64,000 nucleotides of DNA from Alphaproteobacteria bacterium (GTDB lineage Bacteria > Pseudomonadota > Alphaproteobacteria > Micropepsales > Micropepsaceae): NCBI GenBank assembly GCA_947475445.1, contig CANJLC010000008.1:16064-80063 (forward strand), written 5' to 3'. The notes below the pieces were generated by a model. That model ran no database searches and was not told where the DNA came from. It worked only from the letters and a program-made list of their open reading frames with translations. The position numbers and the translations under genes were made by a program. How positions within the stretch are numbered: position 1 is the stretch's first letter; each line of letters starts with the position of its first letter. Positions 1 to 64,000 of the stretch are shown in pieces.

Positions 1-276
1 AAGCTGGTTCTTGTCCCAGACGCTGACATTGGCGGCGCCGCCGCGGTCCACCGCCACGGTGTAAATCCCGCCCGGCGCATCAAAATCCACCATCCAGCGA
101 TTTTTCAGTTTCTGCGCCCGCATCAGCTTCACCGCGCCGCAGGGGCTCTGGGCGCAAAAGCTGCGCAAGGAGCGATTGGCTCTGGCGATGGCTTCGCGCT
201 GGCTCATGGGCGCGGCGCAGGCGGCAAGCGCCAGCAGGCAAAGAAGACTGGCAGCAACCCGCAGGCGGCGGATCAC
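1..276 (-). CDS. Putative lipoprotein, partial (runs off the left edge); GTG start overlaps the phaR stop
   Basis: Reverse-strand reading gives VIRRLRVAASLLCLLALAACAAPMSQREAIARANRSLRSFCAQSPCGAVKLMRAQKLKNRWMVDF..., with a lipobox-like LAAC. Confidence 0.6.
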   Translation of the reverse strand, partial: MIRRLRVAASLLCLLALAACAAPMSQREAIARANRSLRSFCAQSPCGAVKLMRAQKLKNRWMVDFDAPGGIYTVAVDRGGAANVSVWDKNQL

Positions 277-848
277 TTACGCTGGCTCAATTCCGAGAGC
301 TGGCGGCGCATGGCTTCCATCTCTTTCTTGAGCGAATCCACTTCGCTGCCGCCGGTTTCGGCAGCACCACCTTCGGCCTTGCGCGGCGCGCCGCTGAAAG
401 GCGTGAACATCTGCATGGCGCGTTCGAACAAGGCCAGGTTCTGGCGGGTGAGATTTTCCACCATCTGGTTGCCGCCGCCCAGGGCTTCGGCAATGCGGTC
501 GCGCATGGCGCCCTGGTTCTTGGTGAAACTGTCCATGCTCATGTCCAGATAGCCCGGCACGAAGGCCTGCAGGCTGTCGCCATAGAAGCGGATCAGCTGG
601 CGCAGGAACTTGATGGGCAGCAAATTCTGGCCCTTCGCTTCTTCTTCGAAAATTATCTGGGTCAGGACCGAGCGGGTAATGTCCTCGCCGCTGCGCGCAT
701 CCTGCACCTCGAACTCGGTGCCTTCCTTGACCATCAAGGCCAGGTGGTCGAGCGTCACATAGCTCGATGTCTGGGTATTGTAGAGACGCCGGTTGGCGTA
801 CTTCTTGATGATGACCGGGCCTTCGCCCTTGGTTTTTTCTTCTGACAC
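273..848 (-). CDS. phaR: Polyhydroxyalkanoate synthesis repressor PhaR
   Basis: IIKKYANRRLYNTQTSSYVTLDHLALMVKEG...FEVQDARSGEDITRSVLTQIIFEEE is a typical PhaR/PHB accumulation regulator N-terminus; divergent from phaAB. Confidence 0.95.
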   Translation of the reverse strand: MSEEKTKGEGPVIIKKYANRRLYNTQTSSYVTLDHLALMVKEGTEFEVQDARSGEDITRSVLTQIIFEEEAKGQNLLPIKFLRQLIRFYGDSLQAFVPGYLDMSMDSFTKNQGAMRDRIAEALGGGNQMVENLTRQNLALFERAMQMFTPFSGAPRKAEGGAAETGGSEVDSLKKEMEAMRRQLSELSQRK

Positions 849-950
849 AGTTTCCCACCCGATTCTGCAGGGCCCCCAGACCCTCGCAATCGCAACACAA
901 CATCACTCTTTCACCGCCGTCCAGCGTCATTTTAGCACCCGCAGCAAAAA

Positions 951-966
951 AATGCTGCGCAGCATT
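951..966. promoter_or_regulatory. Perfect 16-bp palindrome AATGCTGCGCAGCATT, candidate PhaR operator
   Basis: Self-complementary TGC-rich sequence in the phaR-phaA divergent intergenic region. Confidence 0.45.
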
Positions 967-1069
967 TCTATAAGTCATTGTTTTAAAACGCGTAATATTG
1001 TTGCGGTGACGGGCCTCGCATTCGCGGCAATTTGCGATACATAGCGTTGCCATAACGGCTTGGGAGGTT

Positions 1070-2245
1070 TTGGTGGAAGACATCGTGATCGTTTCGGCGG
1101 CGCGGACCCCGGTTGGGTCCTTCAGCGGCGCCTTTGCAACCCTGCCTGCCCACAAGCTTGGCGAAGTCGCTGTCCGCGCCGCGCTGGAGCGCGCCAAGGT
1201 TGACGGCAACGATGTCAGTGAAGTGATTTTGGGCCAGGTGCTCACTGCCGCCCAGGGCCAGAACCCCGCCCGCCAGGCCTCCATTGCCGCCGGCCTTCCC
1301 ATTGGCACGCCCGCCTGGGGCATCAACATGGTTTGCGGCTCGGGCCTTCGTGCCGTGGCGCTGGGCGCCCAGGCCATCCGCAACGGCGACAGCCGCATTG
1401 TGGTCGCCGGCGGCCAGGAATCCATGAGCATGTCCACCCACGCCGCCTACCTGCGCGCCGGCCAGAAGATGGGCGATCTCAGCATGATCGACACCATGAT
1501 CCGCGACGGCCTGTGGGACGCCTTCAACGGCTATCACATGGGCACCACCGCCGAGAATGTCGCCAAGGAATTCCAGATCACCCGCGAAGACCAGGACCGT
1601 TTCGCCGTCGCCTCGCAGAACAAGGCCGAAGCCGCCCGCAAGGCCGGCAAGTTCAAGGACGAAATCGCCGCCGTGACCGTCAAGACCCGCAAGGGCGACA
1701 TCGTGGTGGATACCGATGAATATATCCGCGACGGATCGACCATCGAGGCGATGAGCGGCCTCAAGCCCGCCTTCGCCAAGGATGGCACCGTCACCGCCGG
1801 CAATGCCTCGGGCCTCAATGACGGCGCCGCCGCCCTGGTGCTGATGAGCGCCAAGGATGCCGCCGCCCGCGGCCTGGTCCCGCTGGCCCGCATTGCCAGC
1901 TGGGCCCAGGCCGGCGTCGACCCCAAGGTGATGGGCACCGGCCCCATCCCCGCCTCGAAGCTGGCGCTGCAGAAAGCCGGCTGGAAAGCCGCCGATCTGG
2001 ATCTGGTGGAAGCCAATGAAGCCTTTGCCGCGCAGGCCTGCGCCGTGAACAAGGAACTTGGCTGGGATACCGCCAAGGTCAACGTCAATGGCGGCGCCAT
2101 CGCCATCGGCCACCCCATCGGCGCCTCGGGCGCGCGGGTCCTGACCACGCTGTTGTTCGAAATGGCCAAGCGCGACGCCAAAAAGGGCCTGGCGACCCTT
2201 TGCATCGGCGGCGGCATGGGCATCGCGCTTACTGTCGAGCGCTGA
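1070..2245 (+). CDS. phaA: Acetyl-CoA acetyltransferase (beta-ketothiolase)
   Basis: [55 protein letters not shown] thiolase motifs; followed by phaB. Confidence 0.95.
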
Positions 2246-2349
2246 ACAGTTTTTAGGCGATCAATTTAGCGCAGTGCAGCATTGTTTCCGTTTGAAACGC
2301 GAGCCTTTTGCTGCCTTATTCGTTGCCAGAACAAAAGCGGGAAAAACAC

Positions 2350-3072
2350 ATGGCTCGGGTAGCAGTGGTTACAGGCGGAACGCGCGGCATCGGCGAAGCG
2401 ATTTCCGTGGCGCTCAAGAATGCCGGCTACATCGTGGCGGCGAATTATGCCGGCAATGACGAACGCGCCAAGGCCTTCGAAGCCGCAACCGGCATCAGGA
2501 CCTTCAAATGGGACGTATCGTCGTTCGACGATTGCGCCGCCGGCATGAAAAAGGTCGAGGCGGAACTGGGTCCGGTTGACGTGATCGTCAACAATGCCGG
2601 CATCACCCGCGACGCCACCATGAAGAAAATGAGCCGCACCGCCTGGGATGAAGTGATCGATACCAATCTTGGCGGCTGCTACAACATGTGCAAGGCGGCC
2701 TGGGACGGCATGCTGGCGCGCGGCTTTGGCCGCATCGTCAATATCGGCTCCATCAACGGACAGGCCGGCCAGTATGGCCAGGTCAATTACGCCGCCGCCA
2801 AATCCGGCATCCATGGCTTCACCAAGGCGCTGGGCCAGGAAGGCGCCTCCAAGGGCATTACCGTCAACGCCATTGCGCCCGGTTACATCGATACGGACAT
2901 GGTGGCCGCGGTCCCCCCCGAAGTGCTTGCAAAGATCGTGGCGCGCATTCCCGTGGGGCGCCTGGGCAAGGCGGATGAAATCGCCCGCGGTGTGTTGTTC
3001 CTGGTGGCGGACGAGGGCGGATTCATCACCGGCTCGACCATGTCCATCAATGGCGGTCAGCACATGTATTGA
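2350..3072 (+). CDS. phaB: Acetoacetyl-CoA reductase
   Basis: SDR fold: VVTGGTRGIGEAI, NNAGITRD, YxxxK; ITGSTMSINGGQHMY C-terminus typical of PhbB. Confidence 0.95.
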   Translation: MARVAVVTGGTRGIGEAISVALKNAGYIVAANYAGNDERAKAFEAATGIRTFKWDVSSFDDCAAGMKKVEAELGPVDVIVNNAGITRDATMKKMSRTAWDEVIDTNLGGCYNMCKAAWDGMLARGFGRIVNIGSINGQAGQYGQVNYAAAKSGIHGFTKALGQEGASKGITVNAIAPGYIDTDMVAAVPPEVLAKIVARIPVGRLGKADEIARGVLFLVADEGGFITGSTMSINGGQHMY

Positions 3073-3083
3073 AAGTGCTCACC

Positions 3084-3106
3084 ATGGCCGGGCTTGACCC
3101 GGCCAT
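3084..3106. repeat. Palindrome ATGGCCGGGCTTGACCCGGCCAT inside a longer GTGCTC...GAGCAC hairpin
   Basis: 9-bp perfect arms around loop CTTGA; same architecture as 3137-3164 and 59114-59141. Confidence 0.7.
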
Positions 3107-3136
3107 CGAGCACTTCAATAACAGCGCGCATGGTTC

Positions 3137-3164
3137 TGGATGGGCGGCTCAAGGCCGCCCATGG
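3137..3164 (-). repeat. Dispersed palindrome, reverse-strand copy of the element at 59114-59141
   Basis: Reverse complement CCATGGGCGGCCTTGAGCCGCCCATCCA differs from 59114-59141 only at the two paired loop-closing bases. Confidence 0.75.
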
Positions 3165-3175
3165 TGGTTGGAAGA

Positions 3176-3781
3176 ATGATTACGTCCCTCACCGCTGAAA
3201 AACTTGCCTGCGCGCGCGGGGATCGCATCCTGTTCGAAGGCCTGTCGTTTCGCGTAGAGGCAGGGCAGGCGCTGGCCGTGGAAGGGGCCAATGGCGCGGG
3301 CAAGACTTCGCTGCTGCGCCTGATCGCAGGTTTCCTCAGCCCCCGTGAAGGCCGCCTGCTTCTCAAGACGCCGGAAGGCGAAAGCAGCGACAGCGATGAG
3401 CGCGCCCAGGCCATCGGCTGGCTGGGCCATCATGATGGCCTCAAGCCGCAATTGACGGTTGGCGAGCAGCTAAAATCTTTTGCGCAGCTTTATCGCAGCA
3501 CCCGCGATACCGATGCGGTGCTGGAGGAATTGGGCCTGGCGCGGCAAAAGGATTTCCCCTGCCGCTTTCTCTCGGCCGGCCAGAGGCGCCGCCTGGCGCT
3601 GGCGCGGCTGCTGGTCAGCGGCCGTCCCCTCTGGCTGCTCGACGAACCCTTCGCCGCCCTCGACAAGGACGGCCAGGCGCTGGTGGCGCGGCTGATGGCG
3701 CTGCATTGCGGCCAGGGCGGCCTTGTCATCGCCGCCACCCATGAGCCGCTGGGCCTGTCCAACGCGAGCATCCGGCTATGA
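3176..3781 (+). CDS. ccmA: Heme ABC exporter ATP-binding protein CcmA
   Basis: Walker A GANGAGKTSLLRL, signature LSAGQRRRLALARL, Walker B LWLLDEPFAALD; next to ccmBCD. Confidence 0.93.
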   Translation: MITSLTAEKLACARGDRILFEGLSFRVEAGQALAVEGANGAGKTSLLRLIAGFLSPREGRLLLKTPEGESSDSDERAQAIGWLGHHDGLKPQLTVGEQLKSFAQLYRSTRDTDAVLEELGLARQKDFPCRFLSAGQRRRLALARLLVSGRPLWLLDEPFAALDKDGQALVARLMALHCGQGGLVIAATHEPLGLSNASIRL

Positions 3782-4446
3782 GCGCCTTCCGGGCCCTTCT
3801 GGGACGTGACCTGCGCCTGGCCGCACGCAGCGGCGGTGGTGCGGCCCTGGCGCTGGGCTTTTTTGCGCTGGTGGCGACGCTGGTGCCGCTGGGCATCGGA
3901 CCGGATGTGAAAATTCTTGCCCGCATCGCGGGCGGCATCCTGTGGGTTGCCGCTGTGCTGGCCGGTCTGCTGTCGCTGGACCGGCTGTTCCAGGGCGACT
4001 TCGAGGATGGCAGCCTCGATGTCATCGCGCTCTCGCCCCTTTCGCTGGAAAGCGTGGCGCTGGCGAAAATCCTGGCCCACTGGTTTTCGACCGGCCTGCC
4101 GCTAACCCTGATTTCGCCCCTGCTGGCCATTTTGTTCAACCTGCCGCCGGGCCCCACGCTGGTGCTGTTCATCTCCCTGCTGATCGGCACGCCTTCCGTC
4201 AGCGCGGTGGGCGCCATCGGCGCCAGCCTGACCCTGTCGCTCAAGCGCGGCGGCCTGATCCTGCCCCTGATCATCCTGCCGCTGCTCACCCCGGCGGTGA
4301 TTTTCGGGGCTGGCTCGGTTGCCGCCCTGATGGACGGGATGCAACCGGGCGGCGGCCTGATCTTGCTGGCGGCTTTTGCCGCGGCCGCCTGCCTGCTAAG
4401 TCCTTTTGCCGCCGCCGCCGCCGTGCGGCTCAATCTGGGAGGCTAG
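3778..4446 (+). CDS. ccmB: Heme exporter protein CcmB
   Basis: FRALLGRDLRLAARSGG, LFQGDFEDGSLDVIALSPLSLE, GTPSVSAVGAIGASLTLSLKRGGLILPLIILPL. Confidence 0.93.
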   Translation: MSAFRALLGRDLRLAARSGGGAALALGFFALVATLVPLGIGPDVKILARIAGGILWVAAVLAGLLSLDRLFQGDFEDGSLDVIALSPLSLESVALAKILAHWFSTGLPLTLISPLLAILFNLPPGPTLVLFISLLIGTPSVSAVGAIGASLTLSLKRGGLILPLIILPLLTPAVIFGAGSVAALMDGMQPGGGLILLAAFAAAACLLSPFAAAAAVRLNLGG

Positions 4447-4447
4447 G

Positions 4448-5158
4448 GTGCAGTTGCTGTTTCGCTATGCCAATCCCCACGCCTTCATGCGCCTGTCTGG
4501 CGCGCTTCTGCCCTTTACCGCCGCAGCCACCATTCTGCTGATCGCCATTGGCCTCTATTTAGGTTTCACGGTGCCGCCCGACTATCAGCAGGGCATGACC
4601 GTCACCATGATGTTCGTGCATGTGCCGGCCGCCACCATGGCCGAGCTGGCCTATGGCGTGATCGCGGTGGCGTCCTTTTTCTCCCTTGTGTGGCGCCATC
4701 CTTTGTCCGATGTCGCGGCCCGCGCCGCGGCGCCCTATGGCGCGCTGTTCACGGCGCTGGGTCTCATCACCGGATCGCTGTGGGGCCGGCCCATGTGGGG
4801 CACCTGGTGGCAATGGGATGGCCGTCTCACCAGCTTCCTGCTGCTGCTGTTTGTCTATCTGGGCTACATGGCCTTGTGGAACGCGATCGAGGATGAAACC
4901 CGCGCCGCGCGCGCCGCAGCCATCCTGGGCCTGGTCGGCGCGGTCAACATTCCCATCATCAAATTCTCCGTCGACTGGTGGACGACGCTGCACCAGGGCG
5001 AAAGCATCATCAGCGGCAAGCTTGCGCCGGTCTTCCTGTGGCCGCTGCTGGTGATGATGGCCGGATATGCGTTCCTCTTCGTCACGCTCTGGATGATCGC
5101 CATCCGCACGGAAATCCTCAGCCGCAAGGCGCGCACATTGATGCTGGGGGGCCCATGA
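4448..5158 (+). CDS. ccmC: Heme exporter protein CcmC (GTG start)
   Basis: MMFVHVPAATMAELAYG, GRPMWGTWWQWDGRLTSFLLLLFVYLGYMAL WWD-type motif. Confidence 0.93.
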   Translation: MQLLFRYANPHAFMRLSGALLPFTAAATILLIAIGLYLGFTVPPDYQQGMTVTMMFVHVPAATMAELAYGVIAVASFFSLVWRHPLSDVAARAAAPYGALFTALGLITGSLWGRPMWGTWWQWDGRLTSFLLLLFVYLGYMALWNAIEDETRAARAAAILGLVGAVNIPIIKFSVDWWTTLHQGESIISGKLAPVFLWPLLVMMAGYAFLFVTLWMIAIRTEILSRKARTLMLGGP

Positions 5159-5307
5159 ATTTCTGGGACATGGGTGGCTATGCGGCCTATGTCTGGCCCG
5201 CCTATGGCGTCTCGGCGCTGGGCCTTGGCCTGGCCGTGCTTTGGACGCTGAAAGCCTATGGCGCCGCCAAGGCGCGGCTGAAGGCGCTGGAAGAGAGAAA
5301 GACATGA
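5155..5307 (+). CDS. ccmD: Heme exporter protein CcmD
   Basis: Small single-TM ORF (MNFWDMGGYAAYVWPAYGVSALGLGLAVLWTLKAYG...) overlapping the ccmC stop. Confidence 0.85.
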   Translation: MNFWDMGGYAAYVWPAYGVSALGLGLAVLWTLKAYGAAKARLKALEERKT

Positions 5308-5852
5308 AGCGCCTGGTCTATGCCCTGCCGGTGGCGGCGTTCCTGGTGCTGGCCTTTTTCCTCTTCCGCAGCCTTGTCCTGCCGCCGCCCAGCGTTTTGC
5401 CGTCGGCCCTGATCGACAAGCCGGCCCCCGCCATCACCATCGCAGCCATGGATGACGCCACGCCCGGCTTTACCAGCGCGGACCTGAAAAGCGGCCATGT
5501 CACGATTGTCAATTTCTTCTCCTCCTGGTGCGTGCCTTGCCGCATGGAGAATTTGCAATTGATGGTGCTGTCGAAAATGCCCGGCATGCACGTCTATGGC
5601 GTTGACTATGAAGAGCGCCAGGAAGGCGCGGGCCGCGCTTTCCTGAACGAGATGGGAAATCCCTTCAGCCATATTGTCGCCGACCCCCAGGGGGATGAGG
5701 GCCGCGAATGGGGCGTCTATGGCGTGCCGGAAACCTATGTCGTGGACGGCAATGGCATTGTGCGTTTCAAGCTGGTCGGGGAACTGACCGCCCAGGCGAT
5801 GAAAAACCAGCTCCTGCCGGCCATCGAAAAGGCCAAAAAGGCCTCTTCTTAA
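5304..5852 (+). CDS. ccmG: Thiol:disulfide interchange protein CcmG/DsbE
   Basis: FFSSWCVPCRMENLQL thioredoxin-like CxxC; YGVPETYVVDGNG; ATGA overlap with ccmD. Confidence 0.92.
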   Translation: MKRLVYALPVAAFLVLAFFLFRSLVLPPPSVLPSALIDKPAPAITIAAMDDATPGFTSADLKSGHVTIVNFFSSWCVPCRMENLQLMVLSKMPGMHVYGVDYEERQEGAGRAFLNEMGNPFSHIVADPQGDEGREWGVYGVPETYVVDGNGIVRFKLVGELTAQAMKNQLLPAIEKAKKASS

Positions 5853-5886
5853 GCCTTTGCTAACCCTGTTTTGCAAGGGTGGGCCC

Positions 5887-6117
5887 ATGCAGGTCAACGC
5901 CACACTTATTGCCGCCCAGCAGGCCGCCCGCGAGGCTCAGGCCCGCTTCCAGGCCGCCCATGTCGCTCCCAAAGCGCCTGCGGCCAGCTTCGCTGCTGCC
6001 CTGGACGATCTTTCTGCTCCGGCTGCGCCCAAACCCGCTGCTCCGGCGGCCAGGACGGCAACACAGAACCCCGCCCCGGCATCGCGCCTGGGTGCACTCC
6101 TCGACATCACGATCTAG
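5887..6117 (+). CDS. Small Ala/Pro-rich hypothetical protein
   Basis: 76-aa ORF MQVNATLIAAQQAAREAQARFQAAH...SRLGALLDITI. Confidence 0.5.
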   Translation: MQVNATLIAAQQAAREAQARFQAAHVAPKAPAASFAAALDDLSAPAAPKPAAPAARTATQNPAPASRLGALLDITI

Positions 6118-6118
6118 A

Positions 6119-6631
6119 TCAGGCGCGCTTGCCGCGCCGCGCGGCTTTCGCCGGCTTTGCCCCGCCATTGGCGGCGAAGCCTTCGCCGGCCTGCGCGATC
6201 TGCGCCAGCGAGCGGATGAATTTCTGGCGGTCCGGCATGGGCAGGGCTTCCAGCAGCGCCCGCTCCGCCCGGTCCGAGGCATTGCGCGCCGAGCGCAGCG
6301 CCTTGCGGCCCGAGGGCGAGATCGCCACCGCATTGGCGCGCTGGTCTTCCTCGGTGCGCTCGCGCGAGAGCAGTCCCTTTTCCAGCATCCGGCGCACCAT
6401 TTCCGCCAGGGTGGAGCGGTCGATGCCGGTGATGTCCACCAGCACGGTCTGGCTGGCACCGTCATTATGTTCCAGCGCCGAGAGTAATGTGTATTGCTGC
6501 TTGGTCAGCTCGCGCGAACCGGATTCACGCGCATAGAGGTCGCCATAGAATTGCTGGCAGCGGCGAATAAGGTGTGACGGCGCTTCGGAGAGTTCAAACT
6601 CTCCATTGCTTTTCCGCCCCGCCTTGCTCAT
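6119..6631 (-). CDS. MarR family transcriptional regulator
   Basis: wHTH: LTKQQYTLLSALEHNDGASQTVLVDITGIDRSTLAEMVRRMLEKGLLSRERTEEDQRANAVAISPSGRKAL. Confidence 0.9.
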   Translation of the reverse strand: MSKAGRKSNGEFELSEAPSHLIRRCQQFYGDLYARESGSRELTKQQYTLLSALEHNDGASQTVLVDITGIDRSTLAEMVRRMLEKGLLSRERTEEDQRANAVAISPSGRKALRSARNASDRAERALLEALPMPDRQKFIRSLAQIAQAGEGFAANGGAKPAKAARRGKRA

Positions 6632-6961
6632 TCACCACCCCCAAATTTCCGGACGCGACATCCGGTGCGCAAAAAGCAAGACGGAAAAATCTTGTCCGGT
6701 TTTTCCGGACAGGGTCGCCACTAAACAGCAACCTTGGCCCCTGCGCCAGTCTTAAACGAGTTTTCCGCGCACAAGTCCATACGCAATAATGCGATACGCA
6801 ATCCGTTCGCAACCGATCCCGTTCCTGCAATTTTTTTTTTGCAATTGCGCATCTGTGTCGGAAAGACACAACGTGTTGTATGCGCGCACGCTCCGCACAT
6901 ATCTGTTGCGGTTCAAGATGTTCCGTGGACAGAGGGTAGGGGCGGCCTGCCGAAAATTTCG

Positions 6962-7519
6962 TCAGTCGGCGGGTTTTTCCGGCTCGCTGTGATGTTTCAT
7001 CACAAAAGGCGTTTGCGCCAAAGCGAACAGGAATATCAACGGGATGATGCCCCACACCTTGAAATAGACCCAGCTGTCGAATGAGACATTGCGCCACACG
7101 CCCTCGTTGAGGACCGCAAGCGCGAGAAAGAAAATACCCCAGCGCCAGGTCAGTTGCCGCCAGGCGCCATCGGCCATGTTGAAGGCCTCACCGAAAATAA
7201 CCTTGATGTAGAGGCGCTTGAAGGCCAGCCCGCCCAGCAGCACGGCGCTGAAGAAACCGTAGAGCAGCGTGACCTTGATTTTCAGGAAGGACTGGTCGCG
7301 AAGATAAAGCGTCAGGCCGCCGAAAATCAGCACCATTGCCGCTGTGAAAAGCGACATCGCCGACAGGCGCTTTTCCAGCACGTAAGTCAGCGAGAGTGAA
7401 CCCACCACTGCAACCATCAGGACGGTGGTCGCGGCATAAACATTCAAAAGCTTGTAGGTGGCAAAAAACAGGACCAGCGGCCCCAAATCCAGCAACAGGC
7501 GGCGAAGTTGCGGGGTCAT
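6962..7519 (-). CDS. yciB: Inner-membrane septation protein A family (YciB/IspZ)
   Basis: LGPLVLFFATYKL..., TLYLRDQSFLKIKVTLLYGFFSAVLLGGLAF, WRQLTWRWGIFFLALAVLNEGVWRN. Confidence 0.92.
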   Translation of the reverse strand: MTPQLRRLLLDLGPLVLFFATYKLLNVYAATTVLMVAVVGSLSLTYVLEKRLSAMSLFTAAMVLIFGGLTLYLRDQSFLKIKVTLLYGFFSAVLLGGLAFKRLYIKVIFGEAFNMADGAWRQLTWRWGIFFLALAVLNEGVWRNVSFDSWVYFKVWGIIPLIFLFALAQTPFVMKHHSEPEKPAD

Positions 7520-8451
7520 GCCGCACCCGCCCCGGATTCCACGCCCGTAAGCGCTTTGGCGAAATTTTCGGCATTGAACGGCATCAGATCATCCTCACCT
7601 TCGCCCACCCCGATAAAGTGGACGGGCAGTCCCGATTTCGCCGCCAGCGCCACCAATATGCCGCCCTTGGCGGTGCCGTCGAGCTTGGTCATGATCAGCC
7701 CGGTGAGCGGAACCGAGGCGCCAAAGGCTTCGACCTGTGAAATGGCGTTCTGGCCGGTGGTGGCGTCCAGTACCAGCAGCACCGCATGGGGGCTGCTTGC
7801 GTCCAGTTTCTTGATCACCCGGGCGATCTTCTCCAGTTCCGCCATCAGGTCACTCTTGTTCTGCAGCCGTCCGGCAGTGTCGATCAAAAGAACGTCGCTG
7901 CCGGCAAGGCGCGCCTTTTCCAGTGCCTCGAAGGCCAGCCCTGCGGCATCGCCGCCCGGCCTGGTGGCGACAAAATCGGCGCCGGCCCGCTTGGCCCACA
8001 CGCCCAATTGCTCAATCGCGGCGGCGCGGAAGGTATCGCCCGCCGCCAGCATGACCTTGTGGCCCTCCAGTCCCAACCGGCGGGCCAGCTTGCCGATGGT
8101 GGTGGTCTTGCCGGTGCCGTTGACGCCGGCCACCAGGATGACAAAGGGCTTCTTGCCGCCGTCAATCAGCAGCGGCTTTTCAATCTTGCGCAGCTGCGCT
8201 GCGATTTCGCCTGCCAGCAGGGCGCGCAATTCGCCGCCCTCTATTTCCGCGTCATAGCGGTTCCTGGCCACCGCCTGCGCCAGGGCATGGGCCTGGGCTG
8301 ATCCCATGTCGCTGCGGATCAGGGTTTCCTCCAGCTCGGCGATGGTGGCGGCGTCCAGCTTTTTCTTGGTGAAAAAACCCGACAGCCCGGACGCGGACTT
8401 GGCCAAACCGCTTTTCAGGCGCGTGAACAGGCCCGGCTTGTCTTCACTCAT
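7516..8451 (-). CDS. ftsY: Signal recognition particle receptor FtsY
   Basis: VAGVNGTGKTTTIGKLAR, AAGDTFRAAAIEQL, LIDTAGRLQNKSDLMAEL, TKLDGTAKGGILVALA. Confidence 0.96.
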   Translation of the reverse strand: MSEDKPGLFTRLKSGLAKSASGLSGFFTKKKLDAATIAELEETLIRSDMGSAQAHALAQAVARNRYDAEIEGGELRALLAGEIAAQLRKIEKPLLIDGGKKPFVILVAGVNGTGKTTTIGKLARRLGLEGHKVMLAAGDTFRAAAIEQLGVWAKRAGADFVATRPGGDAAGLAFEALEKARLAGSDVLLIDTAGRLQNKSDLMAELEKIARVIKKLDASSPHAVLLVLDATTGQNAISQVEAFGASVPLTGLIMTKLDGTAKGGILVALAAKSGLPVHFIGVGEGEDDLMPFNAENFAKALTGVESGAGAA

Positions 8452-9767
8452 GGCGCGCCTACCAGATGGTCTACCGTGACCGCGGTGATGCGCACCGGGA
8501 TGATGCTGCCGCGCAAGGGCCCAGCGCCGACACGGACCGGGGCAAAGCAGGGGGTGTGGCCCTTGCCGCCTTTTTCCACCAGCACCTGCTGGATGCTGCC
8601 CGACAGTGATTGCAGATGCGCCGCCCGCACGGCCTCACCCTTGGCCCGCAGGCGCGCCGCGCGTTCCCTGGCCAGGGCGCGGCCTTGCTGCGGCATGCGC
8701 GCCGCGGGGGTGCCGGCGCGCGGCGAAAAGGGAAAGACATGCAGGCTGGAAAAGCCCGCCTCATCCACCAGCGCAACGCTATTTTCGAACATGGCCTCGC
8801 TTTCGGTGGGAAAGCCGGTGATGAAATCGGCGCTGAACGCCGCACCGGGCCGCAAGCGGCGGACGCTTTCACAAAATGCGATCGTATCGGCGCGCGAATG
8901 GCGGCGCTTCATGCGCTTCAGGATGAGGTCATCGCCCGACTGGGCCGACAGGTGGAAATGCGGCATCAGCCTTTCTTCTTCGGCAATGGCGGCCAGCAGC
9001 GCCGCATCCGGCACGATGGAATCCAGCGAGGACAATCGCAATCTTTTGACCCCAGGCACCAGCTTTAAGATCTTCCGCACCAGCGCGCCCAGCGACGGCG
9101 CGCCGGGAAGGTCCTTGCCATAGGAAGAAATATCAACGCCCGTCAGCACAATCTCGGCAAAGCCTTTTTCGCTCAGACGCCGCGCCTCGGCGACAATTTC
9201 CCCCATGCCGACGCTGCGCGAATTTCCCCGGCCATAGGGAATGATGCAGAACGTGCAGCGATGGTCGCAGCCATTCTGGATCTGCAGGAAGGCGCGGGTC
9301 TGGCCGTCGAAATGCTCCACCATCTGGGCGGCGGTTTCGCGCAAGGCCATGATGTCATTGACGCGCACCCGCTCGGACATGCCAAATGCGCCATAGCTTT
9401 CCGCCTTCAGCTTTTCCGCATTGCCCAGCACCTGGTCCACTTCCGGCATGGCGGCGTAAGTCTGCGGCTCACTTTGCGCGGCGCAGCCGGTGACGATGAT
9501 GCGCAAGCCCGGGCGCGTCCGCCTGAGCCTGCGAATGGCCTGGCGCGATTGGCGAACCGCTTCGGCCGTCACGGCGCAGGTATTGACCACCACGGCCCCT
9601 TGCAGCTGCGCCTCGCCGGCGCGGGCCTTGATGGCTTCGCTCTCATAGGCATTGAGGCGGCAGCCGAAGGTCACAACTTCAACATTTTGGATGGTCGCAT
9701 CGCCGGACGGAAAACCGGCGGCCGTTCGCACACTGTCGCTACGAACTCCTGGCGATGCTCCAGTCAT
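8448..9767 (-). CDS. mtaB: tRNA t6A37 methylthiotransferase MtaB
   Basis: VEVVTFGCRLNAYESEAIK, VVVNTCAVTAEAVRQSRQAIRR, radical-SAM CDHRCTFCIIPYGRGNSRS. Confidence 0.93.
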   Translation of the reverse strand: MTGASPGVRSDSVRTAAGFPSGDATIQNVEVVTFGCRLNAYESEAIKARAGEAQLQGAVVVNTCAVTAEAVRQSRQAIRRLRRTRPGLRIIVTGCAAQSEPQTYAAMPEVDQVLGNAEKLKAESYGAFGMSERVRVNDIMALRETAAQMVEHFDGQTRAFLQIQNGCDHRCTFCIIPYGRGNSRSVGMGEIVAEARRLSEKGFAEIVLTGVDISSYGKDLPGAPSLGALVRKILKLVPGVKRLRLSSLDSIVPDAALLAAIAEEERLMPHFHLSAQSGDDLILKRMKRRHSRADTIAFCESVRRLRPGAAFSADFITGFPTESEAMFENSVALVDEAGFSSLHVFPFSPRAGTPAARMPQQGRALARERAARLRAKGEAVRAAHLQSLSGSIQQVLVEKGGKGHTPCFAPVRVGAGPLRGSIIPVRITAVTVDHLVGAP

Positions 9768-10591
9768 AATTTTTCCAGGTCAACTTCGCCGGTAAAGCTG
9801 GTGACGCCCGGCCCCGTCATCAGCACATGGCCGTCTTCCTCGCGCCATTCCAGTGTCAGGGGACCGCCATCCAGGATCAATTCCACCTTGCGCTCCACCA
9901 ACCCCTTGCGGATGGCGGCCACGGCCGTGGCGGCGGCGCCGGTGCCGCAGGCCAGCGTAATGCCCACGCCGCGCTCCCACACCCGCATGCGGATGCGGCT
10001 GCGGTCCAGCACCTGGGCGAATTCGACATTGACCCGCTGCGGGAACAAGGGATGCTTTTCGATCAGGGGCCCGATATGGGCCACGGGCGCGCGCCCCGCA
10101 TCGCCCACGAACAGAATGCAGTGCGGATTGCCCATGGAGGCGGCGCTGGCGGTGATGCTGCGGCCTTCCAGGTCGAACTGGAACTGGGTTGTATCCTTGT
10201 GCTCGGCCAGCGGCACGTCCTTCCAGTCCAGCCCCGGCGCGTCCATATCCACCATGACCAGCCCCTTGCCGGCGTCGCTGCACACCAGCGACCCGGCATT
10301 GCTGGCCAGCCGCACGCGGCCAAGGCCGCGCTCATCCATCAAGAGCCGGGCGACACAGCGTGTGGCGTTGCCGCAGGCGCTCACTTCGCTGCCATCGGCA
10401 TTGAAGAAGCGCAAAAGGGCGTCGGCGCTGGTGCCGCCGGGCAGGATCAGCACCACCGTGTCGCAGCCAATGCCGAAATGCCGGTCCGCCACCCGCTTGG
10501 CGCAATCGGGCGTCAGCGAAATGGCCTGCGTCCGCGCGTCAAAGACGGCGAAATCATTGCCCAGGCCTTGCATTTTGCGGAACGGAACCAT
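9764..10591 (-). CDS. dapF: Diaminopimelate epimerase
   Basis: PFRKMQGLGNDFAVFD, FFNADGSEVSACGNATRC, VGITLACGTGAAATAVAA. Confidence 0.95.
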   Translation of the reverse strand: MVPFRKMQGLGNDFAVFDARTQAISLTPDCAKRVADRHFGIGCDTVVLILPGGTSADALLRFFNADGSEVSACGNATRCVARLLMDERGLGRVRLASNAGSLVCSDAGKGLVMVDMDAPGLDWKDVPLAEHKDTTQFQFDLEGRSITASAASMGNPHCILFVGDAGRAPVAHIGPLIEKHPLFPQRVNVEFAQVLDRSRIRMRVWERGVGITLACGTGAAATAVAAIRKGLVERKVELILDGGPLTLEWREEDGHVLMTGPGVTSFTGEVDLEKL

Positions 10592-10702
10592 GCCGGGCCT
10601 TATATGGTGTTGTGGCGGGATTTGCCATTGCCAGCTTATGCCAAATTCGCGCAAAGCTGCCCTTCCGTCTTGTCATGCTCGCCTTTTTGAGGAGCCTTCG
10701 CC

Positions 10703-12700
10703 GTGACCCTTGATGATCCCCATGCCTGGCTGGAAGACGTCCATGGGCAAAAGCCCCTGGCCTGGGTGGCGCAGCAGAACAAAAAAGCGCTGGACATCCT
10801 GAAGGCCGATCCGCGCTACCAGGAATATTACGACAGCATCCTGTCGGTGCTGGACGCCACGGATCGCATTCCCTTCGGCCGCCTGGATCACGGCCATGTC
10901 TATAATTTCTGGCAGGACGCGCAACATCCCAAGGGCCTGTGGCGGCGCGCAAGCACGGCCGAATACCAGAAGGCTGCGCCCGGCTGGGAAGTTCTGCTGG
11001 ACATCGATGCGCTGGCGAAAGCGGAAAACGAGAATTGGGTTTTTTCGGGCGCCGAGCGCAGTCCCGGTGAAACGCGCTGCCTGCTGCGCCTGTCGCGCGG
11101 CGGCACCGATGCGGTGGTGATCCGCGAATATGATCTCGGCATGAAAAAATTCCTCGCCGATGGCTTTGCCCTGCCGGACGCCAAGTCGGACGCCACCTAC
11201 CTGGACGACGACACGGTGCTGTTCGCCACTGCCGCCGACGGCGCCACCACATCTTCCTATGCCCGCATCGTGCGGCAATGGAGGCGCGGCACGCCTGTTT
11301 CATCGGCCGCCATGGTTTATGAAGGCGAAGTGTCGGATGTCGGCTCTTCCGCCGCGGTGTTTCACGCCAGAGAAGGCAATTATGCCGTCATCATCCGGTC
11401 TGTCAGTTTTTTCGAGGCGGATTATTTCGCGCTGGAAAATGGCGCGGCGCGGAAATTGCCGCTGCCGCGTTCCGCCGACTTGAAGGCGTGGCTGGTAGGG
11501 TCGCTGATCGTCACCCTGCGTGAGGACTACACGGACCCCGGCAGCGGCAAGATTTTCGCCAAGGGCGCGCTGGTGGCATTTCGCGAAGGCCAGGCGCCGC
11601 AGATCGTCTATCAGCCCGGCCCGCGCGGCAGTGTCGAAAGCGTGGCTTCGGGCCAGGGCAAGCTCTATGCCGCCATCACCGACAATGTGATCGGCGCGGT
11701 GCATGTTTTCACGCCCGGTGCCGATGGATGGGACAGCGTCGTGCTGCCGCTGCCCGGTGCCGGCTCGGCGGATATCGTCTCCACCAATGATTTCGGGCCC
11801 CAGGTGCTGCTCCGGTTCGAAAATTATCTCACGCCCGCCACGCTGTATTTCGAGGATGGCAGCGGCGCCCCCCGGCCGATCAAGTCGTTGCCGGCGCGGT
11901 TCGATGCCTCCGGCCTTGTCACCGGGCAATTCGAGGCGACGTCAAAGGACGGCACGAAAATCCCCTATTTCGTGACGCGCCCGAAAAACCTGGCCGGCCC
12001 CGCGCCTGCCGTGCTGTACGGCTATGGCGGCTTCGAGGTTTCGCTCACGCCGGGCTATTCCGCCAATTTCGGGCGGCTGTGGCTCAGCAAGTGCGGCATC
12101 TATGTGGTGGCGAATATCCGGGGCGGCGGCGAGTTCGGTCCTGCCTGGCATGATGCGGCGCTGAAAATGAACCGCCAGCGCGCCTTTGACGATTTCGCCG
12201 CCGTGGCGGCGGACCTGCAAAGCCGCGGCCTGACCACGCCGGCGCAGCTGGGCATCATGGGCGGCTCCAATGGCGGGCTGCTGGTCTCCACCGTGATGAC
12301 GCAGATACCGGAAAAACTTGGCGCGGTGGTCTGCCAGGTGCCGCTGATCGACATGATCGCCTACACCCATATCGGCGCCGGCACTTCCTGGGTGGGCGAA
12401 TATGGCGATCCGGCCGATCCGAAAATGCGCGACTATATTCTCACCTATTCGCCGTACCAGAATGTGAAAAAGGGCGTGAAATACCCGCCGGTGTTTTTCG
12501 TCACCGCCACCTCCGACGACCGGGTTTCCCCGGTGCATGCCCGCAAGATGGCGGCGCGGATGGAGAGCCAGGGCCATGAGGTGCTGTTCTACGAAAACAC
12601 CGATGGCGGCCACGCCGCCGCCGCCGACCACAAGCAAAACGCGGAAATGTGGGCCCTCAGCTTCGTCTATCTGGCGCAAAAACTCGGTTTAAAGCCGTAA
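10703..12700 (+). CDS. Prolyl oligopeptidase family serine peptidase (S9A)
   Basis: DDPHAWLEDVHGQKPLAWV N-term; LGIMGGSNGGLLVSTVMTQIPE catalytic Ser; ENTDGGHAAAADHKQNAEMWAL catalytic His. Confidence 0.93.
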   Translation: MTLDDPHAWLEDVHGQKPLAWVAQQNKKALDILKADPRYQEYYDSILSVLDATDRIPFGRLDHGHVYNFWQDAQHPKGLWRRASTAEYQKAAPGWEVLLDIDALAKAENENWVFSGAERSPGETRCLLRLSRGGTDAVVIREYDLGMKKFLADGFALPDAKSDATYLDDDTVLFATAADGATTSSYARIVRQWRRGTPVSSAAMVYEGEVSDVGSSAAVFHAREGNYAVIIRSVSFFEADYFALENGAARKLPLPRSADLKAWLVGSLIVTLREDYTDPGSGKIFAKGALVAFREGQAPQIVYQPGPRGSVESVASGQGKLYAAITDNVIGAVHVFTPGADGWDSVVLPLPGAGSADIVSTNDFGPQVLLRFENYLTPATLYFEDGSGAPRPIKSLPARFDASGLVTGQFEATSKDGTKIPYFVTRPKNLAGPAPAVLYGYGGFEVSLTPGYSANFGRLWLSKCGIYVVANIRGGGEFGPAWHDAALKMNRQRAFDDFAAVAADLQSRGLTTPAQLGIMGGSNGGLLVSTVMTQIPEKLGAVVCQVPLIDMIAYTHIGAGTSWVGEYGDPADPKMRDYILTYSPYQNVKKGVKYPPVFFVTATSDDRVSPVHARKMAARMESQGHEVLFYENTDGGHAAAADHKQNAEMWALSFVYLAQKLGLKP

Positions 12701-12741
12701 ATTTGACTTTTCCGGCTCCAAAAGCCTAAAACCCGGCCATT

Positions 12742-12901
12742 CCGGAAAGACCAAAGGCCTTTCCGGTCCCCCGCCTGGCGCGGGGGATCGACCCCAGGCA
12801 GCGCAGGTGCGCCCCCTGGGGCGAAGTGCGTTGGCCGTAGGCCACGAAATGGTCCGGTGGACCATTTCGAGCAATGAGCGCTGCGAGCTTGGGCGAGCAG
12901 C
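12742..12901. repeat. Tandem battery of six inverted repeats upstream of ffh
   Basis: CCGGAAAG/CTTTCCGG, CCCCCGC/GCGGGGG, CCCCAGG/CCTGGGG, TGGCC/GGCCA, GAAATGGTCC/GGACCATTTC, GCTGC/GCAGC, consecutively. Confidence 0.7.
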
Positions 12902-12925
12902 AGGGTGTTTTTTTGGAGTTTGTGG

Positions 12926-14302
12926 TTGTTCGAGAATCTTCAATCCCGCCTCGGCGGCGTATTCGACAAGCTTCGCGGGCGCGGCGCGCTCAGCGAGGCT
13001 GATGTCGATTCCGCCCTGGCCGAAGTGCGCACCGCCCTGATCGACGCCGACGTGTCGCTGCCGGTGGTGAAGGATTTCATCGACAAGGTTCGCCCCCGCG
13101 CCATCGGCGAAAATGTCATCCGCTCGGTCAGCCCGGGCCAGCAGGTCATCAAGATCGTCCATGACGTGCTGGTGGAAACCCTGGGCAGCGACAATGCCGC
13201 CCTCAATCTGGGCTCGCCCCCCGCGCCCATCCTGATGGTCGGCCTGCAGGGCTCGGGCAAGACCACCACCAGCGCCAAGCTCGGCCTGCTGCTGCAGACA
13301 AAGGAAAAAAAGCGCGTGCTGATGGCCTCGCTGGACGTCAATCGTCCCGCCGCCATGGAACAGCTGCGCGTGCTGGGCGAACAGGCCGGCATTGCCACCC
13401 TTCCCATTGTTGCGGGCCAGGACCCCGTCGCCATCGCCAAGCGCGCCTTGGCCAGCGCCAAGGTCGGCGGCTATGACGTCCTCATTCTCGACACCGCCGG
13501 CCGCCAGTCGATTGACGAGCAGCTGATGACCGAAGTGGCCGCCATCAAGGCCGCCACCAATCCCCACGAAACCCTGCTGGTGGCCGACAGCCTCACCGGC
13601 CAGGACGCCGTGAACATCGCGAAGAATTTCAACGACCGCGTCGCGCTGTCGGGCATCATCCTCACCCGCGTCGATGGCGATGGCCGCGGCGGCGCCGCGC
13701 TTTCCATGCGCGCCGTCACCGGCGCCCCCATCAAGTTCCTCGGCGCCGGCGAAAAGCTGGATGCGCTGGAAGCCTTTCATCCCGCCCGCGTTGCGGCCCG
13801 CATTTTGGATATGGGCGATGTCGTGTCGCTGGTGGAAAAGGCCAGCGAGACGCTGGACAAGGAAGAAGCCGAAAAGCTCGCCGCCAAGATGAAGAAAGGG
13901 TCGTTCGACATGAACGACCTCAAATCGCAACTGAACCAGATGAAGAAGCTGGGCGGCATGAAGGGCGTGCTGGGCATGCTGCCGGGCGTGGGCAAGATCA
14001 AGGGCCAGCTGGAAGCCGCCGGCCTCGACGACCGCATCCTCACCCGCCAGGAAGCGATCATTTCCTCCATGACCAGGCAGGAGCGCGTGGATCCCGATGT
14101 GATCAACGGCTCGCGCAGGAAACGCATCGCCGCCGGCTCCGGCGTGGATGTCAGCGAGGTCAACAAGCTTCTGAAAATGCACCGCCAGATGGCGGACATG
14201 ATGAAGAAAGTGGGCAAGGGCGGCCGCATGCCGCAAATGCCCGGCATGGGCGGCGGGTTGCCCGGTGGATTACCGCCCGGAATCTTTCCGGGTCGGCGTT
14301 GA
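12926..14302 (+). CDS. ffh: Signal recognition particle protein Ffh (TTG start assumed; GTG at 12905 is an alternative)
   Basis: LFENLQSRLGGVFDKLRGRGALSEADVD, GLQGSGKTTTSAKLG, LDTAGRQSIDEQLM, M-domain GMLPGVGKIK...SSMTRQERVDPDVINGSRRKRIAAGSG. Confidence 0.96.
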   Translation: MFENLQSRLGGVFDKLRGRGALSEADVDSALAEVRTALIDADVSLPVVKDFIDKVRPRAIGENVIRSVSPGQQVIKIVHDVLVETLGSDNAALNLGSPPAPILMVGLQGSGKTTTSAKLGLLLQTKEKKRVLMASLDVNRPAAMEQLRVLGEQAGIATLPIVAGQDPVAIAKRALASAKVGGYDVLILDTAGRQSIDEQLMTEVAAIKAATNPHETLLVADSLTGQDAVNIAKNFNDRVALSGIILTRVDGDGRGGAALSMRAVTGAPIKFLGAGEKLDALEAFHPARVAARILDMGDVVSLVEKASETLDKEEAEKLAAKMKKGSFDMNDLKSQLNQMKKLGGMKGVLGMLPGVGKIKGQLEAAGLDDRILTRQEAIISSMTRQERVDPDVINGSRRKRIAAGSGVDVSEVNKLLKMHRQMADMMKKVGKGGRMPQMPGMGGGLPGGLPPGIFPGRR

Positions 14303-14332
14303 TTTAGGTCTTTAACAGCAAGGAAAAACACA

Positions 14333-14701
14333 ATGGCACTTCGTATTCGTCTGGCGCGCGGCGGCACCAAGAAACGCCCGCATTACAATATCGTGATCTC
14401 GGATTCGCGTTCGCCCCGTGACGGCCGCTTCATCCAGAAGATCGGCTTCTACAATCCGCTGCTGCCGTCGGACCATGCCGACCGCCTCAAGCTCGATCTC
14501 GACGCCGCCAAGGCCTGGATTGCCAAGGGCGCCGTGGCCTCCGACCGCGTGCACAAGTTTCTCGCCAAGTCCGGCCTGGTGAAGGCGCGCATCCACGCCA
14601 ATCCGCAAAAGGCCCAGCCCAAGAAGAAGGCGCAGGAACGCGCGGCCGCGAACGCCGCCGCCGCCGCTGCTCCGGCTGCCGAAGAAGCGCCGGCCTCCTA
14701 A
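14333..14701 (+). CDS. rpsP: 30S ribosomal protein S16
   Basis: [42 protein letters not shown]. Confidence 0.98.
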
Positions 14702-15220
14702 TTGGCCGGCGACGTTCTTCTTGCCGCCGTGATCGGCGCGCAGGGCCTCAAGGGTGCCGTGAAGACCAAGGTCTTCACCGCTTCGCCTGAGGCGCTTTCG
14801 CGCTATGCGGTGCTGCATGACAAGAACGGCAAGAGGTTCGAGATCACCGCTTTTCGCCCGGGCAAACCGGGCGAGGCGGTGATGTCGTTTCAGGGCGTCG
14901 ACACGCGCGAAGCGGCGGAAGCCCTGAAAGGCACCCAGCTTTTCGTCGCCCGCGATAAGCTGCCCGAGCCCGATGAGGAAGAATTCTACCATGCCGATTT
15001 GATCGGCCTGGAAGCGCGCGACAGCGAGGGCCGCGTCATAGGCAAGGTCACCAGCATCCACAATTTCGGCGCCGGCGACGTGATCGAGATCACGCGTGCC
15101 GACGGCGACACGGTGCTGCTGGCCTTCACGCGCGAGACCGTGCCGCATATCGATATTCCCGGCGGACATATCCTGGTGGCGGTGCCGGAAGACGATGAGG
15201 CAGGCGACCATGTCGAATAG
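14702..15220 (+). CDS. rimM: Ribosome maturation factor RimM (TTG start)
   Basis: [60 protein letters not shown]; between rpsP and trmD. Confidence 0.95.
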
Positions 15221-15923
15221 CTGGCAAGCCACCATCTTCACCCTCTTTCCCGAAATGTTTCCCGGGCCGCTGGGCATCTCGCTCTTGGGCAAGGCGCTCT
15301 CGAACAATCTGTGGTCGCTGGAGGTGCGCGATATCCGCGACCACGGCCTTGGCAAGCATCGCACGGTGGATGACAGCCCGGCCGGCGGCGGTCCCGGCAT
15401 GGTGATGCGCGCCGATGTGGCCGCAGCCGCCATTGATGCTGTCCCGCGGGGTGACCGGCCCCTGATCTATCTTTCGCCGCGCGGCGCGCCCCTGACACAG
15501 GCGCGTGTCCGCAGGCTGGCGGACGGCCCCGGCGCCATCCTGCTCTGCGGCCGCTTTGAGGGCCTGGACGAGCGGGTGATCGCGGCCCGCGCCATCGAGG
15601 AAGTCTCCCTGGGGGACTTCGTGCTGGCGGGAGGCGAGATTGCCGCCATGGCCCTGATCGAGGCCAGTGTCCGCCTGCTGCCCGGTGTGCTTGGGGCGGC
15701 CGCTTCCACCCAGGAGGAAAGCTTCTCGGCGGGCCTGCTGGAATATCCGCAATTCACCCGGCCGCAGGATTTCGAGGGAAAAACCATCCCGGAAGTCCTA
15801 AACAACGGAAATCATTCAGAAATCGCCAAATGGCGGCAGGCCCAGTCCGAAGCCCTGACCCGGGCGCGGCGCCCCGACCTGTGGTCCCTGCACCAAAAGG
15901 GCTCTTTTCCCTTTGAAAAGTAA
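15210..15923 (+). CDS. trmD: tRNA (guanine-N1)-methyltransferase TrmD
   Basis: [71 protein letters not shown]. Confidence 0.97.
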
Positions 15924-15973
15924 GGGGGCTGGGCTATATGCCCGCCCTCATTCGCCGCCCGGAGACGACCAAA

Positions 15974-16387
15974 ATGAACCTGTTGCAGACCCTCGAAGCC
16001 GAACAGATGAAGGCCGTCCGGGCCAAGGCGCATCCCGAATTCCGCCCCGGCGACACCCTCAAGGTCAACGTCAAGGTCGTCGACGTCACCTATGACGAGA
16101 AGGCCAAGGCCAACAAGACGCGCGAACGCATCCAGGCCTTTGAAGGCGTCTGCATCGCCCGCCAGGGCCAGGGCCTGAACGAGAGCTTCACCGTCCGCAA
16201 GCTGTCCTATGGCGAAGGCGTGGAACGCGTTTTCCCGGTTTATTCGCCGCTGGTGGATTCGGTTGTCGTGGTGCGCAAGGGCAAGGTCCGCCGCGCCAAG
16301 CTCTATTATCTGCGTGGCCGCACCGGCAAGTCGGCGCGCATCTCCGAACGCACCGACAACGCCGCGACGGAAGCCGACGCCTCGTAA
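15974..16387 (+). CDS. rplS: 50S ribosomal protein L19
   Basis: [56 protein letters not shown]. Confidence 0.97.
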
Positions 16388-16528
16388 AAGCCGCGGAAAA
16401 CGGGCCTTTCCTGAACAAAGTGCAGAAAGCTCCGATTTTTCGGGGCTTTTTTGCTATCAGGGTGCTTGTAACCCCCGAAAATACAGTAAAATCGGGCCTC
16501 CTAGTTGATTCGCAAGAGGGACACCCCA

Positions 16529-16831
16529 ATGGCCACTGCCGCAAAAGCAAAAGTTGAAACCGTTTCCACCCGCCAGCTCGCCAGCCAGCTCGCTGAAAAG
16601 CATGAGTTGTCGCAGAAGAGCGCCAACGCGCTGATCGAAGACACGATCGGCCTGATCACCAAGCACCTGAAGAAGGGCGCCCGCATCCGTCTCAATGGCC
16701 TCGGCATTCTCGTCGTGCGCAAGCGCGGTCCGCGCATGGGCCGCAATCCCGCGACCGGCGAAGCCATCAAGATCAAGGCGTCCAAGAAGGTCGCGTTCCG
16801 CGCCTCCAAGGAACTGAAGGAATCGATCTAA
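16529..16831 (+). CDS. HU family DNA-binding protein
   Basis: LTKHLKKGARIRLNGLGILVVRKRGPRMGRNPATGEAIKIKASKKVAFRASKELK. Confidence 0.93.
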   Translation: MATAAKAKVETVSTRQLASQLAEKHELSQKSANALIEDTIGLITKHLKKGARIRLNGLGILVVRKRGPRMGRNPATGEAIKIKASKKVAFRASKELKESI

Positions 16832-16860
16832 GGATCGCTTTTCCTTAATTCGGAAAAGAA

Positions 16861-16894
16861 AAGCCGGGCTTCACAGCCCGGCTTTTTCTTTTTT
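16861..16894 (+). terminator. Rho-independent terminator downstream of the HU gene
   Basis: AAGCCGGGCTtcacAGCCCGGCTTTTTCTTTTTT. Confidence 0.9.
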
Positions 16895-17083
16895 GATGGT
16901 CGCGCGGCTCGGCATCCGCCACCGGTCCTGCTCCCCCTTTGGCGCGCAGCGCCTGAAAGGGGGAGATGCGGTAGCTGGTTTGAGGGCGCGGGCTACGACC
17001 GCGCGCCCGACCCCAGCGAAGGCAGAGGGGGTTATTTAAAGCGCGAATCTGCCGCCTTGCCCTCAGGCCCTGTCCCCGGCTAG

Positions 17084-18106
<1,023 letters not shown>

Positions 18107-18136
18107 TAAGCCCTTTTCACTTTCCTATATTGCGCA

Positions 18137-18172
18137 CAGCGGCTGGAGCCTTCCGGCCGCTGTTGCTTTTTT
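18137..18172 (+). terminator. Rho-independent terminator downstream of mdh
   Basis: CAGCGGCtggagccttccgGCCGCTGttgcTTTTTT. Confidence 0.75.
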
Positions 18173-18248
18173 GCCATCTTGTCACGGGACACCTGTTTTG
18201 AGACATTTTGATACAAATAGAGGTTTCCGGGGTCGGGGGGCCCAATCC

Positions 18249-18770
18249 ATGGACACGATCGGAAGAATGAGCCTTTTGCTGCTCGCATCCTTCTGGCTGC
18301 TCATGGCCTCGATGGCGGTGGCGGCGGTCTGGCTCGTGGAGCCCGCGAAAGCGGTGGGCCTCGCCGCCACCGACCACGGCACGGCGAACCTGACCGTTCA
18401 TGTCGGCCGCGTGTCGCCCAGGGGCGGCGTGCTCAGGCTGGGCGTCTATGACGCCGCCAATTATGCCGATGACAAGACGCCCGTGGCCACGGCGGATGTC
18501 CCGGCCATTGCGGGCGAAACCACCGTCACGCTCACGGGCCTGCCGCCCGGCCGCTACGCCATCGAGGCGTTCCAGGATTTCAATTCCAACGGCAAGATGG
18601 ATTCCAGCTGGCTGGGACTGCCCAAGGAGCCTTACGGCTTTTCGCGCGACGCCAAGCCGTTTCTCTCCAAGCCAGGCTTTGATGCGGTCGCTTTCGAGCT
18701 GACGCAAGGCGACAACAGCCAGACCATGACCCTGCAGAATTCGCAGGCCGCCGCCAGCGCCGGCTTCTGA
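18249..18770 (+). CDS. DUF2141 domain-containing secreted protein
   Basis: LTVHVGRVSPRGGVLRLGVYDAANYADD...GLPPGRYAIEAFQDFNSNGKMDSSWLGLPKEPYGFSRDA is characteristic of DUF2141. Confidence 0.85.
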   Translation: MDTIGRMSLLLLASFWLLMASMAVAAVWLVEPAKAVGLAATDHGTANLTVHVGRVSPRGGVLRLGVYDAANYADDKTPVATADVPAIAGETTVTLTGLPPGRYAIEAFQDFNSNGKMDSSWLGLPKEPYGFSRDAKPFLSKPGFDAVAFELTQGDNSQTMTLQNSQAAASAGF

Positions 18771-18846
18771 GCGTCCGCCAATTTGCACAACACACCTTCG
18801 CGTGTTTGCGCCTCGCGCCGCGCCATGACCCGTGTTAGGAGCGGGC

Positions 18847-20085
18847 ATGAGTGAAATTCCGCCCGCCATCTATCGCCGCCGGGACCTGCATTATTTCGTC
18901 AGCTCGCGCTTCGTCGCCACCGCGGTGAGCCAGGTCCAGGCTGTGGCGATCGCCTGGCAGATCTACGATATGGAGCGCAGCGCGCTGTCGCTGGGCCTGG
19001 TCGGGCTTTGCCAGTTTGTCCCGATGTTCCTGCTCACCTTGCCGGCGGGCGACATCACCGACCGCTTCAACCAGCGCCGGGTTTATGCGCTCGCGGCGGG
19101 CTTGCAGGCGGCCTGCAGCGCCCTGTTCCTGGGCCTCAGCCTCTTTCACGCCCAAAGCGTCTGGATGTTTTACGCCGTGCTGGTGCTGTTCGGCGCGGCG
19201 CGCGGGTTTGCCGGTCCTTCCGGCCAGTCGCTGCTGCCGTTCCTGGTGCCGCAGGAAAAGCTGTCGCACGCCATCTCGGTCAATTCCTCGGCCTTCACCG
19301 CCGCAGTCATTGCCGGCCCGGCGCTGGGCGGCTTCCTCTATATTTACGGGCCCGTGACGGTCTATTCCATCTGCATCGCCGGTTTTGCCATCGCCGCAAT
19401 GATCGTTTTCAATCTCGGCGGACGCCATGTAAAGCCGGAGCAAAGCCTGGCGACGCGGCTGGAACGCGTCGCCGAAGGCGTGCGCTATGTGCGCTCGCGC
19501 CCGGTCATCCTGGGCGCCATTTCCCTCGACCTTTTCGCCGTGCTGCTGGGCGGGGCGACGGCTCTGCTGCCCATTTATGCACGCGATATCCTGCATGTCG
19601 GGCCTGATGGGCTCGGCCTGCTGCGAAGCGCGCCTGCGGCGGGCGCCTTCATCATGGCGGCCTATCTCACCCGCTTTCACATCAAGCGCCATGTCGGGGT
19701 GAAGATGTTCGCTTCCGTGGCGGTCTTCGGCCTGGCCACCATCGTGTTCGGATTTTCCACCTGGTTTCCGCTGTCCCTGGCCGCCCTGTTCGTGCTGGGC
19801 GCAGCCGACCTGGTCAGCGTCAATGTCCGCTCCTCGCTGATCCAGCTTTCAACGCCCGATGCCATGCGCGGCCGGGTGTCCTCCGTTTCCATCCTGTTCA
19901 TCGGTGCGTCCAACGAATTGGGGGAGTTTGAATCGGGCACAACAGCCGCGCTGCTGGGCACGGTGCCCGCCGTGGTGGTGGGCGGCATCGGCACGCTGCT
20001 GGTGGTGGGGCTCTGGATGAAATTGTTCCCCGCCCTCAGGCGGGTGGACAATTACGACGACTTATCTTCTGGTCGCACGGCCTGA
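18847..20085 (+). CDS. MFS transporter, EntS/MFS_3-like
   Basis: AIAWQIYDMERSALSLGLVGLCQFVPMFLLTLPAGDITDRFNQRRVY; DAMRGRVSSVSILFIGASNELGEFESGTTAALLG. Confidence 0.9.
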   Translation: MSEIPPAIYRRRDLHYFVSSRFVATAVSQVQAVAIAWQIYDMERSALSLGLVGLCQFVPMFLLTLPAGDITDRFNQRRVYALAAGLQAACSALFLGLSLFHAQSVWMFYAVLVLFGAARGFAGPSGQSLLPFLVPQEKLSHAISVNSSAFTAAVIAGPALGGFLYIYGPVTVYSICIAGFAIAAMIVFNLGGRHVKPEQSLATRLERVAEGVRYVRSRPVILGAISLDLFAVLLGGATALLPIYARDILHVGPDGLGLLRSAPAAGAFIMAAYLTRFHIKRHVGVKMFASVAVFGLATIVFGFSTWFPLSLAALFVLGAADLVSVNVRSSLIQLSTPDAMRGRVSSVSILFIGASNELGEFESGTTAALLGTVPAVVVGGIGTLLVVGLWMKLFPALRRVDNYDDLSSGRTA

Positions 20086-20123
20086 CGCGAAGTCTGCAAT
20101 TTCGCGGGGCCGATGCTTCCGGC

Positions 20124-20672
20124 TCAGAAATTATAGGACATGTGGATATAGGCGCCGTCGGGATCGGCCGACAGGCTGGAATAGAAATGGCGCGGCTCCT
20201 GGTAGCGCGTATCGAGCAGCCAGGCGTAGCCAAAGGCGATGCCGGAACTGGCCAGCGTGTCATACCAGTGATGTTTCTTGGCATGGACGCGGGTGTAGGA
20301 AACAAACTGCGTCGCCACGAAAGCCGGCAGGCCATAGCGCCAGCCATAGCGGGCCCACAGGAAGCTTGATCCTGACGCGGCCAGCGCGGTGGTGTCGGAC
20401 GGGAAGGATTCAAAATCGCTGCCATCGGGGCGCTTCTCGCGCACGAACTGCTTGAGGCCATAGGCGGTCCCCACCGTGGCCACTGTGCCCACGCCAAGCT
20501 GCGCAACGCCGATCCAGTCATCCTTGTAAACCGCGATGCCGCCCGCAACCACCGGCAGCGCCACTGCCATGGCGGTGCCGGCGTTTTCCAGCCCGTCGGC
20601 CATCGCCAGGCTATCGCCCGCGATCAGGAGCGCGAAGGCGGCCAGGGCAGTGCGTGTTGCAAGACGAAGCAT
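20124..20672 (-). CDS. PAP2-superfamily phosphatase
   Basis: KQFVREKRPDGSDFESFPSDTTALAASGSSFLWARYGW...SYTRVHAKKHHWYDTLASSGIAFGYAW, three PAP2 motifs. Confidence 0.8.
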   Translation of the reverse strand: MLRLATRTALAAFALLIAGDSLAMADGLENAGTAMAVALPVVAGGIAVYKDDWIGVAQLGVGTVATVGTAYGLKQFVREKRPDGSDFESFPSDTTALAASGSSFLWARYGWRYGLPAFVATQFVSYTRVHAKKHHWYDTLASSGIAFGYAWLLDTRYQEPRHFYSSLSADPDGAYIHMSYNF

Positions 20673-20692
20673 TGGGGCCTTTCAGGCGGTGG

Positions 20693-21484
20693 TCAGGATT
20701 TGACGTAGACATCGACGCGGTCGGCGGGACCGCCATCGTCGGCGCCGCCCATGGCGCGCACATCGATGCGCTCGGACGGCACGCCGTCATCAATCAGCAC
20801 CTCGCGGATCGCCAGCGCGCGCTTGAGCGACAGGCGGCGCGCTTCCGAACCCTTGTCGCCCTTGTCGCCGCCATAGGCCAGAAGCTGGACGCGGCTGCCG
20901 GGACCGGTCATGGAATTGTTGAGGTCGCCGGCCAGGAATTTGATCGCGCCCAGCGCGCCTTGCGCTGGATCGGAGGCGCCCGCCGCGAACAGGATAACGG
21001 TGTGCTTGTTCATGCCGGGCAGGGATGCGCCGGTTGAAGCGGTTGTTGCCGGCGGCGGCTCCTCCTTGGCGACCATCTGTCTGGGCGCGGGACCCAGATC
21101 AATTCCAGCGGCGCCCGCGCCGAAACTCGGCGCCGCAGCGGCGGGAGGGGTGGGCGCGGCAGCGGCCGCGCGCTGGGGCTGTGGCTTGGGCGCGGCGGCA
21201 ATCTTGGGTGCCGCCGGCTGCGCCGGAACCGCCACAACGTCCCGGCGGACGCGCGGGCGCTTGGCCGGCATGTGAAGCTGGATGGCGCCGCTGTCCTTGG
21301 CGCTTTGGCCCGGCGCGAGCAGGGGCTGGATCACGCGCATATATTGGCCGCCCGGATAGTAGAGCGTGCCGCCGCCGGTCACCGGCGTGACGCTCACTTC
21401 GTTGCCATTGGGCAGCGCCGCCTGGGCCACCCCGCAGGACGCAGCGAGCAGGCCAGCCATCAGAGCAACGGTGGAAATACGCAT
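20693..21484 (-). CDS. OmpA-like C-terminal domain protein with signal peptide and Ala/Pro linker
   Basis: Signal-like MRISTVALMAGLLAASCGVAQA; C-term RLSLKRALAIREVLIDDGVPSERIDVRAMGG resembles OmpA/MotB domains. Confidence 0.6.
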   Translation of the reverse strand: MRISTVALMAGLLAASCGVAQAALPNGNEVSVTPVTGGGTLYYPGGQYMRVIQPLLAPGQSAKDSGAIQLHMPAKRPRVRRDVVAVPAQPAAPKIAAAPKPQPQRAAAAAPTPPAAAAPSFGAGAAGIDLGPAPRQMVAKEEPPPATTASTGASLPGMNKHTVILFAAGASDPAQGALGAIKFLAGDLNNSMTGPGSRVQLLAYGGDKGDKGSEARRLSLKRALAIREVLIDDGVPSERIDVRAMGGADDGGPADRVDVYVKS

Positions 21485-21674
21485 GAATATTCGCCCAAAT
21501 TCGACAGGAAAAGCTTAGCCAATCCCGAGCCTAGCCTCAATCTAAGGCTTTGCAACATCACCCATATGCCGCAGATTGGGCTGCATTCTTGGGGGAAACG
21601 CCTGTGCGCCGGACCGTGATCGCGCCCCTTCTGGCCTGGTTTTTGGCGCTGACGCACGCATGGGCCGGCCCGCC

Positions 21675-23060
21675 TCAGGGCGTCTGGAAACCGCCGCCCA
21701 GCGCCTTGATGAGCGCCACCGAAGCCGAAAGCTTGGCCCGCCTGACGTCCGAGAGCTGATCGCGGGCGGTGTACAGGCTGCGCTCGGCATCGGTTATGGT
21801 CAGAAAATCCGCATAACCGCTGGTGTATTTGCGGCGCGCCGCGCCAAGTACCTTTTCTGCCTGGGTAACCTGGTCGCGCAGGGCACCCTCCTGCTGCGTC
21901 AAATGGTTCAGGCTGCCTAGGGCATTTTCCACATCCGCGAAGGCGTTCATCGCCGCGGCGCGATAGGCCGCCAGCAATTCCTCCTCGCGTGCCTTGGCTT
22001 CGGCAGTCTTGGCGGCGTTCCTGCCGCCATCGAAAATGCTCTGTACCAGCGCCGCACCTAGGCTAGCTCCAAACCCTACCCCGGGCAGCGTATCCACGGC
22101 GGCCGCGAGCGCCGGATATTGCAATCCGGCGGTAGCGTTCAACGTGATGTTGGGAAGGAACGCAGCCCGCGCCACGGCCAAGTCGGCATGCGCCGCCGCC
22201 AGATTGGCTTCCGCTGCCGCGATATCTGGACGGCGCGTCAACAGTCCGGACGGCAATCCGGGCGCGACCATGGGGATGGTCACGCCGTTCAGGCTGGTGG
22301 CGATGACGGAGAACCCCTCGGGCGGGTGTCCCGTCAGGATCGCCAGCGCATCGCGTGTTTCCAGTTCCTGCTGCTGCAGCGCCGGAAGGAGCGAGCGCTG
22401 CATCGCCATGTTGGCGCGTTCCTGCAGCAGATCTGCGGCAGGCGAGTAGCCCGCGTCGACCCGCCGCTGGACCACGCTCAATATCTCTTGCGACGATTTC
22501 AGGTTGGCCTCAGTCACCGCAATGCGTTCGCGCAAGGACAACAGCAGGAAATAGCTGTTGGCGACGCTGCCGGTGACAGTCAGCGCAACCGTGGCGCGGT
22601 CGGCGGCGCTGGCAGCGCGGGCGGATTCCGCTGAGCTGGCCGCCGCCCGATTCTTGCCCCAGAAATCCAGCTCATAGCTGGCGCCGAGTCCGGCGCTGTA
22701 ATCGGTCTCATGCAGGGACGTGCTGCCGCTCTGGCCATACAGGCTGTCGACGGTGGCATTCAATCCCAGCGTGGGCAACAGGGCCGCGCCGGCTTGGCGG
22801 GCCCTCGCATCGGCTTGGCGCATCCGCGCCTGGGCCTGGGCAATATCCAGATTGCTGGCTTGGGCGGATTCCATCAGCGCATCAAGTTGATTGTCACCAA
22901 AGCCTTTCCACCAATCTGCAGCGGGCCATGCGGTGACGCCGGGCGGCACCGCCTGTTCGAAAGCAGCAGGAATATCGGTTGCGGGCAGTGTCGGTGGCGG
23001 CGTCTGGGTGCAGGCCGCTGAGAGCAACAAGGTTGCAAGGAACGCGCAATGTCGATTCAT
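21675..23060 (-). CDS. RND efflux outer-membrane lipoprotein, NodT family
   Basis: Lipobox LLLSAACTQ; WWKGFGDNQLDALMESAQASNLDIAQAQARMRQADARARQAGAALLPTLGLNAT. Confidence 0.92.
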   Translation of the reverse strand: MNRHCAFLATLLLSAACTQTPPPTLPATDIPAAFEQAVPPGVTAWPAADWWKGFGDNQLDALMESAQASNLDIAQAQARMRQADARARQAGAALLPTLGLNATVDSLYGQSGSTSLHETDYSAGLGASYELDFWGKNRAAASSAESARAASAADRATVALTVTGSVANSYFLLLSLRERIAVTEANLKSSQEILSVVQRRVDAGYSPAADLLQERANMAMQRSLLPALQQQELETRDALAILTGHPPEGFSVIATSLNGVTIPMVAPGLPSGLLTRRPDIAAAEANLAAAHADLAVARAAFLPNITLNATAGLQYPALAAAVDTLPGVGFGASLGAALVQSIFDGGRNAAKTAEAKAREEELLAAYRAAAMNAFADVENALGSLNHLTQQEGALRDQVTQAEKVLGAARRKYTSGYADFLTITDAERSLYTARDQLSDVRRAKLSASVALIKALGGGFQTP

Positions 23061-26000
23061 GACAGCGCCTCCGACTTTTTCGGGCCACCAAAGCGTTCCG
23101 CCAATGCGGGCAGCACGATCAGGTTCAGCATAGTGGAACTGATCAGCCCACCCAGTACCGTAACCGCCATCGGGCCTTCAATTTCCTGTCCGGGCTGGTG
23201 CAATCCCAATGCCAGCGGCAACAGTCCCAGGGCCGTCACTGCGGCCGTCATCAGGATTGGTACCAGCCTTTCCTGCGCTCCACGCAGAATTGTGTCGGCG
23301 CCCCAGGGCATGCCTTCCGCTTCGACCAGATGCTCGTAGTGAGCCAGTAGGAGAATGGCGTTGCGCGCGCTGACGCCGAAGACCGTGACCAGCCCCACCA
23401 TTGCGCCCAGCGACAGGCCCGAGCCCATCAGGGCGATGGCCGCGACGCTGCCAATCAGGCTGAAGGGCAGGTTGACCAGCACCAGCCAGGTATTGCTGCG
23501 CCATTGAAAGCAGATGAAAAGGATCATGCCGATCAGTACGATGGCAAAGCCGGTATAGAGCAGCATCTGGCTCTGGGCCGCGCTTTGCGCCGCCGCCGCG
23601 CCGCTGAATTCGACATAGACGCCAGGCGGAAGTTTCAGAGCCGCCACCCGCGCTTTGGCGTCATCCACGGTGGCTTGCAGAGAACGGCCCAACACATTGA
23701 ACGTGATGGAGACAAAACGCTGGCCCCCTTCGTGATCAATCGCGTAACGCGTTTCGGTCGGCACGATGCGGGCCACTTGGGAGAGCGGCACGGGCCCAAA
23801 AGGACTGGCGATCATCAGCGATGACAGCATTTCCGGCCGGTTGCGCGCATTTTCCGGCAACAGCAAGGTGACATTGACGGCGCGGGTGCCGGAATAGGTC
23901 TGTCCCACCGTCGCGCCGGCATAGTCGGTCTGCACCGCTTCCAGCACGTCTTGGGCCTTGAGGCCGCTGGCGGCCAGCGCGCCGGGCTGCAGCTGCAGCA
24001 TCAGGGTCGGGGTGCCGCTTTGTGGTTTGAACTGCAGGTCTGCAATCCCGGCCGTACCTGACAAGGCCTGGGTAACGAGATGAGCGGTGGCGTCTAGCGC
24101 ATCCAGTTGGTCGCCGAACAGCTTGACGGCGATATCGGCCGTTTCACCGGTCAGGCTTTCGCTGATGCGGTCGCCAAGGAAGGTAACGACTTCGGTCTGC
24201 AGGCCGGGATAGTGGGTGAGGATTTCGCGCAGGGCGTCTTCCGCCACAGCCTGATCAACGGCGGCGTCGGCTTTCAATTCAACATGGAATTCACTGATAT
24301 GGGGTCCCCATGTATCTTCGCTCATGCCGGCACGGCCCACCTGCTGTTCGACGGTGGCGATGTAGGGCAGCGCCAGCACCTCGGCGCTGATGCGCCTGCC
24401 CACGCCCAGCATCTCGTCCAGCGAGGTGCCCGGCGTCGAACTGGACACCTGCATCACAAAATGGCCCTCGCGAAAGTCGGGCATGAAGCTGCTGCTGAGG
24501 AAGGGTAGCGCCGCTGCTGCTGCCAGGGTGCATGCGACCAGCACCGCAACCACGAGGCGGAAATTGCGATAGACATAGTCCACCCCGTCGCGTTGCCAGC
24601 GGCGCACGGCGTGAATCCAGCCGGCATCCGCGTGATGGTCTCGCGCTTTCAACGCCAGTGCCGATAGGGCCGGCATAGCGGTCAGGGCCACGCCCAGCGA
24701 AGCCAGCACAGCCAAGATAAAGGCCAGCGCCAGGGGGCCGACGAATTTGCCTTGCACGCTGGTAGAAAAGAGCTGGGGCAGGAAAACGATGATGACGACC
24801 AGGGTTGCGTAAACAACGGGACCGCGTACTTCCAGCGTGGCGTCGCGGATTACGTCAAGGCGGGCGCGCGGCGCTCCCGCTTTGGAATTTTCACCCAGCC
24901 GCCGTAGGACATTTTCGATGCCAATGATGGCGTCATCCACCAGAACGCCCAATGCCACGGCGAAGCCACCCAGCGTCATGGTGTTAAGCGTCTGGCCCAT
25001 CCGGTCCAGAACCGCGATGGCAGCCAGCAGCGACAGCGGAATGGCCAGGAAGGTAATTAGCGCCGAACGCAAGTCGCGCAGGAAAAGATAAAGCACCGCC
25101 AGGATCAGGAGGGCGGCAATCACCAGGGATTGCTCCAGCGAACCGAGCGCGCGCTCCACGAAATTGGCGGGGCGGTGCAGCGCCGGATAGACCTTGATGC
25201 CCTGCGCTTCCAAAGCGGGGGTCAGCTGTGTAAGCGCGGCTTCCAGCGCCTGCGTGGTTTCGAGCGTATTGACGCCATATTGGCTGGCCAGCGACAGAAG
25301 CACGCCGGGGCGTCCCATCACCAACGCATCGCCCGATCGCAGCGCCGGGGCTTCCGTTACTTTCGCGATGTCGCCGATGGTGATGGGAATATTGTTCCGC
25401 ACCGCCAGAACGGCTCCGGCGATGGCGGCAATATCAGGTTTGGGCACGGGCGTCTGGATCAGCACCCGCTGGTGCGCCAGGTCAATAAAGCCAGCGCCGC
25501 GCAGCGCCAGGGCCGCGCGGGCCGCATCCGAAAGGTCGGTAAGCGTGAAGCCATAAGATGTCATGCGGGTCAGGTCGGGCTGAACCTGGATTTCCCGCAC
25601 CGCGCCGCCGAACAGGATCACATGCGCCACGCCGGGGACTGCCAGCAAGGCGGGCTTCATCACCCATTCCGCCTGGTCCCGGAGAGCGAAAGCGTCGAGC
25701 TTGTCTGAAACAAGCCCAATCTTGAGCAAATCCATCGTGCTGGAGGTCAGCGGCGACAATTGCGGCGTTCCTACCCCTAGGGGCAGGGCGCTGCCCAGCT
25801 CGCTGAGGCGCTCGGAGATGCCCTGGCGCGCGTTATAGAGGTCGGTATTGTCGGCGAACTGCACGGTGATAACTGACAGGCCGGGAATGGATTCCGAGCG
25901 TATGCTGGCAAGCCCAGTGGCGCCATTGACGGCGTTCTCGATGGGCTTGGTAACCAGTTGCTCCACTTGCTGGCTGGTAAAGCCGGGTGCTTCCGTCTGG

Positions 26001-26143
26001 ATATCCACCGTGGACGGCACGAACTCGGGAAATACGTCCAGCGGCGCGGTGCGCATCGACCACAGGCCCAGCAGCAGGGAGATCAGCGTAAGGGTCGCAA
26101 TGATTCCGGCTTGGCGTACGCATAGCCCGACGAGCCAACGCAT
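23057..26143 (-). CDS. Heavy-metal-type (CusA/CzcA) RND efflux permease
   Basis: 1028 aa; APLDVFPEFVPSTVDIQTEAPGFTSQQVEQLVTKPIENAVNG, GGFAVALGVLVDDAIIGIENVLRRL. Confidence 0.93.
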   Translation of the reverse strand: MRWLVGLCVRQAGIIATLTLISLLLGLWSMRTAPLDVFPEFVPSTVDIQTEAPGFTSQQVEQLVTKPIENAVNGATGLASIRSESIPGLSVITVQFADNTDLYNARQGISERLSELGSALPLGVGTPQLSPLTSSTMDLLKIGLVSDKLDAFALRDQAEWVMKPALLAVPGVAHVILFGGAVREIQVQPDLTRMTSYGFTLTDLSDAARAALALRGAGFIDLAHQRVLIQTPVPKPDIAAIAGAVLAVRNNIPITIGDIAKVTEAPALRSGDALVMGRPGVLLSLASQYGVNTLETTQALEAALTQLTPALEAQGIKVYPALHRPANFVERALGSLEQSLVIAALLILAVLYLFLRDLRSALITFLAIPLSLLAAIAVLDRMGQTLNTMTLGGFAVALGVLVDDAIIGIENVLRRLGENSKAGAPRARLDVIRDATLEVRGPVVYATLVVIIVFLPQLFSTSVQGKFVGPLALAFILAVLASLGVALTAMPALSALALKARDHHADAGWIHAVRRWQRDGVDYVYRNFRLVVAVLVACTLAAAAALPFLSSSFMPDFREGHFVMQVSSSTPGTSLDEMLGVGRRISAEVLALPYIATVEQQVGRAGMSEDTWGPHISEFHVELKADAAVDQAVAEDALREILTHYPGLQTEVVTFLGDRISESLTGETADIAVKLFGDQLDALDATAHLVTQALSGTAGIADLQFKPQSGTPTLMLQLQPGALAASGLKAQDVLEAVQTDYAGATVGQTYSGTRAVNVTLLLPENARNRPEMLSSLMIASPFGPVPLSQVARIVPTETRYAIDHEGGQRFVSITFNVLGRSLQATVDDAKARVAALKLPPGVYVEFSGAAAAQSAAQSQMLLYTGFAIVLIGMILFICFQWRSNTWLVLVNLPFSLIGSVAAIALMGSGLSLGAMVGLVTVFGVSARNAILLLAHYEHLVEAEGMPWGADTILRGAQERLVPILMTAAVTALGLLPLALGLHQPGQEIEGPMAVTVLGGLISSTMLNLIVLPALAERFGGPKKSEALS

Positions 26144-26146
26144 GGG

Positions 26147-27103
26147 CTATTCCTCGACTTCTGTGCTCGGATTGATTTCGCGCGCCAGTAAGAGGCCGGT
26201 GCCGGTTACCACGATCTGCTGTCCCGCCGCGATGCCATTGCCGCCCGGTACGAAGTAGCCCTCAACCATCGGCCGGGCGATATCGATTTTGGTGCGCACG
26301 AAGTTGCGCGGTGCGGCCTGGGCGTAAGCCCACGCTTCGCTTTCGCCATAGACAAGTGCCGTAGCGGGCACCAAAACGCCCTCAACCGCGGCGCCCACAG
26401 GCACGGAAACGGTAACATGCTCGTTCTGGGCCAGGTCGCTGCCGTCTACCAGCGCGTAAAGGCTGCGGCCCGGAACAGTGGTGTCTGCCGGCGCGTCCCA
26501 GATGGTGGTGGCGCTCCAGCTTCGCGCGTCGTTGCCGAGGCGGGAAATGTGCAGTGCGGCGGGCAAGCTATTGCCGATGGCTCCTGCCGGCAGATTCACC
26601 CGCACGAGTACGGTCTTTCCAGAAGTCAGCCGGGCCATGACGGCCTGACGCGATGCACTGTCTCGCCAGGGCGCGCCACGGCCAAAAGCGGCTTCGGTCT
26701 TGCGGCTCGCCAGCGTCAGCGCGGCCTGGTCGGCAGCCGCCTTGCTTTGCGCCGTTTCCGCCACTTCGCGCGATACGGCGGCGTCTTCGCCGCTTGCCAG
26801 GGATTGCGCGCGGGCCGCGGCCGCCTGGCTCTGCATCGCTGCCGCCTGTGCGGTGAGGAATTCCGCATCTGTCACGGCGATGGTATCCTGCGCCGCCACC
26901 ACGCCATAGCCGGTGACCTGCTGGCGATATTGCACCGCCTTGGCTGCAACCGTGGTGATGCCAAGGCTCTGCACTTCATCGGCAGTCAGGGTGACGCCGG
27001 GCGCGCCGGCCTCTTCCTTCGCCGCTTCCGGCACGCTGCTTTTCTCGCAGCCGCAAAGCGTCACAAGCACCGTCAAGGCAGCAATGATCAATTCGCGCCG
27101 CAT
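26147..27103 (-). CDS. RND efflux periplasmic adaptor subunit
   Basis: Lipoprotein-like N-term LVTLCGC, LTADEVQSLGITTVAAKAVQYRQQVTGYGVV; operon with permease and OMF. Confidence 0.85.
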   Translation of the reverse strand: MRRELIIAALTVLVTLCGCEKSSVPEAAKEEAGAPGVTLTADEVQSLGITTVAAKAVQYRQQVTGYGVVAAQDTIAVTDAEFLTAQAAAMQSQAAAARAQSLASGEDAAVSREVAETAQSKAAADQAALTLASRKTEAAFGRGAPWRDSASRQAVMARLTSGKTVLVRVNLPAGAIGNSLPAALHISRLGNDARSWSATTIWDAPADTTVPGRSLYALVDGSDLAQNEHVTVSVPVGAAVEGVLVPATALVYGESEAWAYAQAAPRNFVRTKIDIARPMVEGYFVPGGNGIAAGQQIVVTGTGLLLAREINPSTEVEE

Positions 27104-27131
27104 GCCCGTCTCTCCTGCTAGACGCTTTAGT

Positions 27132-28166
27132 CTACCGGCTGAGGGTGATCAGGCGAAAGGTGCCTGCCACCGGAACGCGCCTGGGCCTGGGCCGGTCCGC
27201 CGTAGGATTACCGGGTTTGGTCTCCACTGTGGCAACAAAAACCCTGTGTGTCTTCGGGTCCAGCTCCATGGTGCGGGCGCCGATGGCGGTTGGGACATTG
27301 TCCAGAACGGTATATTTGTCGGGACTGTCTTCATGCGCCACGGTCAGCGTGCCGCTCTCGCCATTCGAGCTGAATACCAGCCCGGTGGCGGGATCAAAAC
27401 GATTGGCGTCCACGCCATCGCCGATCTTGATGGTGGTGACGACCTTGCCGGTCTTCATGTCGGTAACGGCAATCAGGCCATCACATCCCGAAAAGACGCG
27501 GCCATGGGCGATGTCGGCGGCCTGACCTGAAGGACCTTCGCAGGGCGCCAGCGGGAAGTGACCCTTAACCTTCAGGGTCCGGGCGTCGAAGGCGACCAAC
27601 TCGCTCTTGTCCTCGATATTGACATAGATCATGCCCGCGCCATCGGAAGAGGCAGCTTCCGGCTTACCGCCCAACGCCACGGTGCCGGTGACTTTTCCCG
27701 TCACAGGATCAATGGCGGTGGCGTCATTGCTGGTGCCATTGAAAGTGAAAATGCGCTTGGAGGTGGGATCATACATGATGCCATCGGGCCGTGTGCCCAC
27801 GGCTATTTCCGACAATTTCTTGAGACTTTTGCCATCCACCACCGATACCTTGTTGGAGCCGCCCTCGCTGATATAGACCCGCGCGCCCACGAAAGCGGTG
27901 CCATGAACACCTGAAAGCCCCGTGATATCCGTCAACAGCTTGCCTGTGTCAGGGTCAACCACCATCACATGATCGCCGCGAGTGATGAAAAGATGGCCGG
28001 TGGCAGGATCCATATTGAGATAATCAAAGCCGCCCTCGCCACCCAGCGTGACAGTCCTCACGACATGATAGCCCGAAGTGGCGGCGACTGCGCCAGTGGC
28101 CAGCATTGATACGCATAGCGCGGTTCCGAAGATGCGAAGTGGGGATGCACGGAATAGGTTTTTCAT
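27132..28166 (-). CDS. YncE-like beta-propeller protein
   Basis: Repeated YVSEGGSNKVSVVDGKSLKKLSEIAVGTRPDGIMYDP / IFTFNGTSNDATAIDPVTGKVTGTVALGGKPEAA blades. Confidence 0.85.
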   Translation of the reverse strand: MKNLFRASPLRIFGTALCVSMLATGAVAATSGYHVVRTVTLGGEGGFDYLNMDPATGHLFITRGDHVMVVDPDTGKLLTDITGLSGVHGTAFVGARVYISEGGSNKVSVVDGKSLKKLSEIAVGTRPDGIMYDPTSKRIFTFNGTSNDATAIDPVTGKVTGTVALGGKPEAASSDGAGMIYVNIEDKSELVAFDARTLKVKGHFPLAPCEGPSGQAADIAHGRVFSGCDGLIAVTDMKTGKVVTTIKIGDGVDANRFDPATGLVFSSNGESGTLTVAHEDSPDKYTVLDNVPTAIGARTMELDPKTHRVFVATVETKPGNPTADRPRPRRVPVAGTFRLITLSR

Positions 28167-28302
28167 GACGACCTCCTGGTTGTACCAATGTTGGTCTGCC
28201 TGACGAACCGTGGCGCGTCACTCGCGCGCACTTCACTTCATTCAACCAGCAGGGAACATACCGGACACTCGTGGTTGCCTGCAGCTAACAATAGTTTAAT
28301 GC

Positions 28303-28372
28303 GGCAGACAGTCCTTATCTATCGTGCATTTTCCGTGGCTTAGCACGCTAAATGCAAGGTGGACCGTCTGCC
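28303..28372. repeat. Nested inverted repeat in the divergent RND/TonB-receptor intergenic region
   Basis: GGCAGACAGTCC ... GGACCGTCTGCC (11 of 12 paired) enclosing TGCATTT ... AAATGCA. Confidence 0.6.
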
Positions 28373-28554
28373 AGACATCCAAGTTGATCTTTATTCGGCA
28401 ATCGTCACCAAAGCGTCAAACAGACGTGACATTGGCTTTCTGGAGACGGGGCAATCTGGCCGATCTGCACATCAGGGCGATTTCGCAAAACGCGATTCCG
28501 CCGGCGCGATCACTTTGTCCTCGTGTGTCTTTGGATTTTAGGAACGAGGATTTC

Positions 28555-30963
28555 ATGTCTGTCATAAACCACCACCGCCTTTGCGCTTCCGTTGCCGTTC
28601 TGGCCCTTTTTGCCGGCGGTTCGCTGGCGGCTCCTGCCCTGGCCCAGCAACTTGCCCTGGCCGATACGAGCACGCTTGGTCTTGAAACGGTGGTGGTGAC
28701 CGGCACGGCCTTCAATCCGGATGTTGCGCCCGCCAAGGCTTCGCTCGAAGCGATGCAGCCCCAGACCATCATCAACCGTTCCTATATCGAGGATTCCGTT
28801 TCCGAGACCGCCGATTACACCACCATTCTGGCCATCGCGCCCGGCATGACCGGTTTTGACGTCAATGGACCCGGCCTGTCGGATGGCGGCGTCAAGAACA
28901 CCATGCGCGGCCTGGCCGATGGCAGCTATGGCATGAGCTATGACGGCATTCCGTTTGGCGACAGCAACGGCCCCAGCCATCATTCGCAGTCTTATTTCCC
29001 GTCTTCCACCATCGGCAGCATTCTTGTCGATCGTGGCCCCGGCAATGCGGGCACCCTCGGCGCCGCGACTTTTGGCGGCAATGTCAGAATGTTTTCGGAT
29101 GTCCTGTCCGGCAAAAGCAGCGCCAAGGTATCGGCGACGGGCGGCAGCTGGGGCACCCAGATGTTCACGGCCAACTACCAGTCCGGCGATTTCGACCTGG
29201 GCGGCCTCAACAACCGGCTGATGGTCAATTTTCAGGACACCAATTCCGACGGTTACATCACCTACCAGAGCTCTGCCGCCAAAAACATCCTGATCAAGAA
29301 CCAGACCAAACTGGGCAACAATTGGACGTTGACGCTGTTCGGCAGCTACAACGCCCTGTTCCAGAATTTGAACGACAATGCCGGTATTACAGCGGCCCAG
29401 GTTGTTACCTATGGCAAGGCTTTTGGATTGCAGGTCACCAATCCGGCAGCCGGCAACTACAAGGCCTATAACCATGTCCACAAGAAAGCGGACATGGACT
29501 ATGCGCGCCTGCAAGGCACGCTTGGCAACGGCTTGACCATCGACAACACCGCCTACACCTATGCCTATGTCAACAAGACCCTGAGCACCACCTCGATTCA
29601 GCAGACTGCTGCCGACATCGCCAAGGGCGTCACCCAGGGCAATGGCGCGATCGTCGGCGGTGTCTTTTTCCCCAACGATGTCCCCGGCTACACCAAGCAG
29701 AACGCCTTCCGCATGTGGGGTAATATCTTCCGCGCCGCCCAGGACTTCGACTTTGGCGGGCTGACCGGCCAGTTGCGCGCTGGACTGTGGTGGGAACGCT
29801 CCGCCTCGCAGCGCCGCCGCTATGATTTCGACGCCACCAAATGCTACGCCTCGGCCAACTGCACCCCCTGGCACGACCAGACTTTTGCCGACTCGCGCCT
29901 CTACAACAACACCGCAAAACCCTCCGCAATTGCGGCGACGCCCACCTCGGGGCCGTTCAATGGCGGCTTCTACGAATATGAAGAGCATAGCAACTGGGAC
30001 CAGTATCAACCCTTTTTCGAGCTGGAACTGCATCCGCTCGAAGGCCTGACCGTCACGCCCGGCTTCAAATATGTGAACTGGACGCGCAGCGTCGCCGCGC
30101 CGCTGGAACAGAAGACCAAACCTGTCGTACCCTATTCGGGCGGCTTCACCACAACGCGCGACCTGCCCTTCGTAATGGCCAACTACAAGATCCAGCCCAG
30201 CTGGAGCGTCTATGCCCAGTATGCGGAAGGCATCTATGTGCCGGACATCTCGACCTTCCAGCAGGCCAAGCCAACCACGTCCTTCCCCAAGGCGCAGACC
30301 ACAACCAACTACCAGCTCGGCACCGTCTATTATGCCGACAACTTCACCTTTGACGCGGACGTCTATTATATCGGCATAAACAACAATATCAGCTACGTGA
30401 CTTGCAACAATGCGCCCTTCTTCGGCTCTTCGGGAGAAACCTGCGCCCTGAACACCGGCACGGCTTTCTACAAGGGTATCGAAGGTGAAAGCACCTACGC
30501 CTTTGACGGCGACCTGCAAGGTTTCAGCGTCTTCGTCAACGCCTCGGTCGGCTCTGCCAAGTCCGGCGGATTGACGCTGAAGCAGGCTCCGCTCTGGACC
30601 TCCGCCCAGGGTCTTTTCTACAAGTCGGGCGACTGGACGCTGTCGCTGATCGACAAGGTCGTGGGGCAGCAATATTCCGACAATGCCGACTCGCGATTCT
30701 ACAAGCTGCCCGCCTATACCAACCTGGACTTCAAGGGCAGCTACACGGTGGGTCCGGTGGAGTTCGGCTTCAGCATCTCCAATGTGCTGAATTCGCGCGA
30801 TCTGGGCGCCATTTCCATCAACGACAAGACCATCACGGCCGGCAACAGCGCCGGTGTGGTGGCCGGCAGCGCTGCTGACGTCGCGGCGCGCGGCAACAGC
30901 CTGGACCAGTATTCCTACAAGCCCGAACGCGGTTACCAGTTCACCATCAAGACCCGTTTCTGA
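28555..30963 (+). CDS. TonB-dependent receptor
   Basis: Signal peptide, ETVVVTGTAF TonB box region, plug domain TMRGLADGSYGMSYDGIPFGDSNG, C-term YKPERGYQFTIKTRF ending in F. Confidence 0.93.
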   Translation: MSVINHHRLCASVAVLALFAGGSLAAPALAQQLALADTSTLGLETVVVTGTAFNPDVAPAKASLEAMQPQTIINRSYIEDSVSETADYTTILAIAPGMTGFDVNGPGLSDGGVKNTMRGLADGSYGMSYDGIPFGDSNGPSHHSQSYFPSSTIGSILVDRGPGNAGTLGAATFGGNVRMFSDVLSGKSSAKVSATGGSWGTQMFTANYQSGDFDLGGLNNRLMVNFQDTNSDGYITYQSSAAKNILIKNQTKLGNNWTLTLFGSYNALFQNLNDNAGITAAQVVTYGKAFGLQVTNPAAGNYKAYNHVHKKADMDYARLQGTLGNGLTIDNTAYTYAYVNKTLSTTSIQQTAADIAKGVTQGNGAIVGGVFFPNDVPGYTKQNAFRMWGNIFRAAQDFDFGGLTGQLRAGLWWERSASQRRRYDFDATKCYASANCTPWHDQTFADSRLYNNTAKPSAIAATPTSGPFNGGFYEYEEHSNWDQYQPFFELELHPLEGLTVTPGFKYVNWTRSVAAPLEQKTKPVVPYSGGFTTTRDLPFVMANYKIQPSWSVYAQYAEGIYVPDISTFQQAKPTTSFPKAQTTTNYQLGTVYYADNFTFDADVYYIGINNNISYVTCNNAPFFGSSGETCALNTGTAFYKGIEGESTYAFDGDLQGFSVFVNASVGSAKSGGLTLKQAPLWTSAQGLFYKSGDWTLSLIDKVVGQQYSDNADSRFYKLPAYTNLDFKGSYTVGPVEFGFSISNVLNSRDLGAISINDKTITAGNSAGVVAGSAADVAARGNSLDQYSYKPERGYQFTIKTRF

Positions 30964-31007
30964 TCCTGGTGCGCCCAGCCAGACGCTATTTTTTCGGAGA
31001 CTTTTCC

Positions 31008-31748
31008 ATGCGGCAGTCTTTTGCACCCCGAATGATCCCGCGGCTGGCCGGTCTTTCCCTGCTCGGCCTCTGCGTCCTGGCGGCTCCCATATCCGCCAAG
31101 GACGCTGATCCCGGATTTCTGCCGAAATCTCAGCAATATGACCCAGCCCACTTCCTGCCGCCGCCGCCGGCGGAAGGTTCGCCCCGGGCGCTCCGGGAGA
31201 TGGCCGAACTCAAGCAGATCATGGCCCAGGCCACGCCGCAGCAGGTGGCTGCGGCGCGCTTCGACAGCGACAATGAAAACGGCACGATTTTCGCCGCCGT
31301 GCTCGGGCCTTCATGGGATTTGGCGAAGCTGCCGGCCACGGCAAAGCTGCTGGACGATGTGACCAATTCCGAAGGCAATTTTTCGGACGTGGCCAAGGCG
31401 GAATTTCATCGCAAGCGTCCCTGGATGGTGGATTCGTCCATCCAGACCTGCGCGCCGCACAAGCCCAGCCAGGATCTGGCCTCCTATCCAAGCGGTCACG
31501 CCACGGTCGGCTATGGCATGGGTATCGTGCTGGCGGCGGTCATGCCGGATCATGCCCAGGAAATTCTGGGCCGTTCCGCGCAGTTCGCGGAGAACCGGCT
31601 GGTCTGCGGCTTTCATTTTCGCAGCGACATCGTGGCAGGACAGCAATTCGCCACCATCTTTGCCCTGCGGCTGATGGAAAATCCGCAATTTCAGAAGGAC
31701 ATGGCAGCGGCGCAGGTGGAGTTGCGCGCCGCTCATCTGGCGCCTTGA
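31008..31748 (+). CDS. Class A (PAP2-type) acid phosphatase
   Basis: KRPWMVDSSIQTCAPHKPSQDLASYPSGHATVGYGMGIVLA ... GRSAQFAENRLVCGFHFRSDIVAGQQFATIFA, KX6RP-PSGH-SRX5HX3D type motifs. Confidence 0.9.
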   Translation: MRQSFAPRMIPRLAGLSLLGLCVLAAPISAKDADPGFLPKSQQYDPAHFLPPPPAEGSPRALREMAELKQIMAQATPQQVAAARFDSDNENGTIFAAVLGPSWDLAKLPATAKLLDDVTNSEGNFSDVAKAEFHRKRPWMVDSSIQTCAPHKPSQDLASYPSGHATVGYGMGIVLAAVMPDHAQEILGRSAQFAENRLVCGFHFRSDIVAGQQFATIFALRLMENPQFQKDMAAAQVELRAAHLAP

Positions 31749-33106
31749 GAATAAAACATGCCGCCCTGCTGTTGGGGCTTGTGGCTTTGGCGTCTGCTTC
31801 GCCGGCCTGCGGGCGCGCCCTTCTTGTGGGCGTGGCGCGTATCCCGTCCGACGCCCGGGACAGACTTGGCGACACGCTGGGAGGGTTTGGCTCCGGCATT
31901 GCGCTGCAGCCGGGCACCTGGCATGTCACGGCCAAGGGCTTTGAGGGCAGGCTTGCAGCCTTGCCGGACCCGGGCTGGGGCGCCAGCGACTATCGCGCGC
32001 GCCTGCAATATTTTGATCTCACTCTGATACCGCAACTTGGCCACCCCGGCACCCAGACCGGGCTCTCTTTGCATTATCGCGATACGCTGTTGCTGAAAGA
32101 TATCGGCGGCCGCGCGACAACGGGGCTCGACCCCGCCGGCTCCCGGCCTCCCTCCCTTGGCATGCCGGTACTGCCGCAAGGGCCCAATGGTCATGTCAGT
32201 CTGGATGGCGAAGCGGTGTCTTTCGCCCCGGGCGGCGATTTCTGGGCCGGCGACGAATATGGCCCCTATATTTATCATTTTAGTCCGGCCGGCCGGATGA
32301 TTGGTGCGATCCGCCCGCCGGAATCGATTGTGCCTTTGCGCGCAGGGGCGGTGAATTTCTCGGCTGGCAAGGGCGAGCCGCAAAGCGGGCGGCAGAACAA
32401 CCAGGGCTTTGAGGGTGTGAGCCTGGTGCCAGGCGGCAATCGCCTGTTCGCGATGACGCAGAGCGCGGTCCTGCAGGATCTCGATCCGAAAAACATCAAG
32501 GGCACGCGGCGCAATGTGCGGCTGCTGGAATATGAACTGGGCGCCGCGCCGCGCCTTATCCATGAATATGTTGTCCAGCTTCCCCTCTATGGCGACAGCG
32601 GCAAGCCTTCCATTGCCGCGCAAAGCGAGATGCTGGCCCTGAATGAGCATCAGCTGCTGCTGCTGTGCCGCGACAGCAAGGCGGGATTCACCACCAGGCG
32701 CGATGCCTCTGCCTATCGTGTCATCAGCCTGATCGAGACCAGAGGGGCCAGCGACATTCGGGGGCGTTGGGACGGCCGGGGCGCCGCGGCAGCGCCCATG
32801 GGGCTATTGCGCCCGGACATCACCCCCGCGCGGCTAACGCCTGTTCTCAACATGAACGACAACAGCGAGCTTGGCCGTTTCGGGCTTCACAATGGGCCGC
32901 CCAATGATGCCAGCGATCTTTACGAAAAATGGGAGGGCATGGCGCTGGCCCCCGCCCGAAGGCGCGGCGAATTCTATCTTTTCGTGGCCAGCGATAATGA
33001 CTTCACCACCCAGCATGGCGTGATGGCGTCAAAACCCTATGCTGACGCCTCGGGGGTCAATGTGGATACGCTGGTACTGGTTTACCGCGTCACGCTACCG
33101 CCCTAG
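31745..33106 (+). CDS. Phytase-like esterase family protein (pfam13449-like), TTG start overlapping the preceding stop
   Basis: GFGSGIALQPGTWHVTAKGFEGRLAALPDPGW..., VSFAPGGDFWAGDEYGPYIYHFSPAGRMI, NNQGFEGVSLVPGGNRLFAMTQSAV, YEKWEGMALAPARR. Confidence 0.85.
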   Translation: MRIKHAALLLGLVALASASPACGRALLVGVARIPSDARDRLGDTLGGFGSGIALQPGTWHVTAKGFEGRLAALPDPGWGASDYRARLQYFDLTLIPQLGHPGTQTGLSLHYRDTLLLKDIGGRATTGLDPAGSRPPSLGMPVLPQGPNGHVSLDGEAVSFAPGGDFWAGDEYGPYIYHFSPAGRMIGAIRPPESIVPLRAGAVNFSAGKGEPQSGRQNNQGFEGVSLVPGGNRLFAMTQSAVLQDLDPKNIKGTRRNVRLLEYELGAAPRLIHEYVVQLPLYGDSGKPSIAAQSEMLALNEHQLLLLCRDSKAGFTTRRDASAYRVISLIETRGASDIRGRWDGRGAAAAPMGLLRPDITPARLTPVLNMNDNSELGRFGLHNGPPNDASDLYEKWEGMALAPARRRGEFYLFVASDNDFTTQHGVMASKPYADASGVNVDTLVLVYRVTLPP

Positions 33107-33900
33107 GCCGTGACGCCCTTCAGCAGCTTCAAGAGCTGGGGGTGCAGGTTTTCGTTGGCGCACAGGATGGTGCCGCCGGTCAGCATGTCGGTGCCGCCAT
33201 GCATGTCGGTGACCATGCCGCCCGCCTCGCGCAGCAGGACAATGCCTGCCGCCACGTCCCAGGGCTGCAGGCCCCGTTCCCAGAATCCGTCAAAGCGGCC
33301 CGCAGCGACATAGGCCAGATCGAGCGACGCAGCGCCGAAGCGGCGGATGCCCGACGAAACCGACGTTACCGCCGCAATCTCGGCGCTGGCGCGGGCATGG
33401 CCTTCCTTGCCCAGGAACGGCATGCCGGTGGCGAACAGGGACGGCGCCATCTCCTTGCGCGCCGTCACCCGCAATCTCTTGTTATTGAGATAGGCGCCGT
33501 GGTTTTTCTCGGCAAAGTACAAATCGTCAGTCACGGGATTGTAGATCACGCCATTGACCAGCTGGCCTTCACGCTCCAGCCCGATGGAGATCGCAAAATG
33601 CGGCACGCCATGCATGAAGTTGGTGGTGCCGTCGATGGGATCAATGATGAAGCGATGGCTCTTGTCCTTGCCCTCGATTGCGCCGCACTCCTCGGCCAGG
33701 AAGCCGTAATTGGGCCTTGCATGGGACAATTCGTCGATCAGGATTTTCTCGGTGCGCTTGTCGGCGCTGGTGACGAAATCCGCCGGCCCCTTCATCGAGA
33801 TCTGCAAATTTTCCAGTTCGCCAAAGTCGCGCACCAGCGGCCGTCCGGCCTTGCGGGCGGCGGCGATCATCACATTCAGGGCAGGGGACTGGTATGACAT
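33103..33900 (-). CDS. suhB: Inositol monophosphatase family protein (SuhB-like)
   Basis: DFVTSADKRTEKILIDEL, FLAEECGAIEGKDKSHRFIIDPIDGTTNFMHGVPHFAISIGL, QPWDVAAGIVLLREAGG. Confidence 0.93.
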   Translation of the reverse strand: MSYQSPALNVMIAAARKAGRPLVRDFGELENLQISMKGPADFVTSADKRTEKILIDELSHARPNYGFLAEECGAIEGKDKSHRFIIDPIDGTTNFMHGVPHFAISIGLEREGQLVNGVIYNPVTDDLYFAEKNHGAYLNNKRLRVTARKEMAPSLFATGMPFLGKEGHARASAEIAAVTSVSSGIRRFGAASLDLAYVAAGRFDGFWERGLQPWDVAAGIVLLREAGGMVTDMHGGTDMLTGGTILCANENLHPQLLKLLKGVTA

Positions 33901-33975
33901 CACTTTTTTCCTTGATCGCACGGCCGACGAAAAACCGGTTCGCGGCTGCGCCGCTCCCACTTTTTCTGGCCGATG

Positions 33976-34542
33976 CTATTCTGCCCTGCGCACATAGGTG
34001 CCGTCTTCGGTGTTGACCACCACCTTGGTGCCCGCCTCGATGAAAGGCGGCACCTGGATCTTCAGCCCATTCTCCAGCAACGCGCTCTTGTAGGACGGTG
34101 CCGCCGTGCCGCCGCGCAGGACGGGATCGGCTTCGGTGACTTCCAGCGTGACCTGGGCCGGCAGCTGGATGGAAAGGGGGCGGCCTTCATGCAGCTTCAG
34201 CATCACCTTCATGCCGTCGGAGAGGAACTGGGCCTGGTCGCCGACAAAATCGGCCTGCAATTCGATCTGCTCATAATTCTCCATGTCCATGAAGGTGAGC
34301 ATGTCGCCGCTGACGTAAAGGAACTGGAAGTCCTTCTTGTCGAGATGGATTTCCTCCACCGTCTCGGACGAGCGGAAACGCTCGTTGAGCTTGCTGCCGG
34401 TTTCGATGTTCTTGAGTTCGACCTGCGCATAGGCGCCGCCCTTGCCCGGCTTGACCGCCTGGGTCTTGACCGCAATCCACAGCCCGCCTTGATGCTCGAT
34501 CATCGCGCCTGGGCGGATTTCATTGCCGGCAATCTTCGCCAT
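33976..34542 (-). CDS. efp: Elongation factor P
   Basis: [68 protein letters not shown]. Confidence 0.97.
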
Positions 34543-34670
34543 GGGATACGCGCCTTTCATTTTCATCGCGCCGCCTGTGGCGGCGCGCGGGTGGGAATTT
34601 CAGCAGGTTCAAAGAGCGGGCGGGTTCTAGCAACCCAAAGCGTTAATGTCACGCCGCAGGCGGCAAGCCC

Positions 34671-35285
34671 TTAAAACAGCGCATTAAAGGCCCTGACGGC
34701 CGCTTCCGGCCCTTGCGCATGTTCCCACACCCCTGCCGCCACGGCCAGGAAATCGGCGCCCGCTGCCACCAGCGGCGGCGCGTTTTCGACGGTAATGCCG
34801 CCGATCGCCACCACCGGCACCAGCATCGCTTCCGCCCACCAGCGCAACAATTCGATGTCGGCCCTGGTCTTGGGTTCCTTGGTCTGGGTGGGATAGAACG
34901 CGCCAAAGGCGACATAGTCCGCGCCCGCTTCCCCCGCCTCCATGGCGAGATGGCGGCTGTCATGGCAAGTGACGCCGACAATGCCGTTTGGCAGCGCCGC
35001 GCGCGCCTGCGCATAACTCGCATCCTCCTGTCCCACATGCACGCCGTCACAGCCCAGCTCCGCGGCAAGGTCCGGCCGGTCATTCAGGATGAAGGCGACG
35101 CCGGCGCCCTGCACCATGGGGCGCAGGATATCGCTGGCGCGCCTTATCTCGTCATCGCTGACATGCTTCAGGCGCAGCTGGAAGCTGGCGACATCGCCGC
35201 CGGCCAGCGCGCTTTTCAGCACGCCGGAAAAATCCTGGGGCGCGATGCGCGGCGGCGAGACCAGGTAAAGGCGGCAGTTACTCAA
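34671..35285 (-). CDS. thiE: Thiamine phosphate synthase
   Basis: [75 protein letters not shown]. Confidence 0.93.
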
Positions 35286-36298
35286 GCGGCCTCATTGGCC
35301 TTCGACCATGCGCCGGTGGCGGCCAAGCCATTCATGCGGGCGCGGTGGCCGAACGCGGCCTGCGCCTTGGCGACATTTTCCGCCTTGCCGCTCCAGGCCT
35401 TTTGCGGCGCGGCCTGCAGCGCGCGGCCATACGAGAAGGTCACGGCCCAGGGCAAATTGCCGATGGCGTTGATCGCTGACAGATGCGCAGTGGCGTCTTC
35501 GTCCGACTGGCCGCCCGACAGGAAGGCAATGCCCGGCACCGAAGAGGGCACATGGCGCTTGAGCACGCGCACCGTGGCTTCGGCAACTTCCGCAATGCTG
35601 TTCTGCTTTGCGCATTTCTTGCCCGGCACGATCATGTTGGGCTTGAGGATCATGCCTTCGGGCCGCACCCCGGCATAGAAAAGCTGCGAGAATGTGGTTT
35701 CCAGCACCCAGCCAGTGACGCGTTCGCAGGTGGCAATATCGTGCGCGCCATCCATCAGGATTTCCGGCTCGACGATGGGCACAATGCCATTTTCCTGCGC
35801 CAGCGCGGCATAGCGCGCCAGCGCCTGGGCGTTGGCGTTGACGCAATTGTAGGTGGGAATGCCATCGGCAATATCGATCACCGCGCGCCATTTGGCGAAG
35901 CGCGCGCCCAGCTTGTGATATTCGACAAAGCGCTCGCGCAAACCGTCCAGCCCTTCGGTGACGGTCTCGCCCGGCGATCCGGCCAGCGGCTTGGCGCCCG
36001 CATCCACCTTGATGCCCGGAATGGAACCGGCATCCTGGATCAGCTTGACCAGCGGGGTGCCGTCCTTGGCCTTCTGGCGGATGGTTTCGTCAAACAGGAT
36101 CACGCCGGAGATATGGTCTTTCATCGCGCTGCTGCGGAACAGGAATTCGCGATAGTCGCGGCGATTGTCTTCCGTGTTTTCCACGCCGATGGCGTCGAAA
36201 CGCTTCTTGATGGTGCCGGAGGATTCATCGGCGGCCAGGATGCCCCGGCCCTTGGCGACCATCTTCTTGGCGATGCCGTTCAGTTCGTCGAGATTCAT
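35282..36298 (-). CDS. Fructose-bisphosphate aldolase class I
   Basis: [71 protein letters not shown]. Confidence 0.96.
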
Positions 36299-36310
36299 CG
36301 GTTTCTTCCC

Positions 36311-37501
36311 TTAACCCTTGAGTGCTTCAACGCCGGGCAGTTGCTTGCCTTCCAGCCATTCCAGGAATGCCCCGCCCGCGGTCGAGACATAGGTAAAATC
36401 CTTGTCCACGCCGGCATGGGCGAGGGCCGCAACCGTATCGCCGCCACCCGCCACGCTCAACAGGCGTCCTGCCCTGGTTGCGTCCGCCACGGCCTTTGCC
36501 GCCGCCACGGTTCCCGAGTCAAAGGGCGCAGTTTCAAAGGCGCCGAAGGGGCCGTTCCACACCAGCGTCTTGGCGCTTGCCAGTTTTTCCTGGAAGGCCG
36601 CGATGGTCCCGGGCCCCACATCCAGCGCCATTTCATCGGCGGCGATGTCGTTGATTCCCACCGTTCGGTTCGCGGCCCCGGCCTTGAATTCCTTGGCCAC
36701 CACCAGGTCGCTGGGCAGCAGGATGGTGCAGCCCTTGTCCTTGGCCATCGCCATCACTTTGCGCGCCGTTTCCAGATAATCCGGCTCGAACAGGGATTTG
36801 CCGACAGCGACGCCTTGCGCCGCCAGGAAGGTATTGGCCATGGCGCCGCCGATCACCAGGATCTGCACCTTGCCGACCATGTTTTGCAGAAGGTCGATCT
36901 TGGAAGAGACTTTCGCGCCGCCCACCACTGCCAGCACGGGGCGCTCGGGATTTGCCAGCGCCTTTTCCAGGTGGCGCAGTTCCTGTTCCATGGCGCGGCC
37001 GGCATAGGCTGGCAGGTAATCCGCGATCCCCGCCGTCGAGGCATGGGCGCGGTGCGCTGCGGAAAAGGCGTCGTTGACGAAGATATCGCCCAGCGCCGCC
37101 AGGTCCCTGGAATAACCCGGATCGTTCTTTTCTTCTTCGGCATGGAAACGGGTGTTTTCCAGGAGCAGGACTTCGCCATCCTTCAGCGCGGCAACCGCCG
37201 CCTGCGCAGCGGGGCCCCGGCTTTCGCCCACAAAGCCAACAGGACGGCCCACCGCCTGCGCCAGGGGCTGCGCCAGCGGCGCCAGCGACAGGGACGGCAC
37301 CACCTTGCCTTTGGGCCGGTCGAAATGGCTGAGCACGATCACGCGTGCGCCTTTTTCCGCCAGTTCGCGAATGGTGGGCGCCTGGCGCTCGATGCGAAGG
37401 CTGTCGGTCACCTTGCCGTCGGCCATGGGCACGTTCAGGTCTGCGCGCACGATGACGCGCTTGCCCTTCACATCCAGCCCATCGAGATCACGGAACGGCA
37501 T
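36311..37501 (-). CDS. pgk: Phosphoglycerate kinase
   Basis: [67 protein letters not shown]. Confidence 0.97.
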
Positions 37502-37502
37502 G

Positions 37503-38510
37503 TCAGATCAGCTTGCCCATCGCCACGGCGGTGTCCGCCATGCGGTTGGAGAAGCCCCATTCATTGTCGTACCAGGTCATGATCGAGACGAATGTGCCGT
37601 CCATCACCTTGGTCTGGTCCAGCGCGAAAGAGGATGAGGCCGGCTGGTGGTTGAAATCCACCGACACCAGCTTCTCATGCACCACTTCCAGGATGCCCTT
37701 GAGGGGGCCCAGCGCGGCGCCCTTGATGGCGTTGTTGATCTCTTCGACGCTAGTGGGACGCTTGGCGATGAATTTCAGGTCCACCAGCGAGACATTGGGC
37801 GTGGGCACGCGCACCGAAACGCCGTCCAGCTTGCCCTTGAGTTCCGGCAGCACCAGGCCCACGGCTTTCGCAGCGCCCGTTGAAGTGGGGATCATCGAAA
37901 GCGCGGCAGCGCGGCCGCGATACAGGTCCTTGTGCATCTGGTCCAGCGAGGGCTGGTCATTGGTATAGGAATGGATCGTGGTCATCATGCCGCGTTCGAT
38001 GCCGACCGCGTCATTCAGCACCTTGGCCACCGGCACCAGGCAGTTGGTGGTGCAGGACGCGTTGGACACGATCAGGTGATCCTTGGTCAGCTTGTCGTGG
38101 TTGACGCCATAGACCACGGTGAGATCGACATTGTCGGCGGGGGCGGAAATCAGCACGCGCTTGGCGCCGGCCGTCAAATGCGCCGAGGCTTTTTCCTTGG
38201 AGGTGAAGATGCCGGTGCATTCCAGCGCGATATCGACATCCAGTTCCTTGTGCGGCAGTTCGGCCGGGTTCTTGACGGCGGTGACCTTGATGCGGTGACC
38301 GGCGGCGATCATCACATCGCCTTCCACCGTCACCGTGCCCGGGAAGCGGCCATGCACGCTGTCATAGCGCAGCAGATGGGCGTTGGTTTCCACCGGCCCC
38401 AGGTCATTGACGGCAACCACTTCGATGTCGCGGCGGCCCGATTCCACGATGGCCCGAAGGACCAGCCGTCCGATGCGGCCAAAGCCATTGATGGCTACAC
38501 GCAATGCCAT
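37503..38510 (-). CDS. gap: Glyceraldehyde-3-phosphate dehydrogenase type I
   Basis: [48 protein letters not shown]. Confidence 0.97.
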
Positions 38511-38526
38511 GTTCGTCTCTCCAGCG

Positions 38527-40506
38527 TTACTTTTTCAATGCTTTCCGGGCGGCATCTGCGGCCGCTTCCGGCGTGATGCCAAAATGCTTGTAGACTTCCT
38601 TGAAGGGCCCACTGGCGCCGAAGGAATGCATGCCGACAAAGGCGCCGCCCGCGCCCATATAGCGGTCCCAGCCCATCTGGCCGCCCGCCTCGATGGCGAT
38701 GCGCGGCAGGCTGCCAAGCACGTTCTGGCGGAAGGCTTCGTCCTGTTCCTCGAACAGGCTCCAGCAGGGCATGGAGACAATGCGCGCGCCGATGCCGTCC
38801 TTGGCCAGCAAGTCGCGCGCCGCCACGGCCAGCGCAATCTCGGTGCCGGTGGCGAGGAACGTCACCATGGCGTTGGCGTCGGCCACCAGTTCATAGGCGC
38901 CCTTGGCGCAGCGATTGTCCGTCGTGTGCTCGGTCCGCACCGTGGGCACATCCTGGCGCGAGAAAGCGATCAGGCTGGGCCGGTCCTTGCTCTGAAGCGC
39001 GATCTGCCAGCATTCGGCGGTTTCCACGCTGTCTGCCGGACGCATCACCAGCAAATTTGGTATGGCGCGCGCCGCCGCCAGATGCTCGACCGGCTGGTGG
39101 GTGGGGCCGTCTTCGCCCACGCCGATGGAGTCATGCGTCATCACGAAGATCACGCGAATGCCCATCAGGGCGGCGAGGCGGATGGAGGGACGGCAGTAAT
39201 CGGAAAAGACAAAGAAGGTGCCGCCATAGGGAATGATGCCGCCATGCAGCGCCATGCCGTTCATCGCCGCCGCCATGCCATGCTCGCGGATGCCGTAATG
39301 GACATAGCGGCCCGAGAAATCGGCGGGCGTGATGGAATTGATGTTCTTGGTCTTGGTGTTGTTGGACGGCGTCAGGTCAGCCGAGCCGCCGATGGTGCTG
39401 GTGAGTTCGGCATTGATGACTTCCAGCGCCTTCTCGGAAAATTTGCGCGTGCCGGCAGCCGGCTTTTCGGCGCTGAATTTTTCCTTGAGCGCGTTCAGTC
39501 CTGCGCCCAGCCCGGCGGGCAGCACGCCCGCGATGGCGTCGTCGAATTCCTGTTTCTTCGGGGACGCGGATTTGCGCGCATTCCAGGCGTCATGGGCCGC
39601 CTTGCCGCGTGCGCCGATGGCGCGCCAGTCCTTCAAAAGCGCATCGGGCACTTCGAACGGCCCATGGTTCCAGCCCAGCGTCTTGCGGCAGGCGGCCACT
39701 GCTTCGGCGCCCGGCGCATCGCTATGGGCTTTCTGGGTCCCGGCGGTGGGAAGGCCAAAACCGATCTGGGTGCGGCAGGCGATCAGCACCGGCCCTTTGG
39801 CATCCTGGGCCTTCGACAAGGCGCGGGCGATGTCGGCGGCGTCATGGCCGTCACAGGCATCGGTGGTCCAGCCCGCCGCCTTGAAGCGTGCGATCTGGTC
39901 GGTCGAGGAGGACAGCGAGACGGCGCCGTCAATGGTGATGGAATTGTCGTCCCACAGCACGATCAGGCCCTTGGGCTTCAAATGCCCCGCCAGCGAAATG
40001 GCTTCGTGGGAAATGCCTTCTTCCAGATCGCCATCCGAGGCGATGACATAGGTCTTGTGTTCCACCAGCCCGCCGCCGAAGCGCGCGTTCAGGTGACGCT
40101 CGGCAATCGCCATGCCCACGGCATTGGCGATGCCCTGGCCCAGCGGCCCGGTGGTGGTCTCGATGCCCGGGATATGGCCATATTCGGGATGCCCGGCGCA
40201 GGGGCTGCCCACTTTGCGGAAGGCCTTGATGTCGTCCAGCGTGATGCCGGGGCCGCCAGTCAGCCACAGCAAAGAATAAAGCAGCATCGAGCCATGGCCG
40301 CCCGACAGCACAAAGCGGTCGCGGTCAGGCCAGGCCGGATCGGCGGCATCGAATTTCAGGAACTGGCTGTAGAGGACCGTGGCGACATCGGCCATGCCCA
40401 ATGGCAGGCCCGGATGGCCGGATTTGGCGGCCTCCACCGCGTCCATCGAAAGGACGCGGATGACATTGGCAAGTTCGCGTATTTTGGCCTGCGCAGGGCT
40501 TGTCAT
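38527..40506 (-). CDS. tkt: Transketolase
   Basis: [78 protein letters not shown]. Confidence 0.97.
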
Positions 40507-40653
40507 GGCTCGGTTTCCGCCGGTGGTGGGCAGGCCATAAGAGGGGGGTGCCCGTCCGTCAAGACCTGCCGCAAAAGGCCCCACGATATTGCGTTTGACC
40601 CCCTTTCCCTGACGGGCCTAAGGTCGCCAGGAGATCGCAACAAAGGGTTGCCC

Positions 40654-40908
40654 GTGAGCCGGCTTGACCTGGCGGCTGAACGTCTGGCCGCCGCCCTTGA
40701 ACACCTTGAAAAAGCTGCCGATTCGGCCGCTGCGCGCGCGCCTTTGGCGTCCGTGGACAGCGGCCTGGAAAGCGAAAGACAGGCCCTCTTGGCGCGTATT
40801 GCCGCGCTGGAGGAAGAGCTGGCCTCCCTTTCGGGCATAACGGAAGAAGTCGAAAGCCGGCTGGACGGGGCGATCGGTGAAATCCGTGCTGCCCTGGCAA
40901 GGAGCTGA
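40654..40908 (+). CDS. Small coiled-coil protein (DUF4164-like), GTG start
   Basis: LAAERLAAALEHLEKAAD...LLARIAALEEELASLSGITEEVESRLDGAIGEIRAAL; immediately before zapA. Confidence 0.7.
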   Translation: MSRLDLAAERLAAALEHLEKAADSAAARAPLASVDSGLESERQALLARIAALEEELASLSGITEEVESRLDGAIGEIRAALARS

Positions 40909-40909
40909 T

Positions 40910-41269
40910 ATGCCTCTGGTCAACGTCATGGTGAATGGCCGCGCCTACACCATCGCCTGCGATGACGGCGAGGAAGATCATTTGCGCGAACTGGCCGCCA
41001 CGGTGGATGCCAAGGCCCGCGAAGTCCTCAGTTCGGTGGGCCAGGTGGGCGACACGCGGTTGCTTTTGATGGCGGCGCTGCTGATGGCCGATGAACACCA
41101 CTCCGCCTTGTCCCGCCTTGACGCATCCGCCCAGGCCGCCGGCGATATCGATAGCGTGCGCAGCGGGCTGGAAAGCCGCATCCTGGCGGCGGAAAGTTCC
41201 GCTGCCGACGCCCTGGAACAGGCCGCCGCACGGGTGGAAGCCATTGCCGCGCGGCTGGTGGACGCTTAG
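40910..41269 (+). CDS. zapA: Cell division protein ZapA
   Basis: LVNVMVNGRAYTIACDDGEEDHLRELAATVDAKAREV...QVGDTRLLLMAALLMADEHH. Confidence 0.93.
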   Translation: MPLVNVMVNGRAYTIACDDGEEDHLRELAATVDAKAREVLSSVGQVGDTRLLLMAALLMADEHHSALSRLDASAQAAGDIDSVRSGLESRILAAESSAADALEQAAARVEAIAARLVDA

Positions 41270-41275
41270 ATTAAG

Positions 41276-41441
41276 GACGGACGGATACTGCCTCGCGTCG
41301 TCAGGTAGCGATGCCCAGGGGCCTTAATGTACTCATCGGGAGTTGTCCCTGACTGGAACCGTGGTTCCGGATACACGACGCCCACCTGCAACTGCAGGCC
41401 CATGAGATCCAAACCAACGCCGAATGCGGTTCCGTCCACCT
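41276..41441 (+). ncRNA. ssrS: 6S RNA (candidate; ends approximate)
   Basis: Non-coding gap between zapA and the 5-FCL gene, the usual 6S locus; 5' GGACGG pairs with 3' CCGTCC; internal hairpins GGAACCgtGGTTCC and CCTGCAacTGCAGG. Confidence 0.75.
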
Positions 41442-41465
41442 CTTTCCGGCGCGCGAAGCGCGGGA

Positions 41466-41520
41466 GCATGCCTGACAGGCATGCGACAGGGATAAGGTGC
41501 TGCGAGCTTGAGCGGGCAGC
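41466..41520 (+). repeat. Palindrome GCATGCCTGaCAGGCATGC followed by GCTGCGAGCTTGAGCGGGCAGC, similar to 12846-12901
   Basis: Same two-hairpin layout and near-identical TGCGAGCTTGrGCGrGCAGC block as upstream of ffh. Confidence 0.6.
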
Positions 41521-41544
41521 CCTGCCCGGAGCACACTTCAGCCC

Positions 41545-42099
41545 ATGAATTCCAAATCCGAACTCCGCAAGATTGCACGCCAGAACCGCACGAAATTGGC
41601 GCACACCAATATCGCAGCCGCGCTAGCCCTCCATGCCGGAACGCTGGGGCTGGCGCCCGGCGACATAGTCGGCGCCTACCATGCCCTGCCGGCCGAAGCC
41701 GATCCCGCCCTGCTGCTGCGCGCGCTGGTGAAACAGGGTTGCCACATCGCCTTTCCCCGCATCGCGGGAAAAGACCGGCCGCTGGAATTTCACGGCGTCC
41801 CGGATGGCGAAGTGCTGCGCCCCGGCGCCTATGGCATCCATGAGCCGCAGGCCCATTGGCCCTGCGTGCTGCCGAAAATCCTGCTGGTGCCGCTCCTGGC
41901 CTTTGACAAGCGGGGCCAGCGCCTGGGCTATGGCGGCGGCTTCTATGACCGCACGCTGTCGGGCCTGAAGACCGCGTCAAACATCCGCGCTATCGGCATC
42001 GGCTATGCCGGGCAGGAAGTTGCCTCGCTTCCGGCAGAGCCGCATGATATGGCGCTGGACGGCGTCCTCACCGAACAGGGCTTGCGGGAATTTTCATGA
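41545..42099 (+). CDS. ygfA: 5-formyltetrahydrofolate cyclo-ligase
   Basis: SELRKIARQNR..., LLVPLLAFDKRGQRLGYGGGFYDRTL. Confidence 0.93.
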   Translation: MNSKSELRKIARQNRTKLAHTNIAAALALHAGTLGLAPGDIVGAYHALPAEADPALLLRALVKQGCHIAFPRIAGKDRPLEFHGVPDGEVLRPGAYGIHEPQAHWPCVLPKILLVPLLAFDKRGQRLGYGGGFYDRTLSGLKTASNIRAIGIGYAGQEVASLPAEPHDMALDGVLTEQGLREFS

Positions 42100-42908
42100 A
42101 TATTCTTTTTCTGGGCGACGTGATCGGCAAGCCGGGCCGCGACGCGGTGGCTGAGCATCTGCCCGCCATGAAAAAGGCCATGCAGCCCGACCTCATCATC
42201 GCCAATGGCGAAAATGCGGCGGGCGGCTTCGGCCTTACCCGCGCCATTGCCGAGGAATATTTCGGCATGGGCATCGACGTGATCTCCACCGGCAATCACT
42301 GGGCCGACCAGAAGGAAATCCTTACCTATATCGACAATGAGGACCGCATCCTGCGGCCCGCCAATTACCCGCCGGGCACGCCGGGGCGCGGCGCCAATCT
42401 CTACAAGACCGCTGCCGGCCAAAGCGTGCTGGTGATCAATGTGATGGGCCGCGTCTTCATGGATGCGCTGGGCGATCCCTTCGCGGCCGTGGATGCCGAG
42501 CTGAACGCCTGTCCGCTGGGCGAAGCCGCCGACGCCATCATCGTGGACATCCATGCCGAGGCCACGTCCGAGAAAATGGCGATGGGCCACTTCTGCGATG
42601 GCCGCGCCAGCCTGGTGGTCGGCACGCACCAGCATGTCCCCACCGGCGACGCCCAGGTTTTCCCCGGCGGCACCGCCTACCAGACCGATGCCGGGGCCTG
42701 CGCCGATTATGATTCCGTGATCGGCATGGACAAGGCCGAGCCGCTGCAGCGTTTCACGCGCAAGATTTCCAGCCAGCGTTTTGCCCCCGCCACCGGCCCC
42801 GCCACGGTCTGCGGCGTGTTCGTGCAGACCGGTCCGAAAGGCCTGGCCACCCGCATTGAAGCCGTGCGTATCGGCGGGCGGCTGAAGCAGGCGCTGCCGC
42901 AATTGTGA
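42096..42908 (+). CDS. TIGR00282/YmdB family metallophosphoesterase
   Basis: MNILFLGDVIGKPGRDAVAEHLPAMKKAMQPDLIIANGENAAGGFGLT, VISTGNHWADQKEI, GTHQHVPTGDAQVFPGGTAYQTDAG. Confidence 0.93.
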   Translation: MNILFLGDVIGKPGRDAVAEHLPAMKKAMQPDLIIANGENAAGGFGLTRAIAEEYFGMGIDVISTGNHWADQKEILTYIDNEDRILRPANYPPGTPGRGANLYKTAAGQSVLVINVMGRVFMDALGDPFAAVDAELNACPLGEAADAIIVDIHAEATSEKMAMGHFCDGRASLVVGTHQHVPTGDAQVFPGGTAYQTDAGACADYDSVIGMDKAEPLQRFTRKISSQRFAPATGPATVCGVFVQTGPKGLATRIEAVRIGGRLKQALPQL

Positions 42909-44314
42909 GCCCACAAAGCCTCCAGCGCGGCGCTTACGCCCTTGTGGTCCTGCTGGGGCTGGCGGTGCTGCTCTGCGCGGGGATCGAGCTTTTCACCCTC
43001 ACCGCGCCCATTCTCAAGAACTACAATGAAGGCTGGAACGCCACTCACGCCCAGGCGGCGATGACGGCGCCGGCCTCGCTTTATCCGGGGGCGCAGTCCT
43101 TCCTCACCAACAATTACCCGCCGCTGTCTTTCTTGGTGGTGGGATGGACGGCAAGCCTCACCGGCCTGGACGCCATCCTGGCCGGACGCCTGGTTTCCTT
43201 CCTCGCACTGGTCGGCACCGGGGTTTGCCTCAGCCTTGCCGCGCGCGCCTTTGGCTGCCGCTGGCGTTACGCGGTTATCGCCGCCTTGCTGTTCTGGGCC
43301 GCGCCCTGGGTGATCGTGCGCTTTGCCGCGATGAACGATCCACAGCTCTTGGGCAATTTCCTGGACGCCATCGGCCTTGCGGTCATCGCACGCAATCCGC
43401 GCAGCATGCGCCATATCGCGCTGTCCGCCCTGTTCCTCACTTTGGCGGAATTCGTCAAGCCGATTTACGTCACCCTGCCACTGGCGCTGCTGGCCTGGCT
43501 GTTTGTGACGCAGCGGCGCAGCGCCTGGGCGCTGGCCGGCTTTGGCCTGCTCTTCGCCGCGATCGGCTACGCGCTCACCTTTTTCATCTTGCACGTCGAA
43601 CTGCTGGGCCAGCTGTTTTCGCCGCGCGTCTTTCTCTGGTCCAAGATCACCGGCCAGCCCGGCCAATGGCTGCTGGTCGAGGCGCTGCCTTTGCTCGCAA
43701 GCCTGGCGCTGCTGCGCCGGCGCGGCGATGTGGCGGCCTTGTTTGCCGGTCTCTATGCGGCGCTGGCCTTTGTCCTGGCCCTGTTTTTCTCGGGCGGCGA
43801 CGGCGTGTCCGCCAGCCAGATGATGGAGCCGGCGATGGCGGTCGCACTTGGCGCGGCGCTCTGGCTGCACAAGAACGAAAACCGCCGCTGGAGTTTCGCG
43901 GGCCTGGGCTTTGTCGCCGCGCTGCAGGCCGTGATGCTGGTCCTCAGTTTCCTGGGGCTGTGGGCGGCGCGGCCCTCCTTGCAGGAATTGATGGGCAGCC
44001 GCTACGCCACCCGTTTCGATGTCGCCCTGATCGCCAGGCATAAAGAGCCTGTGCTGTGCGAGACCATGGCGCTTTGCTACTGGGCCGGCAAAACACCGCA
44101 GATGGATGCGTTCGGCTTCACCCAGGCGCTGAAATCCGGCAAGCGCAGTCCCGATGATTTCGTCCGCCTGCTGGATGCCAAGGCCTATTCCATGATCCAG
44201 CTCCAGCCGCGCTCCCAATTCGCCCTGCCGTCGCCGCTGTGGAACGCCATCATCCGCAGCTATTACCTGGAACATCAGGACAAGAACGGCTTCTTCCTGA
44301 TCCCGCGGGATTAG
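42905..44314 (+). CDS. Polytopic membrane protein, glycosyltransferase-39/DUF2029-like
   Basis: Many TM helices; N-terminal periplasmic-loop type YNEGWNATHAQAAM...NNYPPLSFLVVGW. Confidence 0.65.
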   Translation: MSPQSLQRGAYALVVLLGLAVLLCAGIELFTLTAPILKNYNEGWNATHAQAAMTAPASLYPGAQSFLTNNYPPLSFLVVGWTASLTGLDAILAGRLVSFLALVGTGVCLSLAARAFGCRWRYAVIAALLFWAAPWVIVRFAAMNDPQLLGNFLDAIGLAVIARNPRSMRHIALSALFLTLAEFVKPIYVTLPLALLAWLFVTQRRSAWALAGFGLLFAAIGYALTFFILHVELLGQLFSPRVFLWSKITGQPGQWLLVEALPLLASLALLRRRGDVAALFAGLYAALAFVLALFFSGGDGVSASQMMEPAMAVALGAALWLHKNENRRWSFAGLGFVAALQAVMLVLSFLGLWAARPSLQELMGSRYATRFDVALIARHKEPVLCETMALCYWAGKTPQMDAFGFTQALKSGKRSPDDFVRLLDAKAYSMIQLQPRSQFALPSPLWNAIIRSYYLEHQDKNGFFLIPRD

Positions 44315-44369
44315 GGCCGGGCCGGTCCGCTGCTTTTTTCTGCGCATTGTCGCGCGCGGCGGTTCGATA

Positions 44370-45002
44370 TTACTTCTTCCCGGAATTGTCAGAATAGACC
44401 GGCTGGTTCTCGTATTGCTTTTGGAAAGTGAACCCATTCGCGATGTTCGCGATGATGCACGCACCGGTATTGATCAGATTGACTGCTTTGGGGTTTCCGC
44501 ACGGCAGCAACAGCGGCGCCTTCTTGCGTGCGAGTTCGAGTTCCCATTGCTTTGCGCCCGCCACCCTGTTGCTGTGATCGCCATAATCCACAGCGCTGGG
44601 GTCATAGCTGGGAAGTGCGCTGAGTTTTCGGCACCGTGACCGTTGTGCCTCATCAAGGGTTGTAAAATTCTCTGGAGCGCAGCCATTCAAGGCTTGCCCG
44701 AACCCCTGCAGTGATGGCAGTGGCACGGCGGGCGCTGCCGCCAGAGGCGGCACCAGGCGGGCCGGCGGCTCGATCTTGGGCGTGACGGTGATGGCGCCGG
44801 GCAGGCTGAGTGTGCGGCCGGGCAGAGGTTGGACCTTCTGCAATTGGGGCAGCAGCCAGGTCAGCTCATGCTGCAATGCTGGCCGGGCCGGGAAATGTGG
44901 CATGGCGGCGATGAGGGCTAGAAAAAAACCGCCCTGTAGGAGGATCGCGCCGAAAACGCCGGCCAGGCGGCTGGAGCGGGCAGGACGATGGCTCGGACGC
45001 AT
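44370..45002 (-). CDS. Hypothetical single-TM, Pro-rich protein, probably cotranscribed with the upstream padR
   Basis: One N-terminal TM (LAGVFGAILLQGGFFLALIAAM), four Cys in the C-terminal half; starts 40 bp after padR. Confidence 0.65.
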   Translation of the reverse strand: MRPSHRPARSSRLAGVFGAILLQGGFFLALIAAMPHFPARPALQHELTWLLPQLQKVQPLPGRTLSLPGAITVTPKIEPPARLVPPLAAAPAVPLPSLQGFGQALNGCAPENFTTLDEAQRSRCRKLSALPSYDPSAVDYGDHSNRVAGAKQWELELARKKAPLLLPCGNPKAVNLINTGACIIANIANGFTFQKQYENQPVYSDNSGKK

Positions 45003-45041
45003 ACGCGCTCCGTGTAAGACCAGTCCCCGCTGGCGGGAACC

Positions 45042-45380
45042 TTAGCCGGGCCGTAGCACTTGGCCAACGGCCCGGTTCACGCGGCTCCATTCGTCGGTCA
45101 GGTCGAACAGCCGCCGCACGCCCTTGGAAGTGAGGGTGTAATAGATGCGCCTCCGCCCGCCCGCCTCCTGGGGCCTGGCCCGCAGCGCCCCGCCCTTTTC
45201 CAGCGCGTGAAGCAGGGGATAGATCAGCCCCTCGCCGGAGGTGATGACATCACCCGTCTGTTGCCGGATCGCCTGGACGATCTCATAGCCATACATCTCC
45301 TGGTCCTGCAGCAGGCGCAGGATCAAAAGCTCCGGCACACCCGCCAAAAACCCGCCATTTCCGCGCTTTTCGTCTGCCAA
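45042..45380 (-). CDS. PadR family transcriptional regulator
   Basis: ELLILRLLQDQEMYGYEIVQAIRQQTGDVITSGEGLIYPLLHALEKGGALRARPQEAGGRRRIYYTLTSKG. Confidence 0.95.
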   Translation of the reverse strand: MADEKRGNGGFLAGVPELLILRLLQDQEMYGYEIVQAIRQQTGDVITSGEGLIYPLLHALEKGGALRARPQEAGGRRRIYYTLTSKGVRRLFDLTDEWSRVNRAVGQVLRPG

Positions 45381-45387
45381 GACTTTA

Positions 45388-45442
45388 ATACCTCGAATAT
45401 ATAGGTATATGCGATTTCCACATACCTATCATTTCGAGGTAT
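45388..45442. promoter_or_regulatory. Two copies of ATACCT-N9-AGGTAT, candidate PadR operators
   Basis: ATACCTcgaatatatAGGTAT (45388-45408) and ATACCTatcatttcgAGGTAT (45422-45442), just upstream of the padR start codon. Confidence 0.7.
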
Positions 45443-45538
45443 TGTCCGTAAAGAGCGCCAACCCGGTCCATCCCACTGGGGCGCTTGAAGGGGATTTGGG
45501 GTCCGGCTATGCCGTGCGGCCCAGCAAGAGAGTCCCCC

Positions 45539-46285
45539 ATGGCCGGCCATAGCCAGTTCAAGAACATCATGTTCCGCAAGGGCAAGCAGGACAAAGAGCG
45601 CTCCAAGCTCTTCGCCAAGCTTTCCCGCGAAATCACCGTGGCCGCCAAGGCGGGCCTGCCAGACCCCAACCACAATCCGCGCCTGCGCACGGCCATCCTC
45701 GCCGCCAAGCAGGAATCCATGCCCAAGGACAATATCCAGCGCGCCATCACCAAGGCGACGGGCGGCGATGCCGAGAATTACGACGAGATCCGTTATGAGG
45801 GCCGCGGCCCCGGCGGCGTCGCCCTGATCGTCGAGACCATGACCGACAACCGCAACCGCACCAGCGCCGATGTCCGCGCCGCTTTCTCCAAATATGGCGG
45901 CGCCATGGGCGAAACCGGCTCGGTCAGCTTCATGTTCGACCATGTCGGCGTCATCACCTATCCGCTCGCCAGGGGCAGCGAAGACGCCATGCTGGAAGCC
46001 GCCCTGGAAGCCGGCGCCGACGAATGCGTTTCCAGCGCCGAAGGCCATGAGTTCCTCACCAGCATCGAAAGCTTCAATGCCGTGCGTGACGCGCTGGAAG
46101 CCAAGCTGGGCGCGCCCCAGTCCGCCGCCATCACCTGGCGCCCCCAGAACAATGTCGTGGTGCCGGACGAAGCGGGCGAAACCCTGATCAAGCTGATCGA
46201 AGTCCTGGACGACCATGACGACGTCCAGAACATCTATGGCAATTACGAACTATCGGATGCCTTGATCGCCAAGCTGGCGGACTAG
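45539..46285 (+). CDS. yebC: YebC/PmpR family transcriptional/translational regulator
   Basis: [57 protein letters not shown]. Confidence 0.97.
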
Positions 46286-46308
46286 CCCACAGTCCCTATA
46301 GTCGGGAC

Positions 46309-47919
46309 ATGGAATCCCCTCTCGTCGCTATTATCGTCTTAGGGCTAGGCTTGGCCTTTGTGCTGGGCACCCTGGCGCACCGCCTGAAACTGCCGCCGCT
46401 GGTGGGCTACCTGCTGGCCGGCGTGGCGGTGGGGCCTTTCACCCCCGGCCTGGTGGTGGACACCCATCTTACACTTCAGCTGGCCGATATCGGCGTGGTG
46501 CTGCTGATGTTCGGCGTCGGCCTGCATTTCGCGCCCCGCGACCTTCTCAAGGTCAAAAGTATCGTGCTGCCCGGCGCCATCATCCAGATGGCGCTGATCG
46601 CCCTGCTCGGCCTGGGCGCCAGCAAGTTCTTTCATTGGCCGCTGGCCCAGGGGCTGGTGTTCGGCCTTTGCCTTTCCGTCGCCTCCACTGTCGTGGTGCT
46701 GCGCGCCCTGCAGGACCGCCGCCTCACCGAAACCGGCCGTGGCCGCATCGCCATCGGCTGGCTGGTGGTTCAGGACCTGATGACCGTGCTGGTGCTGGTC
46801 CTGCTGCCGGCCCTGGCCGATACGCTCAAGGGCGGCGCCATCGACATTCCCGTGATCGCCCGCGCCCTGGCCATCACCTTTGGCAAGCTGGGCCTGTTTG
46901 CCGTGCTGCTGTTTTTTATCGGCGCCAAGCTGATCCCCCTGGTGCTGCACTACATCGCCCATACCGGCTCCAGAGAACTCTTCCGCCTCGCCGTGCTGTC
47001 GGTGGCGCTGGGGGTGGCCTTCGCGGCGGCGTATTTCTTCGGCGTCTCCATCGCGCTGGGCGCGTTCTTCGCCGGCATGATCCTGTCGGGCTCGCCGCTC
47101 AGCCAGCGCGCCGCGGAAGAATCCCTGCCGCTGCGCGATGCTTTCGCCGTGCTGTTCTTTGTCTCGGTGGGCATGCTGTTTGATCCGGGCATCATTGTGC
47201 GCCAGCCCGTGGCGCTGGCGCTGACCTTCGGCATCGTCCTGGCCGGCGGCGCCGCCGCCTACCTGCTGCTGCGCCTGTTCGGGGTGAAAGGGGCCAGCGC
47301 GCTGACCATCGCGGTTTCCCTGACCCAGATCGGCGAATTCTCCTTCATCCTGGCCGATCTCGGCATCGGCCTTGGCGTCCTGCAGGAAGAGGCGCGCGAT
47401 TTGATCCTGGGCACCGGCATCCTCTCCATCCTGCTCAATCCGCTGCTCTTCGCCATCGCCGGCAAGCGCGAAGCCTCAACGACCGCGCCGCCGGAACCCG
47501 ATCTGCCCAGGCCCGCGCCCGAGCCCACCACGCTTTCTGGTCACGCCGTTCTGGTGGGCTATGGCCGCGTCGGACGGCTGATCGCCGATGGCCTGAAGGG
47601 CACGCTGCCGCTGCTGGTGATCGAGGAAGGCGCGGTGGGTGAAGAGGGCCTCGAACATATCCGCGGCAATGCCGTGCGCAACGATGTGCTGAAAGCCGCC
47701 AACCTGCCGGGCGCAACATTTCTCTTTGTCGCCATTCCCGAAGCCTTTGAAGCCGGCCAGATCGTGGAAAAGGCGCGCCGCGCCAATCCCGGATTGCGCA
47801 TCGTGGCGCGGGCCCATTTCGACGCCGAGGTGCAGCATCTTCTCACCCATGGCGCCGACAAGGTGGTGATGGGTGAGCGCGAAATTGCCCTTGCCATGCT
47901 GGATTTCGCCAGGAGCTAG
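46309..47919 (+). CDS. CPA2 cation:proton antiporter with TrkA-N domain (KefB/YbaL-like)
   Basis: LPPLVGYLLAGVAVGPFTPG, multiple TM, C-term GHAVLVGYGRVGRLIADGL Rossmann motif. Confidence 0.92.
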   Translation: MESPLVAIIVLGLGLAFVLGTLAHRLKLPPLVGYLLAGVAVGPFTPGLVVDTHLTLQLADIGVVLLMFGVGLHFAPRDLLKVKSIVLPGAIIQMALIALLGLGASKFFHWPLAQGLVFGLCLSVASTVVVLRALQDRRLTETGRGRIAIGWLVVQDLMTVLVLVLLPALADTLKGGAIDIPVIARALAITFGKLGLFAVLLFFIGAKLIPLVLHYIAHTGSRELFRLAVLSVALGVAFAAAYFFGVSIALGAFFAGMILSGSPLSQRAAEESLPLRDAFAVLFFVSVGMLFDPGIIVRQPVALALTFGIVLAGGAAAYLLLRLFGVKGASALTIAVSLTQIGEFSFILADLGIGLGVLQEEARDLILGTGILSILLNPLLFAIAGKREASTTAPPEPDLPRPAPEPTTLSGHAVLVGYGRVGRLIADGLKGTLPLLVIEEGAVGEEGLEHIRGNAVRNDVLKAANLPGATFLFVAIPEAFEAGQIVEKARRANPGLRIVARAHFDAEVQHLLTHGADKVVMGEREIALAMLDFARS

Positions 47920-48003
47920 CCTTTGACGGGCGGCCGCAAAAATCCTCGCGCGCCGGCCATGTAAGGCTAGGCTTACCCCGAACATAACGGGTACAAAGGG
48001 CAA

Positions 48004-48510
48004 ATGCCCGGCGCGATTCGCATTCTTGGCCTAGATCCCGGTCTCGCCCGCATGGGCTGGGGCATCGTCACGCTGGACGGCACCCGGCTTGGCCATGTTG
48101 CCCATGGCGTCATCGCCACCCGCACCGCGCTCGGACTTGGCGCGCGCCTGATGGCGCTGCACAGCGAACTCACCAGTGTGATCGCCACCCATCGTCCCGT
48201 CGCCATCGCCGTCGAACTGGCTTTCGTCGCCAAGGATCCTTCCGCCGCGCTCAAGATCGGCCATGCCCGCGCCGTGGCCCTGCTGGCCGCCGCCCAGGCC
48301 GGGCTCGACATCGCCGAATATTCGCCCAACCACATCAAGAAAGCCGTGGTGGGGGCAGGGCATGCCGGCAAGGACCAGGTGCAATTCATGGTCAAGCGCC
48401 TGCTGCCCACCTGCGGCGTGACCCAGGCCGACGCGGCCGACGCGCTGGCCGCCGCCATCACCCATGCCCATCTTTCCGGCACGCGTGCGCGACAGGTGAT
48501 TGCATCATGA
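48004..48510 (+). CDS. ruvC: Crossover junction endodeoxyribonuclease RuvC
   Basis: RILGLDPGLARMGWGIV, VAIELAFVAKDPSAALKIGHARAV-like, ADAADALAAAITHAH. Confidence 0.96.
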   Translation: MPGAIRILGLDPGLARMGWGIVTLDGTRLGHVAHGVIATRTALGLGARLMALHSELTSVIATHRPVAIAVELAFVAKDPSAALKIGHARAVALLAAAQAGLDIAEYSPNHIKKAVVGAGHAGKDQVQFMVKRLLPTCGVTQADAADALAAAITHAHLSGTRARQVIAS

Positions 48511-49109
48511 TCGGAAAACTTTCCGGCATCGTGGATTCGATCACTGACGACAGCGTGATCCTGGACGTGGGCGGCGTCGGTTACCTGGTGCAATGCCCGT
48601 CCTCCACCGTGTCGCGTCTTTCGCCCGGCGCCGCCACCTCGCTGATGATCGAAATGAAAGTCAGCGATGACGCCATCCGCCTTTATGGCTTTGCCTCCGC
48701 CGAGGAGCGCGAATGGTTTCGCCTGCTGCAGACGGTCCAGAATGTCGGCAGCAAGGTGGCGCTCTCGGTTCTCTCCACCCTCAGCCCCCGCGACCTGCAG
48801 CGCGCCCTGGCTTTGTCCGACAAGGCCATGATCGGCCGCGCCCCCGGCGTCGGCCCCAAGCTGGCGCTGCGCATCGCCACCGAACTGAAGGACAAGGTGC
48901 CTTCGATGATGATGCAGGGCGATGGCGAGACCTATGCGCCCGTCACCGCGCCGCGCGGTCCCGCCGCCGACGCGGTGATGGCGCTGGTCAAGCTGGGCTA
49001 TTCCGAGGGCCAGGCCGCCGAAGCGGTGGCCCGCGCCGCCAACGACCTTGGCGACTCGGCTGAAACCGGCACGCTGCTGCGCGAAGCGCTGCGAGGCATG
49101 GCACGATAA
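48507..49109 (+). CDS. ruvA: Holliday junction branch migration protein RuvA
   Basis: [55 protein letters not shown]. Confidence 0.96.
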
Positions 49110-50146
49110 TGACAAAGGCAGAACGCCTCGTGACCCCCGAACGCAGCGAAGATGACGCGCTGGAAACAAGCTTGCGACCCAAGACGCTGGCCGATTTTGT
49201 CGGCCAGCAACAGGCCCGCGAAAACCTCAAGGTTTTTATCGACGCCGCCAAGGCGCGCGGCGAGGCGCTGGATCACGTGATGTTTTCCGGCCCGCCCGGC
49301 CTGGGCAAGACCACCCTGGCGCAGATCGTGGCGCGCGAGATGGGCGTGAATTTCCGCTCGACTTCGGGGCCTGTTCTGGCCAAGGCCGGTGATCTTGCCG
49401 CCATCCTCACCAACCTGGAACCGCGCGATGTGCTGTTCATTGACGAAATCCACCGCCTCTCGCCTGCGGTGGAGGAAATCCTTTATCCCGCGATGGAGGA
49501 TTTCGAACTCGATCTGGTGATCGGCGAGGGGCCTTCCGCCCGCTCCGTGAAAATCCAGCTGGCGCCCTTCACGCTGGTGGGCGCCACCACCCGCGCCGGC
49601 CTGATCACCACGCCGCTGCGCGACCGTTTCGGCATTCCGGTGCGGCTGAATTTCTACACCACCGGCGAGCTTTGCCAGATCGTCGAACGCGGCGCCCGCG
49701 TGCTGGGCTTCGACCTGACGCCGGACGGGGCGCGCGAAATCGCCGGCAGGGCGCGCGGCACGCCGCGCATCGCCGGGCGGCTGCTCAAGCGCGTGCGCGA
49801 TTTCGCCAGCGCCGCCAGGGACAAGAGTGTGAATGCCAGTATTGCCGATGCCGCGCTGACGCGCCTGGAAGTGGATGCGCGCGGCCTCGACGCCTTTGAC
49901 CGGCGCTATCTCGCCCTGATCGCGCAGAATTTCTCCGGCGGCCCGGTGGGGATCGAGACCATCGCCGCCGCGCTGGGCGAAGCGCGCGACGCCATCGAGG
50001 AAATTGTCGAGCCATATTTGATGCAGCAGGGCTTTGTTCAGCGCACCCCGCGCGGCCGCGTGCTGGCGTCTGCCGCTTACGGCCATCTGGGTCTCAATCC
50101 GCCGCCGGGTTTGCAGACCGGCCTTTTTGCGGATGATGCCGAATGA
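49109..50146 (+). CDS. ruvB: Holliday junction branch migration helicase RuvB
   Basis: [70 protein letters not shown]. Confidence 0.98.
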
Positions 50147-50595
50147 GCAAACTCAAAGGGCTCGGCCATTTCCACGGCAAGACCCACATCCTGCCCCTGC
50201 AGGTCTATTACGAGGATACCGACCTGTCCGGCGTGGTCTATCACGCCAATTATTTGCGCTATATGGAGCGCGGCCGCACCGAATTCTTTCGCCTGGCGGG
50301 CATATCCAAAATGTCGGGGCTTGAGGATGACGAACCCACCGCCTGGGCTATCCGCAATGTCGAAATCCGCTTCGAGCGCCCGGCGCGGGTGGACGACCAG
50401 CTGGAAGTCCACACCAGGCTCACCGGCATCAGCGGCGCGCGGCTGACCGCGGACCAGCGCATTTATGCGGGCGGCATTTTGCTCACCGACGGGCGGATCG
50501 AAGCCTGCGTGATCACGTTAACGGGCAAGGCCCGCCGCATTCCCCAAACGGTACGCGATTTGCTCACGCCTTATATTGACGAAACAAGGACTTGA
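50143..50595 (+). CDS. ybgC: Tol-Pal system-associated acyl-CoA thioesterase YbgC
   Basis: [37 protein letters not shown], directly upstream of tolQ. Confidence 0.94.
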
Positions 50596-50678
50596 CGGGG
50601 CAGGCCCCAAATCGGTCAAGATTGAATATTAGCTTCGCGCGCCCAAGCCAAAAACCGGCGCCCAACAAGGTTCATTGC

Positions 50679-51584
50679 ATGACCGTCAAGTCTCTGGTTG
50701 CCCTCCTGCTGCTCCTGATCGTCGCGTCCCCTGCCATGGCGCAATTGCAGATGGCGCCAGCGCCCGGTCCGCAATCCGCGCCGGAAGCGGCCCCCAGCGG
50801 CGCCGGCAGCGCCGTCACCCAGGAATTGGCGCCGCCCAGCGCTGCGCCCACCGGCGATGTCGCCTCTGGCGGGCTGACCGCCATCGGCGGCGCTGCCCCG
50901 GTTGGCAGCTTCGACCTGGTGTCGCTGTTCCTCACCGCCGGCATCGTGGTCAAGGCGGTGATGGTGATGCTGTTGTTCGCCTCGCTGTGGAGCTGGGCCA
51001 TCATCTTCAACAAGTGGCTGGCGCTGGGCGCGCTCAAGCGCAAGGCTGCGAAATTTGAAAAGCTGTTCTGGTCTGGCCAGTCGCTCGACGAACTCTATTC
51101 GCAGATCGCGCCCAAGACCGACCATCCCATGGCCGCCACCTTCACGGCGGCGCTGCGCGAATGGCGCCGGGCGTTTGAAAACGGCAATCCGCGCGAAAGC
51201 CAGGTTGCCGGCGTCAAGGAACGCATCGAAAAAGCCATGAACGTCACCATCCTGCGCGAGACGGATGGGCTGGAGCGCCAGCTGGGCTTCCTCGCCACGG
51301 TGGGTTCGGTGTCGCCTTTCATCGGCCTGTTCGGCACGGTGTGGGGCATCATGAATGCGTTCAGCGCCATCGCGGCGCGCCATGACACCACCCTGGCGGT
51401 TGTCGCCCCCGGCATCGCCGAAGCGCTGTTCACCACCGCCATGGGCCTTCTCGCCGCCGTTCCGGCCGTGATTTTCTACAATCGCTTTGTCAACGAGATC
51501 GGCCGCTATGTGAACCGGCTGGATGCCTTTGCCGACGAGTTCTCCGCCATCCTCTCGCGCCAGCTGGAAGAGAAAGCCAAGTAA
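50679..51584 (+). CDS. tolQ: TolQ with N-terminal signal-like and Pro/Ala-rich extension
   Basis: Core LFASLWSWAIIFNKWLAL...LGFLATVGSVSPFIGLFGTVWGIMNAF; N-term MTVKSLVALLLLLIVASPAMAQ. Confidence 0.94.
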   Translation: MTVKSLVALLLLLIVASPAMAQLQMAPAPGPQSAPEAAPSGAGSAVTQELAPPSAAPTGDVASGGLTAIGGAAPVGSFDLVSLFLTAGIVVKAVMVMLLFASLWSWAIIFNKWLALGALKRKAAKFEKLFWSGQSLDELYSQIAPKTDHPMAATFTAALREWRRAFENGNPRESQVAGVKERIEKAMNVTILRETDGLERQLGFLATVGSVSPFIGLFGTVWGIMNAFSAIAARHDTTLAVVAPGIAEALFTTAMGLLAAVPAVIFYNRFVNEIGRYVNRLDAFADEFSAILSRQLEEKAK

Positions 51585-52030
51585 TGGGGGCGTCGCTCCA
51601 ACAAGGCTCGGCAGGACGGCGCGGACGCCGCCGTGGCCGCGTCATGGCCGAAATCAACGTCACGCCCTTTGTCGATGTGATGCTGGTGCTGCTGATCGTT
51701 TTCATGGTCACCGCGCCGCTGCTGACAGTGGGTGTGCCGGTCGACCTGCCCAAGACCCGCGCGCCGGCACTGGGCCAGGACCGCGAACCGCTGTCCGTCA
51801 CCATCGCCCGCGACGGCAAGATCTACCTGCAAAAGCAGGTGGTGCCGGAGGATGAACTGGTGCCCAAGCTCACTGCCATCTCCAACAATGGCTATGACCA
51901 GCGTATCTTCGTGCGCGGCGACACCTCCGTGAACTACGGCAAGGTGATGATCGTGATGGGCATGCTGTCGGCGGCGGGCTTCACCCATATCGGGCTTGTG
52001 ACAGATGTCCAAAAGCCAAACGCCCGCTAA
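51584..52030 (+). CDS. tolR: TolR (ExbD/TolR family)
   Basis: MAEINVTPFVDVMLVLLIVFMVTAPLLTVGVPVDLPKT. Confidence 0.95.
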   Translation: MGASLQQGSAGRRGRRRGRVMAEINVTPFVDVMLVLLIVFMVTAPLLTVGVPVDLPKTRAPALGQDREPLSVTIARDGKIYLQKQVVPEDELVPKLTAISNNGYDQRIFVRGDTSVNYGKVMIVMGMLSAAGFTHIGLVTDVQKPNAR

Positions 52031-52823
52031 AAGAAAGGGGCCGCCGCGTCCCACCACCGCCCGCAGCAATCCCGCGGGGTTTGCGATTTCGCTTTTCCTG
52101 CATCTGGGCCTGGTCGCCGCCACCTGGTTCACCTGGAACCGGATGCTGGACAGTTCGCAGGAAAGCCATGCCGTGCCGGTGGAGCTGGTGGTGGCGGAGC
52201 AGACCAATGTCCAGGCCGAAGCGCCCCCGCCCGACCCCGACCTTGTGATCAAGCCCAGCCAATCGATCGACGAGCCGCCGCCCTTGCCGCAATTCGTCGA
52301 CCTGGAGCCGGCGCCGCTGCCGCCCATTCCCCAATTCAAGATCGTGACCCCGAAGACGGACCTGGACCAGCCTGACCGCCCCAAGACCAAGAAGCAGATC
52401 GTCCAGGAAGCCGATGCGGTGCTGAACAAGATTTTGGCCCAGGCCGCCGCGCCCAAGAATGCCAAGGCCGGCCCGCGCGTCATCCAGGGCGCCGGCAACC
52501 AGTCGCTCGCCACCGCCGATCTCGCCGACGCCCTGAAAAGCCAGATTTACCGCTGCTGGAATCCGCCGGTGGGCGCCCCCAACCCCAACGACCTGGTGGT
52601 GGATTACACCGTTCAGCTGCGCGTGGATGGAACCGTCATGGGGCAGCCACAATTATCTGGAAATTCGGCACTGGGACAAGGCAATCCCTATACCCGCGCC
52701 GCGGCCGAGGCGGCCAGCCGGGCAATCTACCAATGTGCGCCCTATAATCTGCCCGCCAGGCGTTATAGTGACTGGCATGAGATCATATTGCGTTTCGACC
52801 CCAGAGAAATGATGGGCCGCTGA
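52005..52823 (+). CDS. tolA: TolA-like cell envelope integrity protein
   Basis: Single N-terminal TM, Pro-rich middle, C-term [35 protein letters not shown]; between tolR and tolB. Confidence 0.85.
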
Positions 52824-52855
52824 GCCCCAAAGGCCAAAAGGCAAAAGGTAAAGTG

Positions 52856-54148
52856 ATGCGGAAATTTCTTCTTCCCCTGGTTGCGCTGGCCGCTTTGTTT
52901 GCCACGCCCGCTCTCGCCGCGCTGCAGGTGGACGTGACGCAAGGCAATGCCCAGCCCTTGCCCATTGCGATCCCCGATTTCGTCACCACCGACCCGGTGG
53001 GCGCTAATATCGCCAGCGTGGTGCGCGCCGACCTGGAGCGTTCCGGCCTGTTCAAGCCGGTCGATCCCAGGGCCTTCGTGGACAAGGTCACCAACATCAA
53101 TGTCGTGCCCAATTTTGCCAACTGGCGCGTGATCAGCGCGCAAGGACTGGTCACCGGCGATGTCGTGCAGCAGCCTGATGGACGTTTGCGCGTGGATTTC
53201 CGCCTGTGGGACGTTTATGGCGAAAGCCAGATGCTGGGCCAGCAATTCTTCACCCAGCCCGCCAACTGGCGTCGCATCGCCCATCTTGTGTCCGACGCCA
53301 TCTATGAGCGCATCACGGGCGAGAAGGGCTATTTCGACACCCGCATCGTGTTCATTTCCGAAACCGGCCCGGCCACGCGCCGCGTCAAGCGCCTGGCGGT
53401 GATGGACGAAGACGGCGCAAATCCCATCTTCCTCACCCGCGGCGATTACATGGTGCTGACGCCGCGCTTCAATCCCACGGCGCAGATGATCGCCTACATG
53501 TCCTATATCGGCGCCAAGCCGCGGGTTTACCTGTTCGACCTGGAGACGGGAAAACAGGAAGTGCTGGGCAATTTCCCCAACATGACATTTTCCCCCAGGT
53601 TTTCGCCCGACGGCAACAAGCTGGCGCTCAGCCTTGAGAATAACGGCAACTCCGACATCTTCGTGATGGATTTGCGCTCGCGCCAGGTCACGCGCCTGAC
53701 CAGCGATCCGGCGATTGATACCGCGCCCTCCTTTTCCCCTGATGGCCGCCAGATCACCTTTGAATCCGACCGCGGCGGCAGCCAGCAGATCTACATCATG
53801 AATGTCGACGGCTCGAACCAGCGCCGCGTCAGCTTCGGATCGGGGCGCAATGGCACGCCGGTCTGGTCGCCGCGCGGCGACCTCATCGCTTTCACCAAGC
53901 AGGATGGCGGGCGCTTTGATATCGGCGTCATGCGCGTGGATGGTTCGGGCGAGCGCCTGATCTCCTCGGGCTGGGAAGATGAAGGCCCCACTTGGGCGCC
54001 AAACGGCCGCGTGCTGATGTTCACCCGCTCCATCCAGGGCGGGCGCGGGGCGCAAATCTGGTCGGTGGACGTGACGGGCCGCAACGAACGGCGTGTCATG
54101 ACGCCGGGCGATGCCTCGGACCCCGCCTGGTCGCCGCTGATTCAATAG
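52856..54148 (+). CDS. tolB: Tol-Pal system protein TolB
   Basis: [42 protein letters not shown]-like [25 protein letters not shown]. Confidence 0.96.
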
Positions 54149-54287
54149 AATTTTCGCGAAATGCGACAACCGATTGTTGCCCATGCCGCCAAAGCAGGGC
54201 TAAGCTGCGCATGTTTTTGACATAAACATCGAGCAAATATTGCTTGCCGACCAGCCGCCCGGTGTAGGTAATAGCATTATTGGAATT

Positions 54288-54311
54288 CCCGGCCTGGGCC
54301 GGGTGTTTTTT
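54288..54311 (+). terminator. Rho-independent terminator downstream of tolB
   Basis: CCCGGCctggGCCGGGtgTTTTTT. Confidence 0.8.
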
Positions 54312-54441
54312 CCGGCCGGCCGATTGGCGCGGCCGTCATTTTTTTGGCTCTTTTTGCCATTTAATACGTTTGGCCTAATGGGTGCATTTTCAGTCTAGCG
54401 AAGGTCAGGCACCGGCTTTCGTCCTCGGGAGATCAATTGCC

Positions 54442-54966
54442 ATGATGAATATTTCCAACTTCTTGAAATTTGCTGCCCTTTCGGCAGTGCTTGCGCTGGG
54501 CGCCTGCACCACCAAGAAGGAGGCCGTGGCTGTTGCGCCGCCGCCGCCGCCGCCCGTTGCGACCCCCGCTCCGCCCCCGCCGCCGGGCATCCTGCCGGGC
54601 AGCATCCAGGACTTTAAGGTCAATGTCGGCGACACCGTCCAGTTCGCCTACAATGAGTACAACATCCTGGAAACCGACAAGGGCACGCTGCAGAAGCAGG
54701 CGGCCTGGCTGAACAAGTATCCGCAGGTGGCCATCACGGTTGAAGGCCATGCCGACGAGCGCGGCACCCGCGAATACAACCTTGCCCTTGGCGCGCGCCG
54801 CGCCAACGCGGTGAAGGAATTCCTGGTCAGCCTGGGCGTTTCCACCAGCCGCCTGCAGACGGTCTCCTACGGCAAGGAACGTCCTTTGTGCTCCTCCTCG
54901 ACCGAGGATTGCTGGGCCCAGAACCGCCGCGGCGTCTCGACCATTACCAGCGGCGCCAGCACGTGA
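54442..54966 (+). CDS. pal: Peptidoglycan-associated lipoprotein Pal
   Basis: Lipobox LALGACTT; VAITVEGHADERGTREYNLALGARRANAVKEFLVSLGVSTSRLQTVSYGKERPLC. Confidence 0.97.
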   Translation: MMNISNFLKFAALSAVLALGACTTKKEAVAVAPPPPPPVATPAPPPPPGILPGSIQDFKVNVGDTVQFAYNEYNILETDKGTLQKQAAWLNKYPQVAITVEGHADERGTREYNLALGARRANAVKEFLVSLGVSTSRLQTVSYGKERPLCSSSTEDCWAQNRRGVSTITSGAST

Positions 54967-54986
54967 ATCTTGACTGAGAAATAAAG

Positions 54987-55016
54987 GGGGCGCGGGTTTT
55001 CCCGCGCCCCTTTTTT
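54987..55016 (+). terminator. Rho-independent terminator downstream of pal
   Basis: GGGGCGCGGGttttCCCGCGCCCCTTTTTT. Confidence 0.92.
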
Positions 55017-55039
55017 CTTGGGCCCGTTTCAGGAATGAC

Positions 55040-55999
55040 ATGAACAAGACCGCCTTCGCTTTTTCCCTGACTTTGCTTCTCAGCGGCGCATTGCCGGTGC
55101 AGGCGCAGCTTTTTGGCCCCAGCGATGAGGAAAAAGCCCGCGAAGCCGCGCAGGACCAGGGCCTCGCCGAGCTGGGCAGCCAGGCACAGCAGCTGGAAAG
55201 CCGCATCCAGGCGCAGGAAGACAAGGTCCGCGCCCTCACCGACACGCTGGCGCGCGCCACCGGCACCAACGAGGAATTGCGTCACCAGATTGACCTGCTG
55301 AACCAGAAGATCGACAGCCAGGAAAAAGATTTCTCCTACCGCCTTTGCATGGTCTCGGCGCAGCAGCTGGGCGCCGACGCGCAAGGCCTCAATTGCGCCG
55401 GCGCAGCCAACGGCCAGCAGAATTTCCAGGCCGCCGCGCCATCACAGCCCGGCGGCTTTCGGCCGGGCCAGGAATTGCCGCCGGTCGATGCACCGCAGCC
55501 CCCTGGCAACTTTGGCGGCAATTTTGGCGGCAACATCGCCTCCGGCGCGCCCACGCCGCTGGCCCGCCCGCCCGGCCTCCTGGGCACGCTGCCCGGCGAC
55601 AGCGCCGGTCCCCGCAACAGCCTGCAATTTGATTCCGCCATGAATCTCCTGGCCAAGGCGCAGTATGACGAAGCCAAGGCCCAGTTCCGCGCCTATGCCG
55701 ACGCCAATGCCGATGATGCCGACCTGTCGCCCCAGGCGATCTATTGGGTGGGCAACATCGATTACATACAGCGCGACTATCCCGGCGCGATCACCGCCTT
55801 TGCCGAACAGATCAAGAAATATCCCAAATCGCCCCGCGGCCCCGACTCCATGTTGAAGCTGGGCCAATCCCTATTGGCGATGGGCCGGACCAATGAAGGC
55901 TGCACCACCCTTGGCGCGATCAAGAGCAAATTCCCCGACGCCCCGCCGGCGACCCTCAACCTCGCAGCCGGCACGCGCAAAGCCTCCTGCAGCAAATAG
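55040..55999 (+). CDS. cpoB: Tol-Pal system protein YbgF/CpoB
   Basis: Signal peptide, coiled coil, C-term TPR AMNLLAKAQYDEAKAQFRAYADANADDADLSPQAIYWVGNIDYIQRDYPGAITAFAEQIKKYPKSPRGPDSMLKLGQSL. Confidence 0.93.
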   Translation: MNKTAFAFSLTLLLSGALPVQAQLFGPSDEEKAREAAQDQGLAELGSQAQQLESRIQAQEDKVRALTDTLARATGTNEELRHQIDLLNQKIDSQEKDFSYRLCMVSAQQLGADAQGLNCAGAANGQQNFQAAAPSQPGGFRPGQELPPVDAPQPPGNFGGNFGGNIASGAPTPLARPPGLLGTLPGDSAGPRNSLQFDSAMNLLAKAQYDEAKAQFRAYADANADDADLSPQAIYWVGNIDYIQRDYPGAITAFAEQIKKYPKSPRGPDSMLKLGQSLLAMGRTNEGCTTLGAIKSKFPDAPPATLNLAAGTRKASCSK

Positions 56000-56024
56000 G
56001 CTGACGGCAGGTTTTTCGGCGGCC

Positions 56025-57023
56025 ATGGCGGACATGCCATGGCCTGGCGCGGTTGCGGTATCGGGCGGCGGCGATTCCCTGGCCTTGATGCATCTGCTGG
56101 CCGATTGGGCGCGCGGCGCCAGGGCGCCAAAGCCGCTGGTGCTGTGCGTCGATCACGGTCTTCGCGCCACGTCGAAAAAGGAAGCCGCCCAGGTGGCGCG
56201 CTGGGCCAAGGCTCTGGGCCTCACATGCGAAATCCTCACCGTCAAAGGGCCCCGGCCCACTTCCGATATCGAGGCTTGGGCGCGCGAGGCCCGCTACCGG
56301 CTGATGGCGCAGGCGCTTGGCCGTCACAAATTGTCCGCGCTCTATGTCGGCCATCACCAGGACGACCAGGCCGAAACATTCCTGCTGCGGCTGGCGCGCG
56401 GCAGCGGCCTTGACGGCCTTAGCGCCATGCGCAGCCTGTCGGTGTTTCCCCTGCCGGGCTTTGAAGAGCTGGCGCTGGCACGGCCGCTGCTGGATGTGCC
56501 GCGCGAAGATCTGCGCCACTATCTCAAATCCCGCGGGCAGGAATGGCTGGAAGATCCCATGAATGCCCAGGCGCGCTTTGCCCGCAGCCGCATCCGGGCC
56601 CTGCTGCCGGCATTGGCCGAGGCGGGACTTACGGCACAACGTATCGCCGATGCCGCAGCCCATCTGGCCCGCGCCCGCGAAGCGCTGGACCTCGCCACGG
56701 CGGCCGTGCTGGCGCGCTGTTGCCGCAGGCACGAAAAATTCCTCGCCCTGGACCCCGCCGCGCTGGGCGCCGCCCCGCGCGAGATCGGCCTGCGGGCGCT
56801 GGCGGCGCTGCTCAAGATCGTCTCGGGCGAGGCCTATCGCCCACGCTTCGATGCCCTGGAACGGCTTTATGACCGTGTCTGCGGTTTTGGCCCGCCCTTG
56901 GGGGGCGGGGCCACCCTGCATGGCTGCCGCATCGGCCCCGCACCGGCGCGCCATCGCCTCTTCGGACCCGATACCCTTGTAATCACAAGGGAAAGTTCCA
57001 TCCGGGGCGGGAAAAAGACGTAA
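56025..57023 (+). CDS. tilS: tRNA(Ile)-lysidine synthetase TilS
   Basis: VAVSGGGDSLALMHLLADWA PP-loop, CVDHGLR, ALYVGHHQDDQAETFLLRLARGSGLDGLSAM. Confidence 0.93.
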   Translation: MADMPWPGAVAVSGGGDSLALMHLLADWARGARAPKPLVLCVDHGLRATSKKEAAQVARWAKALGLTCEILTVKGPRPTSDIEAWAREARYRLMAQALGRHKLSALYVGHHQDDQAETFLLRLARGSGLDGLSAMRSLSVFPLPGFEELALARPLLDVPREDLRHYLKSRGQEWLEDPMNAQARFARSRIRALLPALAEAGLTAQRIADAAAHLARAREALDLATAAVLARCCRRHEKFLALDPAALGAAPREIGLRALAALLKIVSGEAYRPRFDALERLYDRVCGFGPPLGGGATLHGCRIGPAPARHRLFGPDTLVITRESSIRGGKKT

Positions 57024-57168
57024 GAATATTGCCCTTGTGTCATTGCGGGGGGCGGCCAAATTTTTTAACGTTTTGCTGGCTGGCAATACGCTAGAAACGA
57101 CCTATCTAATAAGACGGTAGGGCCCTGTTACTGGCCCTTGTCTGGCCCGAGCTTGAAAGGACGGTCCT

Positions 57169-59103
<1,935 letters not shown>

Positions 59104-59113
59104 CGCACAACCT

Positions 59114-59141
59114 CCATGGGCGGGCTTGACCCGCCCATCCA
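59114..59141 (+). repeat. Dispersed palindrome CCATGGGCGGGCTTGACCCGCCCATCCA
   Basis: Near-identical to the reverse complement of 3137-3164; same CTTGA loop as 3084-3106. Confidence 0.75.
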
Positions 59142-59154
59142 GCCTTCTAAACAA

Positions 59155-59184
59155 AAGGGCGGCCCCAAAAAGGCCGCCCTTTTT
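59155..59184 (+). terminator. Rho-independent terminator downstream of ftsH
   Basis: AAGGGCGGCCccaaaaaGGCCGCCCTTTTT. Confidence 0.9.
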
Positions 59185-59244
59185 CTTTATTGTTATCTTC
59201 AGCGAGGCGCCCCATCGTTGCCTACGCTGTCGCTAGGCAACCCC

Positions 59245-60039
59245 ATGAAAATCCTCGGCATCCTCAACCTCACCACCGACAGTTTTTCGGATGGCGGAAA
59301 ATATCTCGAGCCGATCGAGGCCCTGGCCCATGCCGACAGCCTGCTCGCCGATGGCGCCGACATCATCGACATCGGCGCCGCCGCCTCCAATGTGGATGCC
59401 GCCCCCGTGCCGCCGCAAACCGAAATCGCCCGGCTGGATTCCGTTGTGGCTGCCCTGCACGACATGGGCGCCTCCCTGTCCATCGACAGCTTCTCCACCC
59501 CGGTGCAGCGCTGGGCCCTGGCGCAGGGCGTGGATTACCTCAACGACATTCACGGCTTTGCCGATGAAGCGCTCTACCCCGACCTGGCCGCCTCCACCGC
59601 CACAAGGCTGATCGTGATGCACATGGTCCAGCGCGAGGGCCTGGCCACCCGCGCCGACGTCTCCCCCGATGAAATCTTCGAGCGCATCCTGACCTTTTTC
59701 GAAAAGCGGTTGACGGCCCTGACACAGGCCGGCGTCGCCCCCGAACGCCTGATCCTGGACCCCGGCATGGGCTTTTTCCTCAGCACCAACCCCCAGGCCT
59801 CCCTCACGGTGCTGGGCCGGCTGCCCGAACTGGCCGATGCCTTTGGCCTGCCGCTGCTGGTCTCGGTCTCGCGCAAATCCTTCCTGAAAGCCCTGGCCGG
59901 GCAGGGGGAGGTGGGCGAAGCCAGCCTGGCGGCCGAATTGTTCGCGGTCACCCAGGGGGCCGATTACATCCGCACCCACGCCCCCGGCCCCCTCCGCGAT
60001 GCCCTTAAGATGTTGAAACCTATGGAGGATGGGTGTTAA
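59245..60039 (+). CDS. folP: Dihydropteroate synthase, Sul-like (FolP*) variant
   Basis: [116 protein letters not shown]; directly upstream of glmM. Confidence 0.9.
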
Positions 60040-60088
60040 CCACCCGAAACCAGTTTGTGGTAGAACACTCCGTCTCCAGGATCAGGCC

Positions 60089-61435
60089 ATGACGCGCAAA
60101 TATTTCGGCACCGACGGCATCCGCGGCCGCACCAATGATTCCGTCCTCACGCCCGAAATCGCCATGAAGGCGGGCATGGCGGCGGGCCGCATCTTCACCC
60201 ATGGCGAACATCGCCACCGCGTGGTGATCGGCAAGGATACGCGCCTGTCCGGCTACATGATCGAAAGCGCCCTGGTCTCCGGCTTCACCGCCGTGGGCAT
60301 GGATGTGTTCCAGTTCGGCCCGCTGCCCACCCCCGCCGTCGCCATGCTGACGCGCTCCCTGCGCGCCGACCTTGGCGTGATGATCACCGCCTCGCACAAT
60401 CCTTACACCGACAACGGCATCAAGTTTTTCGGCCCCGACGGCCAGAAGCTCTCCGACGCCGTGGAAATGCAGATCGAGAAGCTGATGGATGGCGGCCTGG
60501 AAACCGGCCTGGTCACCGAAGGCGCCATCGGCCGCGCCAAGCGCATCGACGACAGCCAGGCGCGCTACATCGAATTCGCCAAGCGCACCTTTCCCCGCAA
60601 TTTGCGCCTCGACGGACTTCGCATCGTGATCGACTGCGCCAATGGCGCCGCCTACAAGGTCGCCCCCGAAGTGCTGTGGGAACTGGGCGCCGACATCGTC
60701 ACCCTGGGCGTCTCCCCCAACGGCACCAACATCAATCTCGACTGCGGCTCCACCGCCCCCGAAGCCATGTGCGCCAAGGTGCGCGAAGTGCGCGCCGATT
60801 TCGGCATCGCCCTGGACGGTGACGCCGACCGCGTGGTGATGGCCGACGAACAGGGCCGCATCATTGACGGCGACCAGATCCTGGCCCTGATCGCCAACAG
60901 CTGGTCCCGGAATGACATGCTCAAGGGCGGCGGCGTGGTCGGCACCGTGATGTCCAATGCCGGGCTTGACCGTTACCTTTCCGGCCTGAAGCTGAAGCTG
61001 GCGCGCGCCTCGGTGGGCGACCGCTATGTGCTGGAGGAAATGGCCAAGGGCGGCTTTAACGTGGGCGGCGAACAGTCCGGCCACATCATCCTCTCCGACT
61101 TCGCCACCACCGGCGACGGCCTGATCGCCGCGCTGCAGGTGCTGGCCGTGCTGGCCCAGGACGGCAAGCCGGCCTCGGAAGCCGCCCATCTGTATGAGCC
61201 GCTGCCCCAGGTAATGGAAAATGTCCGCTTCAAGAAAGGCTCGCCGCTGGAAGACGCCCGCGTCCAGTCCTCCATCGACGCCGCCAATGCGCGCCTCGGC
61301 AATACCGGCCGCATCCTGGTGCGCAAGTCCGGCACCGAACCTTTGATCCGCGTCATGGCCGAAGGCGATGACGAAAAGCTGGTGCGCGCCGTGGTGCGCC
61401 AGATCGCGGCCACCATCGAAGAGGTTGCCGCCTAG
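60089..61435 (+). CDS. glmM: Phosphoglucosamine mutase
   Basis: [71 protein letters not shown]. Confidence 0.97.
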
Positions 61436-62208
61436 TGATCGCCCGCCTGCTCGTTGTTGCAGGTTCCGATTCCTCGGCAGGTGCCGGCCTGCAGGCCGAC
61501 CTCAAGACCGCACAGCATTTCGGCGTCTACGCCCAGACCGTGGTCACCGCCGTCACCGTCCAGAACACCCATGGCGTCACCGCCGCCCACATGATCCCGC
61601 CCGCCATCGTCCATGGCCAGATCGAGGCGGCGTTGGGCGATATCGGCGCCGACGCCATCAAGATCGGCATGCTGGGCACCGGCCGCATCGCCGACACCGT
61701 GGCCGAAGCCCTCAAGGACAAGCCCCTTCCCATCGTGCTGGACCCGGTGATGATCTCCAGCAGCGGCACGCCCTTGCTCGACGATTACGGCATCTCGGTG
61801 CTGAAGGCCCATCTGATCCCGCGCGCCACGCTGCTGACGCCCAATTTGCCGGAGGTGGAGGCGCTGACCGGCATCCTGCCGCGCAGCCCCCATACCCTGC
61901 GCAACGCCGCCCAGGCTTTCCTCATGATGGGCGTGCGCAATATCCTCTTCAAGGGCGGCCATGGCGAAGGCGGCACCGTGCGCGACGTGCTGGTCAGCGG
62001 CGGCAAGGAAACCATTTTTGAATCGCCCCGCCAGGACAGCCGCAACACCCACGGCACCGGATGTACGCTTGCAACGGCGATTGCGTGCGGGCTCGCGATG
62101 GGGTTGGGGATGGAAGATGCTGTGGGCCGCGCCCATGCCTATGTGCAGGACGCGATCCGCAATGCGCCGGGCCTCGGGCGGGGGGTTGGGCCGCTGGGGC
62201 ATGGGTGA
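61435..62208 (+). CDS. thiD: Hydroxymethylpyrimidine/phosphomethylpyrimidine kinase
   Basis: LLVVAGSDSSAGAGLQADLKTAQHFGVYAQTVVTAVTVQNTHGV; LVSGGKETIFESPRQDSRNTHGTGCTLATAIA. Confidence 0.96.
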   Translation: MIARLLVVAGSDSSAGAGLQADLKTAQHFGVYAQTVVTAVTVQNTHGVTAAHMIPPAIVHGQIEAALGDIGADAIKIGMLGTGRIADTVAEALKDKPLPIVLDPVMISSSGTPLLDDYGISVLKAHLIPRATLLTPNLPEVEALTGILPRSPHTLRNAAQAFLMMGVRNILFKGGHGEGGTVRDVLVSGGKETIFESPRQDSRNTHGTGCTLATAIACGLAMGLGMEDAVGRAHAYVQDAIRNAPGLGRGVGPLGHG

Positions 62209-62310
62209 GGGGGTACGATCAACTAGACGGCGCGGGAGTTTCGGCTAGTTGGGCTCGATGTGTATCCGCGGTTATAAACTTCCTGATGTTCAACGGCTGA
62301 ATGGTGGGAA

Positions 62311-62943
62311 ATGACGAATGGGATGGATACCCAGATAGCGGGCAAAAAAACCATTGCTAACTGGCAGGCGCTCCGCCCGAAGCTGGTCGGCAACCGCGAT
62401 CCTGATTTATGGGCTAAGGTCTACAAGGATTATTTCGTAGCTCGCCTGCGGACGCGTTATATCCGACCCATTGAGCTGCTGCAGAAACACGACACACTTC
62501 AGGGCGAAGGATTCGCTATCTCTTCGATTCAATGCGCTCTCATCGAATTTCTTGCCGCGACCGTAATAGGAAAAAGCTATCGCTTTATTCGGCGTGGTCA
62601 GTCGCTGGGCCAATTCGAATACAATAAGAGCGCCGAGCTATTCAAAGATTTTCTGAGTCAGCAACAACCGTTTAAAACGTACTTCTCGCCCGAAGCTGCG
62701 GAAGATTTCTATAAATCTATTCGCTGCGGCATACTCCACGAAGCCGCCACCAAAAACGGTTGGAGGATTCATGCGGGTCACGCCAGAGGCACGGTGATCG
62801 ACCGCACAAACAAGATACTCTATCGCAATGGTCTCCAAAACTTATTGAAGCACTTCACCAAGGAATACGGCAGGCGACTGCAGATGGAGCGCGCGCTGCA
62901 GGAGGCATTCATCCGCAAATACGACAAGCTGGCCGAAGGCTAG
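62311..62943 (+). CDS. Accessory hypothetical protein with HEPN-like RX4H motif
   Basis: 210-aa ORF; FAISSIQCALIEFLAATVIGKSYRFI ... AAEDFYKSIRCGILHEAATKNGWRIHAG contains R-CGIL-H; lower local GC. Confidence 0.7.
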   Translation: MTNGMDTQIAGKKTIANWQALRPKLVGNRDPDLWAKVYKDYFVARLRTRYIRPIELLQKHDTLQGEGFAISSIQCALIEFLAATVIGKSYRFIRRGQSLGQFEYNKSAELFKDFLSQQQPFKTYFSPEAAEDFYKSIRCGILHEAATKNGWRIHAGHARGTVIDRTNKILYRNGLQNLLKHFTKEYGRRLQMERALQEAFIRKYDKLAEG

Positions 62944-63102
62944 AGAGCACGCTCATCCCGCAATGTGGCTGCTTTCCGCTAACCGACCACAGATTTTGCT
63001 CGAAGGCAGGCTCGAAAATAGCGCTTTTCTGTAGAAGGAACCTCGGTAATATGACCGTAGGTTGTACGGCGGGGACCGCACCTACTTACTAGGGTAAGGA
63101 CT

Positions 63103-63855
63103 ATGGGCAACGCACCAAAGCCAGCCTTAGAGCTCAAGGACGTCGTCATGAAAGACGGCGACGGCCAGTTGCTGACCGCCGCGCAATTGGCCGCTGGCCC
63201 CAGCATTTCGCCATTGGGACGGCTAAGGCTCTATTCGGACCAGCAGTGGGAAGAGTTCATTCATGAATGGGCTTTCTCATGCCTTAAGTCCCAATACAAG
63301 CAAGTGCAGCGAGCATCGGGTGCCAATGACAAGGGCATCGACATCGCCGGTTTTAGAGGAGCCAAGATGCTCAACGGCGTCTGGGACAATTACCAGTGTA
63401 AGCATTACAACCACCCGCTTATGCCGAGCGATGCCTGGATCGAATTCGGGAAAACCCTCTGGTATTCGTTCAGTGGCGAGTACAGGCCGCCCCGGGCGTA
63501 CTACTTCGTTGCGCCGCAGGAGGTGGGCTCGACCCTCGCTCACTACCTCGCGAATTCCGAGGTGCTCAAAGCGCAGTTGCTTATCAATTGGGACAAGTAC
63601 TGCCGAGATGACATCAGTTCGACGCCCGTACTGATGGAAGGCAAGTTTGCGAAGTTTGTTGATGACTTCGATTTTTCTATCTTCAAGAGTAAGGGCATCT
63701 TAGAAATTCTCGAGCAATTCAAGAAAACGCCTCACTACGTGAAGCGGTTTGGAGGCGGCCTGCCGCCACGACCCAAGCCAGGTGTCCCGCCTGCAGCCGT
63801 AGCGCCGGAAGAAGCCATATATGTATCCGAACTGCTTAAAACTTACGGTAGTTGA
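63103..63855 (+). pseudogene. ABC-3C-type effector / Mrr-like restriction-endonuclease-fold protein, probably 3'-truncated by an IS element
   Basis: RLYSDQQWEEFIHEWAFSCL...GANDKGIDIAGFRGAKMLNGVWDNYQCKHYNHPLMPSDAWIEFGKTLWYSF (D...QxK); its TGA stop coincides with the start of the IS-end-like TGATCTGCCCCC. Confidence 0.65.
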
Positions 63856-64000
63856 TCTGCCCCCTTCCAAGTGGTCCAGGGACTATCATATTGGAACCTT
63901 GGAGGGAGATTTGAAATGGGACGCAGGCATCAGCCTGAGGAAGTTATTGGCAAGCTGCGGGAGGCGGAGATTGTGCTTTCGCAGGGCGGGTCGGTTGCGG
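63853..64000 (+). mobile_element. IS3-family insertion sequence, left end plus start of orfA (ATG at 63916); runs off the window
   Basis: Left end TGATCTGCCCCCTTCCAAGTGGTCC; ORF MGRRHQPEEVIGKLREAEIVLSQGGSVA... is IS3 OrfA-like. Confidence 0.85.

Follow-up and report, generated by a model that had tools for sequence, protein, structure and literature searches.

The window, by which we mean the whole 64,000-nucleotide stretch of DNA that was analyzed, carries a gene for a Sul-type dihydropteroate synthase (DHPS), folP*, in a locus with the gene order tilS-ftsH-folP-glmM-thiD (Table 1). An intact gene within an ftsH-folP*-glmM core locus had been predicted originally, and this arrangement was confirmed. 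The scores for GlmM and FtsH both exceed the curated NCBIfam cut-offs, and the order of ftsH and glmM around folP is kept in relatives. The folP* open reading frame was called mechanically from position 59116, and the Sul-homologous protein starts at the ATG listed in Table 1. The gap between ftsH and folP* contains a hairpin followed by a T tail, so that folP* is probably transcribed apart from ftsH; the hairpin itself is a consensus match only. Downstream of thiD, window positions 62311-63855 (+) hold two open reading frames (210 and 250 aa) without a Pfam match.

Table 1. Features of the folP* locus in window coordinates, and rows in which variants of the gate residue were noted.
Feature	Position	Strand	Basis or remark
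ftsH, core neighbour upstream of folP*	57169..59103	+	NCBIfam TIGR01241, 876 bits
Terminator-like hairpin, 12 pairs and T tail, ftsH/folP* gap	59153..59183	+	consensus match alone
folP* (Sul-type dihydropteroate synthase, 264 aa)	59245..60039	+	ATG 59245, stop 60037-60039; sequence, profile, fold, tree
Sul-type loop 2 codons (14 protein letters, residues 42-55)	59368..59409	+	replaces DxGGESTRPG loop of ordinary FolP
Helix alpha6 signature codons, DPGMGFFL, residues 172-179	59758..59781	+	alignment to Sul1; PMC10328974
glmM, phosphoglucosamine mutase, intact, 448 aa	60089..61435 (start approximate)	+	NCBIfam TIGR01455, 611 bits
Gate-variant rows noted	L071:5001-5783; alignment rows L009, L010, L018, L021, L025, L027-L030; L131		

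The genome that contains the window, a 2.17-Mb draft that is 98% complete, has two Pterin_bind genes. One is folP* and the other encodes the methionine synthase MetH, so that a check for a second canonical folP, suggested along with the original prediction, found none in this draft. HPPK, the enzyme preceding DHPS in the pathway, is encoded in the same genome. Since the Sul-type protein is the sole DHPS of a genome in which HPPK is present, it very probably serves as the essential DHPS rather than as an accessory resistance gene. Among the relatives identified in the named genome collection were Rhizomicrobium electricum DSM 21034 (L071) and a Rhizomicrobium MAG (L070); according to NCBI, Rhizomicrobium belongs to the Micropepsaceae, Micropepsales. 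The FolP of R. electricum nests among those of the window's genus in our tree of 97 proteins, and the neighbouring proteins of the window show 82% (FtsH) and 77% (GlmM) identity to those of R. electricum, compared with 72% and 67% for a Parvibaculaceae locus (L209). On this gene similarity, we assign the window to the Micropepsaceae.

We compared the window enzyme with solved structures, curated profiles, and an alignment of Sul-type and ordinary sequences. Against proteins of solved structure, it scored 273, 267, and 261 bits with Sul2, Sul1, and Sul3, respectively, and 142 bits with the best ordinary DHPS, while the phmmer E-value was 1.6e-80 for Sul2 versus 1.9e-40 for the top ordinary DHPS. 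Judged by such sequence scores, the resemblance to Sul proteins is far beyond chance. Generic DHPS profiles were passed (TIGR01496, 232 bits, cut-off 162.6; PF00809, 201, cut-off 25.5), and the NCBIfam Sul2 model scored higher than the generic one, at 292 bits. The Sul-specific NCBIfam cut-offs were missed (Sul2, 292 of 575 bits; Sul1, 280 of 600; Sul3, 262 of 475), and identity was about 54-55% to Sul1 and Sul2, 50% to Sul3, and 35% to E. coli FolP. In a maximum-likelihood tree of the 97 proteins, with the Leptospira folP* side represented by Sul3 and L115, the Sul-type sequences including Sul1-3 and the window enzyme formed one branch (support 100/100) against 26 ordinary FolP. The DHPS phylogeny proposed as a check thus put the protein in the Sul clade and outside ordinary FolP. 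The first 15 PDB matches of an AlphaFold2 model of the enzyme (mean pLDDT 86) were chains of Sul1, Sul2, and Sul3.

The original prediction had rested on the absence of the canonical FolP pterin-site string and the presence of Sul-like strings; the translation contains all of the peptides that it quoted, and its Sul1 segments agree with the solved Sul1 sequence (PDB 7s2i). In our alignment, the position of E. coli E60 is Ala in 157/157 Sul-type rows and Glu in 26/26 canonical rows, and that of T62 is Ser in the Sul-type rows and Thr in 25/26 canonical rows. Helix alpha6 reads DPGMGFFL, two residues longer than DPGFGFGK, an insertion relative to 24 of the 26 canonical rows, and residues Met175, Phe177, and Leu179 correspond to Met176, Phe178, and Leu180 of Sul1. 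The catalytic residues (N22, D56, D96, N115, D185, K221, R255, and H257 in E. coli numbering) are kept. At position 50 the window enzyme has Val where Pro is near-universal in relatives (Val in 5/157 rows). Taken by its sequence and its predicted fold, the gene is a Sul-clade DHPS and not an ordinary FolP.

Reading catalysis and resistance across from relatives, we consider it highly probable that the window encodes a Micropepsaceae-like housekeeping DHPS of the chromosomal Sul-type (folP*) branch, one that most likely excludes sulfonamides and that is a sister of the mobile sul lineages rather than their source. The enzyme would join 6-hydroxymethyl-7,8-dihydropterin pyrophosphate to p-aminobenzoate for folate synthesis. 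Its remodelled, longer helix alpha6 (Met-Gly-Phe-Phe-Leu) would set a Phe at the site of the sulfonyl group, beside which the smaller carboxylate of p-aminobenzoate would still be accepted. For Sul1-3, it has been reported that the alpha6 Phe (178, 179, and 177, respectively) clashes with the sulfonamide group and tolerates p-aminobenzoate, that a Phe to Gly change makes the enzymes sensitive again to each of the 12 sulfonamides tested, and that the Leu neighbouring this gate Phe also contributes to resistance (PMC10328974). Because Met175, Phe177, and Leu179 stand at these key positions, sulfonamide resistance is the likely phenotype of the window enzyme. In E. coli, folP* of Parvibaculum lavamentivorans gave a sulfamethoxazole MIC of >512 mg/L and folP* of Leptospira one of 512 mg/L (PMC6335563). 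By analogy with these tested folP* enzymes and with Sul1-3, the window enzyme is probably naturally resistant to sulfonamides, although its identity to tested enzymes is only about 50-57%.

The gate residue varies among relatives. Of 123 chromosomal Sul-type sequence clusters, 100 have Phe there, 10 have Gln, 7 Met, and 6 Leu. Residues other than Phe are confined to the window's own clade of 64 members (41 with Phe; 23 with Gln, Met, or Leu), and the gate is Phe in all of the other 59 clusters, including Parvibaculaceae, and in the mobile Sul proteins. When the gate column was left out of the tree, parsimony required at least six changes between Phe and non-Phe; Gln is limited to one lineage, and Met and Leu arose more than once. 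The cultured R. electricum has Met at the gate. These changes in the window's part of the tree speak for an enzyme that is Sul-type by descent yet sulfonamide-sensitive or weakly resistant, in which other residues (e.g., Val50) or expression offset the gate Phe. We regard this as unlikely, since at the three alpha6 positions important in Sul1-3 (PMC10328974) the window enzyme has retained Phe, Met, and Leu, and since both of the distant folP* enzymes tested were resistant (PMC6335563).

Sul-type DHPS occurred in 25 of 385 alphaproteobacterial genomes sampled evenly across the class, from nine family codes (f1, f9, f18, f39, f54, f121, f123, f126, and f142), and each of the 25 had a single DHPS match. 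The scores in this sample fell into two groups without overlap, at least 344 bits versus at most 213 bits. Complete genomes of other Sul-type families likewise encode one DHPS each. A Sul-type match was found in 37/37 searched genomes of the window's genus and in 27/27 near-complete genomes of the Parvibaculum order. A sample of 398 genomes from the phylum added just two further cases, which were acquired sul2 (100%) and acquired sul1 (99.6%). Work from 2019 found chromosomal Sul motifs only in the folP of Rhodobiaceae and Leptospiraceae (PMC6335563), and the nine-family distribution extends these limits.

In an RpoB tree, the Sul-type families lie near each other, and a single clade of all but one genome, G375, was not rejected (p-AU 0.12). 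G375 falls clearly among f39 genomes with ordinary folP. At its locus (L151:1480-2556), as at L108, the Sul-type folP is inverted between ftsH and glmM, and in G375 it is accompanied by an open reading frame for a 140-aa secreted-type protein. Since other genomes of its family code have ordinary folP, this arrangement suggests that a transferred gene entered the same locus the other way round, and G375 probably received its Sul-type folP by transfer.

The repeated gate changes suggest that sulfonamide exclusion is probably not the trait kept by selection. We give about equal weight for and against the broader proposal that Sul-type DHPS is the normal, largely vertical folate enzyme of an alphaproteobacterial block (nine sampled families), with drift at the gate among Phe, Gln, Met, and Leu in the window's clade and with exclusion as a by-product rather than a selected trait. 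If this is true, natural enzymes such as that of R. electricum, with Met, could separate folate function from drug exclusion. They sample the same position that has been probed by mutagenesis and make up a ready set with which to test which feature of alpha6 excludes sulfonamides.

That chromosomal folP* beside glmM is linked to the mobile sul genes has been known since a 2019 paper, in which the best chromosomal identity for the sul2 gene was 63% (PMC6335563). A transfer of folP* from Leptospira to Rhodobiaceae has also been published. In the 97-protein tree, Sul2 nests inside the Parvibaculaceae as sister to the FolP of L190 (G806 contig 22), with 91.4% protein identity and support of 100/99, and a Parvibaculum MAG (L096/L182) comes next at 82%. 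The window lies in a separate Micropepsaceae clade (support 97/86 in the 97-protein tree). The plasmid sul2-glmM unit (L181:2088-3242), which includes the 5' 243 bp of glmM, aligns without gaps over 1155 bp to the Parvibaculaceae locus of the same contig (L209:8753-9907; G806:C22) at 84.7% DNA identity. Upstream, the match extends 11 bases beyond the sul2 ATG, and at its other end it stops within glmM; five records share these ends. At L209, a full-length glmM is present among chromosomal neighbours. With this locus, the origin of sul2 can be traced beyond the family level to a single group of Parvibaculum relatives, and both breakpoints of the mobilised sul2-glmM piece become visible.

It is very unlikely that the window lineage was itself the direct ancestor or donor of sul1 or sul2. 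Its enzyme does lie in the Sul clade, and its intact folP*-glmM arrangement resembles the sul2-glmM remnant. However, Sul2 is only 55% identical to the window enzyme, against the far closer protein and DNA matches of L190 and L209, and at the DNA cut-off used the window matches the plasmid unit in the glmM part alone (73.8% over 237 bp). Sul1 is 55% identical to the window enzyme and reaches no more than 56% with the chromosomal relatives found; like Sul3 (50%), it shows no greater similarity to the window enzyme than to the remaining Sul-type enzymes. As donor of sul2, the window is ruled out both by the DNA comparison and by the position of Sul2 within the Parvibaculaceae. The original prediction had called the lineage ancestral or sister to the mobile sul genes; the second term is right, and the first, in the sense of a donor, is wrong.

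Sul genes also appeared on IMG/VR contigs filed as viral. Two of these (L115:2995-3783 and L117) encode a Sul3-like DHPS, 81% identical to Sul3, with an open reading frame resembling lincosamide nucleotidyltransferases downstream, and are perhaps a new mobile Sul3-type variant. Others carry sul1 (L116) or sul2 with a glmM fragment (L118-L121) and are probably plasmid-type resistance regions within a viral collection.

For the window enzyme, an ordinary FolP that came to resemble Sul in a few motifs through convergence is also very unlikely. Local convergence does happen, as seen from two DHPS of the ordinary branch (f131) with a similarly lengthened alpha6, but the full-length tree puts the window enzyme in the Sul branch with full support (100/100), a placement with which its loop 2, its alpha6, and its overall similarity are consistent. 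The two f131 sequences (L168 and L177) have a GGESTAP loop and an alpha6 of DPGW(S/G)(A/R)F(L/V), independently lengthened to Sul length, a possible convergence. There is a negligible chance that a mobile element recently brought the gene into the window genome as a resistance gene: the best database matches by name are mobile sul genes, but locus context and composition reject this, with a conserved core locus, similar GC3 (0.84 for folP* and 0.87 for glmM, with GC alike by codon position), no other DHPS, and orthologues in all of the 37 genomes searched in the genus.

A chromosomal folP* beside glmM that is related to mobile sul genes and, in the members tested, confers resistance is already known, and the housekeeping DHPS of the window is a new member of this group in a new family. 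In the literature we searched, whose coverage is incomplete, we found no publication on a Sul-type DHPS in Micropepsaceae or Rhizomicrobium and no source of sul2 closer than that of the 2019 paper (PMC6335563); what appears to be new, within this incomplete search, is the distribution, the variability of the gate, and the closer source of sul2. Few resistance genes are as widespread as the sul genes, and a Sul-type enzyme as the only DHPS in a wide environmental set supports the view that resistance to a synthetic drug existed beforehand as a housekeeping variant.

Among known systems, the folP* of Rhodobiaceae/Parvibaculaceae (P. lavamentivorans) and Leptospiraceae described by Sanchez-Osuna et al. 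in 2019 are, like that of the window, chromosomal and have the Sul motif with a two-residue insertion; those of Rhodobiaceae lie beside glmM and often ftsH, as in the window, and the members tested conferred sulfamethoxazole resistance in E. coli (PMC6335563). The window gene differs in its family (Micropepsaceae by gene similarity) and in belonging to a clade with a variable gate residue. Sul2 (PDB 7s2j, 7s2k) is the best match of the window enzyme both in sequence (54-55%) and, for the predicted model, in fold (TM 0.95); it has the same alpha6 signature, and on plasmids a glmM fragment lies downstream of its gene. The window enzyme, in contrast, is chromosomal, the sole DHPS, and next to an intact glmM, while Sul2 descends from a relative in the Parvibaculaceae. 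Sul1 (PDB 7s2i) is just as similar in identity (54-55%) and has the same Met-Gly-Phe-Phe-Leu in alpha6 and a similar loop 2, but it is mobile, integron-borne, and on a long tree branch, and no close chromosomal relative of it was present among the chromosomal Sul-type sequences found (at most 56%). Sul3 (PDB 7s2l, 8scd) has the same signature at 50% identity but belongs to a low-GC, Leptospira-type branch (PMC6335563). Canonical FolP (E. coli FolP, TIGR01496) shares with the window enzyme the TIM barrel, the catalytic residues, and, as predicted from sequence, the reaction, but it is 35% identical, differs in loop 2 and alpha6, and lies outside the Sul branch.
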